This document shows positions 1 to 64,000 of a DNA stretch of 64,000 nt, in pieces. The position numbers and the translations under genes were made by a program. This DNA comes from Stackebrandtia albiflava (lineage in GTDB: Bacteria > Actinomycetota > Actinomycetes > Mycobacteriales > Micromonosporaceae). The DNA lies in assembly GCF_007994225.1 (NCBI RefSeq), contig NZ_VLLL01000005.1:1969142-2033141 (forward strand). The letters are read 5' to 3'. The notes below the pieces were generated by a model. It was given only the letters and a program-made list of their open reading frames with translations, was not told where the DNA came from and searched no databases. The first letter of the stretch is position 1. Each line of letters begins with the position of its first letter.

Positions 1-625
1 ACGAGGCGACGGCGTTGCCGATCAGGCCGGCGGTACCGACGGGGGCCAACCGGATCACCCACCACAGCGCCTTCTGGACCAGGTCCAGCACCGACCGGTT
101 CAGGTCCAGGAACGGCTTGGCCTTCTCCCCCACCGCCACGGCGGCGGCACCCAGGACGATCGCGATGAACACGATCTGGAGCACCTGGACGTCCACGAAG
201 GACTGGACGATGTTGGTCGGGACGAGACCGGTCAGGAAGTCGGTCCAACTGCCGGTGCGTTCGGGTGCGGCGGCGCCGTCGACGGCGATGTCCACGCCCT
301 TGCCGGGATCGGTGAGCAGGCCGATGCCCAGGCCGACCGCCACCGCGATCAGCGAGGTGACCATGAACCAGCCGAGCGTCTTCCCGACCAACCGGGCCGC
401 GCCGGAGAGCTTACGCAGATTGGCGATGCTCACCACCACGGCGGTGAACACCAGCGGCGGTACCGCCAGTTTGAGCAGTTGTACGAACAGCGTGCCGACC
501 TGGTCGAGGGTGCCGGTCAGCCAGTCGAGCTGCCAGTTCCGCGCGGCGAAGCCCGCGGCCAGGCCGACGACCAGACCGATCAGCAACTGCGCGGAGAAGG
601 GGACTCTCCTGATGAGAGCGAACAT
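1..625 (-). CDS. Dicarboxylate/amino acid:cation symporter (DAACS family), 3' end cut by window
   Basis: The first 208 codons of a sodium- or proton-coupled symporter of the glutamate/dicarboxylate/cystine (DAACS) family. The N-terminus shows the family pattern: a cationic start (MFALIRRVPFSAQ), a first helix LLIGLVVGLAAGF, then LFVQLLKLAVPPLVFTAVV followed by the conserved SIANL turn, and further hydrophobic helices. The ATG at 625 is preceded by a GGAG-type ribosome site. The C-terminal half, with the substrate- and cation-binding hairpins, lies outside the window, so substrate cannot be read from sequence. A Cys/Arg leader peptide 147 nt upstream (772-858) hints that the cargo is a sulfur compound such as cystine; this is inference. 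Confidence 0.9.
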   Translation of the reverse strand, partial: MFALIRRVPFSAQLLIGLVVGLAAGFAARNWQLDWLTGTLDQVGTLFVQLLKLAVPPLVFTAVVVSIANLRKLSGAARLVGKTLGWFMVTSLIAVAVGLGIGLLTDPGKGVDIAVDGAAAPERTGSWTDFLTGLVPTNIVQSFVDVQVLQIVFIAIVLGAAAVAVGEKAKPFLDLNRSVLDLVQKALWWVIRLAPVGTAGLIGNAVAS

Positions 626-771
626 GTGAAGGACTCCAAGGGGATCGCGGCGCTCCGGGCGACGCGACGACGGATCGTGCTCAGGGGCACAGCGGCGCAC
701 GGCGGCATGACGCGGCGCACGCGCAGGCTGCGGGGAGAAGAGGGGTGATGCGGTGAGGGACCGCGAAGGTG

Positions 772-858
772 TCAGCTACGACACAGCAGGGTGGACACGC
801 GGCAGTAGTCGACGTGACGACGTCGCACCAGCCACACGGATACCACCGAGAAGTTCAT
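772..858 (-). CDS. Putative cysteine/arginine attenuator-type leader peptide (28 aa)
   Basis: A 28-codon ORF (ATG 858, TGA 772) lies between the symporter and its presumed promoter. It contains RRRHVDYCRVS and ends TLLCRS. This matches, from memory, the short actinobacterial leader peptides with an RHVDLxR core and a terminal C-R-S/C-R that precede sulfur-metabolism and transporter genes. Two Cys codons and five Arg codons in 28 residues fit ribosome-mediated sensing. It ends 147 nt before the symporter start. A TAGGGT element lies just upstream of the ATG, so the transcript could be nearly leaderless. Function is inferred from motif and position only. Confidence 0.7.
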   Translation of the reverse strand: MNFSVVSVWLVRRRHVDYCRVSTLLCRS

Positions 859-1018
859 CGCCACCCACCCTAGACCTCCGGGCGGTACGACGCCACCGAA
901 CGTGAGCCATGCCGCACCGGTGCACCGCCACGCCCGGATCCGCCGGTTATGGAACTTCTCTGGCCGACGTCGATAGCGTCCGCCTCCCCACTCGAACTTC
1001 GGGAAGGAAGCGACGCCC

Positions 1019-2005
1019 ATGAGACGTAAGGGCCGCAAGGCCGCCCTGATCGCCGCGGTCGTGTCCGCGGTCATGATCGCGGGTCCCGCCGCAACCGCCA
1101 CCGCCGACGATCCCGGCACGTCGGCGGCGCCGTCGGTGGCCGAGATCAAACTCGACAACGCCGCGCGTGCCGCCGCGGCCCCCACCATGTACTTCGGGGC
1201 GAAGCCGCTCTCGGACGTGACGACGGCTGCCACCGCAGCGGCGAACGCCGCCTCCTGCGCGATCACCCCCAAGTACGCCACCGCGCTGGTGATCGCGATG
1301 ACCTGGCCGGAGGTCTCACCGAGCGGCGAGGCGCCGTCGCCGATGACGTTGTCCCGCTACGACACCCAGTCGTCGCTGGGCGACCCGCAGGACCGCGCCG
1401 ACGGCCTGTGGTTCCATCCCGGCATCGGGATGTGGCAGCTCGACTCGGCGGGCCTGGGCACGACCTTCACCGCCATGGAGGCGATGGACACCGAGACGGC
1501 GGCGAACCGGATGGCGCCGTTCATCGTGAACAAGTACTGCGGCCGGATCAACGCCGGAGCCACCGCCCCGTCCGCCCGGGCGAGCGCGTGGGCCGACTGG
1601 GTGGCGTGCCGCAGCGGCGCGTGCGACACCATCTTCTGGCGGATCTACAACAACGGTGTGACGCCGGTGCAGGGCGTCGGACGCTACGGCGGAGGCGAGG
1701 CGCGGGAGTGCCGGTTCAACGGCGTCACGCAGGCGTGCCTGTACGTGGACCCGGCACAGGCCGAGGGCGCCGACTGGTGGGCGCGTCCCGGCGGTGGCCG
1801 CTCACCGGTGGCCGCGCCCTTCTACGTGTTCAAACAGCAGGTCAACGGTAAGACGACCGAGGTCCGCTACTGGCTTCGCGCCGACTCCGGCGCGGGCACC
1901 GACGTGGTGGCCACCCGTGCCTTCGGGACCAACGCGCGCGGCGGCCTGGTCTGGCGGACCGGGTCGGGCTTCTGCGACCTCACCACCGGCACCGGCTCCT
2001 GCTGA
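1019..2005 (+). CDS. Secreted protein of unknown function, possibly lysozyme-like fold
   Basis: 328 aa with a clear Sec signal peptide: MRRKGRKAALI, a hydrophobic core AAVVSAVMIAG, then ATA-DD as a plausible cleavage site near residue 30. The mature protein has Cys residues at several places that could form disulfides. It includes a segment WFHPGIGMWQLDSAG, reminiscent of the GxGxWQ region of lytic transglycosylase or chitosanase-like folds, but no catalytic Glu motif I can assign. The ribosome site GGGAAGGAAG is about 8 nt before the ATG. It is convergent with the kinase at 2064-3026, with a shared hairpin terminator between. I do not recognise a named family. Confidence 0.85.
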   Translation: MRRKGRKAALIAAVVSAVMIAGPAATATADDPGTSAAPSVAEIKLDNAARAAAAPTMYFGAKPLSDVTTAATAAANAASCAITPKYATALVIAMTWPEVSPSGEAPSPMTLSRYDTQSSLGDPQDRADGLWFHPGIGMWQLDSAGLGTTFTAMEAMDTETAANRMAPFIVNKYCGRINAGATAPSARASAWADWVACRSGACDTIFWRIYNNGVTPVQGVGRYGGGEARECRFNGVTQACLYVDPAQAEGADWWARPGGGRSPVAAPFYVFKQQVNGKTTEVRYWLRADSGAGTDVVATRAFGTNARGGLVWRTGSGFCDLTTGTGSC

Positions 2006-2017
2006 GCCGGTCGGCAC

Positions 2018-2048
2018 GGCCGCGGCGTCGCCTCCCGGCGCCGCGGCC
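2018..2048. terminator. Bidirectional hairpin terminator
   Basis: A perfect 10-bp inverted repeat (GGCCGCGGCG / CGCCGCGGCC) with an 11-nt loop sits between two convergent genes that end at 2005 and 2064. There is no U-tract, as is common in actinomycetes. Confidence 0.7.
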
Positions 2049-2063
2049 TCCGCGTGTCGCCCG

Positions 2064-3026
2064 TCACGCGACCGGGGTGGCGCCGACGACGCGGCGGTGT
2101 ACCTCGTCGATACCGGCGGAGGGCCAACAGCCGGCACGCAGCCCCGCCAGCCAGGCCGCGCCCACCGCCGGGTCGGCGGCGACGCTGACCGGACCGTGGG
2201 GTCCGGCGGCCAGTCGCTCCAGGAGGGCGGCCCGGACGGGGGTGGGGCCGGCGAGCAGGCCGCCGGCGAGTACCACCGCCGAGTCGGCGGGCCCGTCGAG
2301 TTTCGACAGCGACGCCGCCAGCAGGTCGGCGGCTTCACGGGCGAGGCGGGCGGCGGTCCGGTCGCCCGCGTCGGCGAGCCCGCAGACCGTCTCGGCGAAA
2401 CCGGCGATCTCCGCGGGCGGCATCCGGTAGCACTCTGCGACGATCTGCTCGAAGTCGTCGGTCCCGAAGTGCTGGGCGATGACGGCGCCCAGCGGTCCGG
2501 CGGGCCGTCCCGCCGCCATCGCGTCGACGGTGTGACGGATGGCCGCCCGGCCCAGCCAGAAGCCGGACCCCTCGTCACCGAGCAGCCAGCCGAGCCCGTC
2601 CACGGTGCGCCCCACCTGCCAGTCGGTGATGCGGGCGGCTATCGCACCGGTTCCGGCGATGAGCACGCGGCCCTCGGGGTGCGCGCTGCCCGCCGCGTAC
2701 GCGATGACGGCGTCTCCGACGATCTCGACGGGGCAGGCCATGCCCAGGCGTGGCCACACCTCGCTGATGGCGGCGGCCACCTCCGGGCGGCTCGCCGCGG
2801 CGGCCCCGGCCATGCCGATGACCCCTGCCACCACGTCACCGGCGTCGATTCCGGTGAGGGTGGCGGTGACGGCGGCGTGGAGTTCGGCGGTGACGTCCGA
2901 CAGTGCCACGGTGTGGGGGTTGGCGGCACCGGCACCGCCCTCGCCGATCACGCCCCCGTCCCCGTTCATGGCGATCGCGACGGTGGAGGTGCCGCCGATG
3001 TCGATTCCCAGCAGGATGGATGCCAT
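2064..3026 (-). CDS. BadF/BadG/BcrA/BcrD-type ATPase, probable N-acetylglucosamine kinase
   Basis: 320 aa. An ASKHA-fold sugar kinase of the eukaryotic-type GlcNAc kinase/MurK group. It begins MASILLGIDIGGTST (phosphate-1 motif), has an adenosine/phosphate-2 segment IAGTGAIAA, and the GLGWLLGDEGSGFWLG segment typical of GlcNAc/glucosamine kinases in this family. The C-terminal part carries VLAGGLL. The ATG at 3026 is chosen over upstream in-frame starts because the family begins just before the DIGGT motif. It is divergent from a MurR/RpiR sugar-phosphate regulator (3152) and near a secreted GH16/chitin-binding protein. This suggests salvage of amino sugars from chitin or cell wall. GlcNAc versus MurNAc or glucosamine is not resolved. 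Confidence 0.85.
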   Translation of the reverse strand: MASILLGIDIGGTSTVAIAMNGDGGVIGEGGAGAANPHTVALSDVTAELHAAVTATLTGIDAGDVVAGVIGMAGAAAASRPEVAAAISEVWPRLGMACPVEIVGDAVIAYAAGSAHPEGRVLIAGTGAIAARITDWQVGRTVDGLGWLLGDEGSGFWLGRAAIRHTVDAMAAGRPAGPLGAVIAQHFGTDDFEQIVAECYRMPPAEIAGFAETVCGLADAGDRTAARLAREAADLLAASLSKLDGPADSAVVLAGGLLAGPTPVRAALLERLAAGPHGPVSVAADPAVGAAWLAGLRAGCWPSAGIDEVHRRVVGATPVA

Positions 3027-3087
3027 GGCCTGATCATGCTCTGTGACGACGTCCTGCACAAGTCCACGACGTTCCCGGTCCGGAAGG

Positions 3088-3116
3088 TTGACCATCGCCG
3101 CCAATCGTAGTAATTA
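3088..3116 (+). promoter_or_regulatory. Sigma-70-type promoter of the RpiR-family gene
   Basis: TTGACC (3088-3093), a 17-bp spacer, then TAATTA (3111-3116), which is close to the consensus for housekeeping sigma. It lies 36 bp upstream of the ATG at 3152, in the most AT-rich stretch of the neighbourhood. Confidence 0.6.
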
Positions 3117-3151
3117 TTGTCTATGTCTGAATGTCATGGAAGAAATTTCAC

Positions 3152-4054
3152 ATGACCGCCGCCCATCCTCCCGGCGGACTCCTCAACCGGCTCCGCACCG
3201 AGGCCCCCGGAATGCCGTCCGCACTGCGCCGGATCGCCACCCGCGTACTGGACTCCCCGGAGTCGGCAGCCACCGCGTCAATCATGGAACTCGCGGCCGC
3301 CGCCGGCACCTCACCGGCCACGGTCACGCGGTTCTGCCGCGCGCTGGGCCACCCCGGTTACGCCGCACTACGACTCGCCATCGCCACCGAGCTCGGCAGG
3401 GCGGCCCAGGCCAGGTGGGACACCGACATCGACCGGCAGATCGACCCCGGCGACCCGGTCGACCGGGTCGCCCGCGCGCTCGCCGCCTCCGGCGCGCGGG
3501 CGGTCACCGACACCGCCGCGCAGTTGCCCCCCGCACTCGTCGACGAGGTCGCGACCGCGATCGCCTCGGCGGGCCGCGTCGAGATCTTCGGCCTCGGCAG
3601 CTCCGGAAACGCCGCGCGGGAGATGGCGTTCCGGCTCGAACGCATCCGCGTCCCCTGCCGACACCGCGACGACACTCACAGCGCCTTGACGAACGCGGCG
3701 CTGCTGACCGAGACCGACGTCGCGGTGGGGATCTCCCACAGCGGACGCACCTGCGAGGTGATCGAGACGCTCACCGAGGCGGGCAGGCACGGAGCGCTCA
3801 CCGTCGCCATCACCTCGTTCCCCGGCTCGCCGCTCGCCGACCGGGCTCGCGTGGTGCTGCCCACCCAGCCCTTCGACCCCGGCATCGGATTCGTCCCGCT
3901 GTCCACACTCCACGCCCAACTCACCGTACTCGACCTGCTCTACGTCACCGTGGCGCAACGGTCCTTCGCCCGCACCAGCGCGGCGCTCGACATCACCGCC
4001 GCCGCGGTCGCCGGTCACCGCCTGCCGGGCGGCGGCCGGCGCGGCGCCCCTTAA
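3152..4054 (+). CDS. MurR/RpiR family transcriptional regulator
   Basis: 300 aa. The N-terminal RpiR helix-turn-helix (about residues 1-80) includes ELAAAAGTSPATVTRFCRALG, split around the recognition helix. The C-terminal SIS sugar-phosphate-binding domain includes IFGLGSSGNAA and later VGISHSGRT, both classic SIS loops. Start 3152 is chosen because GGAAG lies about 9 nt upstream; an in-frame ATG at 3131 has no ribosome site. It is divergent from the GlcNAc-type kinase and upstream of a GH16-like secreted enzyme, so it probably controls amino-sugar uptake or metabolism in response to a sugar phosphate. Activator or repressor role is unknown. Confidence 0.9.
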   Translation: MTAAHPPGGLLNRLRTEAPGMPSALRRIATRVLDSPESAATASIMELAAAAGTSPATVTRFCRALGHPGYAALRLAIATELGRAAQARWDTDIDRQIDPGDPVDRVARALAASGARAVTDTAAQLPPALVDEVATAIASAGRVEIFGLGSSGNAAREMAFRLERIRVPCRHRDDTHSALTNAALLTETDVAVGISHSGRTCEVIETLTEAGRHGALTVAITSFPGSPLADRARVVLPTQPFDPGIGFVPLSTLHAQLTVLDLLYVTVAQRSFARTSAALDITAAAVAGHRLPGGGRRGAP

Positions 4055-4123
4055 GCCCACGGGGGAACCGGGAGGTCAACGGCGACCACACCGGACACTC
4101 AACCGCCTTCGAGGGAGACCCTC

Positions 4124-5242
4124 ATGACCACCAGACCCACGACCCGAATCGTCGCCGCGGCGGTGGCCGGCCTGCTGACGGCCGCCGCGCTGATCGCCAC
4201 CGCCACGGCCGCACCCCGCACCGCACAGGCCGCCGACTGCGGCGCCCTCTTCGACGACTTCCACTACGACTCCCACACCGATGCCGACCTCGCCGCACGT
4301 GGCTGGACGGTCCGCGCCAACCAGGGCGGACCGGGCGTGCCGGGCGCGCAGTGGCCCGCGTCCAACGTGTCGTTCCCGACCGTCGACGGCGACCGGGCAC
4401 TCCGGTTGACCGCCCAGACCGACGGGACGGCCGCGGGCACCTCACACGCCGAGATGTTCCACCAGCGCAAGTTCTACGAGGGCACCTACGCCGCCCGCGT
4501 CAGGTTCAGCGACGCACCCGTGGTCGGCGCCGACGGCAACCACCTGGTGGAGACGTTCTTCACCATCACGCCGCTGGCCTACGACATGGACCCCGACTAC
4601 GGGGAGATCGACTTCGAGTACCTGCCCAACGGCGGCTGGGGCGAGACCGGGAACATCTTCTACCAGACGACCTGGGAGACCTACCAGAACGACCCCTGGG
4701 TGGCCGACAACATCCACACCTCGCAACGGCGGAGCTTCGCAGGCTGGCACGACCTGGTGTTCACCGTGTCGGGAGGCGAGGTGCGGTACTACATCGACGG
4801 TGCGCTCGCCGCGACCCACGGCGGGAAGTACTACCCCGAGACCCCGATGTCGATCAACTTCAACCTGTGGTTCATCGACCTGGCCGCGCACACCGGCGGC
4901 GTAAGCCGGTACGTGCAGGACGTCGACTGGCTGTACTTCAGCCAGAACGAGGTCGTCGCGCCGGCGGAGGCGGTCGACCGGGTCGCGGACCTGCGCGCCG
5001 ACGGGGTCGGCCACACCGACACGGTGGACCCGTCCTGCACCCCGACCGGTCCCACGGACCCGCCCACCGACCCGACCGACCCCCCGGCCGACTGTGACGG
5101 GGCGACCGCCTGGCAGTGGAGCGCCGTCTACCTGGAGGGCGACCGGGTCACCCACGCCGGCAGGTTGTGGGAGGCCAACTGGTGGACCCAGGGCTCGGAA
5201 CCGGGCCTCACCGCACAGTGGCGGGATCTCGGCCCCTGCTGA
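4124..5242 (+). CDS. Secreted GH16-fold glycoside hydrolase with C-terminal CBM5/12 chitin-binding module
   Basis: 372 aa with a signal peptide (about residues 1-36, ending AQA-AD). The central domain resembles GH16 concanavalin-like enzymes and contains E161-I-D-F-E165, the ExDxE catalytic signature (nucleophile and acid/base Glu). A Pro/Thr/Asp linker follows. The last ~45 residues (from about 325) form a CBM5/12-type module with WQWSAVYLEGDRV and WEANWWTQGSEP, bearing the usual aromatic binding residues. GH16 members cut beta-1,3/1,4-glucans, agar or carrageenan, whereas the binding module prefers chitin. The true substrate is therefore open. It lies downstream of the RpiR gene on the same strand, with its own ribosome site (GAGGGAG). 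Confidence 0.85.
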   Translation: MTTRPTTRIVAAAVAGLLTAAALIATATAAPRTAQAADCGALFDDFHYDSHTDADLAARGWTVRANQGGPGVPGAQWPASNVSFPTVDGDRALRLTAQTDGTAAGTSHAEMFHQRKFYEGTYAARVRFSDAPVVGADGNHLVETFFTITPLAYDMDPDYGEIDFEYLPNGGWGETGNIFYQTTWETYQNDPWVADNIHTSQRRSFAGWHDLVFTVSGGEVRYYIDGALAATHGGKYYPETPMSINFNLWFIDLAAHTGGVSRYVQDVDWLYFSQNEVVAPAEAVDRVADLRADGVGHTDTVDPSCTPTGPTDPPTDPTDPPADCDGATAWQWSAVYLEGDRVTHAGRLWEANWWTQGSEPGLTAQWRDLGPC

Positions 5243-5253
5243 GAACACACCCG

Positions 5254-5287
5254 GACCGGGCCGACCGCCACCGTGGTCGGCCCGGTC
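5254..5287. terminator. Strong bidirectional hairpin terminator
   Basis: An 11-bp perfect stem (CCGGGCCGACC / GGTCGGCCCGG), extendable by two pairs, with an 8-nt loop. It lies between the convergent genes ending at 5242 and 5327. Confidence 0.8.
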
Positions 5288-5326
5288 GAGAGCTCCTGGA
5301 TCATCGAACCGTCCGGCTCGGAACGC

Positions 5327-5959
5327 TCAGCCGTACAGCTTCTCCCGGTACCGGGGGCCGTAGTGCTCCACCAACTGCTCCAGGGTCTCCGGGGTGTCCT
5401 GCACGGCCTTGACGATGTGCGCGTGCGGCGGCATCGCGTCGGGGCGCCAGCTCTCCGGATCCCACAGCTTCGCACGTAGGAACGCCTTGGGACAGTGGAA
5501 GAAGATCTGCTCGATGTCGACCACGATCGCCAGGATCGGGCGGTGGCCGCGGACGATCATGTCGTCGAAGAACGGCGCGTCGCGCACCAACGTGGCCCGC
5601 CCGTTGACGCGGAGCGAGTCACCCCTGCCGGGGATCAGGAACTCCAGTCCGACGTGGGGGTTGGCCAGGATGTTGCGGTACCCGTCGGCGCGCCGGTTAC
5701 CGGGACGTTCCGGCAGGGCGATCGTGGTGTCGTCGAGGACGGTGGCGATGCCGGGCGGGTCGCCCTTGGGCGAGACGTCGCAGTTGCCCTCGGCGTCGGA
5801 GGTCGCCACCAGGCAGAACGGTGAGGCGGCGAGCCAGGCGCGGTCGGTGTCGGTGAGCGCCGTCCGCTCCTTCGTCACCGCGCGGGCCACGGGTTCACCG
5901 ATGAGTTCCCGCAGCTCGGCCTCGGTGTCGATGGTGACGATCTGGTCTGCTCCGGTCAC
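5327..5959 (-). CDS. Pyridoxamine 5'-phosphate oxidase family protein (MSMEG_1061-like, FMN-binding)
   Basis: 210 aa split-barrel flavin protein. Segments such as CLVATSDAEGNCDVSPKGD, the NRRADGYRNILANPHVG region and IFFHCPKAFLRAKLWDP match the PPOX class named after MSMEG_1061. This class is thought to bind FMN or F420-like cofactors and reduce small molecules; the substrate is unknown. GTG 5959 is preferred because AGGAG lies 8 nt upstream; GTG 5965 would have only a 2-nt spacing. It is the last gene of a likely three-gene operon (TetR 7166-6555, membrane protein 6547-6011, then this one) with short gaps. Confidence 0.88.
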   Translation of the reverse strand: MTGADQIVTIDTEAELRELIGEPVARAVTKERTALTDTDRAWLAASPFCLVATSDAEGNCDVSPKGDPPGIATVLDDTTIALPERPGNRRADGYRNILANPHVGLEFLIPGRGDSLRVNGRATLVRDAPFFDDMIVRGHRPILAIVVDIEQIFFHCPKAFLRAKLWDPESWRPDAMPPHAHIVKAVQDTPETLEQLVEHYGPRYREKLYG

Positions 5960-6010
5960 GTCCACGTCTCCTCACGTCGGTGGCCCCCAACGTAGCGCGG
6001 AATCCGGGAC

Positions 6011-6547
6011 TCAACCGGTGGAGACGGTGCTCCACTCCTCATCGGACAGCTGCACTCGGAAGTCCCAGTGGCGGCGGGTCTGCTGGACGTCGGTGAAGTA
6101 GACGGTCTTGCCGTAGGGCTTGTCGGGATCTCCGAAGCCGTAGAGGAGGTACTGCTCCCCGGCCCGGAACTCGAAGTCGCGGGTGGTGGACGCCGAGGCG
6201 TGCACGAACCTGCCCGGTTCGTCGAGGATCCGGAACGACCAGGTGTAGGGCGGCCGGCCGCGGTCGCCGATCGCCTCCACCCGCATCCAGGCGGTCGGCT
6301 GCATGCCGTCGAGCACCTGTTTGGCGTTGCCCGCGCCCACGGACCTCGACAGGACGAAGGTGCCCGCCAGGCCGATCACGATCATGGCGGGTGCCGCGAT
6401 GTAGTTGGCCGGAGACTCCAACACGAGGTAGAGGAACACGGCCGCGACCGCGTCGGCCACCAACATGTACGGAATGAGCATCCGCATCCGGTTCTCGACG
6501 CGGACACGGGATGTCAAGGTGCCGATGTCATCGGAGTCCAGAGGCAT
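6011..6547 (-). CDS. Small membrane protein of unknown function
   Basis: 178 aa. Two predicted membrane helices near the N-terminus (LIPYMLVADAVAAVFLYLVL and YIAAPAMIVIGLAGTFVL) are followed by a ~110-residue soluble domain with WSFRILDEPGRFV and WDFRVQLSDEEW. I recognise no named domain. It starts 7 nt after the TetR stop codon and precedes the PPOX gene, so it is probably co-transcribed and under TetR control. Confidence 0.8.
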   Translation of the reverse strand: MPLDSDDIGTLTSRVRVENRMRMLIPYMLVADAVAAVFLYLVLESPANYIAAPAMIVIGLAGTFVLSRSVGAGNAKQVLDGMQPTAWMRVEAIGDRGRPPYTWSFRILDEPGRFVHASASTTRDFEFRAGEQYLLYGFGDPDKPYGKTVYFTDVQQTRRHWDFRVQLSDEEWSTVSTG

Positions 6548-6554
6548 GAGGGCA

Positions 6555-7166
6555 TCATGCCACCGGTGCGCCAGTGCCGCCTCCGCCGTCGGCGTCGTCG
6601 GGGATCATCCGATGGACCAGTTCACGGATGACGTCGTCCAGCGGGTGCTCCGCGAGCACGTCCGGTGTGGTGAGCGTGTCGAGGAAGTAGCCCGACATGG
6701 TCAGGTACATGAGGACCACCGCCATACGGCCGCCGGGCATGCCGGTGCCGACATGGAACTCGGTGGTGTCGGCCAGCTCCGCCCGGAAGGTCTCGGTCAG
6801 CACCGCGGCCAGTTCCGGCCGGCGGGTGGCCTCCAACCGCAGTTCCAGCATCGCCAGGTGGCTGTCGGGGTCGGCGCGCATCCGGTCTACCAGTTGGTGG
6901 AGCAGGACGTCGAGGAGTTCGCGGCCCGGTGGGATCCGCATCGTCTCGTCCACGAGCGCGGGGTCGGGGGTGAGGCGCTCACGGGTGCGCGTGGTGACCT
7001 GTTCCAGCAGCCGCCCACGGTTGCTGAAGTAGTTGGAGGCCGTGCCGGTGGGAACGCCGGCCTCGGCGTCCACCGCCCGCAACGTCAATCCGCGCATGCC
7101 CTGTCCCGCGAGCACTCGGATCGCGGCGTCGAGCAGGGCGGCCCGGCGTTCCGGATTCTGTCGCAT
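6555..7166 (-). CDS. TetR/AcrR family transcriptional regulator
   Basis: 203 aa. The N-terminal TetR DNA-binding domain (RRAALLDAAIRVLAGQGMRG, then the helix-turn-helix AVDAEAGVPTGTASNYF) is followed by an all-alpha ligand domain. ATG 7166 has GAGGAA closely upstream (spacing 3-4 nt); ATG 7196 is in frame but lacks a ribosome site. It is divergent from the DHFR-like reductase gene, with an extended palindrome at 7210-7236 between them. It probably represses both itself (with the two downstream genes) and the reductase. The ligand is unknown. Confidence 0.9.
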   Translation of the reverse strand: MRQNPERRAALLDAAIRVLAGQGMRGLTLRAVDAEAGVPTGTASNYFSNRGRLLEQVTTRTRERLTPDPALVDETMRIPPGRELLDVLLHQLVDRMRADPDSHLAMLELRLEATRRPELAAVLTETFRAELADTTEFHVGTGMPGGRMAVVLMYLTMSGYFLDTLTTPDVLAEHPLDDVIRELVHRMIPDDADGGGGTGAPVA

Positions 7167-7209
7167 GGTTCCTCGTTTCGTGGTCGTGGCCTTCATCACT
7201 GCAATCAGA

Positions 7210-7236
7210 GTACCGCAAGTGAAGCACTTCAGATAC
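7210..7236. promoter_or_regulatory. Probable TetR operator (27-bp dyad)
   Basis: Dyad GTA-N4-AAGTG-N3-CACTT-N4-TAC, centred on 7223. It lies between the divergent TetR gene (start 7166) and the DHFR-family gene (start 7282). Length and position are typical for TetR-family autoregulatory operators. Confidence 0.65.
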
Positions 7237-7281
7237 AGTGGTCTCATCGCGTGGAAGGGCCACGCGGGAACCGGAGCCGAG

Positions 7282-7851
7282 ATGCGAAAGCTCGTATACT
7301 ACGTGGGCACCACACTGGACGGTTACATCGCCGGTCCCAACGGCGAGTACGACTTCCTGCCCATCGAACCGGATGTCACCGAAGCGCTCCTCCCGGAGCT
7401 GCCCGAGACCATCCCCACCCTGGCACGGGAACACATGGGACTGACCGACACCCCCAACCGGCGTTTCGACACCGTGCTGATGGGCAGCGCCAGCTACCAA
7501 CCCGGCCTCGACGCGGGCACCACCAGCCCGTACGACCACCTCGACCAGTACGTCTTCTCCAAATCCCGGACCGGCGAGTACCCCGGCGTCACCATGGTCC
7601 GCGACGACGCGGTCGACTTCGTGGCCGACCTCAAACGCCGCGACGGCGCCGACATCTGGCTGTGCGGCGGCGGCAAGCTCGCCGCCTCCCTGGCCGGATT
7701 GATCGACGAACTGATCATCAAGCGCTACCCGCTCGTCATCGGCGCGGGCATCCCGCTGTTCGACGGTCCGTTCCGGGTGTCGCGGTGGACGCCGTTCCAG
7801 GTGCAGGAGTTCGCCAGCGGCGCCCTCGTGACCCGCTACCGGACGACGTGA
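7282..7851 (+). CDS. Dihydrofolate reductase family protein (RibD C-terminal-like)
   Basis: 189 aa. Start MRKLVYYVGTTLDGYIAG is the classic N-terminus of the DHFR/RibD-C superfamily (YfjR/YyaP type), followed by a central FDTVLMGSASY and IWLCGGGKLAASL, the nucleotide-binding GGxxL region. These proteins are NADPH-binding reductases of unknown substrate, distinct from FolA. ATG 7282 is preceded by GGAG. It is divergent from a TetR gene with a shared operator. Its 3' end overlaps, tail to tail, the last ~116 nt of the ECF S-component ORF on the other strand. Confidence 0.9.
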   Translation: MRKLVYYVGTTLDGYIAGPNGEYDFLPIEPDVTEALLPELPETIPTLAREHMGLTDTPNRRFDTVLMGSASYQPGLDAGTTSPYDHLDQYVFSKSRTGEYPGVTMVRDDAVDFVADLKRRDGADIWLCGGGKLAASLAGLIDELIIKRYPLVIGAGIPLFDGPFRVSRWTPFQVQEFASGALVTRYRTT

Positions 7852-8671
7852 GTCCCGGTGTGTCCTCGAAGGTGACCGGCGCGTCGAACGCGGCGCGCCG
7901 GGCCGCCCGCCGCAGCACCGCCAGCACGGCGGGGCCCGCCAGCAGGATCGCCACCAGATTCGTGACCGCGCGCCCGGTGTCCCAGCCGAAGGTGGAGGTG
8001 GTCAGGGTGAAGACCGCGAACCGGTGCAGGTTCTCCACCACCGGCGCGCCCGGAACGAAGGACAACTGGGTGTCGACGCCCGCGGTGAACGGCCAGAACC
8101 ACATGTTCATCACGAAACCGAAGGCGTAGGCGGCCACCACCCCGTACCCGGCGAGCATCGCGATCTCCGCCCTGCCAGTGACCCGTTTCGGCAGCAGTCC
8201 GGCGCCCAGGCCGATCCAGGCCGAGGACACCATCTGGAACGGCAGCCACGGCCCCACCCCGGCCGTGAGCAACGCCGAGGCGAACAACGAGACCGCGCCC
8301 AGTACGAACCCGAAGCCCGCGCCGAAGACCCGGCCCGCCAACACCAACAGGAAGAACACCGTCTCGATGCCGGCGGTGCCGGCGCCCAGCGGGCGCAAGG
8401 CCGCGTTGACGGCCGCCAACACCCCCAGCATCGCCAGCGCCTTGGGATCGATGCCGCCCGAGGAGATCTCGGCCAGCACGATCGCCAACAACACCGGCAT
8501 CACCAGGACGAAGAGAAGCGGCGCGTCGGCCGAGTGCGCCACGGCCTCCGGCTCCGGGGCGACGAACAGCGGCCAGAAGAACATCACCACGCCCGCCAGT
8601 CCGGCGAGCACCAGGATCACCGAGGTACGCGGCCGGATCCCGATCACCGCGCGGACACCGACGGAGGTCAC
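7736..8671 (-). CDS. ECF transporter S component, probable cobalamin-specific subunit
   Basis: 311 aa, about eight hydrophobic segments. It ends the riboswitch-controlled operon and starts at GTG 8671, overlapping the stop of the ATPase gene (GTGA). The central part (LGAGTAGIETVFFLLVLAG, RVFGAGFGFVLGAVSLFASA, GVGPWLPFQMVSSAWIG) looks like the CbrT/ECF S family. Some extra N-terminal helices precede the six-helix core. Specificity for cobalamin is inferred from the upstream cobalamin riboswitch and the intrinsic-factor-like partners, not from binding residues. The last ~40 codons are low-complexity and antisense to the DHFR gene, so the natural C-terminus may be functionally earlier. Confidence 0.85.
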   Translation of the reverse strand: MTSVGVRAVIGIRPRTSVILVLAGLAGVVMFFWPLFVAPEPEAVAHSADAPLLFVLVMPVLLAIVLAEISSGGIDPKALAMLGVLAAVNAALRPLGAGTAGIETVFFLLVLAGRVFGAGFGFVLGAVSLFASALLTAGVGPWLPFQMVSSAWIGLGAGLLPKRVTGRAEIAMLAGYGVVAAYAFGFVMNMWFWPFTAGVDTQLSFVPGAPVVENLHRFAVFTLTTSTFGWDTGRAVTNLVAILLAGPAVLAVLRRAARRAAFDAPVTFEDTPGLTSSGSGSRGRRWRTPAPGTASTATPGTDRRTAGCPRR

Positions 8672-10284
8672 GCCACGACCTCCGAGTCGGACAGGGCCGC
8701 CTCGACCTGCGCGACGGTCAACCACTGCTGCGGAGCCATGACCTTGGCCACCTGCGGCGCGAACGCCGGGGAGGACGTGACGATCCGCGCGGTCGGCCCG
8801 TCGGCGACGAACTCGCCCTCCGCCATGACGACGACCCGGTCGGCGACCGCGGCGGCGAACTCCACGTCGTGGGTCGCGACCACCACCGCGCGCCCCTCGT
8901 CGGCCAACCGGCGCACCACCGTACGGAAACGCTCCTTGGCGTGATGGTCGAGCCCCCGGGTGGGTTCGTCCAGCAACATCACTCCGGGCGCGGCGGCGAG
9001 CTGCACCGCCAGCACCAGGGCGAGCCGCTGTCCCTCCGACAGGTCCCGGGGATGCCGCGCGTCGGGAACGCCCGGCGCCAGGGTGTCGAGCAGCGCTCGG
9101 CACGTCCCCGGCGGCACCCGCGATTCACGGTCGCACTGGCGGCATTCGGCGGCCACCGTGTCCAGGTACAGCAGGTCGGACGCGGTCTGCGGCACGAGAC
9201 CGACGAGTGCGCGCGCCCCGGCCGCGCTCACCCCGCCGGGGTCCACACCGGCGACGTCGACCACACCGGACGCGCGGGTTCCGGAGCCCTGCAACGCCCA
9301 CAACAGCGAGGACTTCCCCGAACCGTTGCGGCCCATGAGCGCCGTGACCCGACCGCCCGGCAGGTCCAGGTCGACGCCCCGGACGGCGATGTCCCGTCCA
9401 TAGGAGACCGTCAGTCCCCGTGCCCTCAACACGGGCGTCGCGTCGTTCGCCGGTCGCGGCGGTGGGCGCCGCCCGGCCAGCCGTTCCCGCAGTTCGGTCG
9501 CGCGCCTGCGCGCGTCGCGTACCGACAGGGGCAGCGGGTCCCAACCGGCCGCACGGCCCAGGCGCACCACCGGCGGCGCCACGTCGCTGTGCCGCATCAT
9601 GTCGGCGGGTTCACCGGACACCACGGTCCCGTCTCCGGGCAGGTGCAACAGGCGGTCGGCGTACTGCAGCACCCGCTCCACCCGGTGTTCGGCGACGACC
9701 ACGGTTGTCCCCAGATCGTGCACCAGCCGCAGCAGAGCGCCGAGCACGTCCTCCGCCGCGGTCGGATCCAACGCGGAGGTCGGCTCGTCGAGGACCAGGA
9801 CGGCGGGATGGTTCGTCAGCACCGCGCCGATCGCGACCCGTTGCTGCTGCCCACCGGACAACGTCCGTAGTGGACGATTCCGGAGTTCCGCGATGCCGAG
9901 CAGGTCCAGGGTCTCCTCCACCCGTTTGCGCATCACCTCGGCCGCCAGGCCGCGCTGTTCCATGCCGTACGCCAACTCCTCCTCGACCGTGTCGGTCACG
10001 AAACCCGCGAGGGGATCCTGACCCACCACGCCGACGACCTCGGCGAACTCCTGCAGTGGCAGACGCGCCGTGTCCAGCCCGCCGACCGTGACGCGGCCTC
10101 GCAACCGCCCGCCGGTGAAGCGCGGAACCAGGCCGTTGACCGCTCCCAGCAGAGTGGACTTGCCGACACCGGTGCGTCCGGTCACCAGGCACAGCTCCCC
10201 CTCCGGGATGTGCAGGTCGACGTCGCGCAGTGCGTCGGAGTCGGCTCCGTCGTATCGGAACGACACCTTCTCGAACCGGATCAC
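8668..10284 (-). CDS. ECF transporter fused double ATPase (EcfA-EcfA', CbiO-like)
   Basis: 538 aa with two ABC ATPase domains in one chain. Domain 1 has Walker A GRTGVGKST (36-44), signature LSGGQQQRVAIG, Walker B VLVLDEPTSALDP and an AEHR switch His. Domain 2 has Walker A GRNGSGKSS, Walker B VMLLDEPTRGLDH, a switch THD, and a degenerate signature LSEGQ in place of LSGGQ. It powers the ECF importer together with the T and S components. GTG 10284 overlaps the EcfT stop codon (GTGA), and its own stop overlaps the S-component start, so the genes are translationally coupled. The operon is controlled by the cobalamin riboswitch at 13767-13935. Confidence 0.93.
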   Translation of the reverse strand: MIRFEKVSFRYDGADSDALRDVDLHIPEGELCLVTGRTGVGKSTLLGAVNGLVPRFTGGRLRGRVTVGGLDTARLPLQEFAEVVGVVGQDPLAGFVTDTVEEELAYGMEQRGLAAEVMRKRVEETLDLLGIAELRNRPLRTLSGGQQQRVAIGAVLTNHPAVLVLDEPTSALDPTAAEDVLGALLRLVHDLGTTVVVAEHRVERVLQYADRLLHLPGDGTVVSGEPADMMRHSDVAPPVVRLGRAAGWDPLPLSVRDARRRATELRERLAGRRPPPRPANDATPVLRARGLTVSYGRDIAVRGVDLDLPGGRVTALMGRNGSGKSSLLWALQGSGTRASGVVDVAGVDPGGVSAAGARALVGLVPQTASDLLYLDTVAAECRQCDRESRVPPGTCRALLDTLAPGVPDARHPRDLSEGQRLALVLAVQLAAAPGVMLLDEPTRGLDHHAKERFRTVVRRLADEGRAVVVATHDVEFAAAVADRVVVMAEGEFVADGPTARIVTSSPAFAPQVAKVMAPQQWLTVAQVEAALSDSEVVA

Positions 10285-11441
10285 GCGACGGACTCCCTCG
10301 GTGCGGTGGTGGCCGGTCGCGCGGCGGCCGCCGGCGCGACGTCGATGGTCGTGACCGGCGGAGGCGCCAGCCAGGCGGGCAGCACGCCCGACAGGATCGC
10401 CACCACCGGCAGCACGGTGACCTCCGGCCAGGTCAGCGGGCTCAACGTCGGATACAGGTCGGCGGGGTCCACCCGCGTGGAGAGGAACATGAGCCCTCCG
10501 GTGGCGAGTCCACTGGCGACGACGGCGAACTCGGCCGCCCGCCATCGATCCGGGCGGTATCGGCTACGCCCGACCCGGCGGCCCCCCAGCAGGAGGCCCA
10601 CGACCGCCACGGCCAGGCCGCCCACCAACATCGGGAAGCCCAGATAGCGGGGTGTCGAACCGTCCATGACCCCGTACATGCCCGCGCAGACTCCCAACAT
10701 GCCGAGGATCACCAGTCCGCCGGTCAGCAACCGGGCCCGCGCCGGAAGCGGGCCGGTGCGGCCGTACCCCCGCGAGGCCATCGCGGCCGCCAGCGCGAGT
10801 GAGCGGTTGAGGGCGTCCTCCAAGACCGGGATGAGGATGCCCCGCAGCGCCCGCAGTCCGCGTTGCCGCCCCGCGCGCAGCCGGCGCGCGCGCCGCACCC
10901 GCAACACGCTCTCGACCAGTTGCGGCGCGACACTCAACGCCACCACGACGGCCGTCCCCACCTCGTAGAGCGCACCCGGGAGCGCCTTGAGCAGCCGTTT
11001 CGGGTTCGCCAGGGCGTTCGCGGCCCCCACACACACCAACATGGTGGCCAGCCGGAGACCGTCGTAGAACCCGCCGAGCAGTTGCTCGACCGCGACCGGA
11101 CCGAACAGTCGGATACCGGCCGCCCACTCCGGCAGCGGGATCTGCGGGAGCGTGAACAGGATGACGTCGCCCTGTCCCCCGCCGAAGACGATGCGGAACA
11201 CGACGCGCATCGCGATGATCACGCCGCCCACGATCAGGTACATCCGGAAGGCCAGCGCCCAGGGAGCGTCACCGCGCCGCCGGGCCACCACGAACCCGCA
11301 CACCGCCAGGATCAGCAGCAGCAACAGCGGATTGGTGGTGCGGCCGGCGGCTGTCGCCAGTCCGATCGCCCACAGCCACCACGCGCCGGGGTGAAGGGCA
11401 CGCGGCAGCCGAGTGTGTCGAAGGCCGGTCGGCGGCCGCAT
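10281..11441 (-). CDS. ECF transporter T component (CbiQ/EcfT family)
   Basis: 386 aa membrane scaffold linking the ATPases to the S component. Several N-terminal helices precede a cytoplasmic coupling region with AMASRGYGRTG, the A-x-x-R-G motif that docks into the ATPase. Further helices follow, more than the usual five or six. ATG 11441 is chosen because the hydrophobic domain follows it; a TTG at 11492 is possible. Its first ~130 nt overlap, in another frame, the 3' end of the DUF4430 gene. The stop overlaps the ATPase GTG. Confidence 0.9.
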   Translation of the reverse strand: MRPPTGLRHTRLPRALHPGAWWLWAIGLATAAGRTTNPLLLLLILAVCGFVVARRRGDAPWALAFRMYLIVGGVIIAMRVVFRIVFGGGQGDVILFTLPQIPLPEWAAGIRLFGPVAVEQLLGGFYDGLRLATMLVCVGAANALANPKRLLKALPGALYEVGTAVVVALSVAPQLVESVLRVRRARRLRAGRQRGLRALRGILIPVLEDALNRSLALAAAMASRGYGRTGPLPARARLLTGGLVILGMLGVCAGMYGVMDGSTPRYLGFPMLVGGLAVAVVGLLLGGRRVGRSRYRPDRWRAAEFAVVASGLATGGLMFLSTRVDPADLYPTLSPLTWPEVTVLPVVAILSGVLPAWLAPPPVTTIDVAPAAAARPATTAPRESVA

Positions 11442-12334
11442 AAGGCCGCGTCGGCCCTCTGCCGCGACCGGCGGCGCCAGCCGACCACGCAACTGCCGGC
11501 GATCAGGGCGGCGATACCGCCCAGGGCGACCAGAGTGGACGTGGGGACACCGGACGCACCCGACTCCGCCGAGGTGTTGCGCATGTCGTCGTCGCCGCCC
11601 GTCCAGCCGGGCGCCTCGGTGGGAGACACCTCGGTGCCGGGCAGCGGCGCGTCCGACGGCGGGTCGTCGGCGGTGGTGGTCTCCTCCTCCGTCGGCGTGT
11701 CCTCGCCGGAGCCCGCGGAATCTCCGTCGCCGTGGTCCTCGGTGCCGTCCCCGGCGGGGCCGCCCGTGGTGCCCGCGTCGTCACCGGAATCCGGTGCGGC
11801 GGGACGGACCGGGTCGATCCGAGGCGGCGGGTTCGTCGTCTCGTTCTTGTCCTTGGAGAACGACCAGCCCTCGAAGCTGCCCGGCGGCGGCTTCCGGTTC
11901 GTCACGCCCCATCGGCTGTACGACCAGTCGCCACCGTCGGGAGAGTGCCAGTACGCCCAGTACGCGGTGGCGGGCGGGGTGTCGATACAGGACTCCTCGG
12001 CGGGTCCCGGCTTACCCTCGATGCGACAGATGAAGGCCTCACCCCAGCGGTTGGTGCCGGTGATCTGGATGCCCGCGTTCTTCAGCGCCGTCAGACCGGT
12101 CGCCTGGTCGCCCGGGGCGCAGCGGATGACGACGTCACCCCCGAGCTCCTGGAAGTCGACGACGACGGTCACCCCGTTCGCGTCGGGGCAGTAGCCGGGG
12201 GTTCCCCGGCCGTGATCGATGGCGTACGCGGCCGACGACGTCACCGGGCCGACGGCCACCAGCAGGCCGAACACGAGGACGAGTGCGGCACCGGCCGCGC
12301 GCGGAATGCGACCGAGTCGGCGTGAAGCGATCAT
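11312..12334 (-). CDS. Membrane-anchored DUF4430 protein (intrinsic-factor/transcobalamin beta-domain-like)
   Basis: 340 aa. A signal peptide (residues ~1-38) is followed by a DUF4430-type domain (about 50-150) with VTVVVDFQELGGDVVIRC, GLTALKNAGIQI, a Cys pair around GEAFICRIEG/EESCIDTPP, and AYWAYWHSPDGGDWSYS, the aromatic strand typical of this domain. A long acidic Pro/Thr/Ser/Asp stalk precedes a TM helix (~264-286) and a basic stop-transfer RRRSRQR. In animal B12 carriers this domain caps the vitamin beneath an alpha/alpha toroid. The ATG at 12334 overlaps the toroid gene's stop (ATGA). The cytoplasmic tail (54 residues, ending in four Cys) is encoded over the start of the EcfT gene. Confidence 0.88.
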   Translation of the reverse strand: MIASRRLGRIPRAAGAALVLVFGLLVAVGPVTSSAAYAIDHGRGTPGYCPDANGVTVVVDFQELGGDVVIRCAPGDQATGLTALKNAGIQITGTNRWGEAFICRIEGKPGPAEESCIDTPPATAYWAYWHSPDGGDWSYSRWGVTNRKPPPGSFEGWSFSKDKNETTNPPPRIDPVRPAAPDSGDDAGTTGGPAGDGTEDHGDGDSAGSGEDTPTEEETTTADDPPSDAPLPGTEVSPTEAPGWTGGDDDMRNTSAESGASGVPTSTLVALGGIAALIAGSCVVGWRRRSRQRADAALCGRRPAFDTLGCRVPFTPARGGCGRSDWRQPPAAPPIRCCCC

Positions 12335-13671
12335 CGGGTGGTCTCCTCACGACGGGTGATGTACAGGGTGACGACGCCCAGGACCAGCAGCGCCGCCCCG
12401 GTGCCGAAGACCGTCGCCACGGGGGAGCCCGTGACGGGCAGGGTGCCGCGTGGTGGCCCGGCCGCAGAGTCCTTCGGCGGGCCGGAGAGGTCGCCCGGCG
12501 GATCGCCGTCGCCCGGGTCGGTGCCGGGTCCGGGGTCCACGGTTCCGATGTCGCCCAACGAGACCCGGCTCAGCGCGAGCATCGCCTGCGCCGTCGCGCG
12601 CCGCCACTGGTCGCGCTGGAACACCGGGATGCCCTCTGCCCGCGCGGCGGCGAGCGAGTCGCCGTTGTAGGCGATGGTGCCGGCCTCCGCCGAGGCGGCC
12701 CCGGCGTCGTCGGCGGTGATCTGGTGCGCCGCCACCCATGCCGCGGCCTCGGCGGCCGCCTCGTCGTGTCCGGTGGCGGCGAGGGCCTGACCCGCCAGGC
12801 CGGTGCTGTTGGTGTTGGGTGCGGCCGTCGGACCCGAACCACCGAACGAACCGTCGTCGTGCTGGATGCCGAGCAACCACTCGGCGCCGAGGGCCGCACC
12901 TTCGGCGGCGCCGGCGGAGGAGTCGTGCGCGGCGGCCGACAGCAGCGCCTGAACGGCCATTGCGGTGGAGTCGGGGTCGAGGACGGCCGAGCCGCCCTGC
13001 GAGTCACAGTCGCCACCGACGGTGCCGCCCCCGAACGCGTACGGGTAGAGGCGGAACCCGCCGGAGGAGCACTGCTGGTCGAGCAGGAAGTCGACGGCCT
13101 CCTGCGGAACCCCGCCACTGCGCGCGAGTCCCGCCACCGCCAGCGACTGGGCGAAGGTGTTGCTGCCGTCGACCGAGGGCGCGAACACCTCGTCCTTGAC
13201 CCGGCCGTGTTCCGGGCCCAGTTCCGGCCCGGCGATCAGGTCGAGGGTCTCCCGGCGCAGGTCGTACTCTCCGAACGCCTCGGGGTCGGAACCGGTGATG
13301 ACGGCGGCGTACAGCAGTTTCGCGGTGGCGCCGGCGATCCGCTGCCCCGGTTCGCTCCAGGCGTCGAGGCTGTTGTAGTCGCGCACGTGGACCTTCAACG
13401 TCTCGGTGATCAGGTCGATCGTGCGCTGGTCTCCCCCGGCGGCCTCCAGGCCGATGAGGGCGTCCACGGTGAGGCCCCAGTCCGGGGTGCCGATCATTCC
13501 GGGGACTCCACCGGTGGTGGGGTCGACCTCGCCGGCCAGCCAGGCGGCGGCGGACGCGGCCTCGGCGTCGAGGGGTTCGGCGTGGGCGGGGGCGGCGAAG
13601 GTCGCCGCGACGGCGGCGGCCACGACGGCGAGGGCCGCCGTCCTCCGGGCGAGGAGTGGGGCACGGACCAT
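12331..13671 (-). CDS. Surface-anchored alpha/alpha-toroid protein (prenyltransferase/squalene oxidase-like repeats, LPXTG type)
   Basis: 446 aa. A signal peptide (MVRAPLLARRTAALAV, cleaved near AHA-EP) is followed by repeated helical-hairpin motifs of the alpha6/alpha6 toroid: PGMIGTPDWGLTVDALIGLE, SNTFAQSLAVAGLARSGG, DSTAMAVQALLSAA and WLLGIQHDDGSFGGSG. A Pro/Gly/Asp linker leads to a sorting signal at residue 411: LPVTG, a hydrophobic helix and a basic tail RREETTR. This predicts sortase attachment to peptidoglycan. The fold matches the alpha-domain of intrinsic factor/transcobalamin rather than a terpene enzyme, because the protein is exported and sits in a B12-riboswitch operon. ATG 13671 has AAAGGA 6 nt upstream. 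It is the first gene of the operon. Confidence 0.9.
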   Translation of the reverse strand: MVRAPLLARRTAALAVVAAAVAATFAAPAHAEPLDAEAASAAAWLAGEVDPTTGGVPGMIGTPDWGLTVDALIGLEAAGGDQRTIDLITETLKVHVRDYNSLDAWSEPGQRIAGATAKLLYAAVITGSDPEAFGEYDLRRETLDLIAGPELGPEHGRVKDEVFAPSVDGSNTFAQSLAVAGLARSGGVPQEAVDFLLDQQCSSGGFRLYPYAFGGGTVGGDCDSQGGSAVLDPDSTAMAVQALLSAAAHDSSAGAAEGAALGAEWLLGIQHDDGSFGGSGPTAAPNTNSTGLAGQALAATGHDEAAAEAAAWVAAHQITADDAGAASAEAGTIAYNGDSLAAARAEGIPVFQRDQWRRATAQAMLALSRVSLGDIGTVDPGPGTDPGDGDPPGDLSGPPKDSAAGPPRGTLPVTGSPVATVFGTGAALLVLGVVTLYITRREETTR

Positions 13672-13733
13672 GGGGGTCCTTTCGGGGCGAGCGCGCGGCG
13701 CCGACCCCTGGCGAACACCGAAGAATCGAAAAG

Positions 13734-13766
13734 CCCCAATGCATTCACGTGGTGAATGCGTCGGGG
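13734..13766 (-). terminator. Riboswitch expression-platform terminator
   Basis: On the minus strand: CCCC, GAC, GCATTCAC, loop CAC, GTGAATGC, ATT, GGGG, followed by CTTTTC. This is an intrinsic-terminator-like hairpin between the cobalamin riboswitch and the toroid gene, 63 nt before its ATG. It is one of the few hairpins in the window with a U-run. Confidence 0.75.
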
Positions 13767-13935
13767 CCGGCCGGTTCGGACGTTCGCCGGGCTCCGCGCT
13801 GCAGACCATGACAGTGGAAGCGGTCACGTCGCACGTCAGGCATTCCGGCTCGCGGCTCACGCCACTCACGGTTGCAGGTCAGCGCCGGATTCCCACCGGC
13901 TTCCCCTGTGCGTGCGATGATTCGGTTGTGAGGGT
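13767..13935 (-). ncRNA. Cobalamin (B12) riboswitch
   Basis: The minus strand contains the hallmark B12-element core GGGGAAGCCGGTGgGAATCC, then CGGCGCTGACCTGCAACCGTGA, followed by the GAGCCGGAATGCCTGACGTGC region (variant of the GCCAGGAnACCTGCC box). A terminator hairpin ends it. It precedes the toroid/DUF4430/ECF operon, so adenosylcobalamin is expected to switch the whole operon off. Ends are approximate. Confidence 0.92.
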
Positions 13936-14123
13936 CGGGTGACCCTGATGGCAGGATAGCCGCTACCGGAAGGGCGCACCAGCCCCCGGACCGCGACGAA
14001 GAACACAGGAGCCGCGGCGATCATCCATGATGGAGTCACATCGGGCGGCCGGCGTTCGCATCCGGATTCCCTCCCCCCGCCGACGATCCGCGTGATCTCC
14101 GCGCGAATCCGTTACGGTGAGGC

Positions 14124-14867
14124 GTGACGATCGACTCCCCCACGTCGGCACCGCCCGCGCCGCATCGCACCCACCCGATACGGGAACTGTGGCCGCCGCT
14201 GGTCGCCGGAATCCTGATCGGCGCCATCCTGGTCGCCGAGATCGGTTTCCTCCTCGTCCCGGCGCTCCAACCCGAGACCGGCAGGATGTCGCCGGCCCTG
14301 GAACAGGAACACGTACCACTGGAATACGTGATCGTGGACGACTCGGAATGGCTCATGCATCCCGGCACCCGGTGCGCGTGGCCCCGGCTCGGTTCCCCCT
14401 GGGAGGACGTCACGAGCGACTGGGATCACCCCGAGTACCACAACATGGGTGGACAGATCATCACGTTGAGCGACAACTGGGGAGCCACCTTCCTCGTCGG
14501 CCAGCTCAACAAGGAGTACGTCGGGTACTCCGGTCCGGACGACCTCAAGGACGCCAACGAGGACCAGGTCGACCACAAGATCGAGAACTACTACCACGAC
14601 AGCGACGGCAATCCGCTCAACCCCGAGGAGAGCGACGTCGACACCTGGCGGTACGACTTCGGCGGGCACGCCGGTGTCGTCTCGGTGCGCACGCTGACCT
14701 GGGACGAACCCCAGGTCGGAGACACCTCCGAACTCCTGATCAACGCGGTGATCGACGTCGACGGCGACCGCGCGGTCGGGGTGGCGATCGCCCTGCCCGC
14801 CTCCCAACAGGACCAGTACATGGTCGTCATGTCCGCGCTGTTGCAGATGCGCTTCGTCGACGCGTGA
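14124..14867 (+). CDS. Membrane-anchored extracytoplasmic protein of unknown function
   Basis: 247 aa. A short Pro-rich N-terminus is followed by one membrane helix (about 24-46, WPPLVAGILIGAILVAEIGFL) and a ~200-residue, acidic domain rich in D, E, Y and W, predicted to be outside. I see no known motif. GTG 14124 is taken as start; a TACGGT hexamer lies 7 nt upstream, so the transcript may be leaderless. It is divergent from the B12 operon, but there is no evidence of a functional link. Confidence 0.8.
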   Translation: MTIDSPTSAPPAPHRTHPIRELWPPLVAGILIGAILVAEIGFLLVPALQPETGRMSPALEQEHVPLEYVIVDDSEWLMHPGTRCAWPRLGSPWEDVTSDWDHPEYHNMGGQIITLSDNWGATFLVGQLNKEYVGYSGPDDLKDANEDQVDHKIENYYHDSDGNPLNPEESDVDTWRYDFGGHAGVVSVRTLTWDEPQVGDTSELLINAVIDVDGDRAVGVAIALPASQQDQYMVVMSALLQMRFVDA

Positions 14868-14949
14868 CCGACTCGCCGCGGTGACCGGCGGGCGGCGGCG
14901 CCCCCGCCCGCTCGGACACCGCCGCGCGGCTACGCCGAGAACGGCCGGC

Positions 14950-15420
14950 TCAACTCACCGCCTGCCTCACCAGTGCGACGATCCGCTTCTCGACGGCGGG
15001 GGTCATCGCCTTGAGGGCGTACGTCGTCGGCCACATGTCGCCGTCGTCCAGGTTCGCCGGGTCGTTGAAGCCCAGGGTCGCGTACCTCGACTTGAACTTG
15101 CCCGCGCTCTGGAAGAAGAACACCACCTTGCCGTCCCGCGCGTAGGCGGGCATCCCGTACCAGGTCTTCGGCGTGAGCTCCGGCGCCTCGGCGGTGACGA
15201 TCTCGTGGAGCCGCTGTGCCAGTTCCCGGTCGGTGCCCTCCATCTCGGCGACCTTCGCCAACAGCGTGGCCTCGCCGTCGGCCTTCGAGGCACGCGATCC
15301 CCGGCGGGCCTCCGCCTTGATCTCCTGCGCGTGCTCCTTCATGGCGGCACGTTCCTCGGCCGAGAAACCGGCGGAGGACTTCGCCGCCGTGGCCTTGCGC
15401 GTGCTCTTCTTCGCGGTCAT
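14950..15420 (-). CDS. DUF1801 domain protein (YdhG-like)
   Basis: 156 aa. A basic Lys/Ala-rich N-terminus (MTAKKSTRKATAAKSSAG) is followed by a DUF1801/YdhG domain with APELTPKTWYGMPAYARDG, KVVFFFQSAGKFKSRYATLG and a C-terminal helix VEKRIVALVRQAV. Function of the family is unknown (a small alpha/beta fold, related to frataxin-like iron chaperone YdhG by some authors). ATG 15420 has GGAGAG at good spacing; ATG 15432 is the alternative. Confidence 0.85.
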   Translation of the reverse strand: MTAKKSTRKATAAKSSAGFSAEERAAMKEHAQEIKAEARRGSRASKADGEATLLAKVAEMEGTDRELAQRLHEIVTAEAPELTPKTWYGMPAYARDGKVVFFFQSAGKFKSRYATLGFNDPANLDDGDMWPTTYALKAMTPAVEKRIVALVRQAVS

Positions 15421-15666
15421 GGTTCTCTCCATTCGTTCCGTCCGACTTCCCGACCGGGTCGTCACGATGCTAAATCCGTCCGCGACCTGCGGTTCCGGAT
15501 TCCGGATCGGTCCGCGGCCCGGTCGCCGGGGCCACGTCACCAGGTGACGCGATCCGGCGACCACCACGATTCCCGCCGTGGAGGGGTTCCGCATCCGTGC
15601 TCACCACCGAATCGACCACGGGACGTCCCACCGAGCGTCGCGGCCGTGCCGCGCCGACCTCCCGGT

Positions 15667-15697
15667 TTGCGTTGGAGTGCACTCCAGCGCCTAGCGT
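15667..15697 (+). promoter_or_regulatory. MerR-type promoter/operator upstream of aldo/keto reductase
   Basis: TTGCGT (15667-15672) and TAGCGT (15692-15697) are separated by 19 bp. The spacer holds a perfect 12-bp palindrome GGAGTGCACTCC (15674-15685). An over-long spacer with a central dyad is the signature of promoters activated by MerR-family regulators. No MerR gene is in the window. Confidence 0.6.
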
Positions 15698-15727
15698 CGT
15701 GCCGTATCACGAGAGATGGAGAAGCGC

Positions 15728-16723
15728 ATGGAACACCGTTATCTCGGTCGGACCGGACTGAAGGTCGCCGAACTGTGCCTCGGGACGATGTTCTTCGGAG
15801 GTGCCACCGACGAGAAGACAAGCCACCGGATCCTCGACGAGTACGTCGCGGCGGGCGGCGACTTCATCGACACCGCCGACGTGTACGTCAAGGGCGAGTC
15901 CGAGTCCGTCATCGGGCGCTGGCTGGCCGGTCGCGACCGTGACGACCTGGTCATCGCCACCAAGGTGTACGGCCGGATGGGCGAGGGCCCCAACGACGAG
16001 GGCCTGAGCCGCAGGCACATCCTGTCGGGGGTGGAGGCGAGCCTGCGCCGCCTCAAGACCGACCACATCGACGTCTACTACGCCCACGTCTTCGACGACG
16101 CGACCCCGCTCGAGGAGACCCTGGCCGCGTTCGACGCCCTGGTCTCCAGCGGCAAGGTCCGGTACCTGGGTGCCAGCAACTTCACCGGATGGCAACTGCA
16201 GAAGGCGCTCGACCTGTCGGCACACCACGGCTGGGCGAGGTTCGACGCGCTGCAACCGCTGTACAACCTGATCGACCGGGAGACCGAATGGGAACTCCTG
16301 GAGGTCTGCCGGCGTGAGGGACTCGGAGTCATGCCGTGGAGCCCGCTGCGCGCCGGCTGGCTATCCGGCCGCTTCGCCAGGGGCATGACGGAACCGCCCG
16401 CCGACACCCGGGTCGCCAAGGAGGGCTCCTGGCAGGCGTTGTCGAAGGACGAACGCGCCCTGCGGGTCTTGGACGTGCTGCACGAGCTGGCCGCCGAGAC
16501 CGGCAGGACGGTCTCGCAGTTGGCGTTGCGCTGGCTCATCCAGGCCGACCACGTCACCTCGCCGATCATCGGCGCGCGCACCGAGGCGCACCTGGCCGAC
16601 AACCTCGGCGCGGTGGGTTGGGAACTCACCCCCGAGCAGGTAGCCCGACTCGACACGGCGAGCGACCGGCCGAAGGTGTACCCCTACGACGTACTCGACC
16701 GCTTCGTGCGGCGGCCGAGCTGA
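15728..16723 (+). CDS. Aldo/keto reductase
   Basis: 331 aa (beta/alpha)8 NADPH-dependent oxidoreductase. The tetrad D48-Y53-K79-H120 is visible in [15 protein letters not shown] and VYYAHVFD. The C-terminal nucleotide site has [15 protein letters not shown]. The closest family feel is the YghZ/PdxI-like AKR group reducing aldehydes, but substrate is unknown. ATG 15728 is preferred (GGAG 6 nt upstream); ATG 15716 is an alternative four codons earlier. The upstream MerR-type promoter suggests induction by a reactive or toxic compound. Confidence 0.93.
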
Positions 16724-16728
16724 GAGGG

Positions 16729-16760
16729 GGTCCCCGCGCGCCCCGGGGTGCGCGGGGACC
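16729..16760. terminator. Bidirectional hairpin terminator
   Basis: Perfect 11-bp stem GGTCCCCGCGC / GCGCGGGGACC with a 10-nt loop, between the aldo/keto reductase and the convergent small Cys-peptide gene. Confidence 0.8.
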
Positions 16761-16779
16761 ACTCGTCACGGCGACGGGA

Positions 16780-16971
16780 TCAGCAACGGCGGTACGGGTA
16801 CTTGATCAGGGTGCAGTCGGTCCGCTGCTGGATCCAGCGCTTCCAGCACTCCATGCCGTCGCGGTCGTACTGCCACCAGCCGGCGTACTCGCACGACTCG
16901 CCGGCACGGGCGGTGGTTCCCGCGACCAACCGGCTCAGCAGGCGGTCCGCGAACGCGTTCACCTTGTACAT
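16780..16971 (-). CDS. Small Cys-containing peptide, paralogue of the one at 60606
   Basis: 63 aa. The N-terminal 27 residues (FADRLLSRLVAGTTARAGESC region) resemble those of the 68-aa peptide at 60606-60812 (LADRALARLLADSTAEAGAGC region): shared A-D-R, L-x-R-L, T-A-x-A-G and a Cys at position 27. The rest is different, aromatic and Cys-bearing (WWQYDRDGMECWKRW, ends YRRC). A conserved leader-like part with a variable Cys core suggests a processed peptide. The leader is amphipathic rather than a normal Sec signal. ATG 16971 has GGAGA 4 nt upstream. No modification enzyme is adjacent. Function unknown. Confidence 0.75.
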   Translation of the reverse strand: MYKVNAFADRLLSRLVAGTTARAGESCEYAGWWQYDRDGMECWKRWIQQRTDCTLIKYPYRRC

Positions 16972-17134
16972 TCGTTCTCCATTCGGATACCGGCCCCATG
17001 CGAGACCGCACGGGTACCCTTCGACCGTCTGGACCGGACATCCCGAACCCCGCGCGCGGCGCGTCGGTCACGTGGTGTCACGGCCGACGTGAAAATCAGG
17101 GGACTCCCACCGCGCCGGTGGTTAGCATCGCCCG

Positions 17135-17632
17135 ATGAGACCCTTGACCGGCGCAGACTTCCCCGACCTGTTCGCGAACTGCTCCAAGCGCGAGGCGGCG
17201 GCGATCCCGCCACCGGACCTCGACGCGGTGGAGTGGGCCGAGATCGACTTCCTGGCCTGGCGCAACCCGCGCACACCGCAACGCGCCTACGTCGCGGTAC
17301 CCCACGGCGCCGGGGTGATCGGCCTGGTCTTCCGCATGGCGGCCAACCGGAACACCGCCGGGGCCATGCGGTCGACGATGTGCGAGTTGTGCCACACCGT
17401 CCACTCGTCGGGCGGCGTCACACTCTTCACCGCCAACAAGGCCGGAGTCGCGGGGCGGCGGGGCGACAGCGTCGGCTGTTACATGTGCACCGACCTCGAC
17501 TGCTCGCGTTACATCCGCGGCGTGAAACGCCCCAAACGGATCCAGCCGCCGAGCACCCTGACCGTGGACGAACGGCGGGACCGGCTCCGCACGAAACTCG
17601 ACGGACTGGTGGGCATGGTCATGGCGGGCTGA
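17135..17632 (+). CDS. FBP-domain treble-clef zinc-finger protein (FusB/EF-G-binding like)
   Basis: 165 aa. The C-terminal treble-clef FBP domain has zinc ligands in MCELCHTV and GCYMCTDLDCSRYI, and shares layout with FusB-type proteins that bind elongation factor G and relieve fusidic acid. In actinobacteria the role is not established; ribosome or EF-G rescue is a reasonable guess. Start ATG 17135 has a TAGCAT hexamer about 8 nt upstream, suggesting a leaderless mRNA. Confidence 0.88.
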   Translation: MRPLTGADFPDLFANCSKREAAAIPPPDLDAVEWAEIDFLAWRNPRTPQRAYVAVPHGAGVIGLVFRMAANRNTAGAMRSTMCELCHTVHSSGGVTLFTANKAGVAGRRGDSVGCYMCTDLDCSRYIRGVKRPKRIQPPSTLTVDERRDRLRTKLDGLVGMVMAG

Positions 17633-17973
17633 CCCGGTCGTCCGGTCGGGAGCGGCGGGAACGACTTCGAGGACGGGTACGGACACGACGTCAGGCTGGT
17701 GGGTCGTGGCACGACCCCGGCACGGATCGGGAACCGATTCCCGTGCCGGCGACGCGCCCCGACCGGCGGAGGTGGCCGTCCACCGGCGTGGACCCGCCGC
17801 CGTCGGCACACCGGAAACAGGCGTTCACCTGCCGGAACGCCGCACCGGTGCGAGATCGTCACCGCGCCGACCGCGGGCCGGGGCGACGCACGGGTGCGGC
17901 GTCGCGGGGTGATCGGGGCGGTCACCGGGCGGCGGGACCTGTTTCGATGGAATCCCCCGACGAAAGGTCCCCT
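17633..17973. other. Intergenic stretch without a recognisable gene
   Basis: The 341 nt between the FBP gene and the Pro-rich membrane protein hold only short ORFs of biased, low-complexity composition. I see no strong hairpin, repeat or RNA motif. It presumably carries the promoter for the gene at 17974. Confidence 0.5.
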
Positions 17974-18573
17974 GTGAACCTGTCACCTCCACCTCCACAG
18001 AATCCGGGTCCGCCCGGGTACCCCGGCGGCGCGTACCCGCCACCGCCGCCGCCCGAGCCGGGCGGCGGCCCGCTGCCGGGCCCCGGTATGCCGCCACCGG
18101 TCGATCTGGCCGCCACCGGCCCGAAGCCCACCGGCCGCCCGGTGACGGCGATCCTCACCGGCCTGGTCATGGGCGGTCTGGCGCTCTTCTTCATCATCGC
18201 CGCGATCATGGAGTTCGCGGAGATGGTGCCGACCGGCGTCCCCTACGACTCGATCCAGAACATCCGAGGCGCGTACTTCGCCCTGATGGGCGTGGTCGCG
18301 CTGGTGGCCGCCGTGCTGGTCATCGTCAACGGCGACTTCGGCCGGGTCTTCGCCGCGAGTGTGGCGGGTGCCGCCATGTGGGAGGCGGCGGAGTGGTGGC
18401 AGTACATACTGCTGATCCTGTTCGACGGCAACACCGGTGATCCGTCGGAGGACTGGTGGATCCGCGCGGTCCCGCCGTTGCTCGGCGGGTTCAGCGGGAT
18501 CGTGGCGTTGATCATGCTCGCCATGCCCAAGTTCAGCGACTGGTCGTCCGACCGCCGGAGGCCGAGGACCTGA
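17974..18573 (+). CDS. Pro/Gly-rich membrane protein with four helices, unknown function
   Basis: 199 aa. The cytoplasmic N-terminus (about 50 residues) is almost all Pro, Gly and Tyr. Four predicted membrane helices follow: AILTGLVMGGLALFFIIAAI, AYFALMGVVALVAAVLVIV, a Trp-rich AAMWEAAEWWQYILLILF, and GGFSGIVALIMLAM. The Pro-rich head resembles those on many actinobacterial membrane proteins. GTG 17974 is preferred since GAAAGG lies 6-7 nt upstream; ATG 17947 is in frame but lacks a site. Confidence 0.8.
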   Translation: MNLSPPPPQNPGPPGYPGGAYPPPPPPEPGGGPLPGPGMPPPVDLAATGPKPTGRPVTAILTGLVMGGLALFFIIAAIMEFAEMVPTGVPYDSIQNIRGAYFALMGVVALVAAVLVIVNGDFGRVFAASVAGAAMWEAAEWWQYILLILFDGNTGDPSEDWWIRAVPPLLGGFSGIVALIMLAMPKFSDWSSDRRRPRT

Positions 18574-18576
18574 ACG

Positions 18577-18607
18577 ACGGCCCGGCGGCGTGCCGCCGTC
18601 GGGCCGT
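18577..18607. terminator. Bidirectional hairpin terminator
   Basis: ACGGCCC / GGGCCGT outer arms with an inner GGCGGC / GCCGCC stem, between convergent genes ending at 18573 and 18615. Confidence 0.65.
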
Positions 18608-18614
18608 CCGGTGT

Positions 18615-19043
18615 TCAACGGGGGGCGAGGAACTCGATCCGGTTGCCGTGCGGGTCGTCGACGTAGAACCGGTGCATGCCGGCGGGGTTGACCGGTGAAC
18701 CCTCCGCACCGTTGAGCCGCATGGGATGGTCGTGGAGTTCCTCGTCCCAGGTGACCCCGTGCCCGGCCGCGGTGAGGCGGTCGGCGAGGGAGCGCAGCGA
18801 TTCCAGGTCGCCCCACACGATCCCCGGGTGTCCTTTACGGGCGGGCCGGAACTCCGCCTCGACGCCCAGGTGCAGTTCGATCCCCGGTTGCCCGTCGAGC
18901 CGGAACCAGCAGCCGCCTCGGGCGGCCAATCGGGCGGGTTTGGCGACCTCGGCCATGCCGAGCAGTTCGCCGTAGAACGTTCTTAGGGTGTCCTCACTGC
19001 CCGCCGGGCAGGTCAGTTGGACATGATGAACACCGAAATACAT
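18615..19043 (-). CDS. VOC (glyoxalase/bleomycin resistance) family protein
   Basis: 142 aa. Two beta-alpha-beta-beta-beta modules of the vicinal oxygen chelate fold: VHHVQLTCPAGSEDTLRTFYGELLG at the start and MHRFYVDDPHGNRIEFLAP at the end. Candidate metal ligands are His in VHHV, His in IELHLG and Glu in RIEFL. Substrate unknown. It is divergent from aconitase; the intergenic region carries a promoter overlapped by a dyad. Confidence 0.9.
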   Translation of the reverse strand: MYFGVHHVQLTCPAGSEDTLRTFYGELLGMAEVAKPARLAARGGCWFRLDGQPGIELHLGVEAEFRPARKGHPGIVWGDLESLRSLADRLTAAGHGVTWDEELHDHPMRLNGAEGSPVNPAGMHRFYVDDPHGNRIEFLAPR

Positions 19044-19068
19044 GCCGTCTCCGTTCGTGGGATGATGT

Positions 19069-19102
19069 TTGACATCTTAACAAGACGGACGTACGGTTTG
19101 TT
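19069..19102 (+). promoter_or_regulatory. Promoter with overlapping 24-bp dyad, towards aconitase
   Basis: TTGACA (19069-19074), a 17-bp spacer and TACGGT (19092-19097) form a near-consensus promoter 150 bp upstream of acnA. A 24-bp imperfect dyad (19079-19102: AACAAGACGGAC / GTACGGTTTGTT, 9 of 12 pairs matching) covers the spacer and -10, typical of a TetR-family operator. A second small dyad GATGT-TTG-ACATC (19064-19076) overlaps the -35. Confidence 0.6.
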
Positions 19103-19246
19103 TGAGAGGTGGCACCGGGCCCCGCAGTCCGGCACCGCCGACCACTTGTGCCGTCCGGCGCCGGCCACATGCGCGGTCCGGCACCGCCGGGCGTGGCACG
19201 TCCGGCAGACTGAACACGAATACGGACAAACGACTTGGGAGCATCA

Positions 19247-22042
<2,796 letters not shown>

Positions 22043-22053
22043 CCCTTCCACCT

Positions 22054-22088
22054 CGGCGGCGCGGTACCGGTCCGGTACCGCGCCGCCG
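22054..22088. terminator. Very strong bidirectional hairpin terminator
   Basis: Perfect 15-bp stem (CGGCGGCGCGGTACC and its complement) with a 5-nt loop, 11 nt after the acnA stop and before the convergent aminotransferase end. Confidence 0.88.
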
Positions 22089-22148
22089 TGCGTCACGGCC
22101 CGGTCGGCGCCGGAGCGCGGCCGGATCGGCAGTGCACTGTGGAACCCA

Positions 22149-23315
22149 CTACGCGGCGGACGCCGGGCGGTCCAGGGCTCGCGCCATCCGTTCGACCGCC
22201 TCGGTGAGTACGGCCCGCGACGTGGCGATGTTGAGCCGCACGAATCCGGCGCCCTCGGCACCGAACGAGGTGCCGTTGTGGACACCGAGCCTGCCCTTCT
22301 CCAACAACACGTCGGCGGCGTCGGCGCCGAGTCCGTAGGCGCGCAGGTCCAGCCAGGTCAGGTACGTCGCCTGCGGCGGCCGGTAACCCACCTCGGGCAG
22401 CCGCTCGGCCAACAGCGCGGCGAGCAGCGTCCGGTTGTGGTCGAGACCGGTCCGCACCTCGTCGAGCCAGTCGACGCACTCGGCGAAGGCCGCACGCCCC
22501 GCAAGCGCACCGAACAGTCCAGCGGCGGCCCACAGGTCGTCGGGCAGGTCCGACACCTCGGCCGCCGGCCCCGGAATCAACAGGGCCGCCTTCAACCCGG
22601 CCAGGTTCCACGCCTTGGAGGCGGAGTGGAGGGTGAACGCGCGGGCCGCCGCCGGGTGGTCGATCGAGGTGAAGGGGATGTGCCGCTCGCCCGGCATGGT
22701 CAGCGGCGCGTGGATCTCGTCACTGATGACGGTGACGCCGTGCCGTTCCGCCGTATCGGCGACGGCGATCAGCTCCTCGCGGGTGAGCACGTGCCCGGCG
22801 GGGTTGTGCGGGTTGCACATCAGGTACACCGAGGCGCCCGCCAGGTCGGCGTCCAACCGGTCGGGGTCGAGTCGCAGCCCCGCACCGGTGTCGGCCAACG
22901 GGCTGGCGACCACCTTCCGGCCGGCCCGGCCCACGAAGGAGTAGAACGGCGGGTAGACGGGCGTGGAGATGACGACCCGGTCGCCCGGCCGGCTGACCGC
23001 GTCCAGTGCCGCGACCACGCCGCCCATCACGTCACCCACCAGGATCGGCACGGAGGGATCGAGGGACCAGCCGTACCGGTCGGACGCGAAGCCGCAGAAC
23101 GCCTCGGCGTATCCGCAGTCGGTCGCGTAGCCGGTGTCACCGGCCTCGACCGCCTCCCGCAGCACCTCCCGGATCGGCTCCGCCAACGGCGTGTCCATCT
23201 CGGCCACCCACACCGGCAGCACGTCGGCGGCGTAGTGCCGCCACTTCACGCTGTGGCGTCGCCGCAACCGGTCCAGGGTCAGGCTCTCCAACGGGGAACT
23301 CGGTATATCGGCCAT
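22149..23315 (-). CDS. MalY/PatB family PLP-dependent C-S lyase (aminotransferase class I/II fold)
   Basis: 388 aa. Fold-type I PLP enzyme with the MalY/PatB pattern: LPVWVAEMDTPLAEP, CNPHNPAGHVLTREEL, VISDEIHAPLTMPG and Schiff-base K234 in SASKAWNLAG. The C-terminal NGTSFGAEGAGFVRLNIA carries the carboxylate-binding Arg. Members are cystathionine beta-lyases/cysteine desulfhydrases, so the likely reaction is cleavage of cystathionine or related thioethers to homocysteine, pyruvate and ammonia. It stands alone between aconitase and the Hsp70 fusion. Confidence 0.9.
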   Translation of the reverse strand: MADIPSSPLESLTLDRLRRRHSVKWRHYAADVLPVWVAEMDTPLAEPIREVLREAVEAGDTGYATDCGYAEAFCGFASDRYGWSLDPSVPILVGDVMGGVVAALDAVSRPGDRVVISTPVYPPFYSFVGRAGRKVVASPLADTGAGLRLDPDRLDADLAGASVYLMCNPHNPAGHVLTREELIAVADTAERHGVTVISDEIHAPLTMPGERHIPFTSIDHPAAARAFTLHSASKAWNLAGLKAALLIPGPAAEVSDLPDDLWAAAGLFGALAGRAAFAECVDWLDEVRTGLDHNRTLLAALLAERLPEVGYRPPQATYLTWLDLRAYGLGADAADVLLEKGRLGVHNGTSFGAEGAGFVRLNIATSRAVLTEAVERMARALDRPASAA

Positions 23316-23506
23316 GCCTCATGATGCCCGAGCCGTCACCGGCTCGGCTATGGCGGAAGTCACCCGCCCCACCGATGCGCCCGCCCCACCCATTGACCGC
23401 CTTGGGTGGCCACAGGCCCTTCCAGGCGCCCGAAACATACCGAATGCCCGATTCATTCCCGGCCCCAGACCACCCATGGCGGGATCTCCGGGCCGCTCGG
23501 TGGCTG

Positions 23507-25978
23507 TCACACCGGTTTCCACAGCTCGATCGACGAATCGTTGGCGGTGACGATGGTGACTCCATCCGGGCTGAACGCGATCCCGGTGAGGTCGCCGCCC
23601 CTGTGCAGGAGCGGGCTGCCCGGCAGTGAAGTGAATCGCTGCCGGGTCGTCATGTCCCACAGATCCAGCCTGCCCGAGGTCTCAATCCTCCCGTTCGACG
23701 CCAGGATGGCACCGTCATGACTGAACTGGAGATGATTCCCGTTGCCGCCCGGTGCCTCCAACATGTCGGCCCGCTTCCAGTCGGCCACTTCGTACAGTTG
23801 GATACGGCCGGAACCCAACCCGCTGACCGCGAAAAGCGAGCCGTCCGGACTGAAAGCGACCGCACCGCCCAATCCGTCGAAGACCGCTTCCGGCGAGAAC
23901 GTCCGCCGCCAAGTCGCCGTGTCCCATACCTCCAGGATCGTGCTCTCCAGACCACCTCCCACCGTCGCCAATCGGATGCCGTCCGGACTGAAGGCGATGC
24001 CCTCCAGACCGGTCACCTCCCATGCCGACGACGTGAGTGTCGTGACGGTCGTCCGCGTGGTCACGTCCCACACCAGCACCTGATCGTCGCGGCCGAAGGC
24101 TAGTAGGCGGCCGTCCGGACTGAACGCCATCGGGGTTCGCCGGTCTCCCTCGAGCGTGGCAAAGCGCTCGCGGCGAGAGACTTCCCAGATACCGACACCC
24201 TCACGGGATACGGCCAGCAGGTCGCCGTCCGGATGGAACGTCATCCGATCCCCGGTGTCGAATGCGGTCGGATCCTCCTCGTACGGGAGGACGTCGATAC
24301 CCTCACCCGATGTGTTCCACAGTTCCAGGGCCTCCTCACGTGTGAAGGCGAGGACGGAACCATCCGGGCTCAACGCAAGCGCCCTGACGTCGACGTCCTC
24401 GAGGAAGGTCTCGGAAGCCCACCTCCGGCCGTCGCCGGAGGTGCTCGGCGATGGTGACGACGTCGCGGTGTCGTCGGATCGGGCGGGTGGGTCATCCCCA
24501 CTCAACGCGAACGGGATCACGACCGCCGCCGCCACCCCCAGGCCACCCGCCAACAGCACCCGGCGGCGAAGACGAGCGGCCCTCGGCGTGACGTCCGCGC
24601 CGTCACCTTGGGCATCGTCCTGATCCTCGACCGGTGGGTCGGTGTCGGCGTGGTACATGTCGGAACCGCGTTTCGACGACTCGATCCTCTCGGGTGGGGA
24701 GTCTTCGTCCGTGCGGGTGCGCATCACCGCCGGAGTCACGGGTTCGGGATCGCCGGGTGTCGTCGCACGTTCAGGCGCCGGTGCCGGAACGGCGGGCGAT
24801 ACCGGCGCTGTCGTGGATCGGCTCGCGAGCAAGGGCGAATCACGTGAATCCGAAGCTTCCGACGGCGGCTTCACCGCAGCTGTATCGGATACCGTCGTGG
24901 ACCGATCAACGTGGCCGCTCGACAACGCACCATGTGCGACGACCTGTTCCAACTGGTCGACGACGATGGGCGCGATCCCCAACTCCCGGTGCAGAAGTGT
25001 CGCCACCAGGGGCATACGGCTGGCCCCGCCGACCAGGAATATCCCGCCCAACTCGGTCGCGCGGACACCGGCCCCCTCGACGACCGACCGAACCACCGCG
25101 ACCGCCCGGTCCAGCAACGGGCGCGCCAACGTCTCCAGTTCGGCACGCGTCAGATGGACATCGCGATCCAGGATCGGCACGTACAGGTCAGCGGTGGTCT
25201 GCCGGCTCAGACGTTCCTTGGCCAACCGGATGTCCCGATCGAGGTCGTGACGTCCTCGACGCTCGGCGGCGGTCCCGGGGTGCGAGAACCAGTTCCAGTC
25301 GCCCACCTCTCCGACACGTTCGCGAAGCTCGGCGGCGATGGCCGCGTCGATGTCGATGCCGCCCAGCTCGTCGAGACCGCTCGCGGCGGTGACGTCGAAC
25401 CCGCGCGCTCGTCGGGTCACGACACTGACGTCGAACGTGCCGGCACCGAAGTCGTAGACCAGGATGGAGGTACCCGGTGCGACCGCGTGATCCAACTGCT
25501 CGACGAGGTAGTAGGCGGCGGCGACGGGCTCGGGAACCAGGCGGACCTTGGACAATCCCGCTCTGCCGCATGCTTTCCGAAGCACCTCGCGCCGTGGGGC
25601 ACCCCACACGGCCGGGTGCGTGACCGCTACGTCCTGCGGGACTTCGCCCATGACCTGGACGCACTCGCGCCGAACACGCTCCAACACCGCGGCGAACAGG
25701 TCGACGACTCGCCACTCGCGATCACCCAACAGGACGGTACCGTCGTCGACTCTGCGTTTCGGATGTGGTTCCAAGCGGGCCGGTGCCGTCCTCGCCGATT
25801 CCAGTGCGTCCCGGCCTGTCACCAGTCGTTCGTCACCGTCGACGAACACCGCCGACGGCAACAGGGGCGACGAGTCGAACAGCAACGACTGCACCCGGCC
25901 GTCACGCCGCCTCACCACCGCGACAGTGTGGGAGGTCCCGAAATCGATGCCGAGCGCACCGTTGTGAGAAGGGAACAC
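23507..25978 (-). CDS. Hsp70-type ATPase / transmembrane / WD40 beta-propeller fusion protein
   Basis: 823 aa. Residues 1-~365 are an actin-fold Hsp70 nucleotide-binding domain: GIDFGTSHTVAVV (phosphate 1), LVYDFGAGTFDVSVV (phosphate 2) and GIFLVGGASRMPLV (adenosine). The DnaK substrate-binding domain is absent. A Ser/Thr/Pro/Glu-rich linker leads to a membrane helix (about 474-492, LLAGGLGVAAAVVIPFAL). The remaining ~310 residues form a WD40-like propeller with repeated LAFSPDGRLLAF-type blades. Topology predicts a cytosolic ATPase and an external propeller. GTG 25978 has a weak ribosome site. The gene is monocistronic. Function unknown. Confidence 0.9.
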   Translation of the reverse strand: MFPSHNGALGIDFGTSHTVAVVRRRDGRVQSLLFDSSPLLPSAVFVDGDERLVTGRDALESARTAPARLEPHPKRRVDDGTVLLGDREWRVVDLFAAVLERVRRECVQVMGEVPQDVAVTHPAVWGAPRREVLRKACGRAGLSKVRLVPEPVAAAYYLVEQLDHAVAPGTSILVYDFGAGTFDVSVVTRRARGFDVTAASGLDELGGIDIDAAIAAELRERVGEVGDWNWFSHPGTAAERRGRHDLDRDIRLAKERLSRQTTADLYVPILDRDVHLTRAELETLARPLLDRAVAVVRSVVEGAGVRATELGGIFLVGGASRMPLVATLLHRELGIAPIVVDQLEQVVAHGALSSGHVDRSTTVSDTAAVKPPSEASDSRDSPLLASRSTTAPVSPAVPAPAPERATTPGDPEPVTPAVMRTRTDEDSPPERIESSKRGSDMYHADTDPPVEDQDDAQGDGADVTPRAARLRRRVLLAGGLGVAAAVVIPFALSGDDPPARSDDTATSSPSPSTSGDGRRWASETFLEDVDVRALALSPDGSVLAFTREEALELWNTSGEGIDVLPYEEDPTAFDTGDRMTFHPDGDLLAVSREGVGIWEVSRRERFATLEGDRRTPMAFSPDGRLLAFGRDDQVLVWDVTTRTTVTTLTSSAWEVTGLEGIAFSPDGIRLATVGGGLESTILEVWDTATWRRTFSPEAVFDGLGGAVAFSPDGSLFAVSGLGSGRIQLYEVADWKRADMLEAPGGNGNHLQFSHDGAILASNGRIETSGRLDLWDMTTRQRFTSLPGSPLLHRGGDLTGIAFSPDGVTIVTANDSSIELWKPV

Positions 25979-26121
25979 AGGTTCAAGCCTAAGTGAGCAC
26001 GACGGGAGAACGAAACGTCCACATGGACCTCACGTGGCGTCGGTCTACTCACAAGTCGACGGATGCTCGGTGGCTGTGAGGATTCTCAGGAGCCGTCGCG
26101 GATCCGTGGCATGCTCGGCGG

Positions 26122-26700
26122 GTGAGCATGGACTGGACGCCGTACTTCGACAAGACGACCGGGCTACCACCACGCGAGCTGTACCTGGAGGCCGTGGAAC
26201 GGTTCTCCGGGCCCGGTCTCGCCGTGGACCTCGGCTTCGGCGCGGGGAACGAGACGATGGATCTGCTGTCCCGAGGCTGGGAGGTCGTCGCGGTCGACGC
26301 CGACCCGGCCGCCGCACCCCGGCTGCACGCCAGGGCCGACGGCGCCGGTGCCGAACGGCTCACGACGGTCACCGGGACGATCGAGGACTTCGACATGCCG
26401 CGGGCGGACCTGGTCCACGCCGGTTCCAGTGTCTTCTTCGTACCGGCCGCCCGCTTCACCGAGACCTGGGACCGGATCGTGGCGAGCCTGCGGCCGGGCG
26501 GCCGGTTCGCCGGGAACCTACTCGGTGAACGCGACGACTGGGCGGCCAATCCGGCCATGACGCCGGTCAGTCGATCCACTCTGGACGAGATGCTGGCGGG
26601 CCTGGAGGTCGAACACCTCCACGAGCAGGACGAGGACGGCCGTTCGATGCAGGGTCCCAAGCACTGGCACGCCTACCACGTGGTGGCGCGGAAACCGTGA
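26122..26700 (+). CDS. Class I SAM-dependent methyltransferase
   Basis: 192 aa. Rossmann methyltransferase with motif I AVDLGFGAGNETM, an acidic loop VVAVDADPAAA, motif II ADLVHAGSSVFFVP and LRPGGRFAGNLLGERDDW, the usual post-I/II order. Similar to TehB-like small methyltransferases; substrate unknown. GTG 26122 or ATG 26128 could start it. Confidence 0.88.
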   Translation: MSMDWTPYFDKTTGLPPRELYLEAVERFSGPGLAVDLGFGAGNETMDLLSRGWEVVAVDADPAAAPRLHARADGAGAERLTTVTGTIEDFDMPRADLVHAGSSVFFVPAARFTETWDRIVASLRPGGRFAGNLLGERDDWAANPAMTPVSRSTLDEMLAGLEVEHLHEQDEDGRSMQGPKHWHAYHVVARKP

Positions 26701-26704
26701 CGGT

Positions 26705-27523
26705 TCAACCCGCGACGACGTCGTCCCCGACCCGGATCGTGCCGGTCTCCAGCGGCACGAGGTAGATCCCGAACCAGCTCGCACCGTCCCGCCGCCGGTG
26801 CTTCGCCAGGCTGCGCAACGGCTCGCGCCCGATGTCGCCGGTCTCCGGCGCGATGGTGGTCATGACACAGCGGTCGCATTCCGCCGCGACCCGGAAGCCG
26901 AGCCCCGCGACCGTGACGTGTCGCCACCCGGTCTCGGCGAACGGCACGGGTGAGTCCACCACGACGTTGGGCCGGAACCGGGACATCGGCACGGGCTCCA
27001 CCGGCTCGTCCAGTTCGGACTGTCGTGCGGTCACCCACTCGTTGAGCCGGTCGAGGGACGTCGTGCTGGTCAACAGGATCGGGAAGGCGTCGGCGGTGGA
27101 GACGACCTCTCCGGGGCGCCCGGCCGGGTGGCCGACCCGCCGGGACGCCGGGTCGTCCTGATGCGTCAGCCGGACCGGGATCCCCAACAGGCCGGTGAAC
27201 CACGCCGCGGCGGCCTCACCACAGTCGGCGGCGGTGAACCGGGTACCGAACACCGAGACCGCCCGGCGCGGCGCGTTCTCCGCCAGTCGCACGGTGAGCC
27301 CCGCCCCACCGGGCGCGTGGAAGTCCACCACGTCCGGCATACGGTACGCCGCCCTCACCCGCAGCAGCCGCGGATGCTCCCGGGCGGTGACCTGGGCACC
27401 GTCGCGGTCCACCAGTAGCAGTCGGCGGTCCCCCGCCAGCCCGTACGGCGCGACGGCGGCCTCGGCGACGTCGTTGGGCGCGATCGACTTCATCGGATGT
27501 ACATGCAGTGACACGATCCGCAT
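26705..27523 (-). CDS. MOSC domain protein with N-terminal MOSC beta-barrel
   Basis: 272 aa. The N-terminal MOSC_N beta-barrel (RIVSLHVHPMKSIAPN) and the C-terminal MOSC domain include RFRPNVVVDSP and CDRCVMTTIAPETGD, with the conserved Cys that takes the terminal sulfur of the molybdenum cofactor. The family includes YcbX and the mARC enzymes, which reduce N-hydroxylated compounds. The upstream M4 protease gene on the same strand is separated by a strong terminator, so this gene is probably independently transcribed from 27524-27565. Confidence 0.92.
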   Translation of the reverse strand: MRIVSLHVHPMKSIAPNDVAEAAVAPYGLAGDRRLLLVDRDGAQVTAREHPRLLRVRAAYRMPDVVDFHAPGGAGLTVRLAENAPRRAVSVFGTRFTAADCGEAAAAWFTGLLGIPVRLTHQDDPASRRVGHPAGRPGEVVSTADAFPILLTSTTSLDRLNEWVTARQSELDEPVEPVPMSRFRPNVVVDSPVPFAETGWRHVTVAGLGFRVAAECDRCVMTTIAPETGDIGREPLRSLAKHRRRDGASWFGIYLVPLETGTIRVGDDVVAG

Positions 27524-27565
27524 CCGCACGACTCTATGCCGCCGCCGGGTCGCACAGTGGAACCG

Positions 27566-27609
27566 GGTCCTCCGTTCCCGCCCGAGACGCCGGGCGGGAA
27601 CGGAGGACC
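27566..27609 (-). terminator. Very strong hairpin terminator of the M4 protease gene
   Basis: Perfect 19-bp inverted repeat (GGTCCTCCGTTCCCGCCCG and its complement) with a 6-nt loop, 7 nt after the stop codon at 27616. Confidence 0.9.
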
Positions 27610-27615
27610 GCTCGG

Positions 27616-30027
27616 TCAGCCCGAGGTGACGGTGACGTCGTCGACGGCAGCCTCCACCAGGCTCGCGGAGCCGGCGTCCGCCGCCGTGACCACGATGCGC
27701 ACCGTCTGACCGGCGTAGGCCGACAGGTCGTAGGCGTGGTCGCTCCACGCGGCCGCCCGGTCGGTGGCCGCGCCGGTGAAGGTCTGCAACACGACCGTGC
27801 CCGCGCCGGTCACGACGGAGATCCGGAGGTGATCGGTGGAACCGGAGTTGTTGAGGTGCGCCAGATACGCGCTCAGGGTCAACTCCGCCGACGCACCCGC
27901 CGGTAGCGCTATCGCGGGAGACGTCGCGGTGGTCACGCCGTTGTCCACGTCGTGACCGCCCGCGTCGGAGCCGGCGGCCGGCCCGGTGACCAGGCACTGC
28001 GACTCGCTGGCGCAGTCGCCGCGTTGCAGCACCGTGCCCAGGTACGTCGTCTGCGCGGGGTCGCCGCGCTGCCACTGACCGGCGGTCGCGGTGTCGCCGC
28101 CACCGGAGTTCACCGTCCACCCCTTGTCGGTGGAGAAGTCGTCGGAGAAGACGACGACCGGTCCGGTCACGGTACCGACCGTGAGGTCGAATTCGGCGGT
28201 CTTGGTGCCGGTGGTCCCGGTGGCCGTCACGGTGACGGTGTACTCGCCGTCGGGTGTGCCGGAGGTGGTCCCGACAGTGAGTGTCGCGGTGCCGCCGGAG
28301 GTGACGGTGCCGGGTGAGACCGAGGCGGTGATCGCCGACGACGAGGTCGCGGCCGACAGTGTCAGCGACTGGGCGGCGCCGGCGACCGTGGTGGTGGCCA
28401 CAGTGGCGGTGAGGTCGTCACCGGCGTCCACCCGGCCGTTGCCGGGGTCGACCGACACCGCGAAGTCGCGGCCCGCCTTGGTGCAGGCGGGGTCGCTGCC
28501 ACCGGGCACGCTGACGGCGTCGAAGGCCGCCTTGGCGGCGTCGTACTCGGCGCAGGTGGCGAAGACCGGGGTGCTGGCGGCGAAGTTGAGCGCCGCCCGC
28601 CGCGCCTGCGCGTATGTCCAGCCGGAGTTCTTGCCCAGCAGCGCGCCCATCCAGATCTTCCCGGCGTCCTCGATGCCGATGCCGGTGAGGGTGCTGCCGT
28701 CGCACGTGGTGCTGCCCGGCTTGCCGGGTCCGCCGGCGGCGGTGCCCTCGGCCGTCAGGTAGAACCAGTGGTTGATGGGGCCGGCCGCGGCGTGGACCTC
28801 GGTGCCCGGGATCGCGGTGCTCCAGCAGTCCGGGTCGCCGAGCGCGCCGGGGTCGGGCATGTTCCGGATGAGGAAGTCGGCGCGTTCGCCGACCAGGTAG
28901 TCCGGCGCGTCGTTCCCGGTGGTGGCGGGTTGGGCGTCGTACCACTCGGTGAGCGCGCCGAAGATGTCGCCGGTGCCCTCGTTGAGGCCACCGGTCTCGT
29001 TTCCGCCGCCGGAGCCGCCGGGCGTGGTCTGGAAGATGCCGTGTCCCAGTTCGTGCGCGACGACGTCGAGCGGGACCAGTTGTCCGCCCGGGGCGCGGCC
29101 GAAGGTCGCGGAGCTGCCGTTCCAGTAGGCGTTCTGGGCGCTGAGTCCGACGTAGAGCGGGTAGCCGCCGCCGTTGCCGTTGATGCCGTCGCGGTCGAGC
29201 CAGTCGGCGAGCATGTCCCACTGTTGTCCGGCCGCGTACATGGCGTCCACGCAGGCGGTCACGAGGTCGGAACCGGTGGCGTTGCCCCAGGTGTCGTCGG
29301 CGTCGGTGTACGGGCTGGATCCCTGGCGGGCGCACGAGAGGTTGGGGCGGGCGGGATCACGCATCACGTACGAGCCGCCCGAGGAGGTGGTTCCGAACTG
29401 GACCGTGCCGCCTCTGCCGTTGTACCAGGTGTTGCCGGTGCCGGCGCGGGTCCGGTCGTAGCGGGTGATCACGTCGCCGTCGGTGGCGTCGGTGAAGACG
29501 TGGGTGAGGGTGGGGAGTCCGTCGTCGGTGCGGCCGGTGACCACGGTCTCCCAGGCCAGAACCGGGTCGTCCCAGGCGAGTACGACCAGTTCCGGTGCGG
29601 AGGTGACCCGTCCTCCGGTGTCGTCGGCGGCGGTGCCGGCCGCCGCCGAGGCCGTCACGTCCGCCCGTACGTCGAGGTCGAGGACCTCCGACTGGCCGGT
29701 CTGGGTGTACCGGACGTCGCCGGCGCCGTCGGTGACCACGACGACGTCTCCGCCGACGACCGGCAGGTCGTGGTGGGTGCGGGAGTACGACACGAAGTGC
29801 AGGCCGAAGGCGGTGGTGACGTCGAGTCTGTGGAACTGGTCGCCGGGTGCGGCGAGGATGTCGGCGGTGGGGTCCGCCATCAGGCGGTCGGCTCCGTCGA
29901 CGGCGTGGGCGGTGTTTCCGTCATCGGCGAAGGTACCGGGATCGCCGCCGGGTTCGGCCGACGCGACGCCGGACAGTGCTGCCACGGTGAGCCCGGACAC
30001 CAGGCTCACGGCCAATAGCCGTCTCAT
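27616..30027 (-). CDS. Secreted M4-family (thermolysin-like) metalloprotease
   Basis: 803 aa. A signal peptide (MRRLLAVSLVSGLTVAALSG, cleaved near ASA-EP) is followed by an FTP/PepSY-type propeptide, then the M4 catalytic domain with zinc ligands H325 and H329 in HELGH and third ligand E350 in NEGTGDIFG. C-terminally come an Ig-like/PKD-like beta domain (VDAGDDLTATVATT...) and a jelly-roll module (VVFSDDFSTDKGWTVNSGG), both common on secreted actinobacterial proteases. ATG 30027 has AGGAGA upstream. Expected role: extracellular protein degradation. Confidence 0.95.
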   Translation of the reverse strand: MRRLLAVSLVSGLTVAALSGVASAEPGGDPGTFADDGNTAHAVDGADRLMADPTADILAAPGDQFHRLDVTTAFGLHFVSYSRTHHDLPVVGGDVVVVTDGAGDVRYTQTGQSEVLDLDVRADVTASAAAGTAADDTGGRVTSAPELVVLAWDDPVLAWETVVTGRTDDGLPTLTHVFTDATDGDVITRYDRTRAGTGNTWYNGRGGTVQFGTTSSGGSYVMRDPARPNLSCARQGSSPYTDADDTWGNATGSDLVTACVDAMYAAGQQWDMLADWLDRDGINGNGGGYPLYVGLSAQNAYWNGSSATFGRAPGGQLVPLDVVAHELGHGIFQTTPGGSGGGNETGGLNEGTGDIFGALTEWYDAQPATTGNDAPDYLVGERADFLIRNMPDPGALGDPDCWSTAIPGTEVHAAAGPINHWFYLTAEGTAAGGPGKPGSTTCDGSTLTGIGIEDAGKIWMGALLGKNSGWTYAQARRAALNFAASTPVFATCAEYDAAKAAFDAVSVPGGSDPACTKAGRDFAVSVDPGNGRVDAGDDLTATVATTTVAGAAQSLTLSAATSSSAITASVSPGTVTSGGTATLTVGTTSGTPDGEYTVTVTATGTTGTKTAEFDLTVGTVTGPVVVFSDDFSTDKGWTVNSGGGDTATAGQWQRGDPAQTTYLGTVLQRGDCASESQCLVTGPAAGSDAGGHDVDNGVTTATSPAIALPAGASAELTLSAYLAHLNNSGSTDHLRISVVTGAGTVVLQTFTGAATDRAAAWSDHAYDLSAYAGQTVRIVVTAADAGSASLVEAAVDDVTVTSG

Positions 30028-30141
30028 AAGGAGGGTCTCCTCTCGGGGGCATCCGGCTGAGGAGGTGTTCAGCCGTCTGCCACGCACAGTGGCAGACCCG
30101 CGATCGAGGGTCAATCGGCCGCCGTTCAGCGAACCGGACAC

Positions 30142-30163
30142 ATTGACATTTACGCACGTCAAT
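30142..30163. promoter_or_regulatory. Inverted repeat in the M4 protease upstream region
   Basis: ATTGAC / GTCAAT 6-bp perfect arms with a 10-bp spacer, in an AT-rich patch 115 bp upstream of the protease start. Possible operator or promoter element; also close to the 3' end of the NUDIX gene. Confidence 0.35.
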
Positions 30164-30180
30164 ATGAAGCGCAGGTGGAT

Positions 30181-30804
30181 TCAGTGAAATACCGCGCCGG
30201 AACGCTTACCCTCGAACAGATCGAAGGCGTCCGGCACCTTCACACGGTGACCGCGGAAGAGTTCCAGCTCGGCGGCCGCCGCCCGATCGAACCAGCCGAC
30301 GTCGCACGTCTCGGAGGTGACCTGCGGCGTCCCCGAGACCCACTCGGCCCGGAAGACCGCGCAGTACGTCTGCACCCGCGGCGTGTCGGAGATCCGGCGA
30401 TTGTCGTACAGGCCGTACAACGCGACCGCCCGCACCTCCATGCCGGTCTCCTCGCGCGTCTCGCGCTCGGCGGCCTCGGCGGGGGTCTCACCCACGTCGG
30501 TGAGACCGCCCGGCATGCACCACTGTCCACAGTCCCGGCGCCGCGTCAACAACAGCCTGCCGGAGCCGTCGAAGACCGCCGCGTCCGCCGTCGCCAGCGC
30601 CGTGCGCTCGGTCAGGTCCGCCAGGAACAGCCGTTCCAACTCGTCGGCGCTCCGGGTCTCGGTGAGCGCCAGCGCCTCCGCCGCCAGCCGCCGCACCCGG
30701 TGATACCTCGCCCGGTCGTACTCGTCCGTCCCGTAGTACAGACCCGCCGCCGCGATGCCGCGCAGTTCCTCGGCCAGTGCGATCAACCGGTCGGCCGGTG
30801 TCAT
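30181..30804 (-). CDS. NUDIX hydrolase with N-terminal NUDIX-associated domain
   Basis: 207 aa. The N-terminal helical domain (about 1-65) matches the NUDIX-associated helical domain (MTPADRLIALAEELRGIAAAGLYYG). The Nudix box starts GGLTDVGETPAEAAER and continues with ETREETGME, with all metal-binding Glu present. This class hydrolyses nucleoside-diphosphate derivatives such as ADP-ribose or NADH-like substrates. ATG 30804 overlaps the stop of the nitrilase-family gene (ATGA), indicating translational coupling and possibly related substrates. Confidence 0.92.
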   Translation of the reverse strand: MTPADRLIALAEELRGIAAAGLYYGTDEYDRARYHRVRRLAAEALALTETRSADELERLFLADLTERTALATADAAVFDGSGRLLLTRRRDCGQWCMPGGLTDVGETPAEAAERETREETGMEVRAVALYGLYDNRRISDTPRVQTYCAVFRAEWVSGTPQVTSETCDVGWFDRAAAAELELFRGHRVKVPDAFDLFEGKRSGAVFH

Positions 30805-31658
30805 CCCTCCACCTCGACGGTGTCGCGGACGGACAGGTCGGTGCGGAGATCGGACAGCATGGTGTGTGCCCGCCGGACCTCCGCCAGGCGCTGCGCCTCC
30901 AGGTCGGCGACGGCGAGACCGTTGGCCTTCCCCGGCGCCCGGTCCAACACCCTGCCCTCGGGGTCGAACACGGCACTGCCACCGCTGAGCGTCCACGGCG
31001 CCAGACCGCCCACACCCCCGGCGAACACCACGTAGAACGTGTTGTCCAACGCCCGTGCCGCGTGGTAGAGGTCGCGGCGGTGCTCACCGCCCACGTTGAA
31101 GGCGCCGCCGGTCACGTAGGCGTGGCAGCCGTCGGTGGCGGCGGCGCGGGCGTGCTCGGGGAACGTCGCGTCGTAACAGACGCCCACGCCCAACCGCCAA
31201 CCGTTGACCACGACGGTCGTGCCCCGGTCCCCGGCCGTGAACGACGCCTTCTCGACCGCCACGAGGTGCTGCTTGTGGTAGACGTCGCGCACCACCCCGA
31301 ACCGGTTGACCAGCAGCGTGGCGATGTGGCGGCGCGGCCCCTGCCGGACGCTCGCCCCCACCAGGACGCACAACCGGTGACGCTGCGCCATGTCCCGCAA
31401 CGGGTCCAGCCGTCGGTCACCCACCTGGCCGTGGAAGTCCACCTCCAGGTCGCACAACGCCGGGCGGCTCTCCCACGTCGGCGGGTGGTACCCCGGCAGG
31501 AACAGCTCCGGGAACACGACGACGTCGGCCCCGGCGTGGTCGGCACGGTCGATCAGTCCGGCCGCGGTGTTGGCGTTGGCGATGATGTCGCCGGGGATCG
31601 AGGCCGCCTGCACCGCGGCCACCCGCAGGAACGCGGAGGGGTCGTCTGGGTGGGTCAC
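30801..31658 (-). CDS. Carbon-nitrogen hydrolase (nitrilase superfamily)
   Basis: 285 aa. The catalytic triad is visible: E51 in FPELFLPGYH, K129 in YHKQHLV and C161 in VGVCYDATFPEH. The family hydrolyses non-peptide C-N bonds (amidases, carbamylases, NIT-type repair amidases). It is translationally coupled to a NUDIX hydrolase, which may suggest a repair or salvage pair, e.g. of damaged nucleotide/NAD-type metabolites; that is inference. GTG 31658 is chosen from the domain start; the ribosome site GGTGG is very close. Confidence 0.9.
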   Translation of the reverse strand: MTHPDDPSAFLRVAAVQAASIPGDIIANANTAAGLIDRADHAGADVVVFPELFLPGYHPPTWESRPALCDLEVDFHGQVGDRRLDPLRDMAQRHRLCVLVGASVRQGPRRHIATLLVNRFGVVRDVYHKQHLVAVEKASFTAGDRGTTVVVNGWRLGVGVCYDATFPEHARAAATDGCHAYVTGGAFNVGGEHRRDLYHAARALDNTFYVVFAGGVGGLAPWTLSGGSAVFDPEGRVLDRAPGKANGLAVADLEAQRLAEVRRAHTMLSDLRTDLSVRDTVEVEG

Positions 31659-31786
31659 CCCACCATGGTGCCAGCGGAGCCGTCCCGGCCGGCCGCCGCC
31701 CGCTCCACCGTGCCTACCACGGCGGGGAATCCGGCAACACATACGTCCTCATTGCGGACCACACGTGCGCCTGTCAGGATCAATGG

Positions 31787-32362
31787 GTGCCTAGGGTCAG
31801 TCCAGAACGTCTGAATTCCCGCCGCCGCGAGATACTCGCCGGCGCGCGGGCCTGCTTCGCGCGGCACGGTTACGAGGGCGCCACCGTCAAACGCCTGGAG
31901 GAGGAGATCGGCCTGTCACGCGGCGCGATCTTCCACCACTTCAAGGACAAGGACTCACTGTTCCTCGCCGTGGCCGAGGACGACGCGATCCAGATGGCGG
32001 ACACCGTCGCCCGGCACGGTCTGGTACAGGTCATGCGGGACCTGGTGGACGACGCCGACCGGCCCGAGATCACCGGTTGGCTGGGCAGCCAACTGGAGGT
32101 GAGCCGGCGGCTGCGCACCGACGCCGACTTCGCCAAGGCGTGGGAGGACCGCAAACAGGCGATCGCGACCGCGACCCGGGACCGGCTGCGGCGGCAACGG
32201 GACGCCGGGAACCTGCGGACCGACCTGCCCGTGGAGGTACTCGCCGAGTTCCTCGAACTGGCCTACGACGGGCTCATCACCCACCTGGCGATGGGCAGTC
32301 CCGCCGCCGACATCACCGCGGTCCTCGACATGGTGGAGACGGCCGTCCGGCGGCCTGCCTGA
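31787..32362 (+). CDS. acnR: TetR family regulator, AcnR-like
   Basis: 191 aa. The N-terminal HTH and following helices (SRRREILAGARACFARHGYE, then GLSRGAIFHHFKDKDSLFLA) and the ligand domain (LVQVMRDLVDDADRPE, LGSQLEVSRRLRTDADFAKA) closely match my memory of actinobacterial AcnR, the citrate/Mg-responsive aconitase repressor. In corynebacteria it lies directly behind acn; here it is about 9.7 kb from acnA. GTG 31787 is the start, with CAGGAT closely upstream, possibly leaderless. Regulation of acnA is an inference from family identity. Confidence 0.8.
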   Translation: MPRVSPERLNSRRREILAGARACFARHGYEGATVKRLEEEIGLSRGAIFHHFKDKDSLFLAVAEDDAIQMADTVARHGLVQVMRDLVDDADRPEITGWLGSQLEVSRRLRTDADFAKAWEDRKQAIATATRDRLRRQRDAGNLRTDLPVEVLAEFLELAYDGLITHLAMGSPAADITAVLDMVETAVRRPA

Positions 32363-32371
32363 TCCACCGGT

Positions 32372-33271
32372 TCACGAGCCGTCGGCGGCGGGCCGATGAT
32401 AGCCGTGGTTGACACCGTAGGCGCGGAAACCGATCGACCCGTAAAGCGCCCGCGCCGACGGGTACGCGTCGTCACCGCGGGCGCACACCCGGGCGTGACG
32501 GGCACCGAGTGTCCGGGCGGCGCGGAGCGCGGCGAGGATCGCCGCGGTGGCCAGGCCGTGCCGCCGGTGTTCCGGCGCGCAACCCACCGGTTCGAGGCAG
32601 ACGGTGTCGATCCGTGCGTCGTACCAGACCAGGCAGAACGCCACCGGTTCACCGTCGTGCTCGACGATCCAGTCGAGCCCGGGCAGGTAGCCGGGTTGCC
32701 GCATCAGCTCCCGATAGGCCGCGGTGTCTACCCGCGACGGCGGCAGACCCGGCAACGAGAAGGCGGCACGGTGCACGGCGGCGCGACCGGGGGCGTCCGA
32801 GGCGTCGCGCACCGGGCGCAACCGGTACCCGGCCGGTACCCACGGCTCCGGCACATCCGTCAGGTCGCGACGCATGTGGACGAAGAACGGCCCACCGTCC
32901 CTCCTGGTGAACCCCCGTTCAAGGAGTGCCCGGGCGGCCCAGGTCTCGGCGTCGCGGATCGTGGCGGTGAGTGCCGCACCGCCCGCCTCGGCCGCACACC
33001 AGTCGACGACCTCCCCCGCCAAGCCGGGAAATGCCGGGTCCACCTGGAACTGGAAGCCGCCGGACAGGTCGAGCCACGCCCAGGCGACGGGCCGTCCGTC
33101 CTGCTCCCACCAGGCGGTGGGCCATTCCGGTTCGCGGCCGGTGTGCTGGAACCGCATCCAGATCAGTTCACCCGGGTGGATGCGTGCGTCCGGCCCCCAC
33201 AGCCGTGCGGCGAGTTCCCTCAGGCGTGGCAGGTCTCGAACCGGATCGGTGAGGCGACGCGACGCGATCAT
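32372..33271 (-). CDS. GNAT family N-acetyltransferase (tandem domains)
   Basis: 299 aa. Two GNAT-like halves; the C-terminal one carries the acetyl-CoA loop VGCAPEHRRHGLATAAI (motif A, Q/RxxG/A type) and a final SARALYGSIGFRAYGVNH. The N-terminal half is degenerate. Substrate unknown. It is the last gene of a HipA-like / DUF3037 / GNAT run, 9 nt after DUF3037. Confidence 0.9.
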   Translation of the reverse strand: MIASRRLTDPVRDLPRLRELAARLWGPDARIHPGELIWMRFQHTGREPEWPTAWWEQDGRPVAWAWLDLSGGFQFQVDPAFPGLAGEVVDWCAAEAGGAALTATIRDAETWAARALLERGFTRRDGGPFFVHMRRDLTDVPEPWVPAGYRLRPVRDASDAPGRAAVHRAAFSLPGLPPSRVDTAAYRELMRQPGYLPGLDWIVEHDGEPVAFCLVWYDARIDTVCLEPVGCAPEHRRHGLATAAILAALRAARTLGARHARVCARGDDAYPSARALYGSIGFRAYGVNHGYHRPAADGS

Positions 33272-33280
33272 CCGGGCAAC

Positions 33281-33706
33281 CTATAGGCCGCCGCCGGCAC
33301 CGTCAACCGGATTGCCCACCGGCCACACCATCGCCCGCAGCAGCCGTTCCGCCTCCGCCTCGGGGTCGGCGGTGAGTCCGGTGTGGACGGGACCCGCCCT
33401 GACCACGGTGCTTCGCGGCGCGACCAGCCACCGGAAGCGGGCACCCAGCCGTTCCGCGGCGGCGGGACCGGCCTCCGGGCCTCCGGCGCAGACCCGGGCG
33501 ACCACGTCGAGCGCGCGGCGGATACTCGCCTCGTCGGCGCCCGGATCCAGTGCCCGCAACCTGTCGACGTCCAGCGCGAACCGCGCCGACAGGTGCAGTG
33601 GCCGCTGGCTGTACAGCAGCACACCGGCGTTCATGCACTCACCCCGGTCGACGCGCGGCACCACCTGCACGACCGCGTACTCGTATACGACCCGTCCCGC
33701 GTTCAC
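33281..33706 (-). CDS. DUF3037 domain protein
   Basis: 141 aa. It matches DUF3037 with YEYAVVQVVPRVDRGECMNAGVLLYS and the C-terminal RFRWLVAPRSTVVRAGPVHTG. DUF3037 genes are usually next to a HipA-like kinase gene, as here: GTG 33706 overlaps the kinase's stop (GTGA). Molecular function is unknown; a regulatory or scaffold partner of the kinase is likely. Confidence 0.9.
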   Translation of the reverse strand: MNAGRVVYEYAVVQVVPRVDRGECMNAGVLLYSQRPLHLSARFALDVDRLRALDPGADEASIRRALDVVARVCAGGPEAGPAAAERLGARFRWLVAPRSTVVRAGPVHTGLTADPEAEAERLLRAMVWPVGNPVDGAGGGL

Positions 33707-34527
33707 CGGCGGTCCCCCCTCGCCCCGAAGCCGCGCAGCCAGTCCGGCCGGTTGTCCACCGGCGGTGCGGCCGCCCGCCCGGCCCGTACGGCCGCCGCGG
33801 CCGAGTCGAGCCAGTGTTCCCGCCGCGCCAGGCGGTCCGACAGCACCGAGACGTAACGGTCCCGCCGGGACTCCTCGTCCAGCCACTCCTCGGGGACCTG
33901 CGCCACCACCTCGGTCAACAGCTCCTCCGTCACCAGTGGAGCCAGCGCGGTGTCGGCCGCCACCAGGTCCGGTGAGGACTCCAGCAGCGCGTGGCCCCCC
34001 GCGTCGTACGGGCGGGCGGGGAAGGCGTCGGCGGTCGGCCAGTTGTGGTGGAAGGTCAACGCGGCCCCGTGGTCGATGAGGTACAGCCGACCGTGCCAGC
34101 ACAGCATGTTGGGGTTCCGCCACGTCCGGTCCACGTTCCCGGTGAAGGCGTCGAACCACAGCACCCGGCCGGCCAGCGCCGCGTCCACCGGCTGCTCGGC
34201 GGCGTCGAAGTCGAGGGAACCGGGCAGGAAGTCCATGCCGAGGTTGAGGCCGGGGCTGTTGGTGAGCAGTTCCTGCACCTCCTGATCGGGCTCCGACCGG
34301 CCGAGTGCGGGATCGACGGTCACCGTCACCAGTCTGGGCACCGGCAGCCCCAACGCCCTGCCCAGTTCACCGCAGATCGTCTCGGCCACCAGGACGCGGC
34401 GGCCCTGCCCCGCGCCGCTGAACTTCACCACGTAGACGCCCAGGTCGTCGGCCTCCATGACCCCCGGAAGTGATCCGCCCTCGCGCAACGGCGTCACGTA
34501 TCTGATCGCCTCGACCTCATCAAGCAC
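33703..34527 (-). CDS. HipA-like kinase domain protein (HipA_2 type)
   Basis: 274 aa. Shares the short HipA-like kinase layout: VYVVKFSGAGQGRRVLVAETICGELGR (nucleotide lysine), LWFDAFTGNVDRTWRNPNML (catalytic D-x-N-x-D-R/N-like loop) and LYLIDHGAALTFHH (metal-binding D). Most lack a HipB antitoxin and their target is unknown. GTG 34527 is used as start. It is coupled to DUF3037 and then a GNAT gene. No HipB-like HTH gene adjoins, so a classic HipAB toxin-antitoxin system is not supported. Confidence 0.88.
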   Translation of the reverse strand: MLDEVEAIRYVTPLREGGSLPGVMEADDLGVYVVKFSGAGQGRRVLVAETICGELGRALGLPVPRLVTVTVDPALGRSEPDQEVQELLTNSPGLNLGMDFLPGSLDFDAAEQPVDAALAGRVLWFDAFTGNVDRTWRNPNMLCWHGRLYLIDHGAALTFHHNWPTADAFPARPYDAGGHALLESSPDLVAADTALAPLVTEELLTEVVAQVPEEWLDEESRRDRYVSVLSDRLARREHWLDSAAAAVRAGRAAAPPVDNRPDWLRGFGARGDRR

Positions 34528-34650
34528 GACATCAGAGCTTATGTGGTGCGGCGGCGCCACCACGCACCAGTGGCCGGTGGCCTCCGGCCCCCCGTCGGGC
34601 CGGTGTCCACCCGGCATCGGCCCGCGCCGGTGGCGCCGGAGGCGGCTACG

Positions 34651-35190
34651 GTGACCGCCATGGCGACGCTGTGGGAGCGATGGGGAGTGGTCCTGACGGT
34701 GACGGCGCTCGCCCTCCCGGTGGCGGCGGGTGTCGCGGCGGCGGCGACGCGAAGACGGCGGCGGCTCGGAGAGCCCACCGCCGTCGCGTGGTATCGGTCG
34801 TGTTGTGAGGTCGGGGCGGTGGTCGGGACCGTCCCGTGGCTGTGGATGGTGTTCACTCCGGCGGACGGACCCGGTGGTCACCGGCTCGTGCCGCTGGTGG
34901 ACCTGGTCGAGGTGATCGGCCGGGACGTGGGAGACGCCGTCGTCCAGATCGGTGGCAACCTCGCCGTGTTCGCCGCCGCCGGTTTCGCGGCGGCGGCGAG
35001 GTGGCGGGTGCCCGTCCGGTGGATCGGGGTCGCGGCCTTGTGTGCCGCCTCGGCGATCGAGGCGGCACAGGCCGTGCTCGACATCGGACGTGTGTCCTCC
35101 GTCGACGACGTGCTGTTGAACGTGTGCGGCGCGCTCATCGCGGCGCGCCTGGGACGGCGGTTGTCAGTCCCGGCGGTCGCGCCAGCCTGA
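34651..35190 (+). CDS. VanZ-like family membrane protein
   Basis: 179 aa. Four hydrophobic helices and the VanZ signature near the end (SSVDDVLLNVCGALIAARL), also NLAVFAAAGF. VanZ-like proteins raise low-level glycopeptide tolerance in enterococci, but in actinomycetes their role is not defined. GTG 34651 has GGAGG 8 nt upstream, better than ATG 34660. Its 3' end overlaps the convergent helicase gene by 27 nt. Confidence 0.85.
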   Translation: MTAMATLWERWGVVLTVTALALPVAAGVAAAATRRRRRLGEPTAVAWYRSCCEVGAVVGTVPWLWMVFTPADGPGGHRLVPLVDLVEVIGRDVGDAVVQIGGNLAVFAAAGFAAAARWRVPVRWIGVAALCAASAIEAAQAVLDIGRVSSVDDVLLNVCGALIAARLGRRLSVPAVAPA

Positions 35191-36843
35191 CCGGGCGCGC
35201 TGCTCGGACCGGTCGTGGCGTCCCCGGTCGCCGAACCTGCGCTCGCCCCGGTCCTCCCAGCGTCCACCGCGCGAGTCGTCCCGGCGTCCACCGCGCGGGC
35301 GGTCGTCGAAGCGGCCGTTGCCACGGCCACGGTCGTCGCGCTGGTGGCGCCGGTCGCGGTCGTCATGTCGCGGACCGCCGCCCTGGCCCCGGTAGGGCTT
35401 GCCGCCGCCGTGCCGCTCGCGGGGTGGCCGGTCACGGTACGGACGGGGCTGCTCGGGTTCGATCAGGCCGGAACGTTCCTTCTCGGCGCGGTCGCGCAGC
35501 CGGGCGGCCTCGCCGTGGAGTCGGGCCGCCTTGGCGGCCAGCGCCTCGGACTGCGCCAGGAGCGCGTCGGCCTCCACCTGGGCGGCCTCCGCCTCACGGG
35601 CGACGGTGTCCGCCTCCATGTCGGTGAGCGACCGGGCGCCGGTGATGCGCACCAGTTCCTCGTCGAACGCCCCGGTCACCAGGTGACGGGAGACGTCGAC
35701 GTCGACCCGCTCCAGCATCCCGAAGACCGTCTTACGCTGGTGCGGGAGTGCCAGGGTGACGACGATGCCGCTGCGGCCGGCGCGGGCGGTACGCCCGGCA
35801 CGGTGCAGGTAGTCCTTGCCGTCGCGGGCGGGGTCGACGTTCATCACCAGGTCGATGCCGTCGACGTGGATGCCCCGGGCGGCGACGTCGGTCGCCACGA
35901 GCGCGTCCACCTCGCCGTCCTTGAAGTCGTCGAGGACGCCGGTGCGCGCCTGCTGGGTCATGCCGCCGTGCAGTGCCGCCGCGCGTACGCCCGCCTGGCG
36001 GAGCTGTGCGGCGACCCGGTCGGCGCCCATCTGGGTGCGCACGAACACGATGGTGCGGCCCTTGCGCCCGGCGATGGCCGCGGTCACGGGGGCCTTGGTG
36101 TTCGGTTTGACGACCAGGACGTGGTGGCTCATGGTGGTCACCGCGCCGGCGGAGGGGTCGACCTCGTGGGTGACCGGCTTGTCCAGGTAACGCTTGACGA
36201 GCGTGTCGATCTCGCGTTCCAGCGTCGCGGAGAACAGCATGCGCTGCCCGCCCGACGGGATCAGGTCGAGGATGGCGGTGACCTCGGGTAGGAAGCCCAT
36301 GTCGGCCATCTGGTCGGCCTCGTCCAGGACAGCGACGGACACCCGGTCCAGGAAGCAGAACCGGCGGTCGATCAGGTCGCGCAGGCGGCCGGGGGTGGCC
36401 ACGAGCACGTCCACGCCCTGCTTGAGCGCGTCGATCTGGCGGGACATGGACGTCCCGCCGCACACGACCTTCATCTCCAGGCCGAGGATGTTCGCGTAGG
36501 GGTCGAGGGCGTCGGCCACCTGCATGGCCAGTTCGCGGGTGGGGGTGAGGATGAGGCCGCGGGGCCGCTTGGCCTCGCTGCTCTCGCCGTCGGCCGCGAG
36601 GCCGACCAGCAGCGGCAGTCCGAAGCTGAGGGTCTTACCGGATCCGGTCCGTCCCCGGCCGAGGACGTCCTTTCCGGCGAGGGCGTCGGGGATCGTCGCT
36701 GCCTGGATCGGGAACGGCGTGGTGACGCCGCGCCGACCGAGTTCGGCGACGATCGACGCGGGCAGCCCGAGTTCGGCGAAGCCGGGTACGGCCTGCTCGG
36801 TCGATTCGGGCATGACGGGTTGCTCTAGTTGAGCAAGGGTCAT
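35164..36843 (-). CDS. DEAD-box RNA helicase
   Basis: 559 aa. Q motif, Walker A GRTGSGKT, PTRELAMQ, DEAD (VLDEADQMADMG), SAT (FSATLE), the second RecA domain with VATDVAARGIHV and HRAGRTARAG are all present. A C-terminal Arg/Gly/Asp-rich tail of about 100 residues (RDRRHQRDDRGRGNGRF and onward) is typical of RNA-binding RGG-like tails on actinobacterial RhlE-type helicases. ATG 36843 has GGAAGG 7 nt upstream. The 5' intergenic region is about 190 nt, perhaps with a regulated leader as for cold-shock helicases. Confidence 0.95.
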   Translation of the reverse strand: MTLAQLEQPVMPESTEQAVPGFAELGLPASIVAELGRRGVTTPFPIQAATIPDALAGKDVLGRGRTGSGKTLSFGLPLLVGLAADGESSEAKRPRGLILTPTRELAMQVADALDPYANILGLEMKVVCGGTSMSRQIDALKQGVDVLVATPGRLRDLIDRRFCFLDRVSVAVLDEADQMADMGFLPEVTAILDLIPSGGQRMLFSATLEREIDTLVKRYLDKPVTHEVDPSAGAVTTMSHHVLVVKPNTKAPVTAAIAGRKGRTIVFVRTQMGADRVAAQLRQAGVRAAALHGGMTQQARTGVLDDFKDGEVDALVATDVAARGIHVDGIDLVMNVDPARDGKDYLHRAGRTARAGRSGIVVTLALPHQRKTVFGMLERVDVDVSRHLVTGAFDEELVRITGARSLTDMEADTVAREAEAAQVEADALLAQSEALAAKAARLHGEAARLRDRAEKERSGLIEPEQPRPYRDRPPRERHGGGKPYRGQGGGPRHDDRDRRHQRDDRGRGNGRFDDRPRGGRRDDSRGGRWEDRGERRFGDRGRHDRSEQRARSGWRDRRD

Positions 36844-37037
36844 CAAGGAACCTTCCACAGTAGTCAAAGCACGTACCGCGGAAAGACTCTCGGGATATCG
36901 CCTGTTTGCGATTCAAGTGAGAATTCGTCGGGACGCGCCCGGGGCGTCGGATTCTCGACGCCGGTAAATGGGTCAAACAGTGGTCAACTGTAGTGCACGG
37001 AATCGGCACCACCAAGGCGGGGCGGCAGCGCCGTCGG

Positions 37038-37601
37038 TCACATCGGTCGATACGCCTCCGCGCGGGTCTTCAACTCGGCCAACCTGTCGCGCCAGAACTC
37101 CCTGCGTGTGGCGGCGGTCTCCGGGTCGGGAAGTCGTTCGTGCCGAAGCCGAACGGCCGCGCGATGGTCTCCCCTGGACACGAGTTCGACGGCCACGCGG
37201 GTGTCGTCGGGGGTGAAGTCGAACCGGAGTCTGCGGGGGCGGTCGGCCGTGCGGGGCGACAGCGGATCGCCCGGCAGCCACCGGGCGCGACGGTCCGCCG
37301 AGTCCCACCAGTCGAAGACCTCGTCGGACGACAGGCCGACCGTGACGCTGACGCCGATCTCGAAGGTGCCGTCGGGACGTTCGCCCGGCAAGCGCATTCC
37401 ACGGTCCTGCTCGTATCCGACGGTGATCGTCTGCGCCCACCACTCCGGCACCCGGTGTTCACCGGCCAGGTGGGCCGCGATGTCGGCGTGCCGCCTGGTC
37501 GTGGCACCCCAGGCGTCCAGCACCGCGAACCAGCTCCGCCAGTCGCCGCCGGTGTTCTCGATCAGCGCCTCGTCCGACGCCCTCCGCCGTGGTGCGGTCA
37601 T
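37038..37601 (-). CDS. SRPBCC-type protein with N-terminal DUF4287-like segment
   Basis: 187 aa. The N-terminal helical part (DEALIENTGGDWRSWFAVLDAW) resembles DUF4287, and the C-terminal part (GVSVTVGLSSDEVFDWWDSADRRARWL and following) an AHSA1/START-like lipid-binding fold. Function unknown. ATG 37601. It is divergent from the lipoprotein gene at 37672. Confidence 0.85.
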   Translation of the reverse strand: MTAPRRRASDEALIENTGGDWRSWFAVLDAWGATTRRHADIAAHLAGEHRVPEWWAQTITVGYEQDRGMRLPGERPDGTFEIGVSVTVGLSSDEVFDWWDSADRRARWLPGDPLSPRTADRPRRLRFDFTPDDTRVAVELVSRGDHRAAVRLRHERLPDPETAATRREFWRDRLAELKTRAEAYRPM

Positions 37602-37671
37602 GAGCCGACCATACGGGAAATCCGTCCACCGACCGGGCGAACCCGATCGGAACCGGCTGCGTCAGATCGAC

Positions 37672-38604
37672 ATGAGGAGATGGATTATCCCCGTGGCCGC
37701 CGTGGCACTGCTGACCGCGGCCTGTGGACGAGGCGAGTCGGACGCCGCACCCGCCGACGACGGAGGCGAGTTCGACACGCGGGCGCAACAGGTGGCGACC
37801 GCCTGGCAGGCGGTGGAACCCGCCGACTACTGGGGCGGTGACGCACCGGTGCTGTTGGACCGGCCGGTGGTCGCCACGCCGGACGGTGAGGAGTTGACCG
37901 AGGCGCAGTCCTCCGCCGTGGCGAACGGGTGGTACGTACTGGACGCCGCACTGCCGGACTCCTCCCCGCCGGGCGAGATACAGGGGATCACCGTGGACAC
38001 CTGGTCGGCGGAGCAGGCGTGGGAGGCGCTGGCCATCGGCGGAGAGCCACCGGCCGACTGCCCGAGGGAGCCCGTGCCGGACGAGACCTCCGGCACCGGT
38101 GACGACGGCACCACCTCGCACACCGCCGTGTGCGGAGTCCTCACCGTCACCGACGTGCGGCCGGGAACCACGACCCGGTGGACCAGCCTGGGTTCGCTGG
38201 AGGTGCCCGCCTGGCTGTACACGGTGGACGGTCTGTCCGAGCCGATCAGCCAGGTCGCCTTCGACACCGCCGAATCCCCGCAACCGGCCCCGTTGGACGT
38301 TCCCGACTTCACCCCGCCCGCCGGACTGACCGGGGCGGCGGGCATCGAGTCGGTCGACGGTGCCGAACTTACCTACCTGCTCGCGGGCGGCGCGTGTGAC
38401 ACCGACTTCCAGCCGCTCGCGTACGAGACCCGGGACGCGATCGTCGTCGCCGGGACCATGAAGACCGACGACACACAGATGTGCACCGAGCAGCTGACGT
38501 ACACGCCGGTCACGGTGGAACTGACCGAACCGGTCGGCGACCGCATGGTGATCGACGCCGCCAGTGCCACTGTCCTGCGCATCGGCGGGTACTTCCCCGC
38601 CTGA
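37672..38604 (+). CDS. Putative lipoprotein of unknown function
   Basis: 310 aa. Lipoprotein signal MRRWIIPVAAVALLTAAC with lipobox ALLTAA-C18; the mature part is acidic, with conserved-looking Cys pairs around GGACDTDFQ and DTQMCTEQLT. No named domain recognised. Expected to be tethered to the outer face of the membrane. Confidence 0.85.
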   Translation: MRRWIIPVAAVALLTAACGRGESDAAPADDGGEFDTRAQQVATAWQAVEPADYWGGDAPVLLDRPVVATPDGEELTEAQSSAVANGWYVLDAALPDSSPPGEIQGITVDTWSAEQAWEALAIGGEPPADCPREPVPDETSGTGDDGTTSHTAVCGVLTVTDVRPGTTTRWTSLGSLEVPAWLYTVDGLSEPISQVAFDTAESPQPAPLDVPDFTPPAGLTGAAGIESVDGAELTYLLAGGACDTDFQPLAYETRDAIVVAGTMKTDDTQMCTEQLTYTPVTVELTEPVGDRMVIDAASATVLRIGGYFPA

Positions 38605-38655
38605 CCGCCACACCACGGTCCCGGAACCACCGGCACGCGGGCCGGCCCCGGGACC

Positions 38656-38692
38656 GGTGCCGCCGCCCACGCCGGGCATGGGCGGCGGCACC
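38656..38692. terminator. Bidirectional hairpin terminator
   Basis: Perfect 14-bp stem (GGTGCCGCCGCCCA / TGGGCGGCGGCACC) with a 9-nt loop between convergent genes ending at 38604 and 38705. Confidence 0.85.
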
Positions 38693-38704
38693 ACCACCGG
38701 CCGG

Positions 38705-39298
38705 TCAGGCGTCGCCGGGAAGGATCACCTGGGGACGGTCCTTGCGGAAGAACCGGTTGGACGCCGGCAGCGCGAGCAGGATGATGACCGCCAGATAGCA
38801 CACGATGCTCACCACCATGGACACGACGGTGAACGCGCCGTACCAGGAGGGCAACACGGCCATCCCCGCCTCGGTGGCCTCGCCGATGTCGACGCCGTCG
38901 GTCGGGCCCATTCCGGACAGGAGGCCGGCCAGTCCGGCGGTCAGCAGGCTGCACACCAGCATCAGGCCGCTGAACACCCACGTGGTGATCCGGGCCGGGT
39001 TGCTGCCCCTGAGGTTGAACACCGCCAACACCAGGTAGATCAGCGCGGGAACGATGGTCACGATGAGCGTCAGGGCGTCACCGCCGCCGCTCACCGAGTT
39101 CACGATGTCGGGTGCGGCGCCCTGCTCCTCCAGATTGGCGCGCATCGCCTCGGTCATGTCGGCGCTGTACATGAGGCTGAACACGACGCCGACGGCCGTC
39201 AGCGCCACCACGAGGAACTGCAGCACTACGGCGGTGGTGACGGTGCCCGGGCGGGTCCGGGGCCCCGGTTGTGAGAACTGTGGCGCGGAGTTGGTCAT
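38705..39298 (-). CDS. Four-helix membrane protein of unknown function
   Basis: 197 aa. A short Ser/Pro/Arg N-terminus and four hydrophobic helices (TVTTAVVLQFLVVALTAVGVVFSL, LTLIVTIVPALIYLVLAVF, WVFSGLMLVCSLLTAGLAGLL and VVSMVVSIVCYLAVIILLAL) with short loops. It resembles generic actinobacterial DUF4064-like membrane proteins; no function known. ATG 39298. Confidence 0.8.
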   Translation of the reverse strand: MTNSAPQFSQPGPRTRPGTVTTAVVLQFLVVALTAVGVVFSLMYSADMTEAMRANLEEQGAAPDIVNSVSGGGDALTLIVTIVPALIYLVLAVFNLRGSNPARITTWVFSGLMLVCSLLTAGLAGLLSGMGPTDGVDIGEATEAGMAVLPSWYGAFTVVSMVVSIVCYLAVIILLALPASNRFFRKDRPQVILPGDA

Positions 39299-39369
39299 TG
39301 TCTGCTCCGATGTCGTCCGACTCTGTCGCCACCGACCATATGGGTCCACCGGCCGGTTTCCGTCCGGCT

Positions 39370-40149
39370 TCAGGGGAAACACCGTCTACTGCCCACGGTC
39401 GGCCCGTCTCCGCCCCGGGGGTGGGCCGCTCCTACCGGGGGACGACGCGACCTCGTCCCGAGGTCGCAAACCGGGTGGCCGGGCAGACGCCGACAATTCG
39501 GAAGCGCTAAGTCCACCGGCACGAATCCGGACTCGAAGGCGCGGATCACCGCCTGGGTCCGGTCACGGACCGACAGCTTCGCCAACACCGCCGCCACGTG
39601 CGTCTTCACGGTCTCGGTGCCGAGATAGAGGTCGGCCGCGATCTCCGCGTTGGACAGTCCGGCGGCCATCAGTCGCAACACCTCGGACTCCCGTTCGGTC
39701 AGACCTGCCGACCGCAGGCCGTCACCGCGACCGCGGTGCGCCGCCGCGAGTCTCCGCACCGCCTCCGGGTAAAGCAGGGCGTCACCACCTGCCACCAGGC
39801 GCATCGCCGCGATGAGGTCGGCCGGACGGGTGCGCTTCAGGAGGAAACCGGCCGCTCCCGCCCGCAACGCCTCGTAGACGTAGTCGTCGTTGTCGAAGGT
39901 GGTGACCACGATGATCCTCGGGGCCGGACGGACGTCCCGGAGGATCTGCCTGGTCGCCTCGATGCCGTCGACGCGGGGCATCCTGACGTCCATCAACACG
40001 AGGTCCGGACGGAGGCGGCGTGCCTCGGCCACGGCGGCGACCCCGTCGTCGGCCTGCCCGACGACCTCGAAGTCGGCTTCCGCGCCGACGATCACCGCCA
40101 TCCCGGAACGGATCAGCTCCTCGTCGTCCGCCAACAGCACCGTCGTCAC
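39370..40149 (-). CDS. NarL/FixJ-family response regulator
   Basis: 259 aa. Receiver with acidic pocket LADDEE and phosphoacceptor D54 in VLMDVRMP; LuxR-type HTH with LTERESEVLRLMAAGLSNAEIA and TVKTHVAAVLAKL. GTG 40149 overlaps the kinase stop (GTGA), so the two are a coupled two-component pair. After the usual family end (around VPVDLALP) the frame continues for ~45 residues of Pro/Arg-rich sequence, an odd tail that may be non-functional read-through. Confidence 0.93.
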   Translation of the reverse strand: MTTVLLADDEELIRSGMAVIVGAEADFEVVGQADDGVAAVAEARRLRPDLVLMDVRMPRVDGIEATRQILRDVRPAPRIIVVTTFDNDDYVYEALRAGAAGFLLKRTRPADLIAAMRLVAGGDALLYPEAVRRLAAAHRGRGDGLRSAGLTERESEVLRLMAAGLSNAEIAADLYLGTETVKTHVAAVLAKLSVRDRTQAVIRAFESGFVPVDLALPNCRRLPGHPVCDLGTRSRRPPVGAAHPRGGDGPTVGSRRCFP

Positions 40150-41363
40150 GGCGCCGACCTTAGCGGGAGCGCGGCGGAGACCCGCCAGCGACCGTCGCGC
40201 GGGCCACCGTGGACCTCGCCGCCCAGGATGGCGGCGCGTTCGGTGAGTCCCGCCAGGCCGAATCCACCGCCGCCGCCGGCCCTGGTCATCCCGGCGGCCC
40301 CGATCGGGTTCACCACCTCGATGCGCAGCCACCCCTCGGTCTCGGTGATCGTGACCGTCGCACTGCCGTCGCCGTAGCGGAGCGCGTTGGTCACGCTCTC
40401 CTGCACGATGCGGTACGCCTCCCTGGACAGGTGCACCGGCAGTTCCGGCATCGGATCGGGGATCCGGGTGGTGAGCCGCAGTCCCGATTCGGCCAGCAAC
40501 CTGGGCAGGGCCGACAGGCCGGGTCCGGCGTGGTGGGTGGTCTCGTCGCGCAGCACCTCCAACACCTGGTCGAGTTCGGCGACGGCGTCCCGGGCGGTCT
40601 CGGCCACGATGCGCAACGCCCGACGGGTGAACTCGGGATCGGTGTCGAACACGCGGTCGGCGGCCTCCGCCTGCACCGTCACCACCGACAGCGCGTGGCC
40701 CACCGAGTCGTGGAGTTCCCGGGCGATGCGGTTACGTTCGGCGAGTCGTCGTTCCCTGGCACGGCTCGCCGCCAGCCGGTCGGCGGCACTGGGGCCGAGC
40801 ATCCGTTCCGCGGCCCGGCGGAGCACGGTGCCCGTCCCGGCGACCACGTACACCAGGCCGGCAGCCGCCACCGGAGCGATGATCGGTCCCCACCACGCCT
40901 GCCATTCCAGACCGGCGAGGACGCCGGAGGCGAGTCCGCGGTCGGGCAGAACCGGCAACAACGCGACCAGTGCCAGGAACGGCACCAGGGCCAGGGTCAC
41001 ACCACTGAGGACGCCGCCCACCCCCAGGTGGATCAGCAGCCATCCCGCCTGCCGGGAGCGGTCGGCCCAACCGGTGGCGCGGCCGGTCTCGGTGAGCCCG
41101 GTCGCACCCAGCAGCGTGCGGGCGAGGAACGCCGATGCCGGCCGGATCGGCAACAGCGCCCCGGCCAGCGCCACCACCGGAAGGCACGCCAGGAACAGCA
41201 CCGGGTCCACCACCGACATCACCGCGGTCGGGGTGGGGCCGCCCCAGATCGCGATCCGGACGACCTCCGCACCGAGCATGAACGGCATGACCAGGCCGCC
41301 GCCCACGATGAGCCACAGCCATCCCCGGTAGGTGGCGGCGCTGGTCAACGGGCGCAGGATCAC
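40146..41363 (-). CDS. Sensor histidine kinase (HisKA_3/LiaS-DesK type)
   Basis: 405 aa. About six N-terminal membrane helices form the sensor; the dimerisation/phosphoacceptor helix has RIARELHDSVGHALS (phospho-His in ELHDSVGH); the short HATPase has REAYRIVQESVTNALRYGDG (N box) and GGFGLAGLTER (G box). Such kinases usually sense the envelope. GTG 41363 overlaps the stop of the CxxC membrane protein. The operon is probably controlled by the palindrome at 42158-42177. Confidence 0.93.
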   Translation of the reverse strand: MILRPLTSAATYRGWLWLIVGGGLVMPFMLGAEVVRIAIWGGPTPTAVMSVVDPVLFLACLPVVALAGALLPIRPASAFLARTLLGATGLTETGRATGWADRSRQAGWLLIHLGVGGVLSGVTLALVPFLALVALLPVLPDRGLASGVLAGLEWQAWWGPIIAPVAAAGLVYVVAGTGTVLRRAAERMLGPSAADRLAASRARERRLAERNRIARELHDSVGHALSVVTVQAEAADRVFDTDPEFTRRALRIVAETARDAVAELDQVLEVLRDETTHHAGPGLSALPRLLAESGLRLTTRIPDPMPELPVHLSREAYRIVQESVTNALRYGDGSATVTITETEGWLRIEVVNPIGAAGMTRAGGGGGFGLAGLTERAAILGGEVHGGPRDGRWRVSAALPLRSAP

Positions 41364-42157
41364 GCCGCGATCCTCGCACGACGTTCCCGCCCGCAGGAAC
41401 GGCACGTCCCGGCCGTCGCCTGGTGGTAGTCGACGGTGACGAGCAGCAGGCCGGCGGCCCACACGGTGAAGCAGGTGTACACGAACCAGCCGACCCAGGT
41501 GGCCAGTCCGGTCTCCACCGGATCGAACAGGTGCGTCACGTTGACGGCGGTTCCGAAGACCGACACCGGGATGAGCATCGCCAGACCGAACAGCGACGGC
41601 GCCAGCAGCATCCAGCGCGGCAGCCGCCACCGGTGGGTCATCGCGACGGCCAGGCCCACGCCGATGGCGGCCATGACGGCGGTGTCGGCGAACCCGGGCG
41701 AGGTGAGGGTGACGCCGTCGAACACGTCCGGATCGGCCAGGCCGATGCCGCCGCCGAACGCCCAGTGCAGTTTCAGGGCCGCGTAGCCGCCCGCCGGGAT
41801 CACCGTCAGGTACGCCGCGATCCGTGCCGCCCGGCTCAGGTCGCGGCGGGGTGCCTCGGCGCGGCCGCAGCGGGCACAGGCGCCCCGGGAGGTCCGCTGG
41901 TATCGCACCGTGCGCAACGCGAGGTAGCCGGCGACCGCCACTGCGGCCACCCGGCCCAGCATGCCGAGCCAGTCCGGTGCGAACGGCAGTACGTCGGTGC
42001 CGCCGAACAGTTCGACCACCGACAGGATCACGAGCATCAGGTCCATGGCGATCGCCCCCGCCCAGGTCGCGTACCCGACGAGCAGGGCGACGCCGAGCCA
42101 GCCCGCGGTGAGGACCAGTCGCCGGTGGGACGGTCGCGAATCGATGTGTGTCGTCAT
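41360..42157 (-). CDS. Membrane protein with two CxxC motifs, first gene of two-component operon
   Basis: 265 aa, about six membrane helices. CARC (after helix 2, around residue 94) and CRSC near the C-terminus could bind zinc or form redox disulfides on the same membrane face. No named family recognised. Its stop codon overlaps the kinase start, so it is likely an accessory sensor or a target of the kinase. The ATG at 42157 abuts a perfect 20-bp palindrome whose right half contains the ribosome site GGAG. Confidence 0.85.
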   Translation of the reverse strand: MTTHIDSRPSHRRLVLTAGWLGVALLVGYATWAGAIAMDLMLVILSVVELFGGTDVLPFAPDWLGMLGRVAAVAVAGYLALRTVRYQRTSRGACARCGRAEAPRRDLSRAARIAAYLTVIPAGGYAALKLHWAFGGGIGLADPDVFDGVTLTSPGFADTAVMAAIGVGLAVAMTHRWRLPRWMLLAPSLFGLAMLIPVSVFGTAVNVTHLFDPVETGLATWVGWFVYTCFTVWAAGLLLVTVDYHQATAGTCRSCGRERRARIAA

Positions 42158-42177
42158 GTCTCCACGATCGTGGAGAC
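42158..42177. promoter_or_regulatory. Perfect 20-bp palindrome abutting a start codon
   Basis: GTCTCCACGA / TCGTGGAGAC, zero mismatches and no spacer, ending directly at the ATG of the CxxC membrane protein gene. Includes the ribosome site. Likely a repressor or response-regulator operator that controls the operon at 42157-39370. Confidence 0.75.
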
Positions 42178-42289
42178 GGGGGCGGACGCCCTCGCCTGCG
42201 CAGGTGATCCGGCTCCCCCACGCGGGGGAACGGTGGTGTGCACCGACCCGATCGCGGTGCGGGCCGTAGCGACAACGTCGGGAACCGGC

Positions 42290-43264
42290 TCAGGCGGCCG
42301 CCAGAAGCGCCTCGGCGGCGTCGGTACGGGTGTACAGGACGAATCGCCCGTCGCGGTGCCGGCTCACGAGACCGGCGGCGTGCAGCAACCCCAGGTGTTG
42401 CGACACCGCACCGTTGGAGAGGTCGCACTGCAACGCCAGGTCTCCGGTGGACCGTGGATGGACCAGGGCGGCGAGGATGGCCGCGCGGGACCGGCCGATG
42501 ACCTCGGCGAGGGCCGCCGGCACCACCGGTGGCGGCGCCGTCGACCACAGTAGTCCCAGACCGCGCGCCGGATACCGGACGGTCGGCTGCCAGGGGCGGT
42601 TCACCACCGAGAACACCCCGTCGCCGACGAACACCGACGGCACCAACAACAGACCGCGACCCTCCAACGCGATCCGCCGGCGGAACGTGCTTCGGATCGT
42701 CAGTCTGCCGTCGTTCCACGACACCTTGTCCGAGAGTCCGGCGAACAGACGCACGGCGCCCCCCTCGGCCAGGCGGCGCGCCCGGTAGGTGACGTCCGCG
42801 TCGCACACCGTACGGATCCGCGGCCAGTGCGGCGCCAGCGCGACATCCCAGTACCGGCGGACGGCGTCGACGAGATCGGGCAACACGCGAGCCGGGTCGT
42901 CGCGCAACGCCTTCAACCGGTGGGTGGGTTCGCCCGGCAGCATGTCGACGCCGTCACGTATCCGTTCGGGGTCCATCGCGGCGAGCCCCGCCAGTTCCAT
43001 GCCGATGTCTGGTCCGGTGACGGCCGGCGGCGGCGCCAGAAACGCCGGGAGCACTCTGCCCGGCACGGGCACGAGGTCCGACAGCAGGCCCAGATCCAGG
43101 TCGGCGGCCCGCAGCCTCGGCACGGTGTGGGACACCCACCAGGCGTGATCGGGGTGCGATCGGGGTTCCTTGAGGACCCGGAGACTGCCCACCACCTCCC
43201 ACAGCGGAGACCTGGCCAGCCGGGTCACGGCCACGTCGTCGGCCGACATTTCGAGTTCGATCAC
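42290..43264 (-). CDS. ArsR-type HTH regulator with long N-terminal domain (DUF5937-like)
   Basis: 324 aa. The first ~240 residues form a domain seen in many actinobacterial ArsR-like regulators (LARSPLWEVVGSLRVLKEP, ... PTVRYPARGLGLLW). The C-terminal winged helix has SRAAILAALVHPRSTGDLA, then CDLSNGAVSQHLGLLHAAGLV, and the wing RHRDGRFVLYTRT. GTG 43264 has GGGAG 6 nt upstream. It is divergent from an MFS exporter gene (43334), so it probably regulates it. Confidence 0.9.
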   Translation of the reverse strand: MIELEMSADDVAVTRLARSPLWEVVGSLRVLKEPRSHPDHAWWVSHTVPRLRAADLDLGLLSDLVPVPGRVLPAFLAPPPAVTGPDIGMELAGLAAMDPERIRDGVDMLPGEPTHRLKALRDDPARVLPDLVDAVRRYWDVALAPHWPRIRTVCDADVTYRARRLAEGGAVRLFAGLSDKVSWNDGRLTIRSTFRRRIALEGRGLLLVPSVFVGDGVFSVVNRPWQPTVRYPARGLGLLWSTAPPPVVPAALAEVIGRSRAAILAALVHPRSTGDLALQCDLSNGAVSQHLGLLHAAGLVSRHRDGRFVLYTRTDAAEALLAAA

Positions 43265-43333
43265 TTCGGCTCCCGTCCGTCGGATTCGGCCCAGGCTAAA
43301 TCCCGGGCGGGCCGAGGCTCCACCACGGACGTT

Positions 43334-44602
43334 GTGACGGTGACTACGACTCTTCCCCACGACGGCACCGCGACCCGGCGCCCACTGTTCCGGCAACCGG
43401 AGTTCCGCCGGCTCTTCATGTCGGCGGCGCTCGCCAGATTCGGCAGCCACGTCGGCCATCTCGCACTCCCACTGGTGGCCGTGGTGACGCTTGACGCATC
43501 ACCGTGGCAGGTGGGCCTGCTGGGCGGCCTGGGAACCGCGGCCTTCCTGGTGGTGGGCCTCCCGGCCGGTGCCTGGGTGGACCGTATGCGGCGTCGCCCG
43601 TTGATGATCACCGCCGATCTGGTCCGTGCCGCGCTGATCGTGTCGATCCCGATCGCGTGGTGGTTCGACGCGCTGTCGATGCCGCACCTCTACGCGGTGG
43701 CGCTGGCCGCGGGAGTCGCTACGGTGTTCTTCGACGTCGCCGCCCAGAGCCTCCTGCCCCGGCTGGTCACGCGTCCCGACCTGACCTCGGCGAACTCCGC
43801 GCTGGTGTCGCTCGACTCGGTCGCGAACATCACGGGACGGGGTCTGGGCGGCCACCTGGTGCAGTGGCTCACCGCCCCCGTCGCCCTGTTGACCGAGGCG
43901 GTCGGCCTCCTGTGGTCGGCCGCGTGTCTGGCGAGACTCCGCACCCACGAGCCCACTCCGGAGCCCGCGACGGAACGGACACGGCTGCGCCGCGACGTCG
44001 GAGAGGGAGTGCGTCACGTGTTCGGGCATCCCCGGTTGCGTCCGCTGGCCGTCGGCGGGGTGCTCGTCAACCTGTTCATGACCATGCTGTTGACCATCGC
44101 CCCGGTCCTCCTCGTCGCCGAACGGGGGCTGTCGGCGTCGGTTCTGGGCGGATTCCTGGGCCTCGGCGGCGCCGCCGGCCTCGCAGGGGCCGCCCTGGCA
44201 CGGCGGATCTCGGCCCGGCTCGGTTCCAGCCGGGCGATCTGGCTGGTCGGTGCGCTGGCGGCCCCGGGGGCGCTCTGCCTACCGCTGCTGGCGGTCCCGG
44301 ACCGGTGGTGGCTGGCGACACCGGGTTGGCTGCTGTTCGCCATGGCGATCGGCGTCGACAACGTACTGAAGATCTCCTACCGGCAGGCCGCCACTCCCGA
44401 CCGGCTGGCCGGGCGGATGAACGCGACCTTCCGGTTCCTGTTCACCGGCGTCGTGACGGTCGGGGCGGTCTCGGCCGGAGCCGTGGGCGAACTGTACGGC
44501 GCCACCACGGTGCTGTGGATAGCGGCGGCGGGCCTGGCGACCAGCTGGCTGGCCGTGTACTTCTCCCCGTTCCGGAAGAGCCGGGACCTACCGGTCGAGT
44601 AG
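43334..44602 (+). CDS. MFS transporter (efflux type)
   Basis: 422 aa, 12 membrane helices. N-terminal RRLFMSAALARFGSHVGHLALPLVAV and the loop 2-3 motif GAWVDRMRRRPLM (G-x-x-x-D-x-x-R) place it in the DHA3-like enterobactin exporter group. Function: probably efflux of a small molecule, controlled by the divergent ArsR-type gene. GTG 43334 or GTG 43340 could start it. Confidence 0.92.
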   Translation: MTVTTTLPHDGTATRRPLFRQPEFRRLFMSAALARFGSHVGHLALPLVAVVTLDASPWQVGLLGGLGTAAFLVVGLPAGAWVDRMRRRPLMITADLVRAALIVSIPIAWWFDALSMPHLYAVALAAGVATVFFDVAAQSLLPRLVTRPDLTSANSALVSLDSVANITGRGLGGHLVQWLTAPVALLTEAVGLLWSAACLARLRTHEPTPEPATERTRLRRDVGEGVRHVFGHPRLRPLAVGGVLVNLFMTMLLTIAPVLLVAERGLSASVLGGFLGLGGAAGLAGAALARRISARLGSSRAIWLVGALAAPGALCLPLLAVPDRWWLATPGWLLFAMAIGVDNVLKISYRQAATPDRLAGRMNATFRFLFTGVVTVGAVSAGAVGELYGATTVLWIAAAGLATSWLAVYFSPFRKSRDLPVE

Positions 44603-44629
44603 GCGCCGTGAACCGGCGGGAATCGGCCG

Positions 44630-46030
44630 TCAGGCCAGGTCGAGGCCCTGGCCGCCGGGAGGGTTTCCCGGGTCGTCTCCCCCGTCGTCACCACCGTCAT
44701 CACTCGTGGACGGTTCGGGCTCAGAAGGTGACGTCGTGTCGGTCGGTTCCTCGGTACTGGTCTCGTCCTCCGACGGTTCGGGAGACGACGGTGACCCGTC
44801 GGGCGACGGCGACTCCGATCCGCTCGGCGACTCCCACTGGCCGCCGTCTTCCCAGCCGCCGTCGTCCACGGAGCTCTCCTCCGCGTCGTCCTCGGGTTCC
44901 CTGGTCTGCACGGTGGTGCGGTCCCGGTCGTCGCCGGGTTCGGTGACCGCCGGGGTCTCCCACGGTCGCCACGCGGCGGCCGTGCCCACCGCGGCCAGGA
45001 TCGCCACCGCCACGAGCACCGCGACGAGCTGGGAACGCCGCCTGCGGTCCGGCCGTCCGGTCGCGGCCTCGGAGGCCGGTGCGGCCTCGACGTCGGTCAC
45101 CACCGGTTGCGACTGTGTGTCACCGGGTGCGGGGACCCGGACGATCGCACCGGTCGCGGTGTCGGTCACCGAGTCCATCGGCTCCGTCGAGTCGCCCTGC
45201 GGGAGTCCCGCGGCGAGGTGGCGGCACCGTTCGGCGAGGGCGGCACCGCTCTCCCAGCGGTCGGCCGGTGACTTCGCCAGGCACTTCATGACCAGTTCGG
45301 CCACCGGCGCGGGCACGTCCTCGGGCAACGGCGGGGGTTCCTGGTGGAGTTGCGCGTGGATGACGGCGGCGGGGACGTCCCCGGTGAACGGCTTGCGCCC
45401 GGCCAGGCACTCGTACGCGACGACTCCCAGCGAGTAGATGTCGGAGGCGCCGCCGAGTTCCTCGTCGTAGAGCTGTTCGGGCGACACGTAGGCGACGGTC
45501 CCCATGACCTGCCCGGTCGCGGTGAGGCCGGATTCGCCGTGGGCGCGGGCGATGCCGAAGTCGACGACCTTGATGTTGCCGTCGTCGAGGACGAGTATGT
45601 TGCCGGGCTTGACGTCCCGGTGGATGACACCGGCCTGGTGGGCCGCGTCGAGCGCCTGGGCGCACCTGCCGATGATCGCCATCGTGTCACCGGCGGGGAG
45701 CCTGCCCCGTTCGGCCAGCATCACCGACAACGCCCTGCCCGGCACGAACTCCATCACGAGGTAGGAGATGACGGTGTTGTCGTCGGGGTGGTCCTCCCCG
45801 TAGTCGTACAGGTCGACGATGCCGGGGGCGCGGAGCGCGGCCGCGGCCCTCGCCTCGGCGCCGAACCGTTCCCGGAACGCCTTCGTCGTCGACAGCGACG
45901 CGTGCAGGATCTTGACGGCCACCTGGCGGTTGAGCCTGGTGTCGGTGCCGCGCCAGACCTCACCCATCGCTCCGCCGTCGACGCGTTCGTCGAGACGGTA
46001 GCGCCGTCCGAGAATGTCTCCAACCTGCAC
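44630..46030 (-). CDS. Membrane-anchored serine/threonine protein kinase (PknA/PknB type)
   Basis: 466 aa. The kinase domain (1-~275) has GAMGEVW glycine loop, AVKIL lysine, HRDVKPGN catalytic loop, DFGIA and SPEQL activation segment. A membrane helix at about 333-357 is followed by an external ~100-residue tail of Ser/Pro/Glu/Asp/Thr repeats without PASTA domains. It is likely autophosphorylating and senses an envelope state. GTG 46030 is the start. Confidence 0.95.
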   Translation of the reverse strand: MQVGDILGRRYRLDERVDGGAMGEVWRGTDTRLNRQVAVKILHASLSTTKAFRERFGAEARAAAALRAPGIVDLYDYGEDHPDDNTVISYLVMEFVPGRALSVMLAERGRLPAGDTMAIIGRCAQALDAAHQAGVIHRDVKPGNILVLDDGNIKVVDFGIARAHGESGLTATGQVMGTVAYVSPEQLYDEELGGASDIYSLGVVAYECLAGRKPFTGDVPAAVIHAQLHQEPPPLPEDVPAPVAELVMKCLAKSPADRWESGAALAERCRHLAAGLPQGDSTEPMDSVTDTATGAIVRVPAPGDTQSQPVVTDVEAAPASEAATGRPDRRRRSQLVAVLVAVAILAAVGTAAAWRPWETPAVTEPGDDRDRTTVQTREPEDDAEESSVDDGGWEDGGQWESPSGSESPSPDGSPSSPEPSEDETSTEEPTDTTSPSEPEPSTSDDGGDDGGDDPGNPPGGQGLDLA

Positions 46031-46232
46031 GTTCAGCTCTTTCGGGTAGACCGGTCGTCAAATATGCCACGTCCGTCCGACGGCGCGAACCTCACGCCCC
46101 GGGACAGACCGGACAGCGGCGGAGGTGTATGGCGGCCCGTCACACCGCTGCGATACCCACAATCGGTGTCGTCCACTCGTCGTCGGGTCACGGCCCCCAC
46201 CACGCGCGGGCGGTCCGCCCTATCCTGGTGGC

Positions 46233-46448
46233 ATGCCTCGCTACGAATACCGGTGCCGCACCTGCGCACAGACCTTCGAACTGTCCCGCCCCATGGCCGA
46301 GTCCGGGGATCCGGCCCCCTGCCCATCCGGCCACGAGGACTCGGTGAAACTGCTGTCGACCGTGGCTCTGGCGGGTGCGCCGGTGTCGGTGTCCGGCGGC
46401 GGCGAGGGCGGTGGCGGCTGCTGTGGTGGCGGCTGCTGCGGCGGCTGA
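46233..46448 (+). CDS. FmdB family zinc-ribbon protein
   Basis: 71 aa. MPRYEYRCRTCAQTFE and PAPCPSGHED form the zinc ribbon (first CxxC with a Cys/His pair later) of FmdB-like regulatory proteins. The C-terminus is a Gly/Cys tail (GGGCCGGGCCGG type) with four Cys. ATG 46233 has TATCCT 7 nt upstream, suggesting a leaderless transcript. Role unknown. Confidence 0.92.
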   Translation: MPRYEYRCRTCAQTFELSRPMAESGDPAPCPSGHEDSVKLLSTVALAGAPVSVSGGGEGGGGCCGGGCCGG

Positions 46449-46451
46449 CCG

Positions 46452-47345
46452 TCACGCCGCCGAACGCACCTCCGCCGGCTCGGCCACGGGCACCTCGACC
46501 ACGTCGCCGTCGGTGTGCCCGTGGTCGGGCGCGTTGCGTCCCAGCGCGATCGTGCCGGCGATGAGCAGGACCGCGCAGCCGACCGCGGGCGCGATGAGCG
46601 CCGGGTCCTGCGGCAACGGCTCTCCCAGCAGTCCCGCCCCTGCCAGCACCGACGCCACCGGATCGGCGACCTGCGCGGCGGCGTAGGCGATTCCGAAGTA
46701 ACCCACCGCGTAGGACTTCTGGAGCAACACGGTGGCCACGATCAGCATCGTGGGCACCACCAGGGTGAACCAGTGCACGAGGTTCGCCAGGTCGGTCTGC
46801 ATTCCGGCGCCCACCAGGCGCACGAAGGTCGAGACGGTCCCGGTGGCGACACCGGCGCCGACGGCGAACACCAGCGCCTTCATCGGTCCGGAACAACGAC
46901 GACCGAGGAGCTGGCTGACCACCACGACCGTCAACACTGCGGCCAGGAACATCACGGCCGCGCCGTCGGGCAGGACCGGGTTGTCGGCGTCGTGGATCGG
47001 GATCATCAGCATCAGCCCAGCCAGGCCGATCGACACCGCGACCGAACCGAGCAGTTCGGCCTTGCGCGGTCGCCGGCCGTGGAGTTTGGCCGCCAACGGC
47101 ACGGCGTACACCAGCGTGGTCATGCTGATGGGTTGGATGATCGTCAACGGCGCCATGCTCAGCGCGACCGCGTGCAGGCAGGCACCGGTGAAGCTGATGG
47201 CCCCGCCTATCCACCAGCGCGGTTGCCGCATGAGCCGGCGGTTCGCCCCGAGTTTCACGGCGTCGAGTTGCTGGATCGCGGCGCCCAGGGCGTAGCCGAA
47301 CGCGCCCGCGAAGGCGATGAGGACCCCCCACCATTCCTGAGTCAT
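46452..47345 (-). CDS. NIPA-like/EamA-type membrane transporter (DMT superfamily)
   Basis: 297 aa, about nine helices. EWWGVLIAFAGAFGYALGAAIQQ at the start, the APLTIIQPISMTTLVYAVPLAA region and VGYFGIAYAAAQVADPVASVLAG are of the DMT type resembling eukaryotic NIPA magnesium transporters. Substrate not known. Its stop is 3 nt from the FmdB stop (convergent). ATG 47345. Confidence 0.88.
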   Translation of the reverse strand: MTQEWWGVLIAFAGAFGYALGAAIQQLDAVKLGANRRLMRQPRWWIGGAISFTGACLHAVALSMAPLTIIQPISMTTLVYAVPLAAKLHGRRPRKAELLGSVAVSIGLAGLMLMIPIHDADNPVLPDGAAVMFLAAVLTVVVVSQLLGRRCSGPMKALVFAVGAGVATGTVSTFVRLVGAGMQTDLANLVHWFTLVVPTMLIVATVLLQKSYAVGYFGIAYAAAQVADPVASVLAGAGLLGEPLPQDPALIAPAVGCAVLLIAGTIALGRNAPDHGHTDGDVVEVPVAEPAEVRSAA

Positions 47346-47550
47346 CGACGGATACCGCCACTCACAGCCGGTACGGTCATTCGACGATCGCCCTCTCCAT
47401 GTCGCCCGCCACTGCGCCGCGATCCTGTCACACCCCTCCATTCCGGGGCGGAGCCGCGTCCGCACACCACCCGCGGTGATCCGACGGCGACTCGACCGGT
47501 GGGCTTATCCCGTTGCGATCGCGGGGGTGGGACTTCGAGAATAGGAGGTC

Positions 47551-48393
47551 ATGACCACCTCGACATCGACGATTCGGCGGCTGGGCCCCGACGATCACGC
47601 CTCGTGCGTGGCACTTTCACTCGATCGCGGCTGGAGCCCCGAGTCCCGCAAGTGGCGGTTCCTGCTGGAGCACGGCACCGGTCACGGCGTCGTCGACGAC
47701 TCCGGCCGCCTGATCGCCGCGGTGACGGTGACCGGCGGGGAGGGCCGCGCGGCCGTGGGGATGATGCTGGTGGCTCGGGACCACGCCCGTCGCGGCATCG
47801 GGGAACGGCTGATGCGGCACGTGCTCTCCGTCTCACACGGGTCGCTGGTGACGCTCTATGCCACGGCGGCGGGACGGCGTCTGTACCGGCGACTCGGATT
47901 CGAGGACGTGTCACCGGTGACCACGCATGTCGGCCGGTTCGTCTCCGGTGCCACGCCGCCGGGCCGGGTCCGGCCCGCCACCCCGGAGGACCTCGACGCG
48001 ATCGCCGCGGTGGACCGGGCCGCCCACGGGAGTGACCGCCGAGCACTGCTGTCGGCGTTCGCCGGCCTGGCCGACCGGACGCTGGTCGTGACGGGGCCGG
48101 ACGGCGGGGTGACCGGATTCGCGGCACGCTGGCGCAACGACGGCACGATGATGATCGGCCCGGTGGTGGCCGCCGGCGACTCCGACGCGCTGGCACTCAT
48201 CGGGCGTCTCGCCGAGGACTCCGACCTGCCGGTCCGGCTCGACCTGGAACACCGGCTCACGGCGGTGCGTGAGTGGGCCACGGCCCACGGCCTGGCGCCG
48301 GGTTTCGACACGACGCTGATGGCGCACGGCCGGAGCGACCTGCCGGGGTCGCGGGAGCACCGTTTCCAACCGATGTCGGTGGCGATCCACTGA
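47551..48393 (+). CDS. GNAT family N-acetyltransferase with C-terminal YitH/HolE-type domain
   Basis: 280 aa. The N-terminal GNAT has VGMMLVARDHARRGIGERLM (acetyl-CoA loop R-x-x-G-I-G) and GRRLYRRLGFEDVSP. The C-terminal half (PATPEDLDAIAAVDRAAHG, FAARWRNDGTMMIGPVVA) matches the second domain of YitH-like acetyltransferases. ATG 47551 has AGGAG. Substrate unknown. Confidence 0.9.
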   Translation: MTTSTSTIRRLGPDDHASCVALSLDRGWSPESRKWRFLLEHGTGHGVVDDSGRLIAAVTVTGGEGRAAVGMMLVARDHARRGIGERLMRHVLSVSHGSLVTLYATAAGRRLYRRLGFEDVSPVTTHVGRFVSGATPPGRVRPATPEDLDAIAAVDRAAHGSDRRALLSAFAGLADRTLVVTGPDGGVTGFAARWRNDGTMMIGPVVAAGDSDALALIGRLAEDSDLPVRLDLEHRLTAVREWATAHGLAPGFDTTLMAHGRSDLPGSREHRFQPMSVAIH

Positions 48394-48538
48394 TCCGCCG
48401 GGTGCGTGGTCGGCGGGCCGGGCCGGTCGCTCCGCTTTGGTAGAAAGTGACGGGGAGACACCGCGTCGCCGCCGCATCCGACGCCGTCTCCTCCGGCACC
48501 GTGACCGGTGTCGTCCCTACCGCCGAGAGGACCCTTCG

Positions 48539-49288
48539 TTGGTGCTTCGCAAACTCAAGGCCGCCTTCGCCGCCGGTGTCGAAGTCGACACCGTTCTGAC
48601 CGAGACCCACGTCACCCCCGGGGGCACCGTCCGGGGGGAGGTCCGTCTCACCGGCGGGCGGGAGGACCATCGCGTCCAGCACGTCACCCTCGACCTTCAG
48701 TCCGATGTGGACGGGGCAGACCCGGTGGACCTGGTGTGCCACCGCGCCGGCGAGGGCTTCGCCCTGCCCGCCGGCAGTCCACAACGGGTGGAGTTCGCGG
48801 TCCCGCTGCCGTGGGAGACCCCGGTCACCGGCATCGGCGGCCAGGCCCTGGAGGGCGTCCGGATCGGCGTGGTCACCGAACTCGCCCTCGAACACGCCTT
48901 CGACAAGGGAGACCTCGATCCGCTCAGTGTGGAACCACTGCCCAGCCAGCACGCCGCCCTCAAGGCGGTCGACACGCTGGGGTTCGTGTTCCACCGGGTA
49001 CGCATGTCCCCGGGCGGCCTCACCGGGTCCGAGCTGCCGCTGCGGCAGCAGTTCGAGTACTGGACGGCCGGTGGCTTCCGGGAGGCGTTCCGGCTGCTGC
49101 GGCTGGGTTTCGTGACCGGACCGGCCCATCTGGACGTCCACCTGGAGGTGGACAAGCACGAGGACGGCAACAGCACCGGCGGGGCCGCGATCGGCCACGT
49201 CCGGATCGGTCACGAGGACACCGACGTCTGGGACCGGCTGCGGACCGAACTGCAACGCCTCGCCGACCGCCCGGGCATGTTCGGCTGA
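48539..49288 (+). CDS. Spo0M-like protein (arrestin fold), copy 1
   Basis: 249 aa. Spo0M family: VEVDTVLTETHVTPGGTVRGEV, PLPWETPVTGIGG, DKGDLDPLSVEPLP. The start is taken as TTG 48539 because it gives MVLRKLK, aligning with the starts of the two paralogues (MVLRILK, MVFRKLK); GTG 48542 would be one codon shorter. Family members link to sporulation control and cell-surface properties in Bacillus; in actinomycetes the role is unclear. It is the most divergent of the three copies. Confidence 0.9.
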   Translation: MVLRKLKAAFAAGVEVDTVLTETHVTPGGTVRGEVRLTGGREDHRVQHVTLDLQSDVDGADPVDLVCHRAGEGFALPAGSPQRVEFAVPLPWETPVTGIGGQALEGVRIGVVTELALEHAFDKGDLDPLSVEPLPSQHAALKAVDTLGFVFHRVRMSPGGLTGSELPLRQQFEYWTAGGFREAFRLLRLGFVTGPAHLDVHLEVDKHEDGNSTGGAAIGHVRIGHEDTDVWDRLRTELQRLADRPGMFG

Positions 49289-49375
49289 TCGGGTGTCACC
49301 GCCGCGCGCACGACCACCGGTTGCCGGTTAACCTGGTGCCAAGCTCGTTACCACCCCTCCCGAAAGGATCCATCC

Positions 49376-50149
49376 GTGGTTCTTCGCATCCTCAAGGCCG
49401 CTCTGGGCGTCGGAGTCACGGTCGACAGTGTCCTCACCGAACGCACCGTCACTCCAGGGGGGACGCTCCAGGGCGAGGTGAAGTTCACCGGCGGCGACGT
49501 CGACCAGAAGGTCGAGGGCATCACCCTGGAGTTCACCGCGCTCGTCGAGCGCGACGACAAGGGGGAGACCGCCACCACCACCCACCACTTCCACCGCGCC
49601 CAGGTGTCGGGTCCGTTCCAACTGGCCAAGGGCACCGCCCATTCGGTGCAGTTCGAGGTCCCGGTGCCGTGGGAGACCCCGTTGAGTTCACTGGCCGGTC
49701 GGCCGCTGCCGGGCATGACCCTGGGTGTGTCGACGGAGTTGGCCCTCGACAAGGCGTTCGACAAGGGAGACCTCGACCCGTTGACCGTCGAGCCGTTGCC
49801 GGTGCAGGCGGCCGTGCTCGACGCCATGGAGTCGCTGGGATTCGTGTTCCAGACCGCCGACCTGGAGGACGGGACGATCGCCGGATCCCACATGCCGTTC
49901 TACCAGGAGATCGAGTACTGGCCGTCCGGTGAGTTCCGTGACTCGTTCAAGGAGCTGGAGCTGACGTTCGTCACGGGAAAGACCACGACGGACGTCGTGT
50001 TGCAGGCCGACGACCACGGAAGCCTGCTGAGCCCGGGCCACGACACCTACCAGCGGTTCACGGTCTCCAACGACGACGCCGGTGACATGGTGGAGGCCCT
50101 GCGGACGCAGTTGCAGCAGTTGGCCACCCGCCGCGGCGCGGCTGGCTGA
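49376..50149 (+). CDS. Spo0M-like protein, copy 2
   Basis: 257 aa. Closely related to copies 1 and 3 along its length (TVDSVLTERTVTPGGTLQGEV, PVPWETPLSSLAGRPLPGM, PFYQEIEYWPSGEFRDSFKELELTF split). GTG 49376 has AAAGGA upstream. It follows copy 1 by 87 nt and precedes copy 3 by 108 nt, each with its own ribosome site, so the three may be one transcript or three. Confidence 0.92.
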   Translation: MVLRILKAALGVGVTVDSVLTERTVTPGGTLQGEVKFTGGDVDQKVEGITLEFTALVERDDKGETATTTHHFHRAQVSGPFQLAKGTAHSVQFEVPVPWETPLSSLAGRPLPGMTLGVSTELALDKAFDKGDLDPLTVEPLPVQAAVLDAMESLGFVFQTADLEDGTIAGSHMPFYQEIEYWPSGEFRDSFKELELTFVTGKTTTDVVLQADDHGSLLSPGHDTYQRFTVSNDDAGDMVEALRTQLQQLATRRGAAG

Positions 50150-50257
50150 GACCGGCACGGTCGGTCCCGAGTCGCGGCCCGACGGCCGATCCCCGCACTG
50201 GCGCACCCCGGTTACTGTGGCGGGACGCGAAGTCCCTCACGGAAAGGACCACGGGAA

Positions 50258-51031
50258 ATGGTCTTTCGTAAGCTAAAGGCGGCGTTCGGCGCGGGGGTGT
50301 CGGTCGACACGGTGCTGGCCGCTCCGCACGTCACTCCGGGATCGATGTTGCAGGGTGAGGTCCGGTTCACCGGTGGTGGCGTGGACTACCGGGTACAGGG
50401 CATCACGATCGAGTTCAACGCGGTCGTCGAGGTGGAGAGCGGGGACAACGAGTACCGCACCACCTACGACTTCCTGCGCGCCGAGGTGGCGGGGCCGTTC
50501 TCCCTGGAGTGCGGTGCCGCCCACGCGGTCCCGTTCCAGATCCAGGTGCCCTGGGAGACGCCGTTGTCGTCGGTGGCCGGCCACCACCTCCCCGGCATGC
50601 GGCTCGGCGTCGCCACGGAACTGAAGCTGGAGGGTGCGCTCGACAAGGGCGACATGGATCCGCTGGTGGTGGAACCGCTGCCCGTGCACAACCAGGTGTT
50701 GTCCGCTCTGGACCGTCTCGGCTTCGTCTTCCACAAGGCCGACCTGGAGGCCGGCACGCTGCGTGGATCGCGGATGCCGTTCTACCAGGAGATCGAGTAC
50801 TGGTCGGCCGGTGAGTTCCGTAACGCCTTCAAGGCGCTGGAACTGACCTTCGTGACCGACGAACGCTCCACCCACGTGATCCTGGAGGTGGACCGGCCGG
50901 GCGGTTTCCTGAGCGCCGGCGGCGACGCCTACGGAAGCATCCGCGTCGGCAACGACGACCGGAACGACCTGCTCCCGGCGCTGCGGGACCAACTGACCCA
51001 GCTCGCACGCCGTCGCGGCCTGTTCCGGTGA
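50258..51031 (+). CDS. Spo0M-like protein, copy 3
   Basis: 257 aa. Shares MVFRKLKAAFGAGVSVDTVL, QVPWETPLSSVAGHHLPGM and PFYQEIEYWSAGEFRNAFK with copy 2, the closest of the pair. ATG 50258 has GGAAAGGA about 9 nt upstream. A strong hairpin terminator follows the stop. The three-copy array suggests local duplication. Confidence 0.92.
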   Translation: MVFRKLKAAFGAGVSVDTVLAAPHVTPGSMLQGEVRFTGGGVDYRVQGITIEFNAVVEVESGDNEYRTTYDFLRAEVAGPFSLECGAAHAVPFQIQVPWETPLSSVAGHHLPGMRLGVATELKLEGALDKGDMDPLVVEPLPVHNQVLSALDRLGFVFHKADLEAGTLRGSRMPFYQEIEYWSAGEFRNAFKALELTFVTDERSTHVILEVDRPGGFLSAGGDAYGSIRVGNDDRNDLLPALRDQLTQLARRRGLFR

Positions 51032-51036
51032 GGCAC

Positions 51037-51066
51037 GCACCGCCCGGGTGCGAGCCCGGGCGGTGC
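51037..51066 (+). terminator. Hairpin terminator after the Spo0M array
   Basis: Perfect 12-bp stem GCACCGCCCGGG / CCCGGGCGGTGC with a 6-nt loop, 6 nt after the copy-3 stop. Confidence 0.85.
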
Positions 51067-51147
51067 CGCCCGACGTCCCGGCGCGGCCGGGCGGCGGGTT
51101 GAATGGGGGGCGGCGCACGAGGGCGCCCGGGAGGTTACGGGGGGACG

Positions 51148-51951
51148 ATGACGGACCGGCACCAGCGGATGGACCTGACCGCCACGGTGGACTTCGGCAC
51201 CGCCGAACTGGTCGCCGACCCCCGCCACCCGGGCGGGTGGACCCTGCTGGTGAACGACGTCGCACAATCCTATGTGGATCTGGAAGATCCCACCCGGCTG
51301 GAGATGATGTACGCCCGGCTTGTGGCCGGGGTCGTGGACGCCGTCCTCCCCGAGGGCCGCGCCGTCGACGTACTCCACCTGGGCGCCGGGGGCCTCACCC
51401 TGCCACGTCACCTGGCGGCGTCCCGGCCCGGCAGCCGCCAACTCGTGATCGAGGTCGATCGCGGTCTCGCCGAGTTCGTCCAGTACGGCCTGCCGGTCCC
51501 GCCCGATTCGGGGATCAGGCTACGGCTGGCCGACGCGGCCGACGCGATCCGCGAGCACGCCCCCGACAGCACGGACCTCGTCATCTCCGACGTGTACCGC
51601 GGCGGCGACATGCCCACGGCCGTGTCGGGCACCGGTTTCGCGCAGTACGCCCGGCGGGCACTGCGACCGGGCGGCCTCTTCGTGCTCAACGCACTCGACG
51701 CCGCGGGACTGCTGGCGACCAGGCGACACGCCGCCACGGTGACGGCGGTGTTCGACCACGTCGCGGTGGTCGCCACCCCGCAGATGCTGCGCGGCCGCCG
51801 CGACGGCAACACGCTCGTCGTCGCCGCCGACCGGCCCCTCCCCGAACACGCGATCGTGGCGGCCTCCGGCAGACACGGCGCCACGGCGCGGGTGCTGACC
51901 GGTGAGGCGCTGGCCCGGTTCATCGGCGGCACCTCGCCGTTGCAGGGCTGA
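51148..51951 (+). CDS. Spermidine synthase-like methyltransferase-fold protein
   Basis: 267 aa. Rossmann fold of spermine/spermidine synthase: AVDVLHLGAGGLTLPRHLAA (motif I), VIEVDRGLAEFVQ, DLVISDVYRGGD and FAQYARRALRPGGLFVLNAL. The fused-synthase group in actinomycetes is widespread, and true polyamine activity is unproven. ATG 51148 has GGGGGA upstream. Confidence 0.9.
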   Translation: MTDRHQRMDLTATVDFGTAELVADPRHPGGWTLLVNDVAQSYVDLEDPTRLEMMYARLVAGVVDAVLPEGRAVDVLHLGAGGLTLPRHLAASRPGSRQLVIEVDRGLAEFVQYGLPVPPDSGIRLRLADAADAIREHAPDSTDLVISDVYRGGDMPTAVSGTGFAQYARRALRPGGLFVLNALDAAGLLATRRHAATVTAVFDHVAVVATPQMLRGRRDGNTLVVAADRPLPEHAIVAASGRHGATARVLTGEALARFIGGTSPLQG

Positions 51952-51952
51952 C

Positions 51953-51980
51953 CCGCCCGGCACCCGAGAGGGTCGGGCGG
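51953..51980 (+). terminator. Hairpin terminator
   Basis: CCGCCCG..ACCC / GGGT.CGGGCGG arms with a small bulge, directly after the methyltransferase stop. Confidence 0.6.
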
Positions 51981-52098
51981 AGGAGGTCCACACGGTGTGA
52001 CGGGTCTCTCGCGCCGGAATGGAACCGGGCCGCGGATCGCTTAGCCGACCACACCCCAGGTCGACCGATCGGGCCGGCCCGGCCCGTCAGGAGGAGCC

Positions 52099-53049
52099 AT
52101 GCCAGCCGTAACCCCCACGGACCTGCTGGTCCTGCCCCGGATCACCGCCACCGGTGGAAGGTCCCGGACCGTCACCGCCGTGGTGGACTCCCACCGGACC
52201 CTTGAGGGCGCCGGATTCCCGGTGCGGCGACCGTTCCCGATACCCGGGATGACGCAGGCCGACCCGTTCCTGCTGTTGGACCACATGCTGGCCGCCTACG
52301 AACCCCACGAGGCCAAGGGCGCACCGTGGCATCCCCACCGGGGGTTCGAGACGGTGACCTACCTGATCGACGGAACGCTCGTCCACCACGACTCCAACGG
52401 CGGCGGAGGCGTCATCGGCGACGGCGACACCCAGTGGATGACGGCCGGTTCCGGCATCCTGCACGACGAACTCCCCAGTGAGGAACTCGTCGTCAAGGGT
52501 GGCCGGTTCGACGGCGTGCAACTGTGGGTGAACCTGCCCAAGGCCGCGAAGTGGACACCGCCGCGGTACCAGGACATCAAGGGCGAACGGCTCACCATGC
52601 TGTCCTCGGACGACGGCGGCGCGATCGTACGACTCATCGCCGGGCGGATCGGCGCCCACGAGGGGCCGGGTCTCACGCACACCCCGATCACGCTGGCGCA
52701 CGCGTCACTGTCGCCGGGTGCCCGGTTGACCGTCCCGTGGAGCCGTGACTTCTCGGCCATGGCGTACGTCCTCTCCGGGGACGGCCGCGCCGGAGAGGAC
52801 GACCGTCCGCTGGGAGACGCTCAACTCGCCGTCTTCGGCGCGGGCGACTCGCTGACGGTCACCGCCGGACGGGAACAGCACGGCCGCACCGGCCGGTTCG
52901 AGGTCCTGCTGCTGGGCGGCCTGCCGTTGCACGAACCCGTCGCGCGCTACGGCCCCTTCGTCATGAACACCAAGGCGGAGATCCTGCAGGCCGTCGAGGA
53001 CTTCCAGGCCGGCCGTATGGGAACCGTCCCGGCGACGCACCTGGGCTGA
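52099..53049 (+). CDS. Pirin family protein
   Basis: 316 aa. Bicupin of the pirin family: RPFPIPGMTQADPFLLLDHM, then metal ligands in WHPHRGFETVTYLIDG, and SGILHDELP. Some pirins are quercetinases or redox sensors, others regulate by protein contact; here unknown. ATG 52099 has an ideal AGGAGG ribosome site. Confidence 0.95.
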   Translation: MPAVTPTDLLVLPRITATGGRSRTVTAVVDSHRTLEGAGFPVRRPFPIPGMTQADPFLLLDHMLAAYEPHEAKGAPWHPHRGFETVTYLIDGTLVHHDSNGGGGVIGDGDTQWMTAGSGILHDELPSEELVVKGGRFDGVQLWVNLPKAAKWTPPRYQDIKGERLTMLSSDDGGAIVRLIAGRIGAHEGPGLTHTPITLAHASLSPGARLTVPWSRDFSAMAYVLSGDGRAGEDDRPLGDAQLAVFGAGDSLTVTAGREQHGRTGRFEVLLLGGLPLHEPVARYGPFVMNTKAEILQAVEDFQAGRMGTVPATHLG

Positions 53050-53054
53050 CCGGT

Positions 53055-53085
53055 CCACCGGGGCACGCACGTCGTGTCCCGGTGG
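53055..53085. terminator. Bidirectional hairpin terminator
   Basis: CCACCGGGGCACG / CGTGTCCCGGTGG (13 bp with one G-T pair) between convergent pirin and DinB genes. Confidence 0.8.
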
Positions 53086-53089
53086 CGGG

Positions 53090-53641
53090 TCACCGATCGT
53101 ACGGCGGGTCCTCGCCGACCAGGCCGTCCACCGACTCGCGGATCAGGTCGGCGTGACCGGTGTGCCGGGCGTACTCCTCCACCACGTCGACGAGCAGGCG
53201 CCGCAGACTGACCGGGTACTCCGCCGGCCGCCGCGTCGACTGGTCGAGGCCGCCTTCCGCCAGGGCCGCCGCGGTCGCGGCCCTGGAACGTTCCACCGCG
53301 GACTCCCACAGCGAGTACAGCTCCTGCGGTGTATCCCGGGCGGCGGTGTGCCAGACCCGGTCGGGGTCATCGTCCGGGTCGGCGCCGTTGAGCGGTGGAC
53401 CGGGATCCTCACCGCGCAACCGCCAGACGAAGTAGTCGGCCTCGACGACCGCCAGGTGTTTGAGCAGACCTCCCAGCGTCATCGAGGAGGCGCCGACCGT
53501 GGCGGAGAGCCCGGCGGCGTCGAGGCCGCCGCACTTCCAGGCGAACGTCGCCCGTTGCCGGTCCAGAGACCCGAGGAGGGTCTCGATCTCGTCGCCGTGG
53601 GTGGGAGGTTCCCGCAGGATCGGGTAGTCGGGTGTGGTCAT
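53090..53641 (-). CDS. DinB family protein (DUF664-like)
   Basis: 183 aa four-helix bundle. Candidate metal-binding His lie in LGGLLKHLAVVEADYFVWRL and VEEYARHTGHADLIRESVDG, as in DinB/bacillithiol-transferase-like proteins. In mycothiol-using actinomycetes such proteins may be thiol transferases. ATG 53641. Confidence 0.92.
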   Translation of the reverse strand: MTTPDYPILREPPTHGDEIETLLGSLDRQRATFAWKCGGLDAAGLSATVGASSMTLGGLLKHLAVVEADYFVWRLRGEDPGPPLNGADPDDDPDRVWHTAARDTPQELYSLWESAVERSRAATAAALAEGGLDQSTRRPAEYPVSLRRLLVDVVEEYARHTGHADLIRESVDGLVGEDPPYDR

Positions 53642-53985
53642 GGTGGAGAGGCTACGGCCGACCCCGGACGTTTCGCATGCGGACGCGGACCGCCGCGACG
53701 TCCGGCACCGGCCCGACCGCCCGGGCGCGGTTCCCACCGGAGTCGTGTCGCGGCCCACGACCGGCCGCTTCGCACCACCGGCGGGGCCGGCGGTGCGCGT
53801 CCCGGCGCGTCGTTCGGCGGTCGCGATCCTCGAGGGACCGTCCACCGGGCTCCCGCGAACCGGCCGCCTCCACACCGGACCGTTGCTACAGTGCCGGATG
53901 GGAGTGCCGTGACCGGCCTGATCCACACCGGCCGGCCGCCGCGCGGACCCAGCGGACGAGACGACCGGACGCGAGCGGAGCACAC
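53642..53985. other. Intergenic stretch between DinB and the permease
   Basis: 344 nt without a believable gene; ORFs here are low-complexity shadows. A TACAGT hexamer near 53887 may be the -10 of the permease/arginine deiminase operon, which would give an mRNA leader of about 90 nt. Confidence 0.45.
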
Positions 53986-55404
53986 ATGACGCAGACCGAC
54001 CGGACGAACCCTCCCACCGCCAAGCTCACCTTCGGGACCATGACCACGATGGTCATCGGCTCCATGGTCGGCGCCGGGGTGTTCTCACTCCCCTCACGCT
54101 TCGCCGAGGAGACCGGGGTCGCCGGAGCGCTCATCGCGTGGGTCGTCGCGGGCGGCGGCATGCTGATGCTGGCGTTCGTGTTCCAGTTCCTCGCCACCCG
54201 ACGCCCCGACCTGGACGCCGGTGTCTACGCCTACGCGAAGGCCGGTTTCGGCGAATACCCGGGGTTCTTCTCCGCCTTCGGATACTGGGCCAGCGCCTGC
54301 GTGGGCAACGTGACGTACTGGGTCCTCATCATGTCGACGGCGGGGGCGCTGTTCCCCTTCCTGGGAGCCGGGGACACCCTCGTGGCGGTCCTGCTCTCCT
54401 CGGTGGGACTGTGGGCGTTCTTCCTGCTGATCCGGCGCGGCACCGAGCAGGCCGCCGCCGTCAACCGCGTCGTCACGGTCGCGAAACTGCTGCCGATCGG
54501 GGTGTTCGTGCTGCTCGCCCTGTTCCACCTGGACCCGGCCGTGCTGGCCGCGAACTTCGCCGGAGACGACTACGCGGGATCGTTGTTCGACCAGATCCGG
54601 GGCACGATGCTGGCGACCGTGTTCGTGTTCCTCGGCGTGGAGGGCGCCAGCGTCTACTCCCGGCACGCGCACCGCCGCCGCGACATCGGGCGTGCCACGG
54701 TGCTCGGCTTCCTCAGCGTGTTCGCGGTGTTCGCGTCGGTGACGATCGTCTCCTACGGCATCCTCCCCATGGAGGAGATCGCGCGGTTGCGGCAACCGTC
54801 CATGGCCGGTGTGCTGGAGTCCGCGGTCGGCACGTGGGGTTCGGTGTTCATCGGGGCGGGCCTGATCGTGTCCGTGCTGGGCGCGTACCTGGCGTGGACG
54901 CTCATGGCCGCGGAGGTGCTGTTCGTGGCGGCGAAGGACCGCGACATGCCCCGGTTCCTGGCGCGGTCGCGCGGCGACGACGTGCCGGTGCCCGCGCTCG
55001 TCCTGACGACCGTGCTGACGCAGGTGGTCCTCGTCGTCACGCTGTTCTCCCAGGACGCCTTCAACTTCGCCCTCGAACTGACCAGCGCGCTGACGTTGAT
55101 CCCGTTCCTGCTGGCGGCCGCGTTCGCGGTCAAGGCGGCCACCGGACCGGGCGCGGCCCGGACGCACACGGTCGTCGCGGTACTCGCGACCGGTTACACC
55201 CTGTTCCTGCTGTTCGCCGCGGGGCTGAAGTACCTCCTGGTGTCGTTCATCGTGTACGCCCCCGCGTCGATCCTGTTCGTGATGGCCCGCCGGGAACAGG
55301 GAAGGCGACTGTTCTCCCCCGGTGAGGCGGTCATCCTGGGGGTGTCGGTACTCGGCGCGGTCACCGGTGTGGTCGCGTTGGCGACGGGATGGATCCGGAT
55401 CTGA
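53986..55404 (+). CDS. APC-family basic amino acid permease, probable arginine/ornithine antiporter
   Basis: 472 aa, 12-13 helices. N-terminal TMTTMVIGSMVGAGVFSLP (the G-S/A-G motif of helix 1) and FVFLGVEGASVYSRHA in helix 6 are features of the ArcD/LysP-like arginine/ornithine antiporters. It is 21 nt upstream of arginine deiminase on the same strand, supporting arginine import. ATG 53986. Confidence 0.9.
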   Translation: MTQTDRTNPPTAKLTFGTMTTMVIGSMVGAGVFSLPSRFAEETGVAGALIAWVVAGGGMLMLAFVFQFLATRRPDLDAGVYAYAKAGFGEYPGFFSAFGYWASACVGNVTYWVLIMSTAGALFPFLGAGDTLVAVLLSSVGLWAFFLLIRRGTEQAAAVNRVVTVAKLLPIGVFVLLALFHLDPAVLAANFAGDDYAGSLFDQIRGTMLATVFVFLGVEGASVYSRHAHRRRDIGRATVLGFLSVFAVFASVTIVSYGILPMEEIARLRQPSMAGVLESAVGTWGSVFIGAGLIVSVLGAYLAWTLMAAEVLFVAAKDRDMPRFLARSRGDDVPVPALVLTTVLTQVVLVVTLFSQDAFNFALELTSALTLIPFLLAAAFAVKAATGPGAARTHTVVAVLATGYTLFLLFAAGLKYLLVSFIVYAPASILFVMARREQGRRLFSPGEAVILGVSVLGAVTGVVALATGWIRI

Positions 55405-55425
55405 CGGCGACGACGGGAGAACCAC

Positions 55426-56682
55426 ATGACCGCGCAGGCGGCGACCCGGCCTCACGGGGTGTACTCGGAGGTCGGTGTACTTCGGAAGGTCCTGGTGTGC
55501 GAACCGGGCCTGGCACATCGCAGACTCACCCCGACCAACTCGGACGAGTTGCTGTTCGACGACGTCATGTGGGTCGATCAGGCGCGACGCGACCACGCCG
55601 GCTTCGTCGCCGAACTGCGTGGCCGGGGCGTGGAGGTCGTCGAACTCCACGAACTGCTGGCCCGGACCCTCGCCGTTCCCGGTTGCGTGGACTGGCTCCT
55701 CGAACGGAAGATCACCGTCGACGAGGTGGGCGCGGGCCTGGTCGACGACACCCGCGCCTTCCTCGGCTCTCTCGAACCGGCGGAGCTGGCGCGGTACCTG
55801 ATCGGCGGGTTGGCGACCTCCGACCTGCCCGAGGAGTTCCGCTCCGAGTTCGTCGCCCTGGCCAGGGAGTCCACCGGGGCACGCGAATACCTCATGCCTC
55901 CGCTTCCCAACACCCTCTACACCCGCGACACCACGTGCTGGTTGTACGGCGGTGTCACACTGAATCCGTTGTACTGGCCCGCCCGGCATGACGAGACCCT
56001 GCTGATGAAGGCCGTCTACCGGTTCCACCCGGACTTCACCGGCGCCACCGTCTGGTGGGGCGATCCCGAACGGCACTGGGGCCGCGCCACGTTCGAGGGC
56101 GGTGACGTGATGCCGGTGGGTGGAGGGGTCGTGCTGATGGGCATGAGCGAACGCACCTCCCGGCAGGCGATCACCCAGGTGGCGGCGGCACTGTTCCGCG
56201 CAGGGGCGGCCGAACGGGTCGTGGTGGCGGGAATGCCGAGACTGCGGGCGGCGATGCACCTGGACACCGTGTTCACCTTCGTCGACCTCGACACCGTGAC
56301 GGTGTATCCACGCATCGTGGACGGAGTGCACGCGTTCTCGCTGTACCCGGAGGACGGTCCCACCGGGCTGCGGGTGGTGGACGAGGGACAGGGCGCCTTC
56401 CTCCCCACCGTCGCCGCCGCCCTGGGCCTGCCGGAACTGCGGGTCATCGAGACCGGCGGCGACGTCTACGCCTCGGAGCGGCAGCAGTGGGACAGCGGCA
56501 ACAACGCCGTGGCCGTCCGGCCCGGCGTGGTGTTCACCTACGACAGGAACACCCAGACCAACGCCCTGTTGCGGCAGGCGGGGATCGAGGTGATCACGAT
56601 CGCCGGTGGCGAACTCGGCCGGGGACGCGGCGGAGGGCACTGCATGACGTGTCCCCTGATCCGGGATCCGGTGACGTACTGA
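55426..56682 (+). CDS. arcA: Arginine deiminase
   Basis: 418 aa. Hydrolyses arginine to citrulline and ammonia. Motifs: [44 protein letters not shown] (split), and the catalytic Cys406 in [14 protein letters not shown]; the catalytic Glu/His lie in ATFEGGDV and [12 protein letters not shown]. The neighbouring permease would supply arginine. ArcB and ArcC are not in the window, so a complete ATP-yielding pathway cannot be claimed. Confidence 0.96.
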
Positions 56683-56867
56683 CCGGCGGCCTCTTCGGTG
56701 CCGTGCCCGTGAGGCCCGCTTTTTGCCGGCCGCCGCCCGGCTTCGGCGCGGTCGCACCGTCCCCGTCGCGCCGACGGCATTGCTAACGTCTTAAGGGACC
56801 GTCTGCAATCATCACCCTGCCGCCGGTACGCCGCCTCGCCGCCGTGCCCCTCCCCCGGGTTGACCGC

Positions 56868-57536
56868 ATGGACCTTCACATCCGTCCCCGTCCCGCCCGC
56901 GGCCGCCGTCTCGTGCCGCTCCTGGCCGGGATCGCCCTGTCGATCGCGCTGACCGGCTGCGGCGGCTCCGACGACACGGCCGGTGAGGACCCCGCGCCAC
57001 CGCGGATCCCACCGTCCTGCCCGGAGGACGACGGCACCGGCACCGTCACCGAACCGGCGCTGCGAGGCGAACTGCTCGCCATGCAGACCGCCGACCAGGA
57101 GGAGTTGACCTCCGCGACGGGCGCCGACGGTTCCCGGGAACGCACCGCGCGTCTCGGCGAGATCATCGACGAGTACGGCTGGCCCGTCGTGGACATGGTG
57201 GGCGCCGACGGCGCGAGTGCGGCCTGGCTCGTAGCCCAGCACGCCGACCTCGACCCGGACTTCCAGAAGCGGGCGCTGGACCTGATGTGGCAGCACGTCG
57301 AGGACTGCCAGGTCGACCCCACCGAACTGGCCTACCTGCACGACCGGGTCGCGGTCGCCGACGACCGGCCGCAGCGTTTCGGCACCCAGTTGCGGTGCGG
57401 CGAGGACGGTGCGGTCCCGGCGACGCCACTCGAGGACGAATCCGCCGTGGACGGGTTCCGTGCGGCGGTGGGCCTGGCGCCGCTGGCGGAGTACAAGGCG
57501 GAGTTCGAGGCCGGGTGCACCGACACCCCGCAGTGA
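56868..57536 (+). CDS. Lipoprotein with DUF6624-like domain
   Basis: 222 aa. Signal with lipobox SIALTGC31, then a DUF6624-type domain: ALRGELLAMQTADQEE, IIDEYGWPVVDMVGADGASAAWLVAQHAD and QLRCGEDGA. Function unknown. ATG 56868 is preferred to GTG 56844 because it keeps the signal length normal. Confidence 0.85.
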   Translation: MDLHIRPRPARGRRLVPLLAGIALSIALTGCGGSDDTAGEDPAPPRIPPSCPEDDGTGTVTEPALRGELLAMQTADQEELTSATGADGSRERTARLGEIIDEYGWPVVDMVGADGASAAWLVAQHADLDPDFQKRALDLMWQHVEDCQVDPTELAYLHDRVAVADDRPQRFGTQLRCGEDGAVPATPLEDESAVDGFRAAVGLAPLAEYKAEFEAGCTDTPQ

Positions 57537-57594
57537 GGCGGGACGGCACCGCCCCGGTGGCTCCCCGGATGCGGCGAAGTAGGACAATCAGAAC

Positions 57595-57632
57595 GAATGG
57601 CCGGTGCGTGCCCACCCTCGCATCGGCCATTC
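57595..57632. terminator. Hairpin terminator
   Basis: GAATGGCCG / CGGCCATTC outer arms with TGCG / CGCA inside, between the convergent DUF6624 and polX genes. Confidence 0.6.
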
Positions 57633-57728
57633 CCGTGAGAACCACTCGCGCGCACCGGGACCGCACCACTCCACGATGGACCGAAGTCACGTGCGCGCAC
57701 CGGAACCACCGGCCCGCGTGACCGTGGC

Positions 57729-59417
57729 TCAGCCCTTCAGGAAACGGCGGAGCCTGGTCAACGACCAGGTGTTGACGACGTCGTCGGGAGTCAGCCAGGC
57801 GCGCTGCGCGATGCCGATGCCGAACCGCTGGTGGTCGAGGTGCGGTATCGCGTGGGAGTCGCTGTCGATCGAGAACTTCACCCCGTGGTGCCTGGCGAGC
57901 CGGACGAGGTCGGCGGGCAGGTCGGAGCGATCGGGGTAGGAGTCGATCTCCATCACCGTGCCGGTGCGTGCCGCCGCCTTGAACACCGCCTCCCAGTCGG
58001 CGTCCACCGGCCCCCGCCTGCCGATCTTGCGGGTCGTCGGATGCCCGATGACGTCGACTCCGGGATTCTCGCAGGCGGCGATGAACCGGGCGGTCATCTC
58101 CGCCTTCGACTGCTGGAAGTGGGAGTGGACCGACGCGACCCGTACGTCGAACTCGGCCAGGATCTCCTCCGGCCAGTCCACCGAACCGTCCGGGCCGATG
58201 TTGAGTTCGGTGCCGTGCAACAGGTGCATCTTCGGGTGGGACGCCTGCAGCGCGCGCAGTGCCTCGCGCTGCGCACGTGCCTTGTCCAGGGTCATGCGCT
58301 GCATCGCCAGATCGGGGGCGTGATCGGTCACGGCGTAGTAGGAGTACCCGCGCCGGGCCGCCGCGGCGACCATGTCCTCGAGCGAGGCGATGCCGTCGGT
58401 CAGGTCGGTGTGGGTGTGCAGGTCTCCCTTGAGGTCGGAGATCTCCACGAGTGTCGGCAGTTCACCCCGCAACGCGGCGGCGACCTCACCGTGTCCCTCC
58501 CGCATCGGCGGCGGCACGTACTGCATGCCGAGCGCGGTGTAGATCTCCGCCTCGTCCGCCGCGGCCAGCACGGTGTCACCGTCGAACAGGCCGTACTCGG
58601 ACAGCTTCCACCCCTTCTTGACCGCCATCTCCCGCACCGCGACGTTGTGCTCCTTGGACCCGGTGAAGTACTGCATCGCGGCGCCCCAGGACTCGGCGGG
58701 AACCACACGCAGGTCCACCTGCAGTCCGGCGGAGGTGCGGACCGACGTCTTCTTACGGCCCGAGGCGATGACCTCGGACACGTAGGGTTGCTCCTTGAAC
58801 CGGTCCATGATCTCCGGTGAGGCCACCGCGAGCACGTCCACGTCGCCGACGAGGTCCTTCATCCGGCGCAGCGAACCGGCGTAGTCGATGCGTTCGGCGT
58901 ACTCCGACAGCGACTCCACGACCCGTTCGGCGACCTCCATGGCGACACCGATGTGGACCTTGCCCTGCGCGGCCTCCAACTGTGCGATGCCGCGCAGCAG
59001 GTTGTCGAGGGTCTTCGGTCCCATGCCCTTGACGCCCTTGAGCCTGCCGCCCTCGATGGCCTCGGCCAGGGCGGCGGGCGAGTCGATCTGGAACCGATCG
59101 AACAACATCATCGCCGTCTTCGGTCCCAGGGTCGGCACCCTCGTGAGCCGCCGCACGCCGTCGGGCACCTTGGAGCGCAGGTCGTCCAACTGGCGGAAGC
59201 TGCCCCGTTCCAGGTACTCGGTGACCTTCTTGGCGATGGCGTCCCCCACTCCCGGCACCTGCCTGACGTCGGCGGAACCGATGTCGCGCGGGTATCCGGC
59301 GATCGCCTTGGCCGCCTTCTGATAGCTGCGGACCCGGAACGCGTCCCCGCCGGTGAGGGCGAAGAGTTCGGCGTACTCCTGGAGGGCGGCTGCCGCCTCG
59401 TCGTTTGTCCGTGGCAT
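57729..59417 (-). CDS. polX: DNA polymerase X family with PHP domain (PolX)
   Basis: 562 aa. N-terminal helix-hairpin-helix and Pol X palm: AGSLRRMKDLVGDVDVL (G-S, DxD). The C-terminal PHP domain has DLHTHTDLTDG, VTDHAPDLAM, LLHGTELNI and DSDSHA, metal-binding His/Asp residues for 3'-5' exonuclease activity. Role: gap-filling/base-excision repair. ATG 59417. Confidence 0.96.
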   Translation of the reverse strand: MPRTNDEAAAALQEYAELFALTGGDAFRVRSYQKAAKAIAGYPRDIGSADVRQVPGVGDAIAKKVTEYLERGSFRQLDDLRSKVPDGVRRLTRVPTLGPKTAMMLFDRFQIDSPAALAEAIEGGRLKGVKGMGPKTLDNLLRGIAQLEAAQGKVHIGVAMEVAERVVESLSEYAERIDYAGSLRRMKDLVGDVDVLAVASPEIMDRFKEQPYVSEVIASGRKKTSVRTSAGLQVDLRVVPAESWGAAMQYFTGSKEHNVAVREMAVKKGWKLSEYGLFDGDTVLAAADEAEIYTALGMQYVPPPMREGHGEVAAALRGELPTLVEISDLKGDLHTHTDLTDGIASLEDMVAAAARRGYSYYAVTDHAPDLAMQRMTLDKARAQREALRALQASHPKMHLLHGTELNIGPDGSVDWPEEILAEFDVRVASVHSHFQQSKAEMTARFIAACENPGVDVIGHPTTRKIGRRGPVDADWEAVFKAAARTGTVMEIDSYPDRSDLPADLVRLARHHGVKFSIDSDSHAIPHLDHQRFGIGIAQRAWLTPDDVVNTWSLTRLRRFLKG

Positions 59418-59494
59418 GCCGCCAGCTTAGGACGAGGGTGCGACGGTGAGACCGGTTTGCACCGGGCAGGCGGCGGTGTCCGCACCGTCGGGCG

Positions 59495-59518
59495 ACTGTA
59501 CCGGCCAGCCGGTACAGT
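59495..59518. promoter_or_regulatory. Perfect TetR-type operator
   Basis: ACTGTACCGGC and its exact complement GCCGGTACAGT separated by CA, a 24-bp dyad with 11-bp perfect arms, 6 nt upstream of the TetR ATG at 59525. It sits in the divergent region to polX. Confidence 0.85.
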
Positions 59519-59524
59519 AATCAC

Positions 59525-60064
59525 ATGACCGACACCAGGACCCGCCTACTGGACGCCGCGACCGACGTCCTGCTGCACGACGGCGCACAGTCCCTCACGT
59601 TGGAGGCGGTGGCCGCTCGCGCCGGCGTCTCCAAGGGCGGACTGTTCTATCACTTCCCCACCAAACAGGCACTCGCCGAGGCGATGGTCGACCGCTTCGT
59701 CGCGGAGTTCACGACCGCACTGACCGAGGCGGGCGACCGCCCGGGCGCGGCCACCCGCGCCTACCTGCGCGCCTGCGTCTCGGAGACCCACCCCGGCCCC
59801 GGTACCGGACGCGCCGCGGCGGCCCTGTTCGCCGCCGCCCTCGTCGAGCCGGCGGCCCTGGAACCGTTGCGGCGCTGCTACGACCGTTGGCAACACCGAC
59901 TCGAAGACGACGGCATCGATCCGGCCGTGGCCACCACCGTGCGGCTCGCCGCCGACGGTTGGTGGCTCGCCCGGCTCGCGGGCCTGGCCGCCCCATCCCC
60001 GGGGCGGCACGAAGAGGTGTTCGCCCAACTGTCGGCACTCGTCGACGAGGCCGCCGAGGCATGA
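59525..60064 (+). CDS. TetR family transcriptional regulator
   Basis: 179 aa. HTH in RLLDAATDVLLHDGAQSLTL and ARAGVSKGGLFYHFPTKQAL. C-terminal domain with TVRLAADGWWLARLAGLA resembles the TetR_C_6-like group. ATG 59525. Its stop overlaps the YvaD-like gene start (ATGA), so the two form an operon that it probably represses through the 59495 dyad. Confidence 0.92.
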   Translation: MTDTRTRLLDAATDVLLHDGAQSLTLEAVAARAGVSKGGLFYHFPTKQALAEAMVDRFVAEFTTALTEAGDRPGAATRAYLRACVSETHPGPGTGRAAAALFAAALVEPAALEPLRRCYDRWQHRLEDDGIDPAVATTVRLAADGWWLARLAGLAAPSPGRHEEVFAQLSALVDEAAEA

Positions 60065-60462
60065 CCCCGCCACGCTGGATCCTCCGAGGCATGTGGACGA
60101 CCGACATCGGCTTCGCGGTCTACTGGACGGCGGTCGCCACGGGCCTCGTACGACCCTTCGGGCATCCGATACTCGACGACTGGAACTGGTCGTTCCTGGT
60201 GCTGGACCTGACCGCCGCCGCGACCGGGGCGTGGGCACTGCGGTCGCTGCGGCGCGGCGGCGACGGCCGGGTGCCCACCGCGGTGTCGCTGGCGTTGACA
60301 CACGCGGCCGGCGTCACCGCCCTCAACTTCTGGACGCTGCGCGGCGACTTCGACCTCGTCTGGTGGCTGCCCAACCTGTGGCTGACGTGTTTCCCCGTCG
60401 TCGCGTTGATCGTCCTGACAGGTCGAGCGCACCACGCCACCGCCCGCACTCACCGACAGTGA
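60061..60462 (+). CDS. DUF5360/YvaD-like membrane protein
   Basis: 133 aa, four helices (MWTTDIGFAVYWTAVATGLV, WSFLVLDLTAAATGAWALRSL, VSLALTHAAGVTALNFWTL, LWLTCFPVVALIVLTG). Matches the YvaD type. It often pairs with TetR regulators. Function unknown; likely the regulated target of the TetR gene. Confidence 0.82.
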   Translation: MTPPRWILRGMWTTDIGFAVYWTAVATGLVRPFGHPILDDWNWSFLVLDLTAAATGAWALRSLRRGGDGRVPTAVSLALTHAAGVTALNFWTLRGDFDLVWWLPNLWLTCFPVVALIVLTGRAHHATARTHRQ

Positions 60463-60486
60463 CGAGTCTCTGTGCGCACTGTAGGC

Positions 60487-60513
60487 GGATTGTGGGAGCG
60501 GCGGGCACAATCC
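60487..60513. repeat. Inverted repeat in the intergenic region
   Basis: GGATTGTG / CACAATCC perfect 8-bp arms with an 11-nt loop, after the YvaD-like gene and before the small Cys-rich peptide. Could be the terminator of the TetR operon or an operator. Confidence 0.45.
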
Positions 60514-60605
60514 ATGCGGTCCCGGCATCCGGGCTCCTCACACATCGACGAAGCCGCCGCGAACCGGCTCCCGGCCGGGTTCCGTCACGACGATCAGGAG
60601 AAACC

Positions 60606-60812
60606 ATGAGCATCCTCAACAGACTGGCCGACCGGGCGCTCGCGCGTCTCCTCGCCGACTCCACCGCCGAGGCCGGCGCCGGATGCCCCACCGAGTGCGG
60701 CGCCTGGAGCGCCTGCGTCATGAGCCCGGCCCACTGCACCGGCGGCTGGCACCGCAACCGCACCTGTGTGAACTCCGCCTGTAACACCTACACCCAGGTC
60801 GGCTGCTGCTGA
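60606..60812 (+). CDS. Small Cys-rich peptide, paralogue of the one at 16780
   Basis: 68 aa with eight Cys. The N-terminal leader-like part (RLADRALARLLADSTAEAG) is related to that of the 63-aa peptide at 16780-16971; the Cys-rich C-terminus starts GCPTECGAWSACVM and ends VGCC. Pattern AxAG just before the Cys region may mark a cleavage site, but no hydrophobic Sec core is present. ATG 60606 has CAGGAG upstream. No dehydratase, radical SAM or ABC gene adjoins. Confidence 0.8.
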   Translation: MSILNRLADRALARLLADSTAEAGAGCPTECGAWSACVMSPAHCTGGWHRNRTCVNSACNTYTQVGCC

Positions 60813-60821
60813 GCCGCTTCC

Positions 60822-60857
60822 GGCGGCCCGGCGGGTCCCTCCAGTCCCCGGGCCGCC
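60822..60857. terminator. Hairpin terminator
   Basis: GGCGGCCCGG / CCGGGCCGCC, a 10-bp perfect stem with a 16-nt loop, just after the small Cys-rich gene. Confidence 0.7.
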
Positions 60858-61108
60858 CCCCCGCACCGGCCGTCGCCGGGCGGGCGGTGTGACCGTCCGG
60901 TGATCGATCCGGCATCGTCGAACCCCTCCCCCTCGCCGCCGGAACCGGCGAGGCCCGTCGCGCCGAACAGTCGATGGACCGGCACCTCCGCCCGTGATCT
61001 GATCGGACGAACACGAGCCGCCGTATCCGTTCGCCGACGGCGAAAGACACCGCCGCGACGAGACGACCGCGGCATGCGACGGTCACGGACGTCGACGGGA
61101 GGACTACG

Positions 61109-61305
61109 ATGCGGACCCTCACCCGTCGCGCCCTCTACATCGGATCGGCCTGGCCCCTCGGAGTCGCGATCGGGTTCCTCTCGGTGGTATGCCATCCGGC
61201 GATCGGGCTGCTCTGGCCGTCATCGCCGCCGCCGCGGCCCTGGACGGCCTCCTACAGTCCCGCAGGCTCCGCCGCGAAGCGCCCCACCCCGCCGACCGGC
61301 CGTGA
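61109..61305 (+). pseudogene. Possible frameshifted small membrane protein gene
   Basis: ATG 61109 has an excellent GGGAGGA ribosome site. The first ~35 codons give MRTLTRRALYIGSAWPLG and a hydrophobic stretch with strong GC3. The frame then turns into Pro/Ser-rich sequence without a stop, while a neighbouring frame gives AVIAAAAALDGLLQSRRLRR and stops at TGA 61303-61305, also with high GC3. A single-base frameshift near 61200 would join these into a ~65-aa two-helix protein. It may be a real decay or a sequencing error. Confidence 0.4.
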
Positions 61306-61339
61306 CACCGGAGCCCGGTCACGACGGCCGACTCGACCG

Positions 61340-61975
61340 TCACACCCGGTGCGGCTCCACGGCCAGTTTCACCGCGAAACCCGCCAACACGCCGCCCATG
61401 ACGGCACGCTGCGCGCGCATCCAACCCGGCCGTCCGGTGAGGAACCGGGACAACGACGCGGCCGACAGCATGATCACTCCGTTCACGGCCACCGCCACCG
61501 TCACCTGCACCAGGCCAAGCCACAGACTCTGCGCCGCCACCGCGCCCCGTTCCGGTTCCACGAACTGCGGCAGCAACGACACGTACAACATCGCGATCTT
61601 CGGATTGAGCAGGTTGGTCACGTACCCCATGGAGAACAACCGCAGTCCCGACACCGGCTTCAACGGGCGGGGCGTGAACGGCGAACCCGCCCCCGGCCGG
61701 AACGCCTGCCACGCCAGGTACAGCAGGTACACGGCCCCACCGAACTTCAGGACCGTGTAGGCGACCGGCACGGTCGTGAACACCGCCGTCAGACCCGCCA
61801 CCGCCGCCACCAGGTAGGTGAGGAAACCCGCCGCGACACCGCACAACGACACGACGCCGGCCCGCCGCCCCTGGGACAACGCCCGCGACACCAGGTAGAA
61901 CATGTTCGGTCCGGGCATCAACGCCATCCCCAACGCGACGGCCGCCATCCCGGTCACCGCGGTCCACTCCACCAT
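61340..61975 (-). CDS. LysE family translocator
   Basis: 211 aa, five or six helices of the LysE/RhtB amino acid/homoserine-type exporter: MALMPGPNMFYLVSRALSQG is the family signature, followed by FLTYLVAAVAGLTAVF and YVTNLLNPKIAMLYVSLLPQF. ATG 61975 has GGAGG at optimal spacing; ATG 61993 is an alternative. Cargo unknown. Confidence 0.93.
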   Translation of the reverse strand: MVEWTAVTGMAAVALGMALMPGPNMFYLVSRALSQGRRAGVVSLCGVAAGFLTYLVAAVAGLTAVFTTVPVAYTVLKFGGAVYLLYLAWQAFRPGAGSPFTPRPLKPVSGLRLFSMGYVTNLLNPKIAMLYVSLLPQFVEPERGAVAAQSLWLGLVQVTVAVAVNGVIMLSAASLSRFLTGRPGWMRAQRAVMGGVLAGFAVKLAVEPHRV

Positions 61976-62177
61976 CCGCGCACCCTCCTCCATCGTGAAC
62001 GGACCGACGATATGCCCGCCACCGGCCGCCCGGCGGGGGATGTGGTCCAACTCTCCACCGAGAACCGACACGCCCGAGGACGGATCGGGGACCCCGCGAG
62101 GACGACGTCACCGACACTGTGTGTGACGGGAACACGTCCGTCCCGTCACCTCCACCTCGAACAGGAAGCCCGAGACC

Positions 62178-63635
<1,458 letters not shown>

Positions 63636-63641
63636 CCGACG

Positions 63642-63679
63642 GGGCGCGGCCGGTCGGGAGACGCCCGCCGGCCGCGCCC
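63642..63679 (+). terminator. Hairpin terminator
   Basis: GGGCGCGGCCGG / CCGGCCGCGCCC 12-bp perfect stem after the protease stop codon. Confidence 0.85.
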
Positions 63680-63720
63680 GACCACCTGCGGATGTCCCAC
63701 CCCGGTGGTTGAATCGGCGC

Positions 63721-64000
63721 GTGTACATCGCCCTCGTCCCCGGCCGCTCCGGAGACGGCTGGTACCTGCGGCTCGACGGGGACGGGGAACCCGTCGGCAC
63801 CGCCCACCACACCGACGACCTCGCCGCCCGGATCCGGGAACGGGACCACCACGAGACCACGCCGCGCTGGGTGCTCGCCGAGACCCGCCGCGTCTACCCG
63901 CCACTGCTGGCCGCCGGCGCCAGGCTCGACCGCTGCCACGACGTCACCCTCGCCGAGGCGATCCTGCTCAGCGCCGAGGGGCACGCCGGGAGGCCACACC
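63721..64000 (+). CDS. Actinobacterial bifunctional 3'-5' exonuclease/DNA polymerase, N-terminus (cut by window)
   Basis: The first 93 residues (MYIALVPGRSGDGWYLRLDG, then the RWVLAETRRVYPPLLAAGARLDRCHD region and LTLAEAILL-like VTLAEAILLS) match actinobacterial bifunctional 3'-5' exonuclease/DNA polymerases of the PolA-like family. Typical length is about 550 aa, so most lies outside. GTG 63721 start; no clear ribosome site. Confidence 0.85.
   Translation, partial: MYIALVPGRSGDGWYLRLDGDGEPVGTAHHTDDLAARIRERDHHETTPRWVLAETRRVYPPLLAAGARLDRCHDVTLAEAILLSAEGHAGRPH

Follow-up and report, generated by a model that had tools for sequence, protein, structure and literature searches.

The stretch of DNA analysed here (the window) spans 64,000 nucleotides of the Stackebrandtia albiflava genome (NCBI RefSeq assembly GCF_007994225.1, contig NZ_VLLL01000005.1, positions 1,969,142 to 2,033,141 of the forward strand). 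Between window positions 13930 and 7736, on the minus strand, lies a riboswitch-led set of five genes. In order of transcription, the features are:

13930-13817, minus strand: cobalamin riboswitch aptamer (RF00174)
13766-13734, minus strand: predicted hairpin with a short T-rich tail, a possible terminator of the expression platform
13671-12331, minus strand: toroid protein, 446 aa, with a hydrophobic, signal-peptide N terminus, an alpha/alpha toroid, an LPVTG sorting signal (12441-12427), a TM segment and an Arg-rich tail
12334-11312, minus strand: beta-domain protein (SCO2322-like, or divergent DUF4430), 340 aa, with hydrophobic segments near both ends (a signal-type N terminus and a TM segment), the domain at 12205-11822 and a Pro/Thr/Asp-rich stalk
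11441-10281, minus strand: EcfT, the transmembrane coupling protein
10284-8668, minus strand: fused EcfA-EcfA ATPases, 538 aa
8671-7736, minus strand: putative S component, 311 aa, CbrT-like in a phylum-wide profile

A riboswitch-led operon and its recurrence in relatives

The observation made in the earlier sequence-only reading, a cobalamin riboswitch followed by these five genes, was confirmed, with two corrections given below. The riboswitch scores 32.5 bits against an Rfam cut-off of 31.5, a margin of only 1 bit. A chance match could nevertheless be rejected, since 7 of 16 predicted pairs show changes on both sides over 14 relatives' sequences, and a cobalamin-class riboswitch lies at 20 of 20 relatives' loci read (16 found with Rfam, 4 more with a second riboswitch model). 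The gene order recurs as well, with 17 of these 20 loci holding all five genes. The hairpin at 13766-13734, which the sequence-only reading called a terminator, is strongly predicted and is followed by CTTTTCGATT, but it was not among the 6 terminator-like sites found by a consensus scan, making it plausible but weak as an intrinsic terminator.

The junctions are as the sequence-only reading gave them: ATGA between the toroid and beta-domain genes, GTGA between EcfT and the ATPase gene, and GTGA between the ATPase and S-component genes. The ~130-nt overlap at the EcfT start (11441-11312), which takes in the last 45 or so codons of the beta-domain gene, is also real. However, in the closest relative the beta-domain frame stops at this junction, as it does in the three other relatives examined, so the overlap and the extra tail look like a local loss of the stop rather than a designed feature.

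EcfT is recognized by Pfam as CbiQ (PF02361, 27.9 bits, cut-off 25), and the fused ATPase protein has two ABC_tran stretches (154.1 bits), although the equivalog ECF_ATPase models stay below their cut-offs (ECF_ATPase_1, 261.5 bits against 315). The S component reaches 23.8 bits with PF07155, short of its cut-off of 26.7. A profile built from S components across the phylum finds the structure entry of CbrT (6fnp_A, E 5.1e-20; next 4hzu_S, 8.7e-6), while neither the window protein alone nor a profile restricted to the class finds anything. The LPVTG motif, TM segment and basic tail of the toroid protein are those of a wall-anchored protein, and two sortases over cut-off are present in the genome, but the Pfam anchor model PF00746 matches 9 of 20 relatives and not the window protein.

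Predicted folds of the two surface proteins

The first correction to the sequence-only reading was the terminator. The second is that its label for the small domain, DUF4430 (PF14478), is not called by Pfam for this protein at E up to 10, and among 34 relatives' domains only 1 matches, at E 0.0022. A plain sequence search of the domain against the PDB also returned no hits. The assignment rests instead on fold and on profile-profile comparison. The AlphaFold model of the domain (pLDDT 83.4) has transcobalamin as its top seven matches in the PDB (E 7.8e-3 to 5.6e-2, probability 0.97-1.00), with the eighth falling to a probability of 0.25; these Foldseek E-values are modest, none being as low as 0.001. 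Using hhalign, a comparison with 30 true DUF4430 domains gave P 2.9e-4 and a score of 26.3, while 50 column shuffles reached at most 16.5 and four control comparisons gave P 0.38-0.63.

The toroid fold is clear, but special kinship with intrinsic factor is not. The Cobalamin_bind family (PF01122) does not match the window protein and matches 6 of 20 members at E up to 1, the best at 0.062. A search of the PDB with the toroid sequence alone gave no hits. By sequence and fold, its nearest relatives are squalene-hopene cyclases and other toroids, with human intrinsic factor at rank 39 (E 6.9e-4) among generic toroids. Both surface proteins match NCBIfam models, the toroid SCO2321_fam (E 1.7e-20, 73.3 bits against a cut-off of 300) and the beta-domain protein SCO2322_fam (E 1.7e-4, 22 bits against 85), far below the curated cut-offs. 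These names assign no function, and a literature search on the SCO genes returned only unrelated work. Of 101 relatives searched, 34 gave a match to the toroid protein, but we could not count these as 34 toroids: 5 match only at the C-terminal anchor end, leaving 29, one of which covers 89 residues.

Distribution across the Actinomycetota

To ask how regularly these genes occur together, we examined loci chosen in different ways. In 76 loci found by the beta domain, 63 have all five genes, 50 have at least one adjacent toroid-beta pair and 22 have two or more. Of 20 loci chosen instead by the S component, 18 have a beta-type gene (one of them weak) but only 11 have a toroid. The other 9 lack a detectable toroid within the stretch read, and 8 of those 9 genomes show no toroid body elsewhere, which speaks against an obligate pair, although the toroid profile used may miss divergent toroids. 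An unexpected feature is that 11 of these 18 beta domains look circularly permuted.

The arrangement is special neither to this genome nor to actinomycetes in the strict sense, so the sequence-only reading was too narrow. Bona fide DUF4430 domains sit in the same operon slot in other classes of the phylum: of 19 loci fetched around DUF4430 hits outside the class, 16 have an ECF ATPase beside it on the same strand, 14 a match to the S component and 10 a toroid, and of 17 loci of that set of 20 scanned, 13 carry a cobalamin-class riboswitch. No toroid domain was called in the one giant DUF4430 protein scanned, so neither there nor in the window, where two genes are involved, were both domains seen on one chain.

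The rest of the genome gives a mixed picture of the need for B12. MetH and NrdJ are present, CobN is absent and CobQ is not over cut-off, but a lone CobB-like gene is over its cut-off, and a separate riboswitch-led BtuFCD-like importer, which lies outside what the sequence-only reading could see, offers an alternative route. Dependence of this organism on B12 is therefore not settled.

A possible two-piece surface binder for corrinoids

How do the two surface proteins relate to the importer? We consider the most likely explanation (probability roughly 0.6) to be a B12-repressed uptake operon in which a split, transcobalamin-like surface binder feeds an importer of the ECF-CbrT type. In this view the riboswitch lets the operon be made when cellular cobalamin is low, as inferred from the riboswitch class, the toroid protein is sorted to the wall by its LPVTG signal, and the beta-domain protein is held at the membrane on a long stalk. 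Our computations show the parts and their order, the conserved riboswitch, the two folds and the recurrent toroid-beta gene pairs, while control by a corrinoid, corrinoid binding by either surface protein, their assembly around it and delivery to the S component are inferred. A precedent exists in that separately made human TC-alpha and TC-beta co-elute only in the presence of cyanocobalamin (PMC5599065). On the other hand, ECF transporters are thought to bind substrate through the S component alone, so a surface binder is not strictly needed. We take the beta-domain protein to be the core accessory and the toroid a frequent but dispensable partner. The interpretation of the sequence-only reading, that two surface proteins assemble the halves of an intrinsic-factor-like carrier and hand cobalamin to the transporter, is thus partly supported: B12 control, an ECF importer whose phylum-wide S-component profile finds CbrT, a small domain predicted to fold like that of transcobalamin, and a toroid next to it in most relatives read all agree with it, while a specifically intrinsic-factor-like toroid, corrinoid binding and a constant need for both halves do not follow from these data.

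Compared with transcobalamin, intrinsic factor and haptocorrin of animals, the window likewise encodes a toroid and a small beta half, the latter closest by fold to the beta domain of transcobalamin. It differs in having two genes and two anchors, a toroid not specifically kin to the alpha domain and an importer rather than a receptor next door, and many bacterial beta domains are apparently circularly permuted. ECF-CbrT of Lactobacillus delbrueckii (PMC5997447; PDB 6FNP) shares an ECF module and, by the phylum-wide profile though not by the class-only one, a CbrT-like S component, but the module here is dedicated and operon-encoded, with fused ATPases and two surface proteins; in the text we consulted, no extracellular binding protein is described for ECF-CbrT. 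In acI freshwater actinobacteria, an ECF module preceded by cobalamin riboswitches has been proposed as a B12 transporter (PMC5301498), with no mention of either surface protein in the text consulted, and one of our loci, from a 1.5-Mb genome, has the same module with an AdoCbl-II riboswitch. BtuFCD also combines an extracellular binder with an ATP-driven importer, but its binder fold and transporter class are unrelated.

Among the alternatives, the one that survives best, though we think it unlikely, is that the beta-domain protein alone is the corrinoid-binding accessory, with the toroid merely co-regulated and serving at the wall as a scaffold or in glycan or protein contacts. The loci and genomes without a toroid, and the match of the toroid to generic toroid families, favor this reading. 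Against it, toroid and beta genes are duplicated as pairs, and two relatives' loci (L054 and L055) keep both without the ECF genes in the stretch read. Less likely still, the importer may carry a corrinoid precursor or degradation product (cobinamide, cobyrinate) or another B12-related compound for which the surface proteins select. The CobB-like gene in a genome without CobN and without CobQ over cut-off is consistent with this, the BtuFCD-like importer leaves room for a division of labour, and CbrT also transports cobinamide (PMC5997447). However, riboswitch control does not tell precursors from cobalamin, so nothing excludes cobalamin either, and TC-beta binds cobinamide as well as cobalamin (PMC5599065). 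Storage or hoarding of B12 in competition for a shared nutrient, functionally uncoupled from the transporter, is very unlikely: toroid-only and pair-only loci under a riboswitch do exist (L054, L055, a further relative's locus, L057, and a second toroid in this genome, which has no beta-type gene beyond that of the window), but a beta-type gene lies directly before EcfT in 70 of the 76 loci chosen by the beta domain and in the same stretch as EcfT and S in 17 of 20 S-selected loci.

A broader reading remains possible, although we hold it only tentatively. Against the usual picture, there may be a class of ECF importers across the Actinomycetota that uses an extracellular two-protein binder, a wall-bound toroid and a membrane-bound transcobalamin-beta-like domain closing around a corrinoid and passing it to a CbrT-like S component. 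The beta domain would have undergone circular permutation within this class, and the animal carriers would be a fused relative of such a split bacterial pair.

ECF transporters are described as needing no separate binding protein, and how Gram-positive bacteria catch scarce B12 outside the cell is largely open. The operon hints that bacteria catch the vitamin with a two-piece version of the human carrier. If the two surface proteins do clamp B12 like the halves of transcobalamin, this gives a testable uptake route for a large part of the Actinomycetota (the S component is found in 159 of 296 genomes of the class), a bacterial counterpart for the animal carriers, a function for SCO2321/SCO2322-type proteins and bacterial DUF4430 domains, and a natural case of circular permutation in a vitamin-binding domain.

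Operon layout and recurrence in relatives

On the minus strand, the window holds a cobalamin riboswitch, a hairpin and five genes, which read in order as follows:
13930-13817, minus strand, cobalamin riboswitch
13766-13734, minus strand, hairpin
Minus strand, LPVTG protein of 446 aa (the toroid protein)
Minus strand, 340-aa protein with one small domain (the beta-type protein)
Minus strand, EcfT, 386 aa
Minus strand, fused EcfA-EcfA, 538 aa
Minus strand, S component, 311 aa

The genes are joined by ATGA, GTGA and GTGA junctions. The exception is a 130-nt overlap into EcfT, which arises because the frame of the beta-type protein runs on; in the four relatives' loci compared at this point (L038, L039, L042 and L056), the frame stops at the junction. 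At the other end of the operon, the 3' end of the S-component frame overlaps, tail to tail (7736-7851), the end of a plus-strand ORF (7033-7851) that reads to us as RibD/DHFR-like.

Our first question was whether this arrangement is more than chance. Among 101 genomes, including this one, 34 have a match to the toroid protein, of which 5 match only the anchor end. We examined 20 loci of 19 relatives (L038-L057). Of these, 17 hold all five genes, while L054 and L055 hold the toroid and beta genes only, and L057 the toroid only. A cobalamin-class riboswitch passes the Rfam cut-off at 16 of the 20 loci, and the other four (L038, L052, L055 and L057) are found by R1, a model built from 14 riboswitch sequences, at E-values of 8.1e-22, 4.4e-13, 2.9e-26 and 1.2e-26, respectively. 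Since the window's own sequence was among those 14, its match to R1 is by construction. RNAalifold on the same 14 sequences gives 16 pairs, 7 of them with changes on both sides. When genome contigs were scanned with the beta-domain alignment and the best 76 loci were kept, 63 of 76 had all five genes, 70 had the beta gene next to EcfT, 50 had an adjacent toroid-beta pair and 22 had two or more such pairs; the rest include truncated contigs. As these loci were chosen by the beta domain, they are not an independent sample. In one of the relatives' loci (L051:5722-7613), the two halves of a beta domain lie in different frames, due to either a frameshift or a sequencing error.

Predicted folds of the surface proteins and kinship of the S component

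Pfam does not call DUF4430 for the small domain, and only one of 34 relatives' domains matches it, at an E-value of 0.0022. An AlphaFold model of the domain was generated from 34 sequences (mean pLDDT 83.4) and searched against the PDB. Transcobalamin was returned as ranks 1 to 7 (5no0, 7qbe, 7qbg, 4zrp, 5np4, 8ixu and 8ixt), with E-values between 7.8e-3 and 5.6e-2 and probabilities of 0.97-1.00, while rank 8 has a probability of 0.25; no match reaches an E-value of 0.001. Profile-profile comparison with 30 DUF4430 domains gave P 0.0027 and a probability of 11% with the first alignment, and P 2.9e-4, a probability of 40.7% and a score of 26.3 with a wider one. For comparison, 50 column shuffles reach a score of at most 16.5, and four unrelated comparisons gave P 0.38-0.63.

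Do true DUF4430 domains occur in a similar setting? PF14478 passes its cut-off in 51 of 296 genomes of the phylum, 49 of them outside the class, and we retrieved 20 loci. Of the 19 outside the class, 16 have an ECF ATPase beside the DUF4430 gene on its strand, 14 match the S component, and 10 match a toroid by an iterated profile. Of the 20 loci, 17 were scanned for RNAs and 13 of these carry a cobalamin-class riboswitch, although in one of them (L191) it is on the strand opposite to the operon. In the four loci with this order that were mapped in full (L176, L177, L180 and L185), a large ORF of 848-961 aa lies between the riboswitch and the DUF4430 gene; the one scanned (L180) is PQQ_2-like, a PQQ-type propeller protein. 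Very large surface ORFs (847 to 1919 aa) also lie in front of DUF4430 genes in L184 (4836-9449), L172, L179 and L187, and the one in L184 holds two DUF4430 stretches, an aBig_2 match and a propeller-type match. The beta gene of the window and true DUF4430 genes thus occupy the same place in the same kind of operon.

The toroid protein was modeled with a pLDDT of 86.9. Its best fold matches are squalene-hopene cyclases and other toroids, with human intrinsic factor at rank 39 (E 6.9e-4). By sequence profile, the PDB returned cyclases and complement-type domains and no B12 carrier among the 47 rows. PF01122 matches 6 of 20 members at E-values up to 1, the best being only 0.062. The protein is a toroid, but that it is the alpha half is inferred from the company it keeps.

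For the S component, neither a class-only profile (14 sequences) nor the window protein alone found anything in the PDB. A profile of 15 sequences, six of them from other classes, found 6fnp_A at 5.1e-20 and 4hzu_S at 8.7e-6, and nothing else up to an E-value of 1, though this match may be carried by the deep members. 6FNP is the ECF-CbrT structure (PMC5997447); that its chain A is CbrT we infer from its length and from what it matched.

Loci selected by the S component and an apparent circular permutation

To avoid starting from the surface genes, we also selected loci by the S component, which occurs in 159 of 296 genomes of the class. From these, 20 were picked by hand for spread and for the length of their contigs. 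Of the 20 loci, 18 have a beta-type gene (weak in L241, at E 2e-5; absent in L237 and L238), 11 have a toroid and 19 have an EcfT match. Among the nine genomes whose loci lack a toroid, one (G567) has a toroid body elsewhere, three have only anchor-end matches and five have nothing, although a divergent toroid could be missed. R1 finds a riboswitch at an E-value of 1.7e-15 or better in 9 of the 10 S-selected loci searched with it, while L225 gives a partial match at 2.5e-6.

Of the 18 beta-type genes, 6 have the window's order of halves. In 11 others, including L226, L232 and L239, only the YWSYW half is recognized by its half-profile, and it comes first; L241 shows neither half. The stretch that follows the YWSYW half in those 11 aligns with the first half of the window clade's domain with a probability of 86.2%, P 4.9e-6 and a score of 35.1, while 50 column shuffles reach at most 17.9 and the other half gives P 0.91. 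The motifs run in register: a hydrophobic strand ending in a VVDF-like motif, Cys, a G..L/V..L helix, Cys-x-I-x-x-x-P, and Cys. We read this, from sequence profiles alone, as apparent circular permutation within one operon family.

Host context and proposed mechanism

MetH and NrdJ are present in this genome. NrdJ was matched in two pieces (profile 21-282 and 280-606) inside one 1370-aa open frame (contig C1, 731175-734195), with about 395 codons between them, which looks like an intein or similar insertion. CobN is absent and CobQ does not reach its cut-off, but a CobB-like gene does, standing alone among the ORFs listed around it. Two sortases pass their cut-offs. Four cobalamin riboswitches pass in the genome. 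Besides the one in this operon, the second leads another LPVTG toroid gene (L035:5105-6516; contig C1, from 829104 on), and a search of the genome with the window's beta protein found no second beta gene. The third leads a BtuFCD-like importer (L037:5620-8581), whose NCBIfam matches are below the equivalog cut-offs. The fourth (L036:7606-8398; 51.2 bits) lies just before or over the start of a thioesterase-like ORF followed by a LysE-like ORF, both named by eye.

Riboswitch-led ECF modules of acI bacteria have been proposed as B12 transporters (PMC5301498). Searches of the open literature, which reach few subscription journals, found no account of these surface proteins in B12 uptake, although DUF4430 itself is mentioned in a few papers (including PMC4350170). 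In InterPro, DUF4430 is named after the C-terminal part of transcobalamin.

Human TC-alpha and TC-beta made apart assemble only when cyanocobalamin is present (PMC5599065), so a split carrier is physically workable. We therefore propose that the two surface proteins clamp a corrinoid and hand it to the S component. Whereas the genes, their order and their recurrence are observed here, corrinoid binding, assembly of the two proteins and delivery are inferred. The duplications of toroid-beta pairs favor a pair, while the loci without a toroid suggest that the beta protein is the core of the system and the toroid optional.
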